Shown here: in pieces, positions 1 to 40,403 of the stretch
How the letters are laid out: every line of letters begins with the position of its first letter
Numbering within the stretch: position 1 is the stretch's first letter
NCBI GenBank assembly: GCA_014239335.1
Contig: JAAZZC010000142.1
Span: 1-40,403 of the forward strand
Direction of reading: 5' to 3'
From: Verrucomicrobiales bacterium
GTDB lineage: Bacteria; Verrucomicrobiota; Verrucomicrobiia; Verrucomicrobiales; DEV007
DNA: 40,403 nt
Program-made: the position numbers and the translations under genes
The notes under the pieces: generated by a model
The model's input: the letters and a program-made list of their open reading frames with translations, nothing else
Database searches by the model: none
What the model was told of the DNA's origin: nothing

Positions 1-879
1 GAAATGACTGATCCGTGTGGAGAAGACAGCCACATGCCAGTCCCTGGTCTAGTTCATAGGTATCCTGATCGCGTTCTGTTCCTTGTTACCGATCGCTGTG
101 CCAGTTACTGCAGATATTGCACTAGGAGCAGAGTAGTTAGCGGTGCTGGAGATCAAGAATTTGAAACTAATTATGAAGCGGCATTCGAATACCTCAAAAA
201 CAACACCTCTATCCGAGACGTTTTACTCTCCGGCGGTGACCCTCTTCTATTCTCTGACTCCAAACTAGAAGCAATCCTGAAAAGATTGCGCTCTATTGAT
301 CATATTGAATTCATTAGGATTGGAACCAGAATTCCTATTTTTCTTCCACAACGAATAACTTCGAGTCTGTGCTCCATGCTAAAAAAATATCATCCGCTCT
401 GGATGAGCGTTCACTCAAATCACCCACGCGAAATCACTACAGAAGTCTCTGAAGCGTTGAACCAACTAGCTGATGCTGGAATTCCTTTAGGAAATCAAAG
501 CGTTTTACTAAAAGGAGTAAATGATGACATTCCAACGATGCGAGCGCTCGTTCACAAACTCCTTCAGTGCAGGGTGCGCCCCTATTACTTATATCAATGC
601 GACCTCATAAGCGGTTCAGCTCACTTAAGAACATCGGCGTCTAAAGGCATTGAAATAATCGAAGGATTACGCGGTCACACTACAGGTTATGCCATCCCCC
701 AATTCGTTATCGATGCTCCTGGCGGTGGCGGCAAGGTTCCAATTAACCCCGAATACGTCATCGAGCGAGACGAAAACAAGATAGTTATTAGAAATTACGA
801 AGGAAAATCTTTCATCTATCCTGAACCTAAAGTTCCTGTCACATCTCCGCTTGAACCAAGTGCAATGATGCATGATTAA
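1..879 (+). CDS. kamA: Lysine 2,3-aminomutase (KamA family radical SAM), 5'-truncated by window edge
   Basis: MPVPGLVHRYPDRVLFLVTDRCASYCRYCTR (CxxxCxxC radical SAM motif), APGGGGK PLP-lysine motif, C-terminal VIRNYEGKSFIYPEP typical of KamA. Reading frame is open to base 1, so the N-terminus lies upstream. Confidence 0.9.
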   Translation, partial: EMTDPCGEDSHMPVPGLVHRYPDRVLFLVTDRCASYCRYCTRSRVVSGAGDQEFETNYEAAFEYLKNNTSIRDVLLSGGDPLLFSDSKLEAILKRLRSIDHIEFIRIGTRIPIFLPQRITSSLCSMLKKYHPLWMSVHSNHPREITTEVSEALNQLADAGIPLGNQSVLLKGVNDDIPTMRALVHKLLQCRVRPYYLYQCDLISGSAHLRTSASKGIEIIEGLRGHTTGYAIPQFVIDAPGGGGKVPINPEYVIERDENKIVIRNYEGKSFIYPEPKVPVTSPLEPSAMMHD

Positions 880-887
880 TTACCGGA

Positions 888-2063
888 ATGCCGGGACTCA
901 TTATCAAACCACGCGCACGGATCTTCCATGGTCACGAGTGGGTGTATTCGAATGAAATAAAAAAAACATTTGGAAATCCTAATCCTGGCGACGTGGTATC
1001 ACTTAAGGACTTTAGAGACAGGCCGCTAGGATCAGCTATTTATAACCCCAAATCACAAATCGTTGCTAGAAGATTTTCTCGACGCAAACAGGATCTCGAT
1101 ACTGACTTCTTCACTAGGAGAATAAACCGCGCCATTAGCTGGAGAAGTGAGAGGACTAACATAAACCTTAGCCTTTGCAGAATCGTATGGAGCGAGAGCG
1201 ATGGACTCCCAGGCGTAATAATTGATCGTTACGGTGATTATGCCGTCATACAAACATTGACTCTAGCTATGGATTTACGAATTGACAGCATCGCTAGTGC
1301 GGTGATGGAGACAATTTCACCAAAGGCTATTATAGCAAGAAATGATTCTCCAAGCCGAATAGCAGAAGGACTCGATCAAGAAACAAAAATACTTAGAGGA
1401 AAAGAACCTGACTCCTTTGAACTTATTCACAACAAAACCTGTTTCACTATCGACTTATTATCCGGACAAAAAACAGGACTTTACCTAGATCAGTTAGATA
1501 ATTACAAAAAAATTGCAGAATTAGCTAATGAAAAGAATGTCTTAGACTGTTTCACTAATCAGGGAGGATTCGCGCTTAACTGCTCATTAAATGGTGCCAC
1601 TTCAGTCACAGCAATTGACATAAGTGAAAGAGCAATACAAACCGCGCAAATCAACGCCGATAAATCAGGAGCAAAAAATATCAACTGGTTACAATCTAAT
1701 GTTTTTGATGAACTCAAAAAATATGACTCAGAAGGACGTAATTTCGATTTAATAATACTTGATCCTCCTTCATTTACACGTAATAAAAAATCTTTATCAG
1801 ATGCGATGCGTGGTTATAAAGAAATTCATCTTCGATCTTTAAAAATCCTACAACCAGGTGGCATTCTGACTACCTTCACCTGTTCACATCATGTGTCTGA
1901 TCAAGCTTTTCTAGACATGATCAAAAGCGCATCAGTTGACTCAAAAAGAAACCTCCGCCTGATAGCGGAATACAACCAAAGAGCTGATCATCCAGTAAAT
2001 CCTTTGATCCCTGAAACATCTTACCTGAAAGGCTATTCATTTGAAGTCCTGCCTTCTTGGTAA
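888..2063 (+). CDS. Class I SAM-dependent rRNA methyltransferase, RlmI/PUA-domain type
   Basis: N-terminal PUA-like segment (GHEWVYSNEI..GDVVSLKDFRDRPLGSAIYNPKSQI), SGQKTGLYLDQLDNY, VLDCFTNQGGFALN, LIILDPPSF motifs. Confidence 0.9.
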   Translation: MPGLIIKPRARIFHGHEWVYSNEIKKTFGNPNPGDVVSLKDFRDRPLGSAIYNPKSQIVARRFSRRKQDLDTDFFTRRINRAISWRSERTNINLSLCRIVWSESDGLPGVIIDRYGDYAVIQTLTLAMDLRIDSIASAVMETISPKAIIARNDSPSRIAEGLDQETKILRGKEPDSFELIHNKTCFTIDLLSGQKTGLYLDQLDNYKKIAELANEKNVLDCFTNQGGFALNCSLNGATSVTAIDISERAIQTAQINADKSGAKNINWLQSNVFDELKKYDSEGRNFDLIILDPPSFTRNKKSLSDAMRGYKEIHLRSLKILQPGGILTTFTCSHHVSDQAFLDMIKSASVDSKRNLRLIAEYNQRADHPVNPLIPETSYLKGYSFEVLPSW

Positions 2064-2064
2064 A

Positions 2065-3819
2065 ATGCAAAACACAAAATCGCCAAGATTCAATTTTACA
2101 TATCAGTTAAGAATCCTCGCCAGAGCCAACATCCGCATAACTCAGCAAAGGCTCTTCTCGCTTTTGAAAACATCTAAATTGATGACTTTAACTATAATGA
2201 GCTTCATTATAGGTTATATCACGATCGGTTACTTAATGTTTAAAGGCGGTCTAGGATATATTGAAAAATTCCCAGGCCTGGGGCCAATTCTCTCTGAGCG
2301 AATTTATTACCTACTGTTTTTTTTCATCTTTGTGATGCTTGTTTTTTCTAATGCAGCAATTGGTTATGCTGCGCTATACAGGAGCAAAGAAACTCGCTGG
2401 CTTCATTCGTTACCAATCAGCAACCAGTCTATATATTTCTGGAAGTTCATCGAAACAATGACTGTGTCTAGTTGGGGTTTTATCATTATTAGTGCGCCTC
2501 TATTATGTGCGTACGGCAGCATAAAATCTGCGCCTGTCTCCTTTTACATTGGGGCAAGCCTTGCCTCTTTCCCATTTGTAATCATTCCAGCCTCAATAGC
2601 AGGACTAATTGTAGTCTTATCTGTCAGATATTTTAAACGCTGGCTCTCAGCATTCTTAATTGCTGGATTTATCTACGGAACAATAATCATTTCAATTTCC
2701 CTGATGACTCCAGCCGTGGAACCACCACCCCTAAAAAACAGTATCTTCAATACCGTCAACCACGTACTAAGGCATACTGAATTAAGCGTTAATCCCTTTA
2801 TACCAAGCACATGGATGAGCAATGCTCTAGCAGGATGGGCTAGACCATTTGATAGCAACGCATTGCAGTATGCTATGCTTCTGGCTTCGTATGCGGTGAT
2901 AGGTTTATGGGCAACCCTATATGTAACCTGGCGCTTTTACCATTCAGGGCTGAGTTTAAGCATGAGGAGAAATGCTCACTCATCTTGGAAAAAAAGGAGC
3001 AAAAAAGGTAATTCAATAAATATTAAATCTCACAAAAACTCAGTTTTAAGGTATTTAAAACCAAAAGTTGCTTATAGAGCATTAGCTCAAAAAGATCTCT
3101 TAACGTTTCGAAGAGATCCTTCACAATGGGTACAGGTCACTGTCGTTTTTAGTTTGCTTTTTCTTTACGTTCTAAATGTTAGGAACATGGGAATCGATTA
3201 TCAAACCCCATTCTGGATAGAAGTTATTTCATTACTAAATCTTGGAGTGTGCTCCCTCGCTCTCTCTACATTAACAACAAGATTCGTCTTCCCCCAGTTC
3301 AGCTTAGAAGGAAAAAGATTATGGATATTATCCATGTGCCCAATCCCCATAGAAAAGATTTTAATACAGAAATTTGTTACATCTTGCTGCATCACCGGGG
3401 CCATAACAGCAATACTAATGTTCATTTCCAGCACCCTCTTAAAAATGAGCTCTGAACTGACCATGCTATACTCCATCGCGATAATCCTCATATGTGTCGG
3501 ACTTAACTCTATTGCAATCTCCCTTGGAACAATATTTCCAAATGAACGTGAAACTAACCCCGCAAAAATCGTATCAGGATTTGGTGGCACCCTGTGCCTA
3601 ATAGTCAGCTTTCTTTACATCCTTTCAATCATTGCATTCTTAACTTTTCCAGTAGCTGTAAAATTATCTAAAACAGGAATCTTATCGACCTACACTGAAG
3701 GGATTGCGACAACAGTTGCTCTTTCATTTTCTTTAGCATTAACCCTCATCATTAGCTTCATACCTTTAAAAATTGCCTTAAAAAAGACAAGAGATTTGAG
3801 ATATTTAAGAAACCTATAA
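2065..3819 (+). CDS. Multi-pass membrane protein, ABC-2-like exporter permease
   Basis: Many hydrophobic segments; YRSKETRWLHSLPISNQSIYFWKFIETMTVSSWGF resembles ABC exporter permease families. Start placed at the ATG just after the upstream stop rather than the ORF-track 2041 start. No ATPase adjacent in the window. Confidence 0.6.
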   Translation: MQNTKSPRFNFTYQLRILARANIRITQQRLFSLLKTSKLMTLTIMSFIIGYITIGYLMFKGGLGYIEKFPGLGPILSERIYYLLFFFIFVMLVFSNAAIGYAALYRSKETRWLHSLPISNQSIYFWKFIETMTVSSWGFIIISAPLLCAYGSIKSAPVSFYIGASLASFPFVIIPASIAGLIVVLSVRYFKRWLSAFLIAGFIYGTIIISISLMTPAVEPPPLKNSIFNTVNHVLRHTELSVNPFIPSTWMSNALAGWARPFDSNALQYAMLLASYAVIGLWATLYVTWRFYHSGLSLSMRRNAHSSWKKRSKKGNSINIKSHKNSVLRYLKPKVAYRALAQKDLLTFRRDPSQWVQVTVVFSLLFLYVLNVRNMGIDYQTPFWIEVISLLNLGVCSLALSTLTTRFVFPQFSLEGKRLWILSMCPIPIEKILIQKFVTSCCITGAITAILMFISSTLLKMSSELTMLYSIAIILICVGLNSIAISLGTIFPNERETNPAKIVSGFGGTLCLIVSFLYILSIIAFLTFPVAVKLSKTGILSTYTEGIATTVALSFSLALTLIISFIPLKIALKKTRDLRYLRNL

Positions 3820-3874
3820 TATAAATAGAAATTTATTATATTTCAGTTACATTATGTAAATTCAAAAAGTAAGA

Positions 3875-4537
3875 ATGGATAGAGGTAACTACAATACAGT
3901 TTATGAGGATCCTAATTTCCTCGAACTTGAACCGGACAGTTCGTTAGATGCATCAATGACGGAAGAGCCTCAAAGGGCATCCAGTTTAGAATTCGATGAA
4001 CAGCTTGCAAGCGCTCAACTGCAACTAAAGGAGCTCAAAAAACAAGAGGAAGAAATCGAAAGACAAAAAACTGAACTTGAGCATTTGAGACAAATGCAAA
4101 GCTCATTCAATCGAGGCAAGGTTGAAATGACAGACAATCTTCAGCACGCCATAACTTTACTAGAACGTGAAAGATTAGATGCAGAACAAAGAATTCTTCA
4201 ATACACGAGAGCCCAATCAATTTTCAATAGAACGTTAGAAGAAATAACAACACTAAGCCCAGATGATTCAAACCATTCAGAGCTACATTCACAACTTGAA
4301 ATTGCAGGCAACGTAATTGAGGATGCCCGCGAAGAGTACGTTCGAACTCTAAAACACCTGGACAGTCTTAATTCTTCTGATGAATTAGCAGGCAATGAGT
4401 CAGCCTCAAATTTAAAAGTTGCCTCTAAGACCCAAACAAACTTTCTTTATTGGTTTAGAAGTGGTTTTGCATTTTCCCTACCTTTAATAGTTTTTGCAAC
4501 CGTAGCATTCGTTGCTTACAGGTTTTTACTTGGATAA
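3875..4537 (+). CDS. Hypothetical coiled-coil protein with C-terminal transmembrane anchor
   Basis: Central heptad-rich Glu/Gln/Lys/Leu region (QLKELKKQEEEIERQKTELEHLRQMQ); C-terminal hydrophobic FAFSLPLIVFATVAFVAYRFLLG; no N-terminal signal. Confidence 0.7.
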   Translation: MDRGNYNTVYEDPNFLELEPDSSLDASMTEEPQRASSLEFDEQLASAQLQLKELKKQEEEIERQKTELEHLRQMQSSFNRGKVEMTDNLQHAITLLERERLDAEQRILQYTRAQSIFNRTLEEITTLSPDDSNHSELHSQLEIAGNVIEDAREEYVRTLKHLDSLNSSDELAGNESASNLKVASKTQTNFLYWFRSGFAFSLPLIVFATVAFVAYRFLLG

Positions 4538-4575
4538 CGTAAATATAGGCATATAACTCCTTAAAGTGTATAGTT

Positions 4576-4869
4576 ATGAACCGAATAAACTCAGATCCTG
4601 AAAGATTGGATTCTATTAATTTATCGGAAAAACTCAGCCGCAAACAAGCTGATATTAATTTGAGAATCCAAGAGTTAGAGTCATTTATTGATGAATCACC
4701 TAAATCCACCTATCACGAACATAAAGTTATAACGACAGACAACAATCCTCGTTTAAGCAGAACTCAAATAGCTGAATTAAGATCAAATACTCTGAAGAAC
4801 TTCATCACTTTTGTCTTCGCTTTGATAGTTTTTAGTACTGTAACTTATTTATTATATATAGCCCTATAG
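4576..4869 (+). CDS. Hypothetical short coiled-coil protein with C-terminal transmembrane anchor
   Basis: Short helical Lys/Glu/Gln-rich N-terminus; C-terminal FITFVFALIVFSTVTYLLYIAL resembles the anchor of the preceding ORF. Confidence 0.6.
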   Translation: MNRINSDPERLDSINLSEKLSRKQADINLRIQELESFIDESPKSTYHEHKVITTDNNPRLSRTQIAELRSNTLKNFITFVFALIVFSTVTYLLYIAL

Positions 4870-4920
4870 TTAAGATTTATCCTAGCCTTTTAGATTCTAT
4901 CGGCTAACTCTTTCATATAA

Positions 4921-5211
4921 ATGCAAGATAAAAGTATAGATGTTAATTACGTTGCTGACTTGGCACGCCTCGAGTTAACACAAGACGAATGCGATCGATT
5001 TTCAGAACAGCTCAATAAAGTCATTGATTTCGTTAAGCAGCTTGAGAAGCTTGAGACTGATTCGATCGATCCTATGGCCCATACATCCCCAGTATACGAT
5101 GTCATGAGGGATGATGTTAATCGACCAGGCTTTGGTACCGACACTGCCCTTCTTAATGCACCAATGACAAGCAACAATCAATTCAAGGTCACTCGAGTCG
5201 TTGAATCATGA
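4921..5211 (+). CDS. gatC: Asp-tRNA(Asn)/Glu-tRNA(Gln) amidotransferase subunit GatC
   Basis: VNYVADLARLELTQDE..FSEQLNKVIDFVKQLEKLETDSIDPMAHTSPVYDVMRDD; ATGA overlap with gatA. Confidence 0.93.
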   Translation: MQDKSIDVNYVADLARLELTQDECDRFSEQLNKVIDFVKQLEKLETDSIDPMAHTSPVYDVMRDDVNRPGFGTDTALLNAPMTSNNQFKVTRVVES

Positions 5212-6668
5212 GCACATCCCTTTCCGCTCTTACCATAAGACAATTACGAAGCGATCTTAAGACTGGGCACATTTCACCAGTTGACATTGTAAATGATGTA
5301 ATAGACTCGATTAAAAACAAAGACTCTGAAGTCGGGGCCTACTTATCGATCAACTCTGAAGATGCAATCAAAAGAGCACAAAATGCAGACATTTCAAAAC
5401 CCCTAGGCGGTATTCCTATATCAATAAAAGACCTCATTAATGTTGAAGGTCAACCATGTTCATGCGGCTCTAAAATTCTCAAAGATTCATACATATCAAC
5501 ATATGATGCCACCGTTATAAAAAGATTAAAAGAGGCCGGAGCTATACCTCTTGGCAGGGTAAATATGGATGAATTCGCAATGGGCTCATCAACGGAAAAT
5601 TCGGGAATTCAAATCACAAAAAATCCTTGGGACTTAAAAAGAATTCCCGGTGGCAGCAGCGGAGGTTCTGCTGCCTCTGTAGCCAATGACACTGCAATTG
5701 CCTCTCTCGGTTCAGATACCGGAGGGTCAATCAGACAGCCAGCTTCATTTTGTGGAACCGTTGGCTTGAAACCTAGTTATGGAAGAGTTTCACGATATGG
5801 CCTTGTGGCTTTTGCCTCGTCTCTTGATCAGATAGGCCCTATCACTAAGACAAGTGAAGATGCCGCCATCATACTTAACGCAATAGCTGGAAAGGACCAA
5901 CTAGACTCGACATCACTTGATTCTGAGGTTCCTAATTATCTGCAATCTCTGGACATGAATATCAAAGGCCTCCGAATAGGAATGCCTAAGGAGTATTTTA
6001 CTGATGGAATAAACTCAGAGGTTCTTTCGTGCATTCATAAAGGCATTGAAAAACTTAGAGAACTAGGTGCTGAAATTGTCGACATATCATTGCCTCATAC
6101 TGAATTCGCAGTATCAACCTACTACATAATTGCAACCGCTGAAGCCTCTGCTAATTTGGCACGTTTCGATGCCGTGCGATATGGGAATCGAACCACGGAT
6201 CCAACAAACATTATCGAACATTATCGAAAATCTAGGGCTGAAGGTTTTGGTGAAGAAGTCAAAAGACGTATAATTCTTGGAACTTACGTCCTCAGCTCAG
6301 GTTATAATGATGCGTATTACGTAAAGGCTCAAAAAGTAAGAACGCTGATAAGAAATGACTTTACAAATGCATTTGAAAAAGTTGACGCCATCGTTTCACC
6401 TACGGCACCAACTGCGGCCTTCAAAATTGGAGAAATGAGCAACAATCCACTTCAAATGTATCTTGCCGATATTTTTACCATCGCAGCAAATTTAGCCGGC
6501 ATATGCGGTATCAGCACCCCTTGTGGATTCATTGAAGGAGATACTGGCAATAAATTACCAGTTGGATTGCAAATACTTGGCCCTGCGCTTCAAGAAGCAA
6601 CTATACTAAAAATTTCGGACGCTTTTGAAAAATCTACCGATTGGCATAAGAAAAAGCCGTTAGATTAA
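5208..6668 (+). CDS. gatA: Asp-tRNA(Asn)/Glu-tRNA(Gln) amidotransferase subunit GatA
   Basis: Amidase signature GGSSGGSAASVANDTAIASLGSDTGGSIRQPASFCGTVGLKPSYGRVSRYGLVAFASSLDQIGP. Confidence 0.97.
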   Translation: MSTSLSALTIRQLRSDLKTGHISPVDIVNDVIDSIKNKDSEVGAYLSINSEDAIKRAQNADISKPLGGIPISIKDLINVEGQPCSCGSKILKDSYISTYDATVIKRLKEAGAIPLGRVNMDEFAMGSSTENSGIQITKNPWDLKRIPGGSSGGSAASVANDTAIASLGSDTGGSIRQPASFCGTVGLKPSYGRVSRYGLVAFASSLDQIGPITKTSEDAAIILNAIAGKDQLDSTSLDSEVPNYLQSLDMNIKGLRIGMPKEYFTDGINSEVLSCIHKGIEKLRELGAEIVDISLPHTEFAVSTYYIIATAEASANLARFDAVRYGNRTTDPTNIIEHYRKSRAEGFGEEVKRRIILGTYVLSSGYNDAYYVKAQKVRTLIRNDFTNAFEKVDAIVSPTAPTAAFKIGEMSNNPLQMYLADIFTIAANLAGICGISTPCGFIEGDTGNKLPVGLQILGPALQEATILKISDAFEKSTDWHKKKPLD

Positions 6669-7277
6669 TCCTTGAGCCTTTCTAACAGGAGCAAAGGATC
6701 GCCGATGAATTGGGCTCGGGCCAAATTTCTCTAAAGCATTCAGATGCAACTTGGTTCCATATCCTTTATGTCGCTCAAACCCATATTGCGGATACTGCTC
6801 TGCATATTTCAACATCAACCTGTCACGTTCTACTTTCGCAATGATACTAGCCGCAGCAATTGATAAGCACCTCTCATCCCCTTTTATAACGGATTGATAT
6901 GGGTACGGGAATCCTTTCACTGGCTTCCCATCAATTATCGCAAAAGAAGGTTCCATCTTAAGGCTCAACGCAGATTCTGACATCGCTCTATAAGTTGCAT
7001 TAAGAATATTAATCTCATCGATTACTTTAGGACAAATAACAGAAAAACTCCAAATGACTCCAGACAGTGGATGCGTTAATTCCTCATACAATCTCTCTCT
7101 GACTTTAGGGCTTATTTTTTTTGAATCATTAAGAACGTCAGAGCTATAATCAGTTGGCAAAATGACTGCCGCCGCAACGACAGGACCAGCCAATGGCCCC
7201 CTACCAGCCTCATCAATGCCTGTTATATATTTATGTCCCTGTTTAATTAGTTCTTCTTCAATTAAAAAGTCAGGCAT
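6660..7277 (-). CDS. rnhB: Ribonuclease HII
   Basis: ITGIDEAGRGPLAGPVVAAAVILP, ASIIAKVERDRLM, GYGTKLHLNALEKFGPSPIHRRSF; convergent overlap with gatA 3' end. Confidence 0.95.
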   Translation of the reverse strand: MPDFLIEEELIKQGHKYITGIDEAGRGPLAGPVVAAAVILPTDYSSDVLNDSKKISPKVRERLYEELTHPLSGVIWSFSVICPKVIDEINILNATYRAMSESALSLKMEPSFAIIDGKPVKGFPYPYQSVIKGDERCLSIAAASIIAKVERDRLMLKYAEQYPQYGFERHKGYGTKLHLNALEKFGPSPIHRRSFAPVRKAQGLI

Positions 7278-7355
7278 AAATGTTAATACTTGTAAATTAT
7301 GCCCCCTCCTTATAAATGAAACATATTAATATATTTACTTTAAAATCAATACTAA

Positions 7356-7838
7356 ATGAGTTTGCTCTACAAACTATCAATCCCATTATTTCTCTTAGAT
7401 CAGGTAACGAAATTACTCATCTTAAATAATTTCGCATTAGGAGACCAAAAAACAATACTACCAGATTTTTTTAACTTGGTAAGAGTTCACAACACCGGTA
7501 TAGCATTTGGCAAATTTAATGATGGCGATGGGTCAAATATAATTTTCACGATAATATCCTTGCTCGCATTTTTGGGTATCTTAGTTTTCTGGAAACGTGG
7601 ACACTTCCCGGGAAAACTAAATCAATTCGCTGTTTCTCTTATAACCGCGGGCGTAGCAGGCAACGTCACTGATAGAATCCTCCATGGCTACGTCGTAGAT
7701 TTTTTAGATTTTCATATTGGGAACAATCACTGGCCCTCATTCAATGTAGCCGATTCATGTATATGTGTTGCAGCTTCACTTATTTTCATTTCAGCTTTCA
7801 CCAAGGAAAACGCCAACACTAAAACGAAAGATAAATGA
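7356..7838 (+). CDS. lspA: Lipoprotein signal peptidase (signal peptidase II)
   Basis: HNTGIAFG, AGVAGNVTDRILHGYVVDFLDFH, FNVADSCI motifs; four hydrophobic segments. Confidence 0.93.
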   Translation: MSLLYKLSIPLFLLDQVTKLLILNNFALGDQKTILPDFFNLVRVHNTGIAFGKFNDGDGSNIIFTIISLLAFLGILVFWKRGHFPGKLNQFAVSLITAGVAGNVTDRILHGYVVDFLDFHIGNNHWPSFNVADSCICVAASLIFISAFTKENANTKTKDK

Positions 7839-8404
7839 GCGATAACACTAATCGCAATTCAATAGGTGAGGAAAAAGAATCACTCCGAAAAACTATCATC
7901 AAAGACCTCTCCTCTCTAGATGCTGAAGTTAAACAAAATGCTAGTTCCTCTATATCAAATAAACTTATTAAATTAGTAAGAACCAATTCTTCCGTCCTTT
8001 GTTACTCGCCACTTAAATCAGAACCAAATATCCGACCTGCCATACAACATTGGCTCAAGTCAAATTTTCGCGTGTGCCTCCCTAGAGTTGAGGGAGATCA
8101 AATTCAAATTTACTCCGTAAATAGCTCTGACAGTCTAATTAATTCTTCCATGGGAATATTAGAACCTGGTCCATCAAATCATAATAAAATCAGTCCGATG
8201 GAAATTGATTTTATTTTAGTTCCAGGAATTGGGTTTACTCGTGATGGTAAACGACTCGGCAGAGGCGGTGGATTTTATGATAAATACCTTGAGAAAACCT
8301 CATCACAATCGCTTAAGATTGGAGTTGCTTTCAACTTGCAAATATTGGATGAAATACGCACAGAGACTCATGACATTCCAGTCGATCTGCTAATAACTGA
8401 ATAA
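7835..8404 (+). CDS. 5-formyltetrahydrofolate cyclo-ligase
   Basis: FILVPGIGFTRDGKRLGRGGGFYDKYLEK signature; ATGA overlap with lspA. Confidence 0.9.
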   Translation: MSDNTNRNSIGEEKESLRKTIIKDLSSLDAEVKQNASSSISNKLIKLVRTNSSVLCYSPLKSEPNIRPAIQHWLKSNFRVCLPRVEGDQIQIYSVNSSDSLINSSMGILEPGPSNHNKISPMEIDFILVPGIGFTRDGKRLGRGGGFYDKYLEKTSSQSLKIGVAFNLQILDEIRTETHDIPVDLLITE

Positions 8405-8415
8405 TCAAAATTTGC

Positions 8416-8796
8416 TCACGCCCACTTGGGAACATTCAACTCAAAACTTGGGATTCGAGTAAATACAGGCACCCCTAGATCAGTTTCACCAAAAAAAGAG
8501 CCATCGACAACACAATCAGAATCCACTACGTGATAACTATTATAGCTAAAGTTTTCACCTGAACTAATCTTTGGAAATTGTCCAACAACCCCATCACCTT
8601 CAACTATAGTTTTATTACCATTTAGAAGAGTGATAACCCACTTTCTTCCGCATATTTTGACTACTTTGTCTGAATTATTTTTAATTGTAATAAAATAAAC
8701 AAATGGATGAGGCTTGTCAGCAGGAGCTTCAAGGCTTGGCATGTAGATGACATCATCAATAATGACGTCCAATCCTGAATGTTCTATGATTTCCAA
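8416..8796 (-). CDS. ApaG / DUF525-like domain protein (divergent)
   Basis: PFVYFITIKNNSDKVVKICGRKWVITLLNGNKTIVEGDGVVGQFPKISSGENFSY and C-terminal IPSFELNVP fit ApaG; the SGCPL..G.M.G.Y segment is not conserved. Confidence 0.65.
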   Translation of the reverse strand: MEIIEHSGLDVIIDDVIYMPSLEAPADKPHPFVYFITIKNNSDKVVKICGRKWVITLLNGNKTIVEGDGVVGQFPKISSGENFSYNSYHVVDSDCVVDGSFFGETDLGVPVFTRIPSFELNVPKWA

Positions 8797-8867
8797 TTAA
8801 TCTAGATATGGGTTTATTTAGTATAAATTAATCAAACCTATTAAAACTTGAAAGCCTCAAAACATAT

Positions 8868-9689
8868 ATGTTGAGCAAAGAACAATCAAAACCCATAGCT
8901 CTCAGCATAGCAGGCTCAGATCCATCAGGAGGAGCTGGAATTCAAGCAGATATAAAAACATTCCATTCGTTGGGAGTGCATGCCTTAACAGCAGTCACAT
9001 GCATAACTTCACAAGTTCCAGGGAAAGTACTAAACATAGAACCAGTCAGCATTAAATCACTTAAATCTCAAATTGATATTTTATTTAGTGAGTACCCAAT
9101 ATCCGCAATTAAAACAGGCCTCCTATTTTCATCAGAATTAATCGAAGCGTTATTGTCATCCTTGGACGATAATAACTCAGAAGTACCTCTCATAGTTGAT
9201 CCCGTTATGGTTTCTTCTAGCGGAACACAATTGTTAAATCGTGACGCTTTAACACTTTACGTTGAAGAACTTATACCAAGATCAACGCTATATACACCTA
9301 ACTTATCTGAAGCTGCTACCCTTCTAGACATAAAACCCGAAGACATCGAAAATCCATCTGAATCCGCTCATCTATTATATAAAGAATATGGAACCCCAGT
9401 CTTACTTAAGGGGGGGCATTTTAGATCCACTAGCGCTACAGATTTTCTAGTTGATGAAACCGGAATTACAAGCTTTTCAAAGCCATTTTCAAAAAAAACA
9501 CCGGCGCATGGAACAGGCTGCACCTATTCAGCCTCTATTTGTGGCTGCATGGCAAAAGGCCTTAACCTTCATGACTCAATATTGAAATCAAAAGATTATG
9601 TCACTCAAACAATTACCCAGTCTTTTGAGCTTACGTCAGGTCACTTTTCATTAAATCACGATACCAGAAGCTATAATCCTACTCAGTGA
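8868..9689 (+). CDS. thiD: Hydroxymethylpyrimidine/phosphomethylpyrimidine kinase
   Basis: ALSIAGSDPSGGAGIQADIKTFHSLGVHALTAVTCITSQ, VDPVMVSSSG, HGTGCTYSASI. Confidence 0.95.
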   Translation: MLSKEQSKPIALSIAGSDPSGGAGIQADIKTFHSLGVHALTAVTCITSQVPGKVLNIEPVSIKSLKSQIDILFSEYPISAIKTGLLFSSELIEALLSSLDDNNSEVPLIVDPVMVSSSGTQLLNRDALTLYVEELIPRSTLYTPNLSEAATLLDIKPEDIENPSESAHLLYKEYGTPVLLKGGHFRSTSATDFLVDETGITSFSKPFSKKTPAHGTGCTYSASICGCMAKGLNLHDSILKSKDYVTQTITQSFELTSGHFSLNHDTRSYNPTQ

Positions 9690-9693
9690 GCTT

Positions 9694-11202
9694 CTATTTT
9701 TTCGGCAATAGTGTTATCTTCCTATCATTCGAAAGCTGTGGCCCTGGCGTAGTTCTGCCTCTCTCAACTTGAGATTCAAGTAATTGTACCATCGAAGAAA
9801 CCTTAGTGGGATGCATTCCTACTAAATTGTGTTTTTCCCTTGGATCATCTTTCAAGTTAAAGAGCTGCATGCTAGGAAACCCTTTCTTTTTTGCGTCAGA
9901 CTCTCTAGGAGCACTCCACCCACCGCTGCCTCTTGAAAGGCACAATTTCCAATCCCCTTCTCTTATAGCAAATGAACCATCTATTGAATGATTGATAATA
10001 GATTTACGATCATTTGATTTTGCCCCATTTAATAAACGAACAAGGCTAAACCCATCCTCTCCCCCTTTTGTTTTGTTTTTCTGTCCGGAAATCTCTTCTA
10101 GCGTTTTATAAATATCAGTTAAAGAAACGGTAGATTTATTCAATGTTCCCCCATCTATGCGACCGGGCCATCTCACGATCAATGGTACTCGGTGCCCTCC
10201 TTCATATATATCAGCTTTGTGCCCGCGGAATCCGCCACTCGGATCATGCCCTTTATCTTTCAATAATTTAAAATTAGCCTCAGGAGAACACCCGTTATCA
10301 CTAGTGAAAATGACCATAGTGTTTTCATCTAATCGTGTTTTACGAAGAGCCTTGAACAGTTCGCCCATGTGATAATCAATTTGCATAACAAAATCAGCAT
10401 AAGGGTTTAAACCGCTTGCTCCCTTGAATGGAGGCACTGGAACAATAGGAGTGTGAGGTGCTGGCAATGGCAAGTACAGAAAGAACCGTTGATCCTTTTT
10501 TGCTTCAGCTAAATGATTTTCTATATAATTAAATGACTTTTCAAACAGGTGAGGAAGAACCTCATTAATTTTAAAGTCAGCGCCTATTGGTCCTTTTCTG
10601 TACCAACCGTATCTGTCTTGAGATTTCGTTACTCCCTCATCCCTGTTTGGCTGCGCTGTTATCTTGCCTGTATCAACCCAAACATAAGGCGGCATGTCTA
10701 ATGAACCGCAATGGCCATAGTAGTAATCAAAACCATTTATATCAGGCCCATTCGTTACGGGTTGAGTAAAATCAATCTTATTATTCCGCTTTGCCCAATC
10801 CCAACCCAAGTGCCACTTGCCAATCATGGCAGTATTGTAACCTGCACCTTTCATAAGATGTCCCAACGTTGGGCGGTCTTTTGGTATTAAATGTTCACTT
10901 CTTCCGCTTAAAACTCCACGAGCTATTCTTGTTCTCCAACAGTAACGCCCCGTCAAAAGACCATACCGAGTTGGCGTGCAAACTGAACTTGGTGAATGAG
11001 CATCTAAGAAAGTCATTCCTTCGTTTGCCATCTTTTGCAAATGAGGAGTTTTTATTTTTGAATTAGGATTCGTTGGTGTTACGTCACCTATTCCAAGGTC
11101 ATCAGCCATAACTAAAATCACATTCGGCAATGCCCCAGGGAGAAGCTCAACCTGAGCAAGAGTGATTGCGATGAAAAAGGTCAACCTGAATCCACTATTC
11201 AT
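9694..11202 (-). CDS. Secreted type I sulfatase (arylsulfatase family)
   Basis: N-terminal signal-like segment, NVILVMADDLGIGD, formylglycine motif SVCTPTRYGLLTGRY (CxPxR), GKWHLG, VIFTSDNG. Confidence 0.95.
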   Translation of the reverse strand: MNSGFRLTFFIAITLAQVELLPGALPNVILVMADDLGIGDVTPTNPNSKIKTPHLQKMANEGMTFLDAHSPSSVCTPTRYGLLTGRYCWRTRIARGVLSGRSEHLIPKDRPTLGHLMKGAGYNTAMIGKWHLGWDWAKRNNKIDFTQPVTNGPDINGFDYYYGHCGSLDMPPYVWVDTGKITAQPNRDEGVTKSQDRYGWYRKGPIGADFKINEVLPHLFEKSFNYIENHLAEAKKDQRFFLYLPLPAPHTPIVPVPPFKGASGLNPYADFVMQIDYHMGELFKALRKTRLDENTMVIFTSDNGCSPEANFKLLKDKGHDPSGGFRGHKADIYEGGHRVPLIVRWPGRIDGGTLNKSTVSLTDIYKTLEEISGQKNKTKGGEDGFSLVRLLNGAKSNDRKSIINHSIDGSFAIREGDWKLCLSRGSGGWSAPRESDAKKKGFPSMQLFNLKDDPREKHNLVGMHPTKVSSMVQLLESQVERGRTTPGPQLSNDRKITLLPKK

Positions 11203-11246
11203 GATTCAAGTAAACTACCGCTAATAAAAAATGCGAACCCAATTGT

Positions 11247-11262
11247 TTGGTATATGGACCAA
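11247..11262. promoter_or_regulatory. Operator-like inverted repeat upstream of the sulfatase
   Basis: TTGGT-ATATGG-ACCAA perfect 5-bp arms with 6-nt spacer, 45 bp from the sulfatase start. Confidence 0.4.
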
Positions 11263-11276
11263 TGATTTTAAAATTC

Positions 11277-11345
11277 GGTTACCTTGCCCTGAAGCTGGTG
11301 CAGTCGGGAAATCGATGCACGTCCTAGTCAACTGGCCAAGGAACC
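11277..11345. ncRNA. Candidate structured RNA / leader element (transcribed strand unknown)
   Basis: GGTT-a-CCTTG (11277-11286) pairs with CAAGGAACC (11337-11345), 9 bp with one bulge; internal hairpin GTGCA-g-TCG ggaaat CGATGCAC (11298-11320), 8 bp; GC-rich island in an AT-rich spacer. Confidence 0.45.
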
Positions 11346-11491
11346 TACTAATTTCAATTATATTAGTATCGTGAAATCCAATCAATCCAATTATTGATTA
11401 ATAATCTAAATAATTAATAATTCTTCTTAATATTTAATATATTCTTGATATCAATCTACCTAATATTCCATCATCTCGATGGATCAATAAC

Positions 11492-11518
11492 TTGAGACTT
11501 TGTATGGCATACTATAAT
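11492..11518 (+). promoter_or_regulatory. Candidate promoter for the Gfo/Idh/MocA gene
   Basis: TATAAT at 11513-11518, 28 bp before the ATG; TTGAGA at 11492-11497 with a short 15-nt spacer. Confidence 0.35.
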
Positions 11519-11545
11519 TTAATTTGTTAAGTAATTATCAATCAC

Positions 11546-13018
11546 ATGAAACAACCTACCCGTAGAAAATTTATAAAGGGCTCGCTATATGGCGCAGCCG
11601 GAACAAGTACATTCTGCAGTCTTCCTGCAAAAGCCAAAGTAAAAGGTGCCAATACTGATGTGCGCGTTGCCGTAGTTGGAGTTGGAGGGCGTGGAGGCGG
11701 TCACGTTAATGCATGCATAGGTAACAAAAAAGTTAGGGTAACAGGTGTGTGTGATGCTGATTACAAACGTAATGAGGCTAACGCGAACCGCGTAAAGGAT
11801 AAGCAAGGATCAAAGCCCAAACAGTACGAAGATTATAGAGAATTGTGCACTGATAAAAACATTGATGCGGTTATGATTGCTACCCCAAATCATCTTCACT
11901 CGTTGGTTGCAATACTAGCTGCTCAAAATGGGAAACACGTATATGTAGAAAAGCCAGTTTCACATAATATATGGGAAGGCCGGAAGTTAGTCGAAGCCTC
12001 AATTAAATACGGTAAACAAGGAGTTATTGTTCAACACGGAATGCAACGCCGCTCAGATTCAGGATGGCGTGAAGTAATGGAGTGGATAAAAGACAAGCCA
12101 TTAGGAGAGATGATCGTAAGTAGAGGCTTTTGCTATAAACCAAGAAAGAGTATCGGCAAAGTACAAGAGCCCAAACAGCCACCAGCAGAAATCAATTACG
12201 ACTTATGGTCCGGGCCTAGACAAATTTTACCTATACGACGTGATCGATTCCATTATGATTGGCACTGGCAACGCCAATACGGCAACGGGGACATTGGAAA
12301 CCAAGGTCCTCACCAAATGGATGTAGCGAGATGGGCATTAGGTCAGGAAAAATGTGCTCCTAATGTATTAAGCATTGGCGGAAGGTTTGGTTATGACGAT
12401 GATGGCGACACTGCAAATACGCAAATCGCATTCTTTGACTACAAGCCAGTACCTTTAATTTTTGAAGTTCGTGGACTCCCTGAAAAAGGACTCGATTGGG
12501 GCAAGGGCATGTCCAATTACAAAGGGGCTAGAGTAGGAAATGTCATTGAGTTTGAAGGTGGTTACATAAGTGAATCCAAAGCATATGATAACAAAGGAAA
12601 GAGTATTAAGAAATTCGGAATAACAAATGGGCGAGGCCATTTTGAAAACTGGATTGCTTCCATTGAAGAAGGGATCAAGGAAGGCAATCATGAACATGAA
12701 CTTTCAGCTCACACTGGCCACATTTCCGCAGCATTAGGTCATATGGCGAATATCTCCTATTACATTGGCAAAAACTCCACACCTCAAGCCTGCAAAGAAT
12801 CCTTAAAAGGCGACAAAATGAAAGAAGAAGTATTCAACAGATTCGCTCAACACCTTGAAAATAACGGCATCAACATAGAAAAGACAAAAACAACTTTGGG
12901 GCCACTATTAAATTTTAACCCTGACAAAGAACAATTCACCGGAGACCTTTCTGAACAAGCCAATGAACTAGTAAAGGGAGATTACAGGAAAGGATTTAGA
13001 ATTCCCGAATCTGTTTAA
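11546..13018 (+). CDS. Gfo/Idh/MocA family oxidoreductase with Tat signal peptide
   Basis: TRRKFIKGS twin-arginine N-terminus; VRVAVVGVGGRGGGHV nucleotide-binding fold; AVMIATPNHLHS, KHVYVEKPVSHN. Confidence 0.94.
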   Translation: MKQPTRRKFIKGSLYGAAGTSTFCSLPAKAKVKGANTDVRVAVVGVGGRGGGHVNACIGNKKVRVTGVCDADYKRNEANANRVKDKQGSKPKQYEDYRELCTDKNIDAVMIATPNHLHSLVAILAAQNGKHVYVEKPVSHNIWEGRKLVEASIKYGKQGVIVQHGMQRRSDSGWREVMEWIKDKPLGEMIVSRGFCYKPRKSIGKVQEPKQPPAEINYDLWSGPRQILPIRRDRFHYDWHWQRQYGNGDIGNQGPHQMDVARWALGQEKCAPNVLSIGGRFGYDDDGDTANTQIAFFDYKPVPLIFEVRGLPEKGLDWGKGMSNYKGARVGNVIEFEGGYISESKAYDNKGKSIKKFGITNGRGHFENWIASIEEGIKEGNHEHELSAHTGHISAALGHMANISYYIGKNSTPQACKESLKGDKMKEEVFNRFAQHLENNGINIEKTKTTLGPLLNFNPDKEQFTGDLSEQANELVKGDYRKGFRIPESV

Positions 13019-13041
13019 ATTTATACACTAGTCATATGAAT

Positions 13042-13071
13042 TTCTGGGGGTGATATCAATCACTCCTAGAA
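13042..13071 (+). terminator. Hairpin, probable intrinsic terminator after the Gfo/Idh/MocA gene
   Basis: TTCTGGGGGTGAT / ATCACTCCTAGAA: 13-bp stem with two G-U pairs and an ATCA loop, followed by TTGTTT; 23 bp after the stop codon. Confidence 0.6.
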
Positions 13072-13154
13072 TTGTTTAAGAAACAATAATCACCTACAGT
13101 TTCCTTCATTCATTAGTTTGAAGTAAGCTCGGCTCATATCCTCCAAAAAATTAA

Positions 13155-16100
13155 ATGACCGACGCCAAAGAAGCAACACGCCGGCCAATAAAAAAACTAT
13201 TAGCCGCAAACCGAAGCGAGATAGCAACACGGATATTCAGAGGCGCCACAGAACTCGGCCTCAACACGGTCGCTATATTTGCTGAAGAGGATCGCTTTTG
13301 CATGCATCGGTTCAAAGCAGATGAAGCCTATAAATTACGCAAAGAAAAAGGACCTGTAGGCGCTTACTTAGATATAGAAGGGATTATCGCTATTGCCAAA
13401 GAGCGTAATGTCGATGCCATTCATCCTGGATATGGATTTTTATCTGAAAATGCTGAATTCGCTACAAAGTGTAAAGAAAATGATATTATCTTTGTTGGAC
13501 CTAGGTCCGAAGTGCTGGCAGGAATGGGCGATAAGATTGCAGCAAGAAAACAAGCAGCAGAACTAGATATCCCAACTCTTGCAGGAAACTCTGATCCAAT
13601 TAAGGATAAGGACGAGGCCATCGAGATTGCTCGAAGAATTGGATTCCCATTAATAATTAAAGCTGCATTTGGTGGCGGAGGCAGAGGGATGCGAGTTGTA
13701 AATGATGAGAAAGCATTACCTGACCTCCTTAATGAAGCTCAGACCGAAGCTCTTAATGCTTTTGGAGATGACTCAGTTTTCATAGAACGATTCGTCAAAA
13801 GCGCAAAACACATAGAAGTACAAATTATCGGGGACCAGCACGGCAACGTTGTTCACCTACATGAAAGAGATTGCTCCGTTCAAAGGAGACATCAAAAGGT
13901 TATTGAAATTGCACCTTCAATTAACATTTCTGATAAAATCAGAGAAGACCTATGCTCAGCCGCAGTAAAAATTGCCGAATCCATCAAATACGACAATGCG
14001 GGAACTGTAGAATTCTTAGTAGATACAGATTCTCATGAATGGTTCTTCATTGAAATGAACCCAAGAATTCAAGTAGAACATACTGTCACTGAAGAAATCA
14101 CAAACATTGACATTGTTAGAACTCAAATATTAATCGCTCAGGGACATGAACTGCACTCCAAAGAGGTTGCCATGCCCAGCCAAGAAAACATTGATAGAAA
14201 TGGGGTAGCCGTCCAATGCCGAATCACAACAGAAGACCCAGAAAACAAATTTACACCTGACACAGGCAAGATTCTAACCTACCGATCCGCTTCGGGTCAT
14301 GGAATCAGACTAGATGGCGGTCTAGGAACCACTGGGGCCACAGTAACGCCATTTTATGACTCAATGTTAGTCAAGCTTACAACGCATGCACCTACATTTG
14401 ATATTGCAATACAAAGAGTAAGAAGAGCTCTGAGAGAATTTAGAATACGAGGTGTTAAAACAAATATCCCGTTTCTATTAAACGTCATTAACAATGATAA
14501 ATTCAGCTCTGGCAATGCTACGACAAGGCTAATTGATACGACCCCCTCCCTATTTGACTTCAAGCCTAGGAAGGACCGAGCCACAAAACTTCTCAATTTT
14601 CTAGGCGATGTGATCGTTAACGGTAACCCAAATGCTAAAGATCAGACCCCTTTAAAAACACTAGAAGAAGTACGAGCCCCCGATACAGATACAAAGGAAC
14701 AAAGACCTACGGGGACAAAGAATTTACTCAACGAACTTGGTCCCGAAAAGTTCTCTGAATGGATATTAGAACAGAAAGAACTCCTCATTACCGACACGAC
14801 TCTCCGTGACGCTCATCAATCACTATTAGCAACACGAGTAAGAAGCTATGACATGCTTGCCATAGCCGATGCAATCGCAAGAAAAACTCCTTCACTTTTT
14901 TCTCTTGAGATGTGGGGAGGAGCCACATTTGACTCCTCAATGAGATTCCTGAAAGAGGACCCTTGGCAAAGACTCACACAACTGAGAGAGAAAGTGCCCA
15001 ATATCCTTTTCCAAATGCTCTTCCGCGGATCCAATGCGGTTGGATATTCAAATTATCCCGACAACGTTGTTAAAGGCTTTGTCCATCATGCAGCGGAACG
15101 GGGAATGGATATATTTCGAGTCTTTGATTCGCTCAACTACACTCCTAACATGAAAGCGGCAATGGAAGCGGTCCGTGAAACTAATAGCTCAGTTTGTGAA
15201 GCTGCAATTTGCTATACAGGGGATATTCTAGATGAAAAAAAAGACAAATATTCATTAAAATATTACGTTGATTTAGCCCACGAATTAAAGCTCATGGGAG
15301 CACACATCTTGTGCATTAAAGATATGGCAGGTCTTTGCCGACCATACGCAGCAGAAAAGCTAGTAAGAACACTCAAAGAAGAAGTAGGCCTCCCTATACA
15401 TTTCCATACACACGACACAAGCGGCATCAACGCCTCCTCAATATTGAAAGCCTCTGAAGCTGGAGTTGACATAGCTGACGCCGCACTTTCTTCAATGTCT
15501 GGATCAACCAGCCAGCCATGTCTAAATTCCATTGTCGCTGCATTAAAGAATACCGAAAGAGAATCTTCACTTAATCTCCAGGCACTTAATGAATTCTCAG
15601 ATTATTGGGAGGGAGTTAGAAAGTTCTACTTCCCATTTGACACATCTCCACCTCACGGCACTGCTGAAGTATATTTACACGAAATGCCCGGGGGCCAATT
15701 CACCAACCTCAAAGAACAAGCAGAAGCCATGGGTTTGGGGTCCCGCTGGCCAGAAATAGCGCAATGTTATGCTGAAGTAAATGCCCTCTTTGGAGACATC
15801 GTCAAAGTAACACCTTCAAGCAAAGTCGTCGGTGATATGACAATGTTTTTAGTAACACAAGGCATCAGCCCCGCTGATGTAATCAACCTTCCTAAAGGAA
15901 CAGCATTCCCAGAATCTGTTGTTGATATGCTTGGAGGTGGATTAGGTCAACCTATCGGCGGGTGGCCTGCAGAAGTTCAAAAAGTCATCCTTGGAGATAA
16001 AGATCCAATAACTGACAGACCTGGCGACCATGCAAATGAAGTAAATCTTGATACAATACGGGAAGAGTTAAAGGCTCACATAAATCGAAACCCGACCGAG

Positions 16101-16625
16101 GATGAGGTTTGGAGTTATTTAATGTATCCACAGGTTTTCCTCGATTTCATAGAAAGTAACAACGAATTCAGCGACCTCAGCGTATTACCTACGCCTGCAT
16201 ATTTTTATGGAGCGCAAATTGGTGAAGAAATCAGCATAGATATCGAAGTTGGCAAAACGCTGTTCGTCAAACTTATCAATGTCGGTGAACCTGATGAAAA
16301 TGCTAACCGCAATGTAATATTCGAGCTTAACGGTTCATCACGGCATGCCTTAGTCACTGACAGAACACTTACCCCTACAGCAATATCACGAAAAAAAGCT
16401 GACAAAGCTGATCTAAGCCAACTCGGAGCCCCAATGCCAGGCCTCGTCGCTGAACTCAATGTCAGCATAGGCAATAAAGTCGAAGAAGGTGACTCTCTAT
16501 TAACATTAGAAGCAATGAAAATGTACACAACAGTGTCCTCTCCTCACTCAGGGACCGTAGAATCAATTGAAGTCTCTTCAGGCGACAATGTTGAAACCGG
16601 TGATTTACTTCTTGTTATTGCTTAG
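13155..16625 (+). CDS. pyc: Pyruvate carboxylase
   Basis: Biotin carboxylase N-terminus (KLLAANRSEIATRIFRGATELG..), carboxyltransferase domain (LLITDTTLRDAHQSLLATRVRSYDM), C-terminal biotinyl motif LEAMKM; 1156 aa. Confidence 0.97.
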   Translation: MTDAKEATRRPIKKLLAANRSEIATRIFRGATELGLNTVAIFAEEDRFCMHRFKADEAYKLRKEKGPVGAYLDIEGIIAIAKERNVDAIHPGYGFLSENAEFATKCKENDIIFVGPRSEVLAGMGDKIAARKQAAELDIPTLAGNSDPIKDKDEAIEIARRIGFPLIIKAAFGGGGRGMRVVNDEKALPDLLNEAQTEALNAFGDDSVFIERFVKSAKHIEVQIIGDQHGNVVHLHERDCSVQRRHQKVIEIAPSINISDKIREDLCSAAVKIAESIKYDNAGTVEFLVDTDSHEWFFIEMNPRIQVEHTVTEEITNIDIVRTQILIAQGHELHSKEVAMPSQENIDRNGVAVQCRITTEDPENKFTPDTGKILTYRSASGHGIRLDGGLGTTGATVTPFYDSMLVKLTTHAPTFDIAIQRVRRALREFRIRGVKTNIPFLLNVINNDKFSSGNATTRLIDTTPSLFDFKPRKDRATKLLNFLGDVIVNGNPNAKDQTPLKTLEEVRAPDTDTKEQRPTGTKNLLNELGPEKFSEWILEQKELLITDTTLRDAHQSLLATRVRSYDMLAIADAIARKTPSLFSLEMWGGATFDSSMRFLKEDPWQRLTQLREKVPNILFQMLFRGSNAVGYSNYPDNVVKGFVHHAAERGMDIFRVFDSLNYTPNMKAAMEAVRETNSSVCEAAICYTGDILDEKKDKYSLKYYVDLAHELKLMGAHILCIKDMAGLCRPYAAEKLVRTLKEEVGLPIHFHTHDTSGINASSILKASEAGVDIADAALSSMSGSTSQPCLNSIVAALKNTERESSLNLQALNEFSDYWEGVRKFYFPFDTSPPHGTAEVYLHEMPGGQFTNLKEQAEAMGLGSRWPEIAQCYAEVNALFGDIVKVTPSSKVVGDMTMFLVTQGISPADVINLPKGTAFPESVVDMLGGGLGQPIGGWPAEVQKVILGDKDPITDRPGDHANEVNLDTIREELKAHINRNPTEDEVWSYLMYPQVFLDFIESNNEFSDLSVLPTPAYFYGAQIGEEISIDIEVGKTLFVKLINVGEPDENANRNVIFELNGSSRHALVTDRTLTPTAISRKKADKADLSQLGAPMPGLVAELNVSIGNKVEEGDSLLTLEAMKMYTTVSSPHSGTVESIEVSSGDNVETGDLLLVIA

Positions 16626-16632
16626 TAATTTC

Positions 16633-19600
16633 CTATTCAGAACTACTGTCTAATCTTAAGCGTAAAAATGCTTTTTGAGAAGTTGACGGTAACCGAATTA
16701 CATTATTCCTCATTAATGATTCAACTTTGACTGTATCAATAGGCAACTCATTCCATTGCTTCAAGTCATCAGAATACTCGAAAACAACCCTGTAATCGCT
16801 TACAGCCAATCTCGTTGCAACTTCCCAAATCATTTCATTACTCAGAATATCAAATCGCGGCAAATTTATTTGATTAAACCTTTTAACTCCACCTCCAAGA
16901 ACATATTGCAAAGCGTTAATTAATCCGTCCCCGTCATCGTCTACATATGGAGGCCCAACTTTATTCTCATCAGACCACATTTCATAAGTCTCTTCTAAAA
17001 TTATCCCATGCGGACTCCCAAGATAGCTGCTAATTACCCAAGATGCCCTAGAATTATAAAGGGGAGGATCAATTGTTAAATCTTTCAGTTCTAATGAATA
17101 CCCCTCACCATCGGCTTGGCTGTACCATTCATCATTAAATGAAAACCTAACCATATTAAATGGATAAGGCTCTGGTAACTGAAGAATCAATTCCTCGCCT
17201 CCATTATTTAATCTCCCTGCATACTCAACAATTAAATGGTTTATCTCACCATATCTAGAAGTGAACGCGTTTAAATTAGACGCAAGAACTACTGACTCCT
17301 TTGGTGAAAGAAACATTTCACCAAAGGTATATTCAATGCCTTTTACAAAACTAATTCCATTTAGATTTAATGTTTTTTCCCCAACATTCTGTAACTCAAT
17401 GTACTCGTACTCAGACCCGCCAAGAGGGTTGTACATGATTTCTATTATCCTAAGGGAGTTATAAATTTCCAACAGCCTCTCATATTCTACATACTCATCT
17501 GAACCTTGTACCGGCTGCATAACCCCCGGTGTAGGCACTATAAATTTCTGATAGGAATCACTTCCTGCGATCTTTCCTTCTGATAATCCTTCAATCTGTG
17601 GACCATATATAACATTATCTAGAAGTGACCCATCTCTATCCGTGAGCACAATTTGATCCAAGTCAGTAGCCAACTTAAAGCCCTTAGGTTCAACAGTTAC
17701 ATAATTATTTGGAGCAATAAAACTTAATTCAGGTAGCAACATCGAATTTTCACCATAAGTGAGAGAATCAGAAAGACTTACTCCTGTTAGCTCGACGGGA
17801 AATGATGAATTGTTCACCAATTCAATGAATTCACTCCGATCCAATTGCCCTGGATTAGCAAGCCATTCACTTATCCTAAGACCAGAAGGATCACCAATCC
17901 TCACTTCTCTATTCTCTGCCCCAGGAGTTGGGACATTTAGCATCCACAAAGAATTCCTTCCATATCTACCAATGGAGTAATTGACTGCCTGAAAACCATA
18001 ATCGATCGAATCTAATATCTTACCTGAATCAAATAAATAGATAGACCCTCCTCCCTTTTTTATTTCCATAGAATCGTTAGAAGGATTAATTTCAATGACT
18101 AAGTAACCCCACGCTTCAATTTCAGAAATTTGGTCAAGATCTATTCGTGAATCACCCTCGATAGATGAACTGACATAATAACCATTCAAGCTAATAGGTT
18201 TAGGGCTCGAATTGTATAGTTCAACATATGAAGGATTACCTCCATCAGATTCATATACTCCTTCATTTGAAATTAACACCTCATTTAGAACAAGCCTGTC
18301 GGGATAAGATTCGACGATCTCCCATTGTTCTGATTGTGTTGGCATCTCTTGCCAATTCCCTGCGAAATCTTGTCCCAAAACTTCAATCGAATAAACACCC
18401 GGCAAAAGATCTTTTAATAATATCCTCCCACTACGAACAGTCACGCCCACTAGTGGATTAAAACCATCACCTATTTCAATCACCTCACTCCATTCTGTAT
18501 CTTTAAATCTCCAACGATAAGAAAAGTATCCCGGCCCCCCAACCATCAATGCCGCTTCTTGATCGGTTGTAATTGAAGGCGGCTCTCCAGATATAAATAT
18601 CCCAGAACGAACCAAGGCCCCGAGATCTTGACCAAATTTTCCTGCACCTCTTGCAGGGGACGCAGGATGCAACTTGAAGTCTTGGGACTCAGGATCAGCA
18701 AATAGCGGGAAATCAATTGTGTTATTCTTCCCCAGATCCAAAATGCTCAAGCCTTCATGGTTCCTTCCTATAGTTAAATCTGATAATTGCGGATCTAAGA
18801 GATTTTGGACTAGTTCCAATGGAGTTACAGGATACGGCGGTTCTTTAGCATCATCAGCGCCACTAAAGACTCTCGGAGTGACTAGAATATTATCAGTGAG
18901 ATACGCTCCTTTTCCGTGAGTGGCTCGAGAATCAGTATCTGTGGGTATGAAAAGATTTACAACAGACGCAACGCTCGGATTATCAAATCTATCATTAAAA
19001 TCGGGATGGATTTTATAGACTGTATTATTCTCAAAAATAGCAGCACTCTGAATTTTTAAGCTGATTGCATGATCAACATCAGAAAAAACATTTCTCGATA
19101 TAGAGAATGTAGCCCCAGGACCAACATCACCTGTAGAGATTGCATTGGCATAACCTCTATCAGAGGTTTCATCATCTTTGAACACGTTAAGAAATACATT
19201 TTCTGACAAATAAACATCTCCTCCAAGGTCACAAAGTTCATCACCTGCCCCTGCAAAATAGTTGCCTATAATTTGAACTATTGGACCAGGTCTCCACCCA
19301 CTATCAACATCGATCACATCGTTATGACCCTTATTCCTTCCAAAATAGTTATCTCTTATAATGTACCTACCGCCTTCAGGAATTTCTCCTATCCCTTTTA
19401 TATGTTCACTAATATTATCAAGACCAAGCTCTGCGGGCTTCTCCTCATCAGTAAACATATCAGGAAACTTTGTATTCCTTATAATAACTGAAGCATCCTC
19501 CGTATAAATCATTCGTATGTGAGTTCTGCTAAAAGAAACATCATCTATTACACATTGTGATTTTATCACACCAATAGCACCCTCATCATCTTGGGCGCTC

Positions 19601-22600
19601 TCAAAATCGGTACAGATTATTATATTTTCTAGATCTAATGTGTTAATCAATTTCAATCCTCTCCATTTTGGAGGTCCGTCAGGCAATTCTCCATCTCCTG
19701 CCTCGTCCTCCACAAATGGAGCTCCAGGAAAATGAGAAAATTGAATCCTGCGTTCTGGATCACCCACAATTGAAGCCTTACCTTCAATCTCAATCTTTAC
19801 ACCTTCGGCAACATAAACAGATACCCCTGCTTCCAAATAAAAGTCAACTCCGTCTGGCACCTTCACATCGTCCGTAACGTAGTACGGAGATCCATCTAAT
19901 TCCCAACGCACTTCACCTCCAATTACAACGAAGTCATAAAACCCCACATCCTTTTCCTTTTGCTCATCTGAATCTTCTACTATTGCTGGCGAGTCTTCTG
20001 AAAGCCTGAAGTCACCAGTTTCTGAATTCCTAAAAAGAGGGTCCAAACTTTGATTCCCTTCCCACCCTCCTTCAACTATGGAACCCTTAACTGCTATATC
20101 TTCCTCACTATAATCAGTCCGAACAGACAATCCATTACCCCATAAAATACTATTATTAACCACATACCGACTAGGCTCATCATTGCCGTCCTTATTCTCG
20201 ACCTGTAACCCAACTCCATCATTCCCAGAGACTGTTACACTATTAAGAATGACATCAGCATCATCCTTAGCCGAAATTCCAATAGCATTATTGACCAAAA
20301 GCCCACCATTTAATTGAAGAGATCCGCCAAATACACTAATTCCTTTATCCGAACAGTTTCTACATATAACACCTTCAACCAGAACGTCAGCTCCAAGAGT
20401 ATCTATCCCATCATCATCCATATACGCCACTGTAAGATTCTTAAGAATCAACTCCTGACCTGGCCTTGTTTCATGAAGATATATAGCATCATTGTCGTCA
20501 GTAACATTATCTTCTCTATAGACACCAAGCATATCGGTTATGTAAGAATCCTCCAAGAGAACCCCCGTATCAAAAGTCTCAAAACCCATCACTGACCTGG
20601 CCCAATGACACCTACGGAAAACCAAACTAGAACCTATTCCATTTTGTGCATTTGCCTGACCAATCTTTCCTCTATTATCTGATATCGTACAATCTTCAAA
20701 AACTACACTTGACCCAAGAACTCTCAAAACCCTGCCATGATCTGTATGCCCACCTTTTGGAGAATGACCACCACGGTGAATGTTTGTGAATTTAAAAATG
20801 GCACCTTCTGATTCATCAAATAATATCTGCCCCCACACTTCACCAGCAGAGGGAGAAGTGAACGTTATAGGCTCTTCACTATTACCAACGCAATTAATAG
20901 TACCTGCGATTATTAAGTCTGAACCAGCGGAACTCTGAGGCTCCTCATCCCCACTTAACAAAATAATGGTGCCAGGTAGAATATTGAGAACATGACCTTT
21001 AGGAACGGTCACATCACCTATAACACGAACGACCCCAGACCAATTAGTTACAGTATCCTCTAAAGCCCCTGAAACTTCGGTAAAATCTGGAGATGGCCCT
21101 AAACTAATGATGCTTTTAGAAACGCTCTGCTGCCCCATTTCAACATTTAAATTTAAATTTCCAGGATCTGTAGAGGGGCCAGAAATAAGAGCACTTAGCT
21201 GAAGATCAAAACTGATGTCAGAACTTCGATCATCGCCTTGCTTTATTTCTACAGCAATAACGTTTTTCCCTGCAACTAGTAGGTCTGCTGACAATTGAGA
21301 GAATTCCTGAAAGTTCTCAGTGGGAGCATCATCGCCATCAACTGTAAACTCATCAAAAGTCATTCCTGACTCCATGTTAGAGGTCTTAAAGAATTCCTTG
21401 CCGTTAATATATATTATAGCCCCATCGTCATACTTTAATCGCATTTCCAATGTAGAAATGTTTTCAATGTCATTCACATTAAATTCAGATCGAAAATATG
21501 TTGTAGCGTATTTATTTCTTGAGTTTGGCCCAAAGCTCACCTCTGTGACTTCATCATCATCACCATACCCCAATTCAGCCCTGCCTCTTTGCCATCCCGA
21601 ATCATCAAAATTCACAGCCTGCCAAAGGACGCCCTGATCAGATCCATTATCGAGGTAGCTCCATACTGAACCCTCTGAAAGGAGAACTACTTCCTCTTCT
21701 AATCCACCACCCTGCACAGTCACTAATGCACTTCCCAAGCCATTTCTAAGATTAACAACATTAGGACTTATTCTGACTCCAGCCCTATTTGCAGTCAGAG
21801 TCACTGAAGTGTCCCAAACATCTCTTAAATAAGAACCATTAGAGCCCCTTACATCTACACGCACAAGGAATGGAACCTTAGGAATATATGAGTCTCGAGT
21901 CGTTAAGAATAAGTTACCGCTAATATTAGTACCTGTAAGGTCTCCTGAAACCTCTGTGACTTTTCCTGTATCATTCCATAATTTTATATACTCTTCATGC
22001 AACATCTGACCATCAGCCCCTTCATAAAAAGCGACTCTAACCCTATTTAACCCTGGCATTAAAGCACCTCCATTTGAAAATGAACGGAGCGTTAAATTCC
22101 ACACCCCTTCACGAGGATTAAGATTTGCATCTATCCCATTAACTTTTACGGATTTAACCTTTCCAACATGAAAATCTCCACTGAACCTAGCATCTCCATT
22201 AACTGTGCGGTAATACCCATCACTTGATTCGGGCAAATCCACCTCTACTGAATAATTAGTCTGTATTTGCGCCAAGACTCCACGCCTACGATCAACAACA
22301 AACTCCTTCATCTCATCTAAAACATCGGAAGGAAAAAACGCGCCTACTGCCCTATCAATGATTGGATTGATAAGCTCTGGCCTAAATTTGCTCTCAATTA
22401 TCTGAATAAATTTGGCGTAATAACGGGGGATGATATCAGGATGAGACAAAAACTCACTCAACCCATCAACGCCTGTATATGTGAAAATTGACAAGTTAGG
22501 ACTCCCTGATCTCGTTCCCTGATCTAATACCGTATCTAAATCATGGGGAACTAACTGAAACCGTTGATCGTTCTCGCCTCTGTACAAAGCATAATCATCG

Positions 22601-24327
22601 CCTTTACCTGTAGTAAGACCTCCCTCCCTATTTCCTATCAGTGAATCCACAGCTAAGAAATGCAACCACTGATCAATATCTATAACTTCAGACAATCTCT
22701 CAATGTAATCAGGCTCTTCATCACTGTTTAACGTTTTCGTCAGATTAATAATATCAGACCAATCATCTACTGATTTATTTGTCTTCTTGAAATAAGTATT
22801 ACGATAAGAGTCAGACTGTTCCCCTTCATATTTAAGGTCACCCTCATCTCCATTATCCTCATCATCTCTCACTTGGTATATGTTCCCATCAGAATCTTCA
22901 GGCCAGTGAGCATCAACGAAATTTGAATCGAGGGACTCCGTTCTAGCATAGTAACCGAACATCCGTGGCCCACCGGACTCCGCAAGGTCTTCTCCATTAA
23001 TGTGAAGCTTAACAGGAATACTGTCAGCTGCCTTAACCCCCAACCATTGATAAAGCCAACTTCCAACGACTTGAGAATGAGTGTACTGACAATTAAATTT
23101 TATTGATTCCTGTCCGTTCCAAGAATCATCTGATCTAAATTTAATTAAATGATTGTTTGGAGGGCCATTCCGGCTACTCGCTCCTCGGTTGCGAATCGAA
23201 GACAAGTACCTCACTCTCTCCCCTTTTCCGTCAAAACTAATGAAAGTACAATTCATTTCAGCATTGCTATCAGATTGGCTGGATCGACGCCCAATCTCTT
23301 CAAGCTCACCTCGTTCAGCGTCAGTCATGATCACATAATAACTAGGCACGGAATCGTTATGCTCGTAATCATCATCCACCATATACAAATAATTACACAC
23401 ATTACCCTTCCCAAGTATTCGAAGTGGCCACTGTCTAGATTCATTTTCGCCAACTCCAAGAACAAAGAAAAACTCAACAACCGATTTGTCCTGCTGCTCT
23501 GGAATTTCAGCAAAATAAGCGCCCTCCTCATTAACTTTCATATCCATTGAAGCAAAATCATCAGCGGCACCGTCGACCTTCCAAAACAGTTCAAGCCCGA
23601 GATCGTCAAACCTTGAAGAATTATCAATTTTAATAGTTACTCGAACAGGATCCGTTGATTTTGGCAGTACCGGAAAATGGCTGATACTTTCTATTAATGG
23701 AACTAGTTTTGGATCATAAACTGAATTTTGTTGACCAGGGGTTCCTCCTTCTAAAATAGAAGAACTCCAATTTTGACCATTATTATTTTTGTCAGCCCAG
23801 TTGACCAACTCTAAAGACCTTCCTCCACCATCATGCAAAGCCTCCCAAACCCAACCTTCATGCCCACGATCATCGGGTCCGGTTTTTCTTGAAGCCCAAA
23901 AACCCTCATCAGCATAATCAACTTGATCTATTTCTTTATTAGAACCGTCTCTTATTCGTATTCTCTCTCCAGTATTTGATAATTTTCCGACCCAAGGGCC
24001 CAATGCTTCTGGGGCATCAGGATAAAATGACGCAAACCTTTCTGGATCCGCAGCAACAACCACAAAAGATTCAGGATCAATAACATAATTGGGAAATTCA
24101 TAATTTACACCAGCACTTATACGCCAACCCTGAAGAGCAATTTCTTGCGGGCCCGAATTATATATCTCAATCCACTCCTTGCTGAAATCCTCAACCCCGT
24201 CTTCATCCTTTATGGAATAATTAATTTCATTGATAATCAATTTTGCTTCCACTTTAGACGATGCCAAATTGATTATCGCGCAACACCACAGCAAAGGGAT
24301 CAGGGTTATAGAAGGGTCAATCTTCAT
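16633..24327 (-). CDS. Giant secreted protein: lamin-tail domain, CotH-like kinase domain, right-handed beta-helix region, further lamin-tail domains
   Basis: 2564 aa; signal-like N-terminus; LTD-type KLIINEINYS...EWIEIYNSG; CotH-like SIRNRGASSRNGPPNNHLIKFRSDDSWNG..MFGYYARTESLDSNFVDAH..HDLDTVLD; repeated 'V..NSILWGNG', 'DNIL', 'SRNVF' beta-helix rungs; three C-terminal LTD repeats (LNEVLISNEG.., LRISEWLANPG.., LRIIEIMYNPLGG..); terminal DDDGDGLINALQYVLGG. Confidence 0.88.
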   Translation of the reverse strand: MKIDPSITLIPLLWCCAIINLASSKVEAKLIINEINYSIKDEDGVEDFSKEWIEIYNSGPQEIALQGWRISAGVNYEFPNYVIDPESFVVVAADPERFASFYPDAPEALGPWVGKLSNTGERIRIRDGSNKEIDQVDYADEGFWASRKTGPDDRGHEGWVWEALHDGGGRSLELVNWADKNNNGQNWSSSILEGGTPGQQNSVYDPKLVPLIESISHFPVLPKSTDPVRVTIKIDNSSRFDDLGLELFWKVDGAADDFASMDMKVNEEGAYFAEIPEQQDKSVVEFFFVLGVGENESRQWPLRILGKGNVCNYLYMVDDDYEHNDSVPSYYVIMTDAERGELEEIGRRSSQSDSNAEMNCTFISFDGKGERVRYLSSIRNRGASSRNGPPNNHLIKFRSDDSWNGQESIKFNCQYTHSQVVGSWLYQWLGVKAADSIPVKLHINGEDLAESGGPRMFGYYARTESLDSNFVDAHWPEDSDGNIYQVRDDEDNGDEGDLKYEGEQSDSYRNTYFKKTNKSVDDWSDIINLTKTLNSDEEPDYIERLSEVIDIDQWLHFLAVDSLIGNREGGLTTGKGDDYALYRGENDQRFQLVPHDLDTVLDQGTRSGSPNLSIFTYTGVDGLSEFLSHPDIIPRYYAKFIQIIESKFRPELINPIIDRAVGAFFPSDVLDEMKEFVVDRRRGVLAQIQTNYSVEVDLPESSDGYYRTVNGDARFSGDFHVGKVKSVKVNGIDANLNPREGVWNLTLRSFSNGGALMPGLNRVRVAFYEGADGQMLHEEYIKLWNDTGKVTEVSGDLTGTNISGNLFLTTRDSYIPKVPFLVRVDVRGSNGSYLRDVWDTSVTLTANRAGVRISPNVVNLRNGLGSALVTVQGGGLEEEVVLLSEGSVWSYLDNGSDQGVLWQAVNFDDSGWQRGRAELGYGDDDEVTEVSFGPNSRNKYATTYFRSEFNVNDIENISTLEMRLKYDDGAIIYINGKEFFKTSNMESGMTFDEFTVDGDDAPTENFQEFSQLSADLLVAGKNVIAVEIKQGDDRSSDISFDLQLSALISGPSTDPGNLNLNVEMGQQSVSKSIISLGPSPDFTEVSGALEDTVTNWSGVVRVIGDVTVPKGHVLNILPGTIILLSGDEEPQSSAGSDLIIAGTINCVGNSEEPITFTSPSAGEVWGQILFDESEGAIFKFTNIHRGGHSPKGGHTDHGRVLRVLGSSVVFEDCTISDNRGKIGQANAQNGIGSSLVFRRCHWARSVMGFETFDTGVLLEDSYITDMLGVYREDNVTDDNDAIYLHETRPGQELILKNLTVAYMDDDGIDTLGADVLVEGVICRNCSDKGISVFGGSLQLNGGLLVNNAIGISAKDDADVILNSVTVSGNDGVGLQVENKDGNDEPSRYVVNNSILWGNGLSVRTDYSEEDIAVKGSIVEGGWEGNQSLDPLFRNSETGDFRLSEDSPAIVEDSDEQKEKDVGFYDFVVIGGEVRWELDGSPYYVTDDVKVPDGVDFYLEAGVSVYVAEGVKIEIEGKASIVGDPERRIQFSHFPGAPFVEDEAGDGELPDGPPKWRGLKLINTLDLENIIICTDFESAQDDEGAIGVIKSQCVIDDVSFSRTHIRMIYTEDASVIIRNTKFPDMFTDEEKPAELGLDNISEHIKGIGEIPEGGRYIIRDNYFGRNKGHNDVIDVDSGWRPGPIVQIIGNYFAGAGDELCDLGGDVYLSENVFLNVFKDDETSDRGYANAISTGDVGPGATFSISRNVFSDVDHAISLKIQSAAIFENNTVYKIHPDFNDRFDNPSVASVVNLFIPTDTDSRATHGKGAYLTDNILVTPRVFSGADDAKEPPYPVTPLELVQNLLDPQLSDLTIGRNHEGLSILDLGKNNTIDFPLFADPESQDFKLHPASPARGAGKFGQDLGALVRSGIFISGEPPSITTDQEAALMVGGPGYFSYRWRFKDTEWSEVIEIGDGFNPLVGVTVRSGRILLKDLLPGVYSIEVLGQDFAGNWQEMPTQSEQWEIVESYPDRLVLNEVLISNEGVYESDGGNPSYVELYNSSPKPISLNGYYVSSSIEGDSRIDLDQISEIEAWGYLVIEINPSNDSMEIKKGGGSIYLFDSGKILDSIDYGFQAVNYSIGRYGRNSLWMLNVPTPGAENREVRIGDPSGLRISEWLANPGQLDRSEFIELVNNSSFPVELTGVSLSDSLTYGENSMLLPELSFIAPNNYVTVEPKGFKLATDLDQIVLTDRDGSLLDNVIYGPQIEGLSEGKIAGSDSYQKFIVPTPGVMQPVQGSDEYVEYERLLEIYNSLRIIEIMYNPLGGSEYEYIELQNVGEKTLNLNGISFVKGIEYTFGEMFLSPKESVVLASNLNAFTSRYGEINHLIVEYAGRLNNGGEELILQLPEPYPFNMVRFSFNDEWYSQADGEGYSLELKDLTIDPPLYNSRASWVISSYLGSPHGIILEETYEMWSDENKVGPPYVDDDGDGLINALQYVLGGGVKRFNQINLPRFDILSNEMIWEVATRLAVSDYRVVFEYSDDLKQWNELPIDTVKVESLMRNNVIRLPSTSQKAFLRLRLDSSSE

Positions 24328-24501
24328 ACTAGAAAATTCAATTTCTTATGACAAAGAAATCACACTTTAGATTCATCTGTTTTTGAAAAAAACTTGCCTT
24401 ATCATTATTAGCCTAGGGTAATATATTTGGTATTTTACTCTTTATCTGTCAAAATCCAAAACAAGAGTACTCCCCACTTATTAAGCCGAGATTAATGAGA
24501 C

Positions 24502-24537
24502 AAAAAAACCGCACCCCCTATCGAGAGAGTGCGGTTT
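24502..24537 (-). terminator. Rho-independent terminator of the HU-like gene
   Basis: Perfect 9-bp stem AAACCGCAC (24506-24514) / GTGCGGTTT (24529-24537); on the minus strand it is followed by a run of 7 T. Confidence 0.85.
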
Positions 24538-24560
24538 AATTAATTTGATCAGTCTGTAAT

Positions 24561-24872
24561 TTATCCAGCGACCATGTCCTTTAGATTTTTCAAAGGACGG
24601 ATCTTGACTACTTTACGCTCAGGCTTAGCTGAAACTGTGATCATTTCCCCTGTAAATGGGCTCTTCATCTCCCTTTCCGGAGTTGCAGGTTTGATCTGTC
24701 TAACGATCTTACATAGACCTGGAATTGTGAATGCACCCGCTTCTCCATTGATCGAAGCGGAAATTTGATTAGTTAACGAGTCTAAAACACTGATAACATC
24801 TTGTTTTTTAAGTCCAGTCTGTTCAGCAATGCTGTTTAAAACTTGTGTTTTGCTAGGTGGTTTAACTGCCAT
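24561..24872 (-). CDS. HU family DNA-binding protein (PVC-type variant)
   Basis: KTQVLNSIAEQTGLKKQDVISVLDSLTNQISASI..AGAFTIPGLCKIVRQIKPATPEREMKSPFTGEMITVSAKPERKVVKIRPLKNLKDMV. Confidence 0.85.
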   Translation of the reverse strand: MAVKPPSKTQVLNSIAEQTGLKKQDVISVLDSLTNQISASINGEAGAFTIPGLCKIVRQIKPATPEREMKSPFTGEMITVSAKPERKVVKIRPLKNLKDMVAG

Positions 24873-24927
24873 GGTATTTCTTTATTGTTAGTTGTGATGG
24901 GTCTCTCTTAAGAGTTCTTAAATATAT

Positions 24928-24958
24928 ATTATACTTATACGATTTTATGAAAGGTCAA
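24928..24958 (-). promoter_or_regulatory. Candidate promoter for the HU-like gene
   Basis: Minus strand TTGACC (24958-24953), 19-nt spacer, TATAAT (24933-24928), about 55 nt upstream of the start codon; spacer slightly long. Confidence 0.4.
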
Positions 24959-25443
24959 CCAACAAAAAAGCTAAAAAGACTATAAATACCAATTTTTTTT
25001 TATTTTCAGGGTATTGATTCAATCAAATTGAAAAAAATAAGGAAGAGTAATTATTTAATAGTTTTAAAAACTTTTACAGCTTAATAATTTACAACAACTT
25101 ATGTAAGTCCTCTTATTTACCTAGATTGATAGCGTTATATATAAGAAATTCTTAAATTTGAATCAAAAAACAATAATTAAACGCATCATAAAAATTTTAT
25201 AACTTTAGGCACTTCGACAGATTTCATCAAATAATTTATATAATTAAGCAAATCAGAATAGGAATATTAATTCGAATCGACTTAAGGCAATATTTATTGG
25301 ATTTTATGAAAAAAACTTACTTCCATCTAAAGTATGAACATAAATAAGTAATTCTCGATCGATTTTCACATATACTTAATAGATACAGTTAAGGGTTCTT
25401 GCCCAATCTAAATGAGGAGATAACATTCCTGCAATTAAGCCCA

Positions 25444-26247
25444 ATGAAAAATCGCATAGAACAGAAATTTGAACTGCTTAAAATTGACAAAAAAGCAGCA
25501 TTCGTCGCTTATGTATGTGCAGGAGACCCCACTATAGATAAATCATTAGAAATATTACTCTCCATCGATGAAGCAGGCGCTGATATTATTGAAATCGGCA
25601 TCCCCTTTTCAGACCCCCTCGCCGATGGCATCGTAAATCAGATGGCAGCAAGCAGAGCCCTTAATGCTGGGATGACAGTCCCTCATGTTATAGATCTTAT
25701 TAAGAGCTTTAGAAAGCATTCTCAAACCCCCTTAGTCTTATTCACCTACCTCAACCCAATATATAACTATGGATATGAACGCTTCCATGAAGATGCTTCA
25801 ATGGCTGGAGCCGACGGCATATTAACTCTTGATCTTCCACCCTCTGAGGAAAACATCAATGAAGAGCTCTGCAATGCAAAAGGACTCCTCCCCATTCGTT
25901 TAATTGCACCCACAACTCCAAAAGCTAGAATTGCACAAATTGCAAAAAGCGGGCTAGGTTTCATCTATTACGTATCTAGAGAAGGAGTCACTGGCAAACA
26001 AACAAAACTCGCCGAAGGGATACAAGAACAAATATTATCGATTAAAAAGCTAACGGACTTGCCAATTGTGGTTGGTTTTGGAATATCATCACCTGAACAA
26101 TCCAAAGACGTTGCAAGCATGTCCGATGGTGTTGTTGTTGGAAGTGCGATCGTTGATTTTATTTCAAAAAATCAGAACCAGGCAAACCTTAAAGAGCTAG
26201 TTCATGATTTTGTAAAACCTCTGGCTGACGCCTCCAAAATTAATTAA
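25444..26247 (+). CDS. trpA: Tryptophan synthase alpha subunit
   Basis: AAFVAYVCAGDPTIDKSLEILLSIDEAGADIIEIGIPFSDPLADG, GFIYYVSREGVTG, VVGFGISSPEQ; ATG at 25444 preferred over the TTG at 25399 in the ORF track. Confidence 0.96.
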   Translation: MKNRIEQKFELLKIDKKAAFVAYVCAGDPTIDKSLEILLSIDEAGADIIEIGIPFSDPLADGIVNQMAASRALNAGMTVPHVIDLIKSFRKHSQTPLVLFTYLNPIYNYGYERFHEDASMAGADGILTLDLPPSEENINEELCNAKGLLPIRLIAPTTPKARIAQIAKSGLGFIYYVSREGVTGKQTKLAEGIQEQILSIKKLTDLPIVVGFGISSPEQSKDVASMSDGVVVGSAIVDFISKNQNQANLKELVHDFVKPLADASKIN

Positions 26248-26254
26248 CTTTGTA

Positions 26255-27061
26255 ATGCTAAATTTCACCAAAATGAACGGAGCTGGAAATGACTTCGTTA
26301 TAATTGACAACCGGGATCTCAATTGTGGGCTAGAAAAGAATAAAATAGAAAGCTTGTGTAATCGTCACAGTGGAATTGGGGCAGATGGTTTTATGGCTGT
26401 TGAACCTTCCCAATCCAATGGCGATTATAGAATGCGATACTTTAATTCTGACGGCAATGAAGCGGAAATGTGCGGAAATGGTGCGCGATGTTTTGCTCGT
26501 TTTATTTACACCCTGCAAGAGCAGAAGAAGGAAACAATAAAAATCGAAACTGTGGCAGGAATTGTCGTCGCTGAAATTCTCGACCCCGGAGTGCAAATAA
26601 TGCTTAGCTCTCCATTTAATCTTAAGTTAAACATTCCAATTGAAATAAACGAACAACGAGAACTCATTCACTTTATTAATACAGGCGTTCCTCATGCTGT
26701 GTTATTAGTTGATGAACTCGAATCAATTAATATAAAGAAAACAGGATCAGCAATACGACATCATTCCGAATTTGCCCCAGAAGGAACCAACGTCAATTTT
26801 CAAAAAATTGAATCATCAAACACTTTAACTATTCGCACATATGAACGTGGAGTTGAAAACGAAACGCTTGCTTGCGGGACAGGCATGGTTGCAAACGCAC
26901 TCATTCATGACCAACTTAATAATATAAACCCGCCAGTTTTTGTTAATGTCAAAGGAGGCGACACATTAAAAGTCTCCTGGGAAAAGGAAAATGATTCTTA
27001 TAAAAATGTTACACTAACAGGACCTGCAGAAATCGTCTTTGAAGGAAAAATTAATGTTTGA
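26255..27061 (+). CDS. dapF: Diaminopimelate epimerase
   Basis: FTKMNGAGNDFVIIDNR, EMCGNGARCFARF, ETLACGTGMVA active-site motifs. Confidence 0.96.
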   Translation: MLNFTKMNGAGNDFVIIDNRDLNCGLEKNKIESLCNRHSGIGADGFMAVEPSQSNGDYRMRYFNSDGNEAEMCGNGARCFARFIYTLQEQKKETIKIETVAGIVVAEILDPGVQIMLSSPFNLKLNIPIEINEQRELIHFINTGVPHAVLLVDELESINIKKTGSAIRHHSEFAPEGTNVNFQKIESSNTLTIRTYERGVENETLACGTGMVANALIHDQLNNINPPVFVNVKGGDTLKVSWEKENDSYKNVTLTGPAEIVFEGKINV

Positions 27062-27932
27062 AGGAGCACACACAGCACTCGTTACACCATTCAACAATAA
27101 TAATGTTGATGAGAATTCTTTACGCGAACTGATTGATTTTCAGTTTAATAATGGCATAAGCGGAATCGTTCCTTGCGGCACCACAGGTGAATCCCCGACC
27201 CTAACAGACTCGGAACATAAGCGCATTATTGACATTACAGTTGATGCAACAAATGGCAGGGGCCTTGTAATTGCCGGAACTGGATCCAACTGCACTCGTG
27301 AAGCAATCAAAATGACTCAATTTGCTGAAAAGTCTGGTGCAAATGCGGCCCTTTTAGTATGCCCATATTATAACAAACCATCCCAAGAAGGGCTGTTCCA
27401 ACATTATAAGTCAATCGCTAATCAAACCTCATTACCCATCATGCTTTACAGTATACCTGGGCGTTCAGTGATTGAAATATCGGTTGAAACTCAAGCCCGT
27501 CTCCATGAGGAATGCCCCAATATTTGCGCAATGAAAGAAGCTGGAGGCAATGTAGCCCGAGTAGAGGAAATCAGAAACTCTTTGCCCTCATCATATGAGG
27601 TTTTAAGCGGTGACGATGCCCTCACATTGCCGTTCATGAATAAGGGCGCTGTAGGAGTAGTCAGCGTCGCGTCAAATATTATACCTTCGCAACTCGCGTC
27701 ACTTGTTAGAGCCATTTTAAATGGCAAATCTGATGAAGCTAAAAACATTAACACTGAATGCAAAACCCTCTTTGAAGGGTTGCTTGGTCTTGACACTAAT
27801 CCCATTCCGATCAAGGAAGCCATGGCGCTAACAGGGAAAATCACTAATGAATTGCGATTGCCTTTAGTGGGACTGAATCAAACAGCTAAAGCTGATCTCA
27901 TTAGTTTGCTCAAGAATCTTGGTATTATTTGA
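27054..27932 (+). CDS. dapA: 4-hydroxy-tetrahydrodipicolinate synthase
   Basis: GAHTALVTPFN, GTTGESPTLTDSEH, CPYYNKPSQEGLFQHYKSIA, CAMKEAGG catalytic lysine; ATG at 27054 overlaps dapF by 8 nt. Confidence 0.96.
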   Translation: MFEGAHTALVTPFNNNNVDENSLRELIDFQFNNGISGIVPCGTTGESPTLTDSEHKRIIDITVDATNGRGLVIAGTGSNCTREAIKMTQFAEKSGANAALLVCPYYNKPSQEGLFQHYKSIANQTSLPIMLYSIPGRSVIEISVETQARLHEECPNICAMKEAGGNVARVEEIRNSLPSSYEVLSGDDALTLPFMNKGAVGVVSVASNIIPSQLASLVRAILNGKSDEAKNINTECKTLFEGLLGLDTNPIPIKEAMALTGKITNELRLPLVGLNQTAKADLISLLKNLGII

Positions 27933-27952
27933 ATTTAACCTATTATTTCAAC

Positions 27953-28696
27953 ATGAATGAACCACTAAAGATATTAGTTACTGGCTCTCAAGGACGAATG
28001 GGAATGGCCGTGATTGATTGCTGCCATAATGACAGTGAGGTAAATGTTTCTGGTAGCATTGATGTTGGTGACCCTATATCAGACCATATTGATTCATGTG
28101 ATGTAATTATAGATTTCAGTTCACACAAATTTACTATCAATCTCCTTAGCGAATCCCTTAATTGCAGAAAGCCTGTAGTAATAGGAACGACCGGACATTC
28201 TGATGACGATCTCTCATCAATCACTAAAGCATCTGAAAAGCTATCAATTGTCATGGCACCAAACTTCAGCATAGGCGTTAATACTCTTTTCTGGCTCACA
28301 CAAAAGACCACTCAAATTCTCGGCAACAATTTTGATTTAGAAGTTGTCGAAATGCATCACAGAATGAAAATAGATGCACCTAGCGGCACAGCAAAGAGAC
28401 TCGGCGAAATATTAGCTGAAAGCAGAGGAGTTTCTTACGCAGATGATACTGTTCACGGAAGAAAGGGAATCACAGGGCAAAGAACACCTAAAGAAATAGG
28501 CATACACTCATTAAGAGGCGGCGATGTCGTTGGAGATCATACAGTAATTTATGCAAATGATGGTGAGCGGATAGAATTAACTCACAAAGCTTCAAGCCGT
28601 AATACTTTTGCAAATGGAGCAATACATGCTGCTAAATGGCTGTCTGGCCGTGACTCTGGCCTGTATGACATGCAAGATGTCCTCAACCTACACTAA
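27953..28696 (+). CDS. dapB: 4-hydroxy-tetrahydrodipicolinate reductase
   Basis: KILVTGSQGRMGMAV, EMHHRMKIDAPSGTAKRLGE, GRKGITGQRTPKEIGIHSLRGGDVVGDHTV; ATG at 27953 preferred over the TTG at 27929. Confidence 0.96.
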   Translation: MNEPLKILVTGSQGRMGMAVIDCCHNDSEVNVSGSIDVGDPISDHIDSCDVIIDFSSHKFTINLLSESLNCRKPVVIGTTGHSDDDLSSITKASEKLSIVMAPNFSIGVNTLFWLTQKTTQILGNNFDLEVVEMHHRMKIDAPSGTAKRLGEILAESRGVSYADDTVHGRKGITGQRTPKEIGIHSLRGGDVVGDHTVIYANDGERIELTHKASSRNTFANGAIHAAKWLSGRDSGLYDMQDVLNLH

Positions 28697-28714
28697 TGAT
28701 TCCAAAATAATCTG

Positions 28715-29227
28715 GTGAATCAGCTTAATTACGGCATTGCTTTTGGCAGCAATCTTGGCAATAGGCTCTCAAATCTTCGGCAAGCCAAAAGGCTACTTCT
28801 ACATCATTGCCCATCCCCTAAGGAGGCAACGTTCTCTCCGATCTATGAGACCCAGCCCGTTGATTGCGCGCTAAAAACTAACAATTTTTTAAACGCAGTC
28901 GCTAACATGCAATTATCTATGGCCCCTGAGGATGCTCTAGATTTGTGTATAAAAATTGAATCTACATTTGATAGACCGGAGAAGAGGGAGAAAAATGCTC
29001 CAAGGACAATTGATCTTGATATAATTTACGCAGGTTCTCTTATCCATAATTCAAAAAAACTAACAATTCCTCATCCGAAATTATACAAACGAAGATTTGT
29101 TCTCGAACCATTATCTGTAATTATGCCGACACTCGTTTTGACAAACCAAAAAAAAACAATACTACAGCTCCTGAATGATATAGAATCCTCTGAGCCTCCT
29201 TTAAGTAAAATTATTAATACTTGGTAA
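28715..29227 (+). CDS. folK: 2-amino-4-hydroxy-6-hydroxymethyldihydropteridine diphosphokinase (GTG start)
   Basis: AFGSNLGNRLSNLRQAK, FDRPEKREKNAPRTIDLDIIYAG, IPHPKLYKRRFVLEPL. Confidence 0.93.
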   Translation: MNQLNYGIAFGSNLGNRLSNLRQAKRLLLHHCPSPKEATFSPIYETQPVDCALKTNNFLNAVANMQLSMAPEDALDLCIKIESTFDRPEKREKNAPRTIDLDIIYAGSLIHNSKKLTIPHPKLYKRRFVLEPLSVIMPTLVLTNQKKTILQLLNDIESSEPPLSKIINTW

Positions 29228-30000
29228 TGGTAAATCAAACTCACCAATCACAACCATCAAGAGTTACTGCTTTAGCCTCTAAGGATCGAAACACTCCAAT
29301 ATCTGCATTAACTGCATATGATTACCCTACAGCTAGAATCCTAGACGAGAATGGGATTGACCTCATCTTAGTCGGGGACTCTCTTGGCATGGTAGTGTTG
29401 GGCCATAATGACACTACAAGCGTTTCGATTGAGATGATGGTTCATCACACCTCTGCATGTAGACCTGCAATTAATAATGCAGCGCTCGTAGCTGATTTAC
29501 CTTACGAATCATATCAAAGTCCAGACCAGGCCATTGCCTCAAGCAATTCGCTCGTTCAGGCTGGAGCCGATGGAATCAAACTCGAAGGAGGATCAGCAGT
29601 GATTCCTCAGATTACTGCTATCATAGAAACCGGCATTCCCGTTATAGGACACATTGGATTCCTACCCCAAAGCATAGAAATCGAAGGAGGCTATAAGAAA
29701 AAAGGCAAAAGTTCTGATGAATATTCAAGCATCCTTTCAGACGCAATATGCTTAGAAAAAGCAGGAGTCTCCGCTATCGTTCTAGAAAGTGTAGTAAGTG
29801 ATCTGGCTACTGAAATCACTGAAACATTAAAAATTCCCACAATAGGAATCGGATCTGGCGCTAATTGCGATGGGCAGATCAGAGTCATTCATGACATAAC
29901 TGGCAATTTTCCATGGTTCAAACCACCATTTGCAAAGCCTTTGTGTAATATTGCCGATGAAATTTCATCGGCCGTAAAAAAATACATTCAATCAATTTAA
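29227..30000 (+). CDS. panB: 3-methyl-2-oxobutanoate hydroxymethyltransferase
   Basis: ISALTAYDYPTARILDENGIDLILVGDSLGMVVLGHNDT, ADGIKLEGG, VIGHIGFLPQS, IPTIGIGSGANCDGQI; internal ATG at 29227 preferred over the TTG at 29221. Confidence 0.96.
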   Translation: MVNQTHQSQPSRVTALASKDRNTPISALTAYDYPTARILDENGIDLILVGDSLGMVVLGHNDTTSVSIEMMVHHTSACRPAINNAALVADLPYESYQSPDQAIASSNSLVQAGADGIKLEGGSAVIPQITAIIETGIPVIGHIGFLPQSIEIEGGYKKKGKSSDEYSSILSDAICLEKAGVSAIVLESVVSDLATEITETLKIPTIGIGSGANCDGQIRVIHDITGNFPWFKPPFAKPLCNIADEISSAVKKYIQSI

Positions 30001-30026
30001 TCACCCACAATTTGAAAGAAATACAG

Positions 30027-30875
30027 CTACCCAATAAATTCCCCCATAGCTCTATACTTCTTGTATCGCTGCTCTAACAATTGATCTATTGGCACACTTG
30101 AAAGATCTTCGTAAGCTTCAAGAATTGAATCTTTCAAATTTTTTGCTGCTAAAGATGGATTAGTATGCGCTCCTTTCGAAGGCTCGCGGACAATTCGGTC
30201 AATGACACCTAGCCGCTTCAAGTTCTTAGCATCCAATCTCATTGCATTAGCTGCATCAGGTGCATACTTTCTATCTTTCCACAAAATGGCTGCACATCCT
30301 TCAGGGCTAATTACTGAGTAATAAGAATTTTCCATCATCATCACTTTATCAGCAACACCAATACCCAAAGCCCCACCTGATCCTCCCTCACCAATGACTA
30401 TGGCTATTATTTGAGTCCTTAACAACATCATCTCCCTTAAATTATAAGCAATGGATTCTGCTATATTCCTTTCTTCTGCGCCGACTCCTGGATAAGCACC
30501 TGGAGTATCAATGATTGAAATTACTGGAAGCTTAAATTTTTGAGCAAACTTCATCATTCTTAGTGCCTTTCGATAACCTTCAGGCCCTGCGCTACCAAAA
30601 TTTCGTTTCAACTTTTCATTAGTATCTCGCCCCTTTTCATGTCCAATAACTACACATTTAATGCCATTTATGCGAACTAACCCAGCTGGCATGGCCCCAT
30701 CATCACCTATATGTCTATCCCCATGTAATTCTATAAAATCATCAAAACATGATGCAACATAATCCAGCATCATCGGCCGCCGAGGATGCCTAGCAATCTC
30801 AACTCTCTTCCAGGAAGAAACAGGATATTTCTTTTTCGGGGAGATTTTCTTCTTTGGTATTTTCTTTGTACCCAT
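30027..30875 (-). CDS. accA: Acetyl-CoA carboxylase carboxyltransferase subunit alpha
   Basis: DDFIELHGDRHIGDDGAMPAGLVRI, GSAGPEGYRKALRMMKFAQKFKLPVISIIDTPGAYPGVGAEERNIAESIA, GEGGSGGALGIGVADKVMMMENSYYSVISPEGCAAILWKD. Confidence 0.96.
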   Translation of the reverse strand: MGTKKIPKKKISPKKKYPVSSWKRVEIARHPRRPMMLDYVASCFDDFIELHGDRHIGDDGAMPAGLVRINGIKCVVIGHEKGRDTNEKLKRNFGSAGPEGYRKALRMMKFAQKFKLPVISIIDTPGAYPGVGAEERNIAESIAYNLREMMLLRTQIIAIVIGEGGSGGALGIGVADKVMMMENSYYSVISPEGCAAILWKDRKYAPDAANAMRLDAKNLKRLGVIDRIVREPSKGAHTNPSLAAKNLKDSILEAYEDLSSVPIDQLLEQRYKKYRAMGEFIG

Positions 30876-30896
30876 GTTTATTTCTTGAGCGGTTAA

Positions 30897-31748
30897 TTAA
30901 TTTCTAACGTGAATCGCCGATCCAGATCGAACTAAAAGAGCAAGTTCTTCGATATCATCATTCGAAACAAAAAAACCTGTCGCATACTTATCCTTCTCTT
31001 CATCTCCAGTCAAAGAACGTATAGGGACTCCCCTACGTTCGCACCTAATTTCCTTCGGCGCATTAACATATTCAGAGGAACCTATTTCAATGAATCGAGA
31101 CCCGTCCCCAACCACTAATCCTTTAACTGTAGAGTCCATGGAAGACGGGCAGCCCTGAGGAAGCCTACTTCCAACCAATTCATACTTTTTAAAAAGCTTA
31201 TCTTGTACATTTCTTAACGATATAGTTTTATCCTTCATATTGATCAGCACGCTGAAATGTAGGGGACAAACTATCAATTGATCTCCTGGCTGTAATTGAG
31301 ACCCCATCCTACCGTTCACCTGTAGTATGTACCCAACAGTTGTCTGGTGTTTTTGAGCGATCAACCTCAGAGCATCCCCTCTTTTAACTGTATACTCTTG
31401 CTTTCCCTCGCCGTTATCTCTTGAAAGCAAATGATCAGAATTAACCTCCCCTATTATTCGATTGGATTCTTCAAAATACTTCGATTCGGGATAATACTTT
31501 ATTAATTCGTATAACTTTTCAATCCCTCCAATCAATTCTCCAGTTTGTATTAGCGAAACTGCCTGCTCATAAAGGTGAGAACCATGATCCACCTTAATTT
31601 TAGGTAGTTTTTTTATTTCATTTACCTGGAATTGCAATTTGCGCTCAGGCTCAATTTTCTTGTTCCATATATAATAAACAGCAGTAACGCATAGAGATAA
31701 AACTCCTAATGAAACAAATGCAAACAGGAGCCTCAAATAGACTTTCAC
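30897..31748 (-). CDS. Membrane-anchored LysM-domain protein with a YkuD-like (L,D-transpeptidase-like) C-terminus lacking obvious catalytic residues
   Basis: N-terminal TM; LysM YTVKRGDALRLIAQKHQTTVGYILQVNG..LQPGDQLIV; C-terminal VLINMKDKTISLRN...KYELVG ... ATGFFVSNDDIEELALLVRSGSAIHV resembles YkuD ends. Confidence 0.75.
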   Translation of the reverse strand: MKVYLRLLFAFVSLGVLSLCVTAVYYIWNKKIEPERKLQFQVNEIKKLPKIKVDHGSHLYEQAVSLIQTGELIGGIEKLYELIKYYPESKYFEESNRIIGEVNSDHLLSRDNGEGKQEYTVKRGDALRLIAQKHQTTVGYILQVNGRMGSQLQPGDQLIVCPLHFSVLINMKDKTISLRNVQDKLFKKYELVGSRLPQGCPSSMDSTVKGLVVGDGSRFIEIGSSEYVNAPKEIRCERRGVPIRSLTGDEEKDKYATGFFVSNDDIEELALLVRSGSAIHVRN

Positions 31749-31764
31749 TTTAGTTCATTGATAA

Positions 31765-32289
31765 TTAAAGCAACCCTCTACGCTGAAAATCAAAAACATT
31801 TATACCTTGGGACTTCCCTATCATTTCGACAGTGAACTTTAACAAACAAACTTCCCAAGCATCATCAACACCATGTATCACAGCCGATAACGGGTTCGAA
31901 TTTCTATTGGCCCTTTCCATCACTTTATCCCTAACGTCATTAAAAGGCTCATTAACAACATCCTCGCGAACCTTGTCCTTGCGAAAGCTGAATCCATATT
32001 TCAGAATTGATAAATCAGCAGCATTCTCATGTAACCATTGAGAAAAAGCCTCGGCTTGTTCTCCAAAGCCCTCAAATTCAAGATCAGAATAAGCTTCTGG
32101 TTTTATGATCGTTGGCCGATCCGCATGTAAAACACCCTCTCGAACTCTGGTCTCGTTAACACTATCCATTAGTTCGGAGATAAGATGAAACTCAAATGAT
32201 GTACTTCCGAAAGTATCAATACGACGGTCGGGTTCCAATAGAACCTCAGTGGACTCTAAAGCATATTGTATATCATCTTGGGAATACAT
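31765..32289 (-). CDS. Hypothetical protein (174 aa)
   Basis: Open frame between LysM gene and acpP on the same strand; no recognisable motif. Confidence 0.6.
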   Translation of the reverse strand: MYSQDDIQYALESTEVLLEPDRRIDTFGSTSFEFHLISELMDSVNETRVREGVLHADRPTIIKPEAYSDLEFEGFGEQAEAFSQWLHENAADLSILKYGFSFRKDKVREDVVNEPFNDVRDKVMERANRNSNPLSAVIHGVDDAWEVCLLKFTVEMIGKSQGINVFDFQRRGLL

Positions 32290-32403
32290 TATTTATATTT
32301 ACGCCTAAAAAAGGGATACAGGACACGGGTATATGACTCCAATTATAGGAGAATCAAAGTAAAACAAATTAGGCTGGAACTCTACCAGATTTCCGGAGTT
32401 TTT

Positions 32404-32646
32404 TTACTCCCCTTTAATTGATTCGATATGACTTATGACGGCTCCAACGCTCACCAATTTCTCAGCTTCTTCATCAGGAACTTCAATATCAAACTCTTCC
32501 TCAAAAGCCATCACTAACTCGACGGTATCTAATGAATCAGCGCCCAAATCTTCGATGAACTTGGCCTCAGGAGTCACTTGCTCTTCAGGTACATTCAAGT
32601 TTTGAACAATTATATCTTTAACTTTATCTGCAATATTATCAGCCAT
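32404..32646 (-). CDS. acpP: Acyl carrier protein
   Basis: [38 protein letters not shown] (phosphopantetheine site DSL). Confidence 0.97.
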
Positions 32647-32678
32647 ATAAAATATATTTTAGTTATGTTAACTTGTTG

Positions 32679-32707
32679 GCTATACGGTCAGCAATACCTT
32701 TTATCAA
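32679..32707 (-). promoter_or_regulatory. Candidate sigma70-type promoter for acpP
   Basis: Minus strand TTGATA (32707-32702), 17-nt spacer, TATAGC (32684-32679), about 35 nt upstream of the acpP ATG. Confidence 0.5.
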
Positions 32708-32806
32708 TTAATTAAATCAAAGATTTCAGTATTTTAAAAAAAAACAATGAAAAGGAAAATATTAATAAATATTTTATAGGAGCCTAAACCTCTAGGATTC
32801 TCTCTG

Positions 32807-33760
32807 TTAAACCTTCTCCTCAGCATCAACAACCTCAATTATTTCACCTGAAATTCTATCCTTTAGTAGATCCAGTATCAAATCTGCTCCAACAAACTTT
32901 AAATCATCAATCACTGCTCTCTTTTTTGAAGCGTCACCTTCGTCATAAAACACATAAGCCAAACCTTTCTTTGCCCACTTTCTGGTATCAATCCGATAAA
33001 TAGACTGGAAAGATATAATCTCTCCTTTTTCAGAAATAAGATTATCCGCATCAGCGATTAATACTCTTCTGCTATTTATTAATGCATTAATTAATATACA
33101 AAAAGCACTGACCCAAAGACAAAAAGCAATAATGATTTGGCCTTTGATTTCAGAAGCAGAATGAAATTTAGGATTCTTGACCTCCCAACCTTGTTGCCCA
33201 GATGACACAACGCCATAGACTGCCCAATCTCGTTTGGCAGTTGCCGCAGCAAATGAATTGTAACATCCCTCAAATTGATTTAAGCCATCCATCCCACCCT
33301 GCATTGCTGACTTCTTATCCTTAGCGTATTGTTTTAATTCCGCATAATCCTGCCAAGTAACATTGCGTTTCTGCCCATTTATATAGGCATCTTTAGCTGT
33401 GGATTCATTTATTTTCTTTAAAACGCTTTTGCCTTTAGTGGACTTTGAAAACTCCAGCCAAGTTTGATCTTCACCACCATCAGAATGAGCCTTCTGAAGT
33501 AATATCATTGAATCTTCGCCTGTAGTTGTATCTTGAGATCTTTTGGATAAACTATCTTTAAATTCGGGCCAACTTTCCCCCCTTCCTCCTGAATCGAAAG
33601 CTTCTTTAGCAAAAAAGACTACATTCTTTGCTGGCCAAGCAAATTTACCATCATAGAAAAACCATCCTCCACCTCCCACAGTCAACAGCAGCATGAGAGC
33701 CATTCTCCGGTAATACCAAAAAGCCACTCGGCAAATTATTTTTTCAGATGATGTCATCAA
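32807..33760 (-). CDS. Hypothetical membrane protein (two TM segments, conserved-looking C-terminal cytosolic domain)
   Basis: N-terminal TM (MALMLLLTVGGGGWFFYDGKFAWPAKNVVFF) and second hydrophobic segment (IIIAFCLWVSAFCILINALI), then RRVLIADADNLISEKGEIISFQSIYRIDTRKW.. Confidence 0.65.
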   Translation of the reverse strand: MMTSSEKIICRVAFWYYRRMALMLLLTVGGGGWFFYDGKFAWPAKNVVFFAKEAFDSGGRGESWPEFKDSLSKRSQDTTTGEDSMILLQKAHSDGGEDQTWLEFSKSTKGKSVLKKINESTAKDAYINGQKRNVTWQDYAELKQYAKDKKSAMQGGMDGLNQFEGCYNSFAAATAKRDWAVYGVVSSGQQGWEVKNPKFHSASEIKGQIIIAFCLWVSAFCILINALINSRRVLIADADNLISEKGEIISFQSIYRIDTRKWAKKGLAYVFYDEGDASKKRAVIDDLKFVGADLILDLLKDRISGEIIEVVDAEEKV

Positions 33761-33845
33761 ATACGAATAAATCCTAAGTTTTCAATCTAGCAAGCTCTCA
33801 CTGACTTGCGAGCCTCTTCAGTAAAGTTTAAGTTTTAAAATAAAG

Positions 33846-34988
33846 ATGAGCTTTGTAAACACATTCGACAATCACGCTAATTGTCTGATTCCTCAAACAA
33901 GAAAGTTTAAACAGCTTTTAAACCCTATAACCGCTCTAGAGCTTGAGGAACTTGCACGACTTTCAACAAGCATTACCAGACAACATTTCGGGTATACGAT
34001 GCGATTATTTGCTCCTCTTTACCTATCAAATGAATGCGTTAATAATTGCACTTATTGTGGATTCTCTCGTAGTAACGCAATACTACGAGTAACACTGAAC
34101 GTAGATCAAGTCGTTACTGAGGCCATACATTTACACTCATTGGGCTTCAGGAGTCTTCTCCTTGTCGCTGGGGAGCACCCAAAATTCGTTTCAGAAGGAT
34201 ATTTGGAAGAATGCATTAAAGCAATTCGAGATCACATCCCTTCTATCGCTCTCGAAGTGGGCCCAATGGAAACTTCAGAATATAAAAATATGGTCCAAGC
34301 AGGATGTGAAACCCTCGTGGTGTACCAGGAAACTTATAACCGAAACACATATACTAAACTCCACACTAGCGGGCCCAAAAAAGATTTCAATTGGAGGCTA
34401 GAGTGCCCTGAAAGGGCATATCGCGGAGGCTTCCGCAGAATAGGCATTGGCGCCTTATTTGGTTTAAGTGAATGGAGAAACGAAGCATTAGCATTAGCAT
34501 CACACCTTGCTTACCTGCAGCGCAATTGCTGGAAGGCCAACTACACCGTAAGCTTTCCTCGAATCCGTCCGGCAGCTGGTGGATTTAACCCGGACCACAA
34601 CTTGACTGACAAAGATTTTCTTCAACTCATCTTTGCTTTCCGCATCACATTTCCCGAGGTCGGTATCATCTTAAGCACTCGCGAATCAAAGACCCTCCGA
34701 GACAACTTGTCGAAACTCGGAATCACCTCAATGAGCGCTGGCAGCCACACTGAACCTGGAGGCTATACAGGAGAGGGAACTGATGACCTTCATTACACGG
34801 TTAGAGGTAGACGCGTTGATTTAGATAATAAGATCGATTCAGAATCACCTTGTTCCGCACAATCAGCTACTGAACAGTTTGAAATAAATGATGATCGAAG
34901 CCCAAATGAAATATGCAAAATGCTCATTAAAAATGGCCTCGACCCAGTATGGAAGGACTGGGACCAATCAATTCTATCTACCAATTAA
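33846..34988 (+). CDS. thiH: 2-iminoacetate synthase
   Basis: LFAPLYLSNECVNNCTYCGFSRSN radical SAM motif, LEVGPMETSEYKNMVQAGCETLVVYQETYNRNTY, SFPRIRPAAGGF, LSTRES. Confidence 0.95.
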   Translation: MSFVNTFDNHANCLIPQTRKFKQLLNPITALELEELARLSTSITRQHFGYTMRLFAPLYLSNECVNNCTYCGFSRSNAILRVTLNVDQVVTEAIHLHSLGFRSLLLVAGEHPKFVSEGYLEECIKAIRDHIPSIALEVGPMETSEYKNMVQAGCETLVVYQETYNRNTYTKLHTSGPKKDFNWRLECPERAYRGGFRRIGIGALFGLSEWRNEALALASHLAYLQRNCWKANYTVSFPRIRPAAGGFNPDHNLTDKDFLQLIFAFRITFPEVGIILSTRESKTLRDNLSKLGITSMSAGSHTEPGGYTGEGTDDLHYTVRGRRVDLDNKIDSESPCSAQSATEQFEINDDRSPNEICKMLIKNGLDPVWKDWDQSILSTN

Positions 34989-35013
34989 CAGGATTCTTGA
35001 AGGAATTAAATCA

Positions 35014-35217
35014 ATGACCATTACTATCAACGGCAAGAAAAATAGTACATATAAGGAACCCATGTTAGTCGATGAGCTCATATCCAGCCTTAATTTAGCA
35101 GAGACACCAGTTCTCATTGAGCTTAACGGCATCGCACTTAGAAAAAGTGAATTCCCATCTGCAAATATTGATGACGGTGCAATTATTGAAATCATCCAAA
35201 TCGCAGCTGGAGGATAA
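35014..35217 (+). CDS. thiS: Sulfur carrier protein ThiS
   Basis: MTITINGKKNSTYKEPMLVDELISSL..LIELNGIALRKSEFPSANIDDGAIIEIIQIAAGG ending in the diagnostic Gly-Gly; internal ATG at 35014 chosen over the longer ORF that overlaps thiH. Confidence 0.92.
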   Translation: MTITINGKKNSTYKEPMLVDELISSLNLAETPVLIELNGIALRKSEFPSANIDDGAIIEIIQIAAGG

Positions 35218-35276
35218 TGCTAAATTTTCAATTCCTAATCTCTAAAAATACTGCTATTTTGTTTACCTATCACTAA

Positions 35277-36485
35277 ATGGAAACCGCAGATAAGAAGCAA
35301 TCTACAAATTCCCCAAGTTCGTTTCAAAAGCGAACGTTATGGAAAGCCATAACCGGCCTTTCAATAACTGTTATCGCCATATTATTAGTTAGCGGCGTTA
35401 GTATTCTGGGAAAAATATTAAGCGTCCTCCAGCCGGTATTAGTTCCGTTAGCAATTGCAGCCATCTTGTCATATCTGCTAGCGCCTGTTACCAATTGGAC
35501 TAGAAAGCGATTGCTGAAAAACATTAAGAACTCTCGCACTTGGTCGATCCTCATTGTTTTCACTATCACTTCAATCATTAGCCTTCTCGTTGCTTTATCA
35601 ATAATAATTCCCGCATCTCAGGAACTCGGGCAGCTTTTTGACAAGAAAGCCGAAATCATTGAAAAAGCCCAAAAGCAATTAGGAAAGTTCAATAGTGGCC
35701 TCGCCTCTTTCGAAGGCATTTTCACAGAAAAAAAAAAAAATCCATCCTCTTCAGGTGAAACCAAAACAGAAGAGAGTCAATTATGGAACAAATTTATTCA
35801 GTGGGCTAATAGCCCTGAAACCACGACATCATTAATTAACTTTGCGGGCAAGGCTGCAAATGGTTTCATCGGTGTGTTAGGATATCTCATCGGATTTTTC
35901 CTCATTCCCGTTTATTTGTTCTTCTTCCTTAGAGATTCAGCCTTCATTGAGAGATACTGGGATAAATATATCCCCCTAAAGGATTCATCATTTAAAGATG
36001 AGATCGTAAGTGTTGTTAAAGAAATAAACGTATACATAGCTGCTTATTTTAGGGGTCAAGTCGTTGTCAGCTTTATTGATGGTGCTCTTACAGGAATAAT
36101 TTTAATGATCTTAGGGCTAGATTACGCACTAATTATTGGAGTTTCTCTGGCAATTCTTGGCGTAATTCCTTTTGTTGGATTTATTTTAACCGCTATCCCC
36201 GCATTACTTATAGCTGTAGCTCAACAGGATGGTCCATCTGCTATCGTTGTATTAGCAGTATTCATTGCCGTTCAACAATTTGACGGCCTTATAATTCAAC
36301 CAAAAATAGTTGGTGAAGCCGTAGGATTACACGCATTAACCGTAATCTTTTCTGTTCTCTGCTGGTCTTTGATCATTGGAGGAATACTTGGAGCATTACT
36401 CGCTGTACCACTTACCGCTTCAATTAAAGTTCTATTTCAGCGCTACATATGGGAACAAAAAATTCAAAGTAAAATACCTATATAA
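35277..36485 (+). CDS. AI-2E family transporter (multi-pass membrane protein)
   Basis: VLVPLAIAAILSYLLAPV, FFLIPVYLFFFLRDS, YFRGQVVVSFIDGALTGIILMILGLDYALIIGVSLAILGVIPFVGFILTAIPALLIA. Confidence 0.9.
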   Translation: METADKKQSTNSPSSFQKRTLWKAITGLSITVIAILLVSGVSILGKILSVLQPVLVPLAIAAILSYLLAPVTNWTRKRLLKNIKNSRTWSILIVFTITSIISLLVALSIIIPASQELGQLFDKKAEIIEKAQKQLGKFNSGLASFEGIFTEKKKNPSSSGETKTEESQLWNKFIQWANSPETTTSLINFAGKAANGFIGVLGYLIGFFLIPVYLFFFLRDSAFIERYWDKYIPLKDSSFKDEIVSVVKEINVYIAAYFRGQVVVSFIDGALTGIILMILGLDYALIIGVSLAILGVIPFVGFILTAIPALLIAVAQQDGPSAIVVLAVFIAVQQFDGLIIQPKIVGEAVGLHALTVIFSVLCWSLIIGGILGALLAVPLTASIKVLFQRYIWEQKIQSKIPI

Positions 36486-36528
36486 GAACCCATTCACACT
36501 ACATAAAACCCATTGTTATAATATCCTG

Positions 36529-37518
36529 ATGTCAGTTGATACAATTGAAATCACTGCCCAAGTTGAAAGGGCCAGCAAGTGGATCAATCCACTTAGAGAA
36601 GAAATGGCCCGCGTTCTAATTGGCCAACATTCACTAGTGGATAGCCTAATAATAGGTCTACTTACCAAAGGTCATCTGCTAATCGAAGGAGTCCCAGGCC
36701 TCGCAAAGACACTGACGGTTAATGCGCTTGCTGGTTGTCTGAATGCCGAATTCAAAAGAATCCAATTCACACCAGATTTACTCCCTGCCGATGTTATAGG
36801 AACACTTATTTACAGCCCTCAGAACGGTGAATTCTCACCAAGACTAGGACCAGTTTTTACCAATCTTTTACTGGCCGACGAAATCAACAGAGCACCAGCA
36901 AAGGTTCAAAGCGCACTGTTAGAAGCCATGCAAGAGCGCCAGGTCACAATCGGCGATACTTCATATCAATTACCTGACCCTTTCCTAGTAATGGCCACTC
37001 AAAACCCATTAGATCAGGAAGGCACTTACCAACTGCCTGAAGCTCAGCTCGATCGGTTCCTACTGAAAGTAATAATTGATTACCCCAAACCTGATGAAGA
37101 ACGATCCATTCTAGAGCGCATGGGCAATTCGACTATCAATTTAAAAACGAATCAAATACTCTCAAAAGAACAGATAGCCGAATCGAGGATCATCACTGAT
37201 TCAATCTATATTGATGATAGCATAAAAGATTATATAGTATCATTAGTCATATCTACTAGAGAACCATCAAAGATTGATAAGGCCCTAAAGTCTTACATAC
37301 GGTGCGGAGCCTCTCCTCGAGCCACCATAAACCTTACCCTCGCCTCAAAGGCCAGTGCGTTCATCCAAGGGAGAGGTTTTGTCACACCAACTGACGTCAA
37401 AAAAGTGGCTCCAGAAATACTTAGACATAGAGTTTTATTAACTTATGAGGCCGAGGCAGAACAGATTACTGCCGACCAGATCGTCAGTAAGATATTAGAG
37501 GGCGTCCCGGTCCCCTAA
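36529..37518 (+). CDS. MoxR family AAA+ ATPase
   Basis: LLIEGVPGLAKTLTVNALA Walker A, IQFTPDLLPADVIGTLIY, LLADEINRAPAKVQSALLEAMQERQVT, ATQNPLDQEGTYQLPEAQLDRFLLK; ATG at 36529 chosen because the longer ORF overlaps the transporter gene. Confidence 0.95.
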   Translation: MSVDTIEITAQVERASKWINPLREEMARVLIGQHSLVDSLIIGLLTKGHLLIEGVPGLAKTLTVNALAGCLNAEFKRIQFTPDLLPADVIGTLIYSPQNGEFSPRLGPVFTNLLLADEINRAPAKVQSALLEAMQERQVTIGDTSYQLPDPFLVMATQNPLDQEGTYQLPEAQLDRFLLKVIIDYPKPDEERSILERMGNSTINLKTNQILSKEQIAESRIITDSIYIDDSIKDYIVSLVISTREPSKIDKALKSYIRCGASPRATINLTLASKASAFIQGRGFVTPTDVKKVAPEILRHRVLLTYEAEAEQITADQIVSKILEGVPVP

Positions 37519-37522
37519 TTCA

Positions 37523-38404
37523 ATGGACGAACTTACTCAGACATTAAGAGAAGCACGCCGAATTGAAATTCGCGCCAGGGGGATGGTTTCAAATGAATTT
37601 AGCGGAGAATACCGCAGCTCGTTCAAGGGAAGAGGCATCGACTTTCACGATTTGCGTGAGTACATACACGGCGATGATGTTAGATCAATTGACTGGAACA
37701 CTACCGCTAGAACTGCAGAACCCTATGTTAAACAGTTCATCGAAAGGCGAGAACTAAACATATACATTGCAATCGATATCACATCGTCGTCTAATTACGG
37801 AAGTGTAAAATTCAGTAAGAGAAAAATTGCCGCCATCATTTCTGCAATATTCTCGCTAAGTGCAGCTAAAAATGGAGACAAAGTGGGTCTAATACTTTTT
37901 AGCAACACTGTCGAATTTTTCTCTGCCGCAAAAAAGGGTTCAGCCAACTGCATGAGAATCCTAAGAGAAGCTCTTCTTTTTCCAGACAAAAACAAAGAAA
38001 GCAATCCAGGATGCGCGCTTGAGTTCCTACTCAATCACCAATCCCGCAAATCTTTAATTTTGCTTGCCTCTGATTTTTTATGCACTGAGTTCGAACAATC
38101 TTTGAAAGTTTCCTCATCAAAAAATGACATCATCGCGATTCAATTAGTTGACCCTGCTGAAAGAGAACTTCCCAGAGTGGGCAAAGTTCGCTTAACTGAA
38201 CCCGAAACCGGTAAATCCCAAACAATACAAACAAACTCAGAGAATATTCGTCAAAATTACTCTAAGAATAGAGATCTTTGGCAAACAAATCTTAATCGAA
38301 TGTTTGAAAGTAATGGCGTTGATAAAATTACTCTTAGCACTGAAAACGAACCGAACGTAGCACTGTCCCTAAGAAAGTTTTTCAAAAAAAGGAAGAACTA
38401 TTAA
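37523..38404 (+). CDS. DUF58 domain protein
   Basis: GEYRSSFKGRGIDFHDLREYIHGDDVRSIDWNTTARTAEPYVKQFIERRELNIYIAIDITSSS; 4-nt gap from the MoxR gene. Confidence 0.93.
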   Translation: MDELTQTLREARRIEIRARGMVSNEFSGEYRSSFKGRGIDFHDLREYIHGDDVRSIDWNTTARTAEPYVKQFIERRELNIYIAIDITSSSNYGSVKFSKRKIAAIISAIFSLSAAKNGDKVGLILFSNTVEFFSAAKKGSANCMRILREALLFPDKNKESNPGCALEFLLNHQSRKSLILLASDFLCTEFEQSLKVSSSKNDIIAIQLVDPAERELPRVGKVRLTEPETGKSQTIQTNSENIRQNYSKNRDLWQTNLNRMFESNGVDKITLSTENEPNVALSLRKFFKKRKNY

Positions 38405-38779
38405 TTACTCCTGAAGTATTTCTCTAAATTCATCGGGAGTTTCTGAAGGCAGCTCAACAGCAGCTCCTCCCTCAGAACTTTGCTCGTTCACTCTATCAGC
38501 CCTTACCCCTGAACCTCTGGGATCACTTAATCCACGTGCTTGAGCTGCACTCATTTTATTTTTGTGCTTTTCCGGATCAAAGTCTGCTTCTATTAACTCT
38601 GCTGTGAAGTGGGAAAAAAAACCTGACCCCATAAATAAAATAATTGCGACCAATAATACTTCGCCTTTCTTTGGTCTAAGTCTCGGATTGCGATGTCTTT
38701 TAGCGAAAAATATAACAATCCCAATAGAAACGATCACGCAAATGATCATGAAAAGATAAAAATATTTTGGGAAATACAT
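38405..38779 (-). CDS. Hypothetical small membrane protein
   Basis: Two hydrophobic segments then a polar tail; stop codon directly abuts the stop codon of the DUF58 gene. Confidence 0.55.
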   Translation of the reverse strand: MYFPKYFYLFMIICVIVSIGIVIFFAKRHRNPRLRPKKGEVLLVAIILFMGSGFFSHFTAELIEADFDPEKHKNKMSAAQARGLSDPRGSGVRADRVNEQSSEGGAAVELPSETPDEFREILQE

Positions 38780-38834
38780 TAGATTTAACTATTACACCAT
38801 CTAGGAGTAAATTCATCAAAAATAATTAACACGT

Positions 38835-40073
38835 ATGACCCAAGACAATCCCAAAAAGAAGAACGGATTTAAACCGGGCCCATTTGAATATCACGAAGAA
38901 ATAGAAGTAGAAATTTCCAGCCTGACAAATATGGGACAGGGAATTGCAAGAACTGACAAAAACTGGGTTGTCTTAGTACCTTTCTGCGTGCCTGGAGAAA
39001 AAGTAATTGCTCGCATTTATCGTAATCAAAAAAATTACAGCGAAGCAGATTTACTAAGGGTCATTTCACCCTCCCCTCATAGAGTCAATCCGGAGTGTAA
39101 TATTTTTGGATCATGTGGAGGATGTCAGTATCAACATATCAAATACCCCGAACAATTAAGATGGAAAAAAAAGCAAGTCGAAGAGCTACTCTTACACATG
39201 GCCGGCATCACATGCGAAGTAGATGAAGTCACCCAATCTCCTCAGAAATATTCTTATCGAACAAAATTAACTCCACACTTTAATAAACCGAAAGATGGTG
39301 TAATGGGACCAATTGGCTTTCAACAACCTGGACGAAGATCACTAGTGGACGTGGAGACTTGCCCGATTGCACACCAAATAATTAATGACAATCTGAAAGA
39401 CATAAGAAAGAAAGTCAAAGAGAACGCAAGTGACTACAAAAGAGGATCGACTCTTCTCATTAGGGTCGACTCAAACGGACAAATACACACAGAACCTGAC
39501 TCTATTGCCGTTGAAAAAGTTGGCTCCATGGAATTTCATTTTCCTGCCGGCAGCTTCTTTCAGAACAACGCATCAATACTAGAAGATTTCACTAATCATG
39601 TTAAGTCAGAGGCAAAGTATGCTGGGCAGAGGCATCTAGTCGATGCGTATTGTGGGGCCGGTCTCTTCTCATTAACTTCAGCCAGTGAATTTGAGAGTGT
39701 AATAGGAATTGAAGTCTCTGTACATTCGATCAAATGGGCTAAGTTCAATGCAAATATTAATCAAATATCAAACGCATCGTTTCTTGCAGGCAAAGTAGAA
39801 GATTTATTCAAAGATGTGGATGTAACAGGAGATGAAACGACCGTTGTAATAGATCCTCCAAGAAAGGGCTGTAGCGAGGATTTTTTAGATCAGCTTTTCG
39901 AATTCTCACCAGATACGGTAATCTATGTATCATGCAACCCAGCGACTCAAATGAGAGATCTAAAATTATTTCTTAAATCTGGATATAAACTAAAAAGGGT
40001 AATGCCATTTGACCTTTTTCCACAAACTAAGCATCTGGAATGCGTTATGACACTTAGCCGAAACAAACATTAA
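38835..40073 (+). CDS. 23S rRNA (uracil-C5)-methyltransferase family (RlmD/RumA-like) with TRAM domain
   Basis: TRAM-like EVEISSLTNMGQGIAR..; Cys cluster CNIFGSCGGCQYQH; FPAGSFFQNN, VDAYCGAGLFSL, VIDPPRKGC, VIYVSCNPATQMRDL. Confidence 0.93.
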   Translation: MTQDNPKKKNGFKPGPFEYHEEIEVEISSLTNMGQGIARTDKNWVVLVPFCVPGEKVIARIYRNQKNYSEADLLRVISPSPHRVNPECNIFGSCGGCQYQHIKYPEQLRWKKKQVEELLLHMAGITCEVDEVTQSPQKYSYRTKLTPHFNKPKDGVMGPIGFQQPGRRSLVDVETCPIAHQIINDNLKDIRKKVKENASDYKRGSTLLIRVDSNGQIHTEPDSIAVEKVGSMEFHFPAGSFFQNNASILEDFTNHVKSEAKYAGQRHLVDAYCGAGLFSLTSASEFESVIGIEVSVHSIKWAKFNANINQISNASFLAGKVEDLFKDVDVTGDETTVVIDPPRKGCSEDFLDQLFEFSPDTVIYVSCNPATQMRDLKLFLKSGYKLKRVMPFDLFPQTKHLECVMTLSRNKH

Positions 40074-40077
40074 CAAA

Positions 40078-40403
40078 CTAAGACCTCAACAGAGAGAGCC
40101 AACCTACAATTAAAAACGCTCCACCTAAAGGTGTTACAGGACCGAGAAAGGAAAGTTGATAAAGAGCCAATAAATATAAACTCCCACTGAAACAAATTAT
40201 TCCCACAACAAAACAAAACCATGAAAGCTTATTGAAAGCCTTCAAAGAAAACGTAATTACCAATAAGACCACAGCGTGAATCAAATGATAAAAAACAGCA
40301 GTTTTCCAAACATCCAAATTCCCATTACCCTCTAGAGTCCCCTTCAAAGCGTGCGCGCCGAATGCTCCCAACAGCACACCAAGAGCACCAATAATAACCA
40401 CTA
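40078..40403 (-). CDS. DUF423 family membrane protein, N-terminus cut by window edge
   Basis: ALGVLLGAFGAHALKGTLEGNGNLDVWKTAVFYHLIHAVVLLVI; LYLLAL..LGPVTPLGGAFLIVGWLSL; frame open to the last bases. Confidence 0.9.
   Translation of the reverse strand, partial: VVIIGALGVLLGAFGAHALKGTLEGNGNLDVWKTAVFYHLIHAVVLLVITFSLKAFNKLSWFCFVVGIICFSGSLYLLALYQLSFLGPVTPLGGAFLIVGWLSLLRS

Follow-up and report, generated by a model that had tools for sequence, protein, structure and literature searches.

The closest described counterparts of the element reported here are the orphan small-RNA genes that bacteria carry in divergent promoter regions. It shares with them a short GC peak in an AT-rich spacer, promoter-like boxes, a hairpin with a conserved bulge, presence in a single copy and a lineage-restricted distribution, and differs from them in that no terminator was found, that it has no Rfam family and that Hfq was not found in its genus. 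With the aptamers of riboswitches and other cis-acting leaders, the element likewise shares unpaired nucleotides that are conserved within an imperfect hairpin; it differs in lacking a constant downstream gene on the RNA strand (on the minus strand, no co-oriented gene lies constantly downstream) and a match in Rfam, and no expression platform was seen. Like the small SRP RNA (RF00169), it is a single imperfect hairpin of <100 nt, but a separate SRP RNA scoring above the cut-off exists elsewhere in nine of the ten genus genomes. Its unpaired ACUAGGA resembles the GGA site of CsrA-binding sponge RNAs (CsrB/RsmZ type), but the bulge holds a single GGA, which is lost in one genome (G008), and neither CsrA nor Hfq homologs were found in the ten genus genomes (MAGs, 53-94% complete; the absence is uniform). 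Because Hfq was found in none of the ten, an Hfq-dependent sRNA was rejected and a pairing mode that depends on Hfq is unlikely. An integron attC-like or repeated mobile site was rejected on the single copy of the element, whose ends, by eye, do not fit the RYYYAAC...GTTRRRY cores. No tRNA or tmRNA was detected by ARAGORN. In Rfam, the window gave no matches at the gathering threshold, and the best weak matches at a permissive threshold were at chance level; the initial annotation had recognized neither a tRNA nor a standard riboswitch. Our literature searches found no description of the element and no small-RNA catalogue for marine Verrucomicrobiota.

The element lies in a window of 40,403 nt (the whole stretch of DNA analysed here) from a marine Verrucomicrobiales bacterium, and its features are listed in Table 1. 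With a probability of roughly 0.6, we take it to be a stand-alone, genus-restricted gene for a small structured noncoding RNA, located on the minus strand and equipped with its own putative sigma-70-type promoter. The GC-rich segment with nested pairing that had been noticed in the AT-rich spacer was confirmed in both sequence and pairings: in the outer helix, GGTT(a)CCTTG (11277-11286) pairs with CAAGGAACC (11337-11345), and in the inner hairpin, GTGCA(g)TCG (11298-11306) pairs with CGATGCAC (11313-11320). The G+C content is 0.54-0.58 in the element, against 0.10-0.34 in most of the spacer windows around it. Compared with dinucleotide shuffles, the fold of the plus strand has a z-score of -3.2 (1 of 200 shuffles as good) and that of the minus strand a z-score of -3.1 (2 of 200). 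A second hairpin that had been described as abutting the first, TACTAAT-N9-ATTAGTA, is present but does not belong to the element; because it is only one of several 7-nt inverted repeats carried by the AT-rich spacer, is unconserved and overlaps the minus-strand -10 box, it was dropped, and we judge it to be a chance palindrome.

Table 1. Features of the locus, with positions in the window
Feature	Position	Strand	Description
Candidate small RNA core	11277..11345	-	69 nt, GGUUCCUUGGCCAGUUGACUAGGACGUGCAUCGAUUUCCCGACUGCACCAGCUUCAGGGCAAGGUAACC; based on eight same-genus genomes, compensatory changes and the minus-strand G·U bias
Helix H1, 5' strand	11337..11341	-	Pairs with 11282-11286; pairing in 8/8 sequences
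Helix H1, 3' strand	11282..11286	-	Pairs with 11337-11341
H1b and H2, 5' strands (CC+AGUUG)	11329..11335	-	Pair with 11288-11289 and 11293-11297; RNAalifold consensus
Unpaired bulge	11321..11328	-	ACUAGGAC; ACUWGGAY in 7/8, near-invariant, on the 5' side only
Apical hairpin H3	11298..11320	-	11316-11320 pairs with 11298-11302; variable loop
Second hairpin	11346..11368		Unconserved in relatives; 7-nt inverted repeats nearby
Putative sigma-70-type RNA promoter	11357..11385	-	TTGATT (11385-11380), N17, TATAAT (11362-11357)
Putative separate Gfo/Idh promoter	11492..11520	+	TTGAGA, N17, TAATTT
Gfo/Idh/MocA oxidoreductase	11546..13018	+	Pfam PF01408; constant neighbour; orthologs 84-96% identical in the genus
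thiD (HMP/HMP-P kinase)	8868..9689	+	TIGR00097 above cut-off; the other constant flank
Sulfatase	9694..11202	-	PF00884; lies between thiD and the element, variably present

Searched for at the DNA level in 96 genomes (that of the window, G000, plus 95 of its relatives), the element gave clear matches in three genomes of the same genus and partial matches in others. With the Gfo/Idh and thiD orthologs as anchors, the element was located upstream of Gfo/Idh in all eight same-genus genomes that have a complete spacer; not counted are G006, whose contig stops just before the element, and G004, whose assembly lacks the Gfo/Idh ortholog. Within the genus, a covariance model recognized exactly one copy per genome, and it recognized none in 65 genomes of the family and 377 genomes of the order sample, all outside the genus. 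Nothing convincing was found in a class sample of 384 genomes; a weak match in G562 falls within an open frame and is no better than chance would give in that number of genomes. Gfo/Idh orthologs in the sister genera (G025, G039 and others) are not accompanied by the element, and the viral contigs searched contain none. A scan of 84,980 genomes for the exact motif returned six same-genus contigs (Verrucomicrobiales or Verrucomicrobia MAGs) and three others, from SAR202, Jannaschia and Limisphaerales, which were set aside as chance matches, the rest of the element and a covariance-model match being absent from them. Within clades, the identity of the element is 0.81-0.84, against 0.52-0.57 in both flanks. 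Judged from these comparisons, the element is restricted to the genus and conserved in sequence, position and structure.

From alignments of the eight elements for each strand, the putative minus-strand RNA was modelled as one imperfect hairpin, consisting of H1 with a small internal loop, H2, a bulge and the apical H3. H1 is CCUUG/CAAGG, the last pair of which exchanges G-C, A-U and G-U, and is continued by the two pairs of H1b; H2 is AGUUG/CAGCU, with 95% of its cells paired. The stem of H3 occurs as GUGCA/UGCAC, ACACA/UGUGU, ACGCA/UGCGU and mixtures of these, with double changes at three pairs, and its loop differs in length by 5 nt; compensation thus maintains the stem, whereas the loop is variable. 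The compensatory changes are located in H1 and H3. In the minus-strand structure, 92% of the cells are paired and 14 are double-changed, and none of 500 shuffles was as high for paired cells, double-changed cells or covariation score, although the number of pairs changed on both sides was not unusual (99 of 500 shuffles); these figures come from eight sequences only, with about five or six independent events. The proposal of a structured RNA is supported by homologs that occupy one and the same site in the eight genomes and show compensatory changes at paired positions. Because the bulge and the internal loop are near-invariant and unpaired in the consensus, they suggest a binding site, for which the bulge at 11321-11328 seems the likeliest place.

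The putative minus-strand promoter matches the consensus at 10 of 12 positions and predicts a start near 11350; in the window, its boxes end 11 nt before the element (10-12 nt across the genomes). Equivalent boxes exist at the matching position in G001, G002, G003, G005, G007 and G009, that is, in seven of the eight genomes together with G000, and by eye G006 also retains them up to its contig end. Individually such boxes are weak in AT-rich DNA, and only those of G000 stand out alone, but the summed score of 65 (shuffled mean, 54.7) was reached by none of 300 shuffles in a test at fixed distance, and exceeded 99.3% of shuffles in a looser test. G008 is the only genome in which a deletion took the -35 region, and its element shows three deviations at otherwise invariant columns, against two or fewer in each of the other genomes. 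On the minus strand after the element, no recognizable terminator was seen. On the other side, CTTGAGA lies between the element and the Gfo/Idh start codon in all nine genomes with the gene (8-10 of 12 matches), followed after about 17 nt by a -10-like hexamer in all nine. The picture drawn from these motifs is of a pair of promoters that diverge within the AT-rich spacer. Between them, a block TTTAAT...CTTTGATAT (TTTAATATATTCTTGATATCAAT in the window, at 11432-11456) is kept in nine of nine genomes, and may be where a regulator of either gene binds. The spacer of G005 (L031), and of that genome only, has about 125 nt extra between the TTTGATAT block and the Gfo/Idh promoter.

Since H1, H1b and H3 form identically whichever strand is read, departures from Watson-Crick pairing in them can tell which strand is the RNA. 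Read on the minus strand, all seven such cells in these core helices are G·U; read on the plus strand, they are A·C, and none is the reverse. Counted once for related genomes, they amount to about six events, with a two-sided chance of about 1 in 32, so that this bias alone is suggestive of the minus strand and not conclusive. RNAalifold gave -16.25 kcal/mol for the minus strand (covariation, -2.31) against -12.96 kcal/mol for the plus strand (covariation, -0.48), whereas the mean z-scores of single-sequence folds (-2.25 against -2.13) do not separate the strands. Given this uniform G·U bias, the putative RNA most likely belongs to the minus strand. A plus-strand element, acting as a stabilizer or terminator in the 3' untranslated region of thiD or as a leader of the Gfo/Idh mRNA, is accordingly on the unfavoured side of the G·U bias. 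It would accord with the position of the element about 0-20 nt after the thiD stop codon in G001, G002, G003 and G009, with Gfo/Idh as its constant plus-strand neighbour, and with a plus strand that also folds well. However, the plus-strand fold of G003 is poor (z = +0.6), no promoter signal was seen on the plus side before the element, and thiD, 1.6 kb away in the window, runs up against a convergent gene. The oxidoreductase leader that the initial annotation had offered for the plus strand is also disfavoured by the conserved Gfo/Idh promoter, which lies between the element and the start codon; in either form, we regard a plus-strand function as unlikely.

Wherever thiD and the locus were both found, thiD lies ahead of it, and in the four genomes in which the element almost directly follows thiD there is no room for a sulfatase gene. 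In G005 and G008, thiD and the element are 1.6 kb apart as in G000, and the sequence upstream of the element matches. In G007, a spacer of 260 nt (L011:1248-1512) holds a decayed sulfatase fragment, which resembles window positions 9890-10015 (tblastx E-value = 2e-6) and contains stops, while the element and its promoter are intact; as read from these sequences, the sulfatase was lost in the G007 lineage while the element stayed. Elsewhere in the window, at 16633-24327 on the minus strand, a protein of 2564 amino acids with four lamin-tail domains, a CotH kinase domain and a beta-helix region is encoded.

The arrangement in G000, where about 75 nt separate the element from the start of the co-oriented sulfatase gene downstream and no further promoter was found in that gap, together with the shared spacing in G005 and G008, would suit a minus-strand 5' leader of the sulfatase (a riboswitch-like element or attenuator), the copies without the gene being leftovers. 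However, the element and its promoter are equally conserved where the sulfatase is missing (G001, G002, G003 and G009) or decayed (G007), the element is more constrained than its flanks in sulfatase-less genomes too, and no arrangement of terminator and anti-terminator is visible. Because five of the eight genomes that kept the element have either no sulfatase at the site or a decayed one, the element is not simply a sulfatase leader, and such an explanation is rather improbable. The minus-strand leader suggested earlier therefore fails as a general function, with no gene in four genomes and a decayed one in a fifth, but stands as a possibility for the carriers, in which the putative RNA may also be the 5' leader of the sulfatase.

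In the stand-alone RNA gene that we favour, a promoter in the AT-rich spacer, diverging from that of Gfo/Idh, would drive transcription, from the minus strand, of an RNA that is about 70-80 nt long or longer. Such an RNA would encode nothing and would act in trans through the ACUAGGAY bulge and the UUCAGG internal loop, which may be bound by a protein or by a second RNA. It is probably a small regulatory RNA that is new but ordinary in other respects, without a known family. That the bulge and the internal loop facing it instead mark a small RNA of a new class, which would sense a ligand or protein in a defined pocket and regulate genes nearby or elsewhere, we consider doubtful. An element acting as DNA (an operator, a recombination site or a hairpin-forming site) is very unlikely: inverted repeats between divergent promoters could be the target of a regulator, but departures that are G·U on one strand only, and a change in loop length, are unexpected for a double-stranded site, and the element is a single copy with no repeats elsewhere in the genome. 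Many short palindromes occur in AT-rich spacers, but a chance fold, or a remnant of a mobile element or of the decayed coding sequence considered earlier, is scarcely credible for an element that eight genomes retain, compensatory changes included, without a tRNA, Rfam match or multi-copy repeats, and with a 5-nt length difference between clades that breaks any conserved reading frame.

The practical value of the finding is moderate, the element being a genus-restricted candidate orphan RNA of a kind already known. Conserved, present once per genome, and with its probable strand and start predicted, this structured RNA candidate offers a concrete entry point for the genus.
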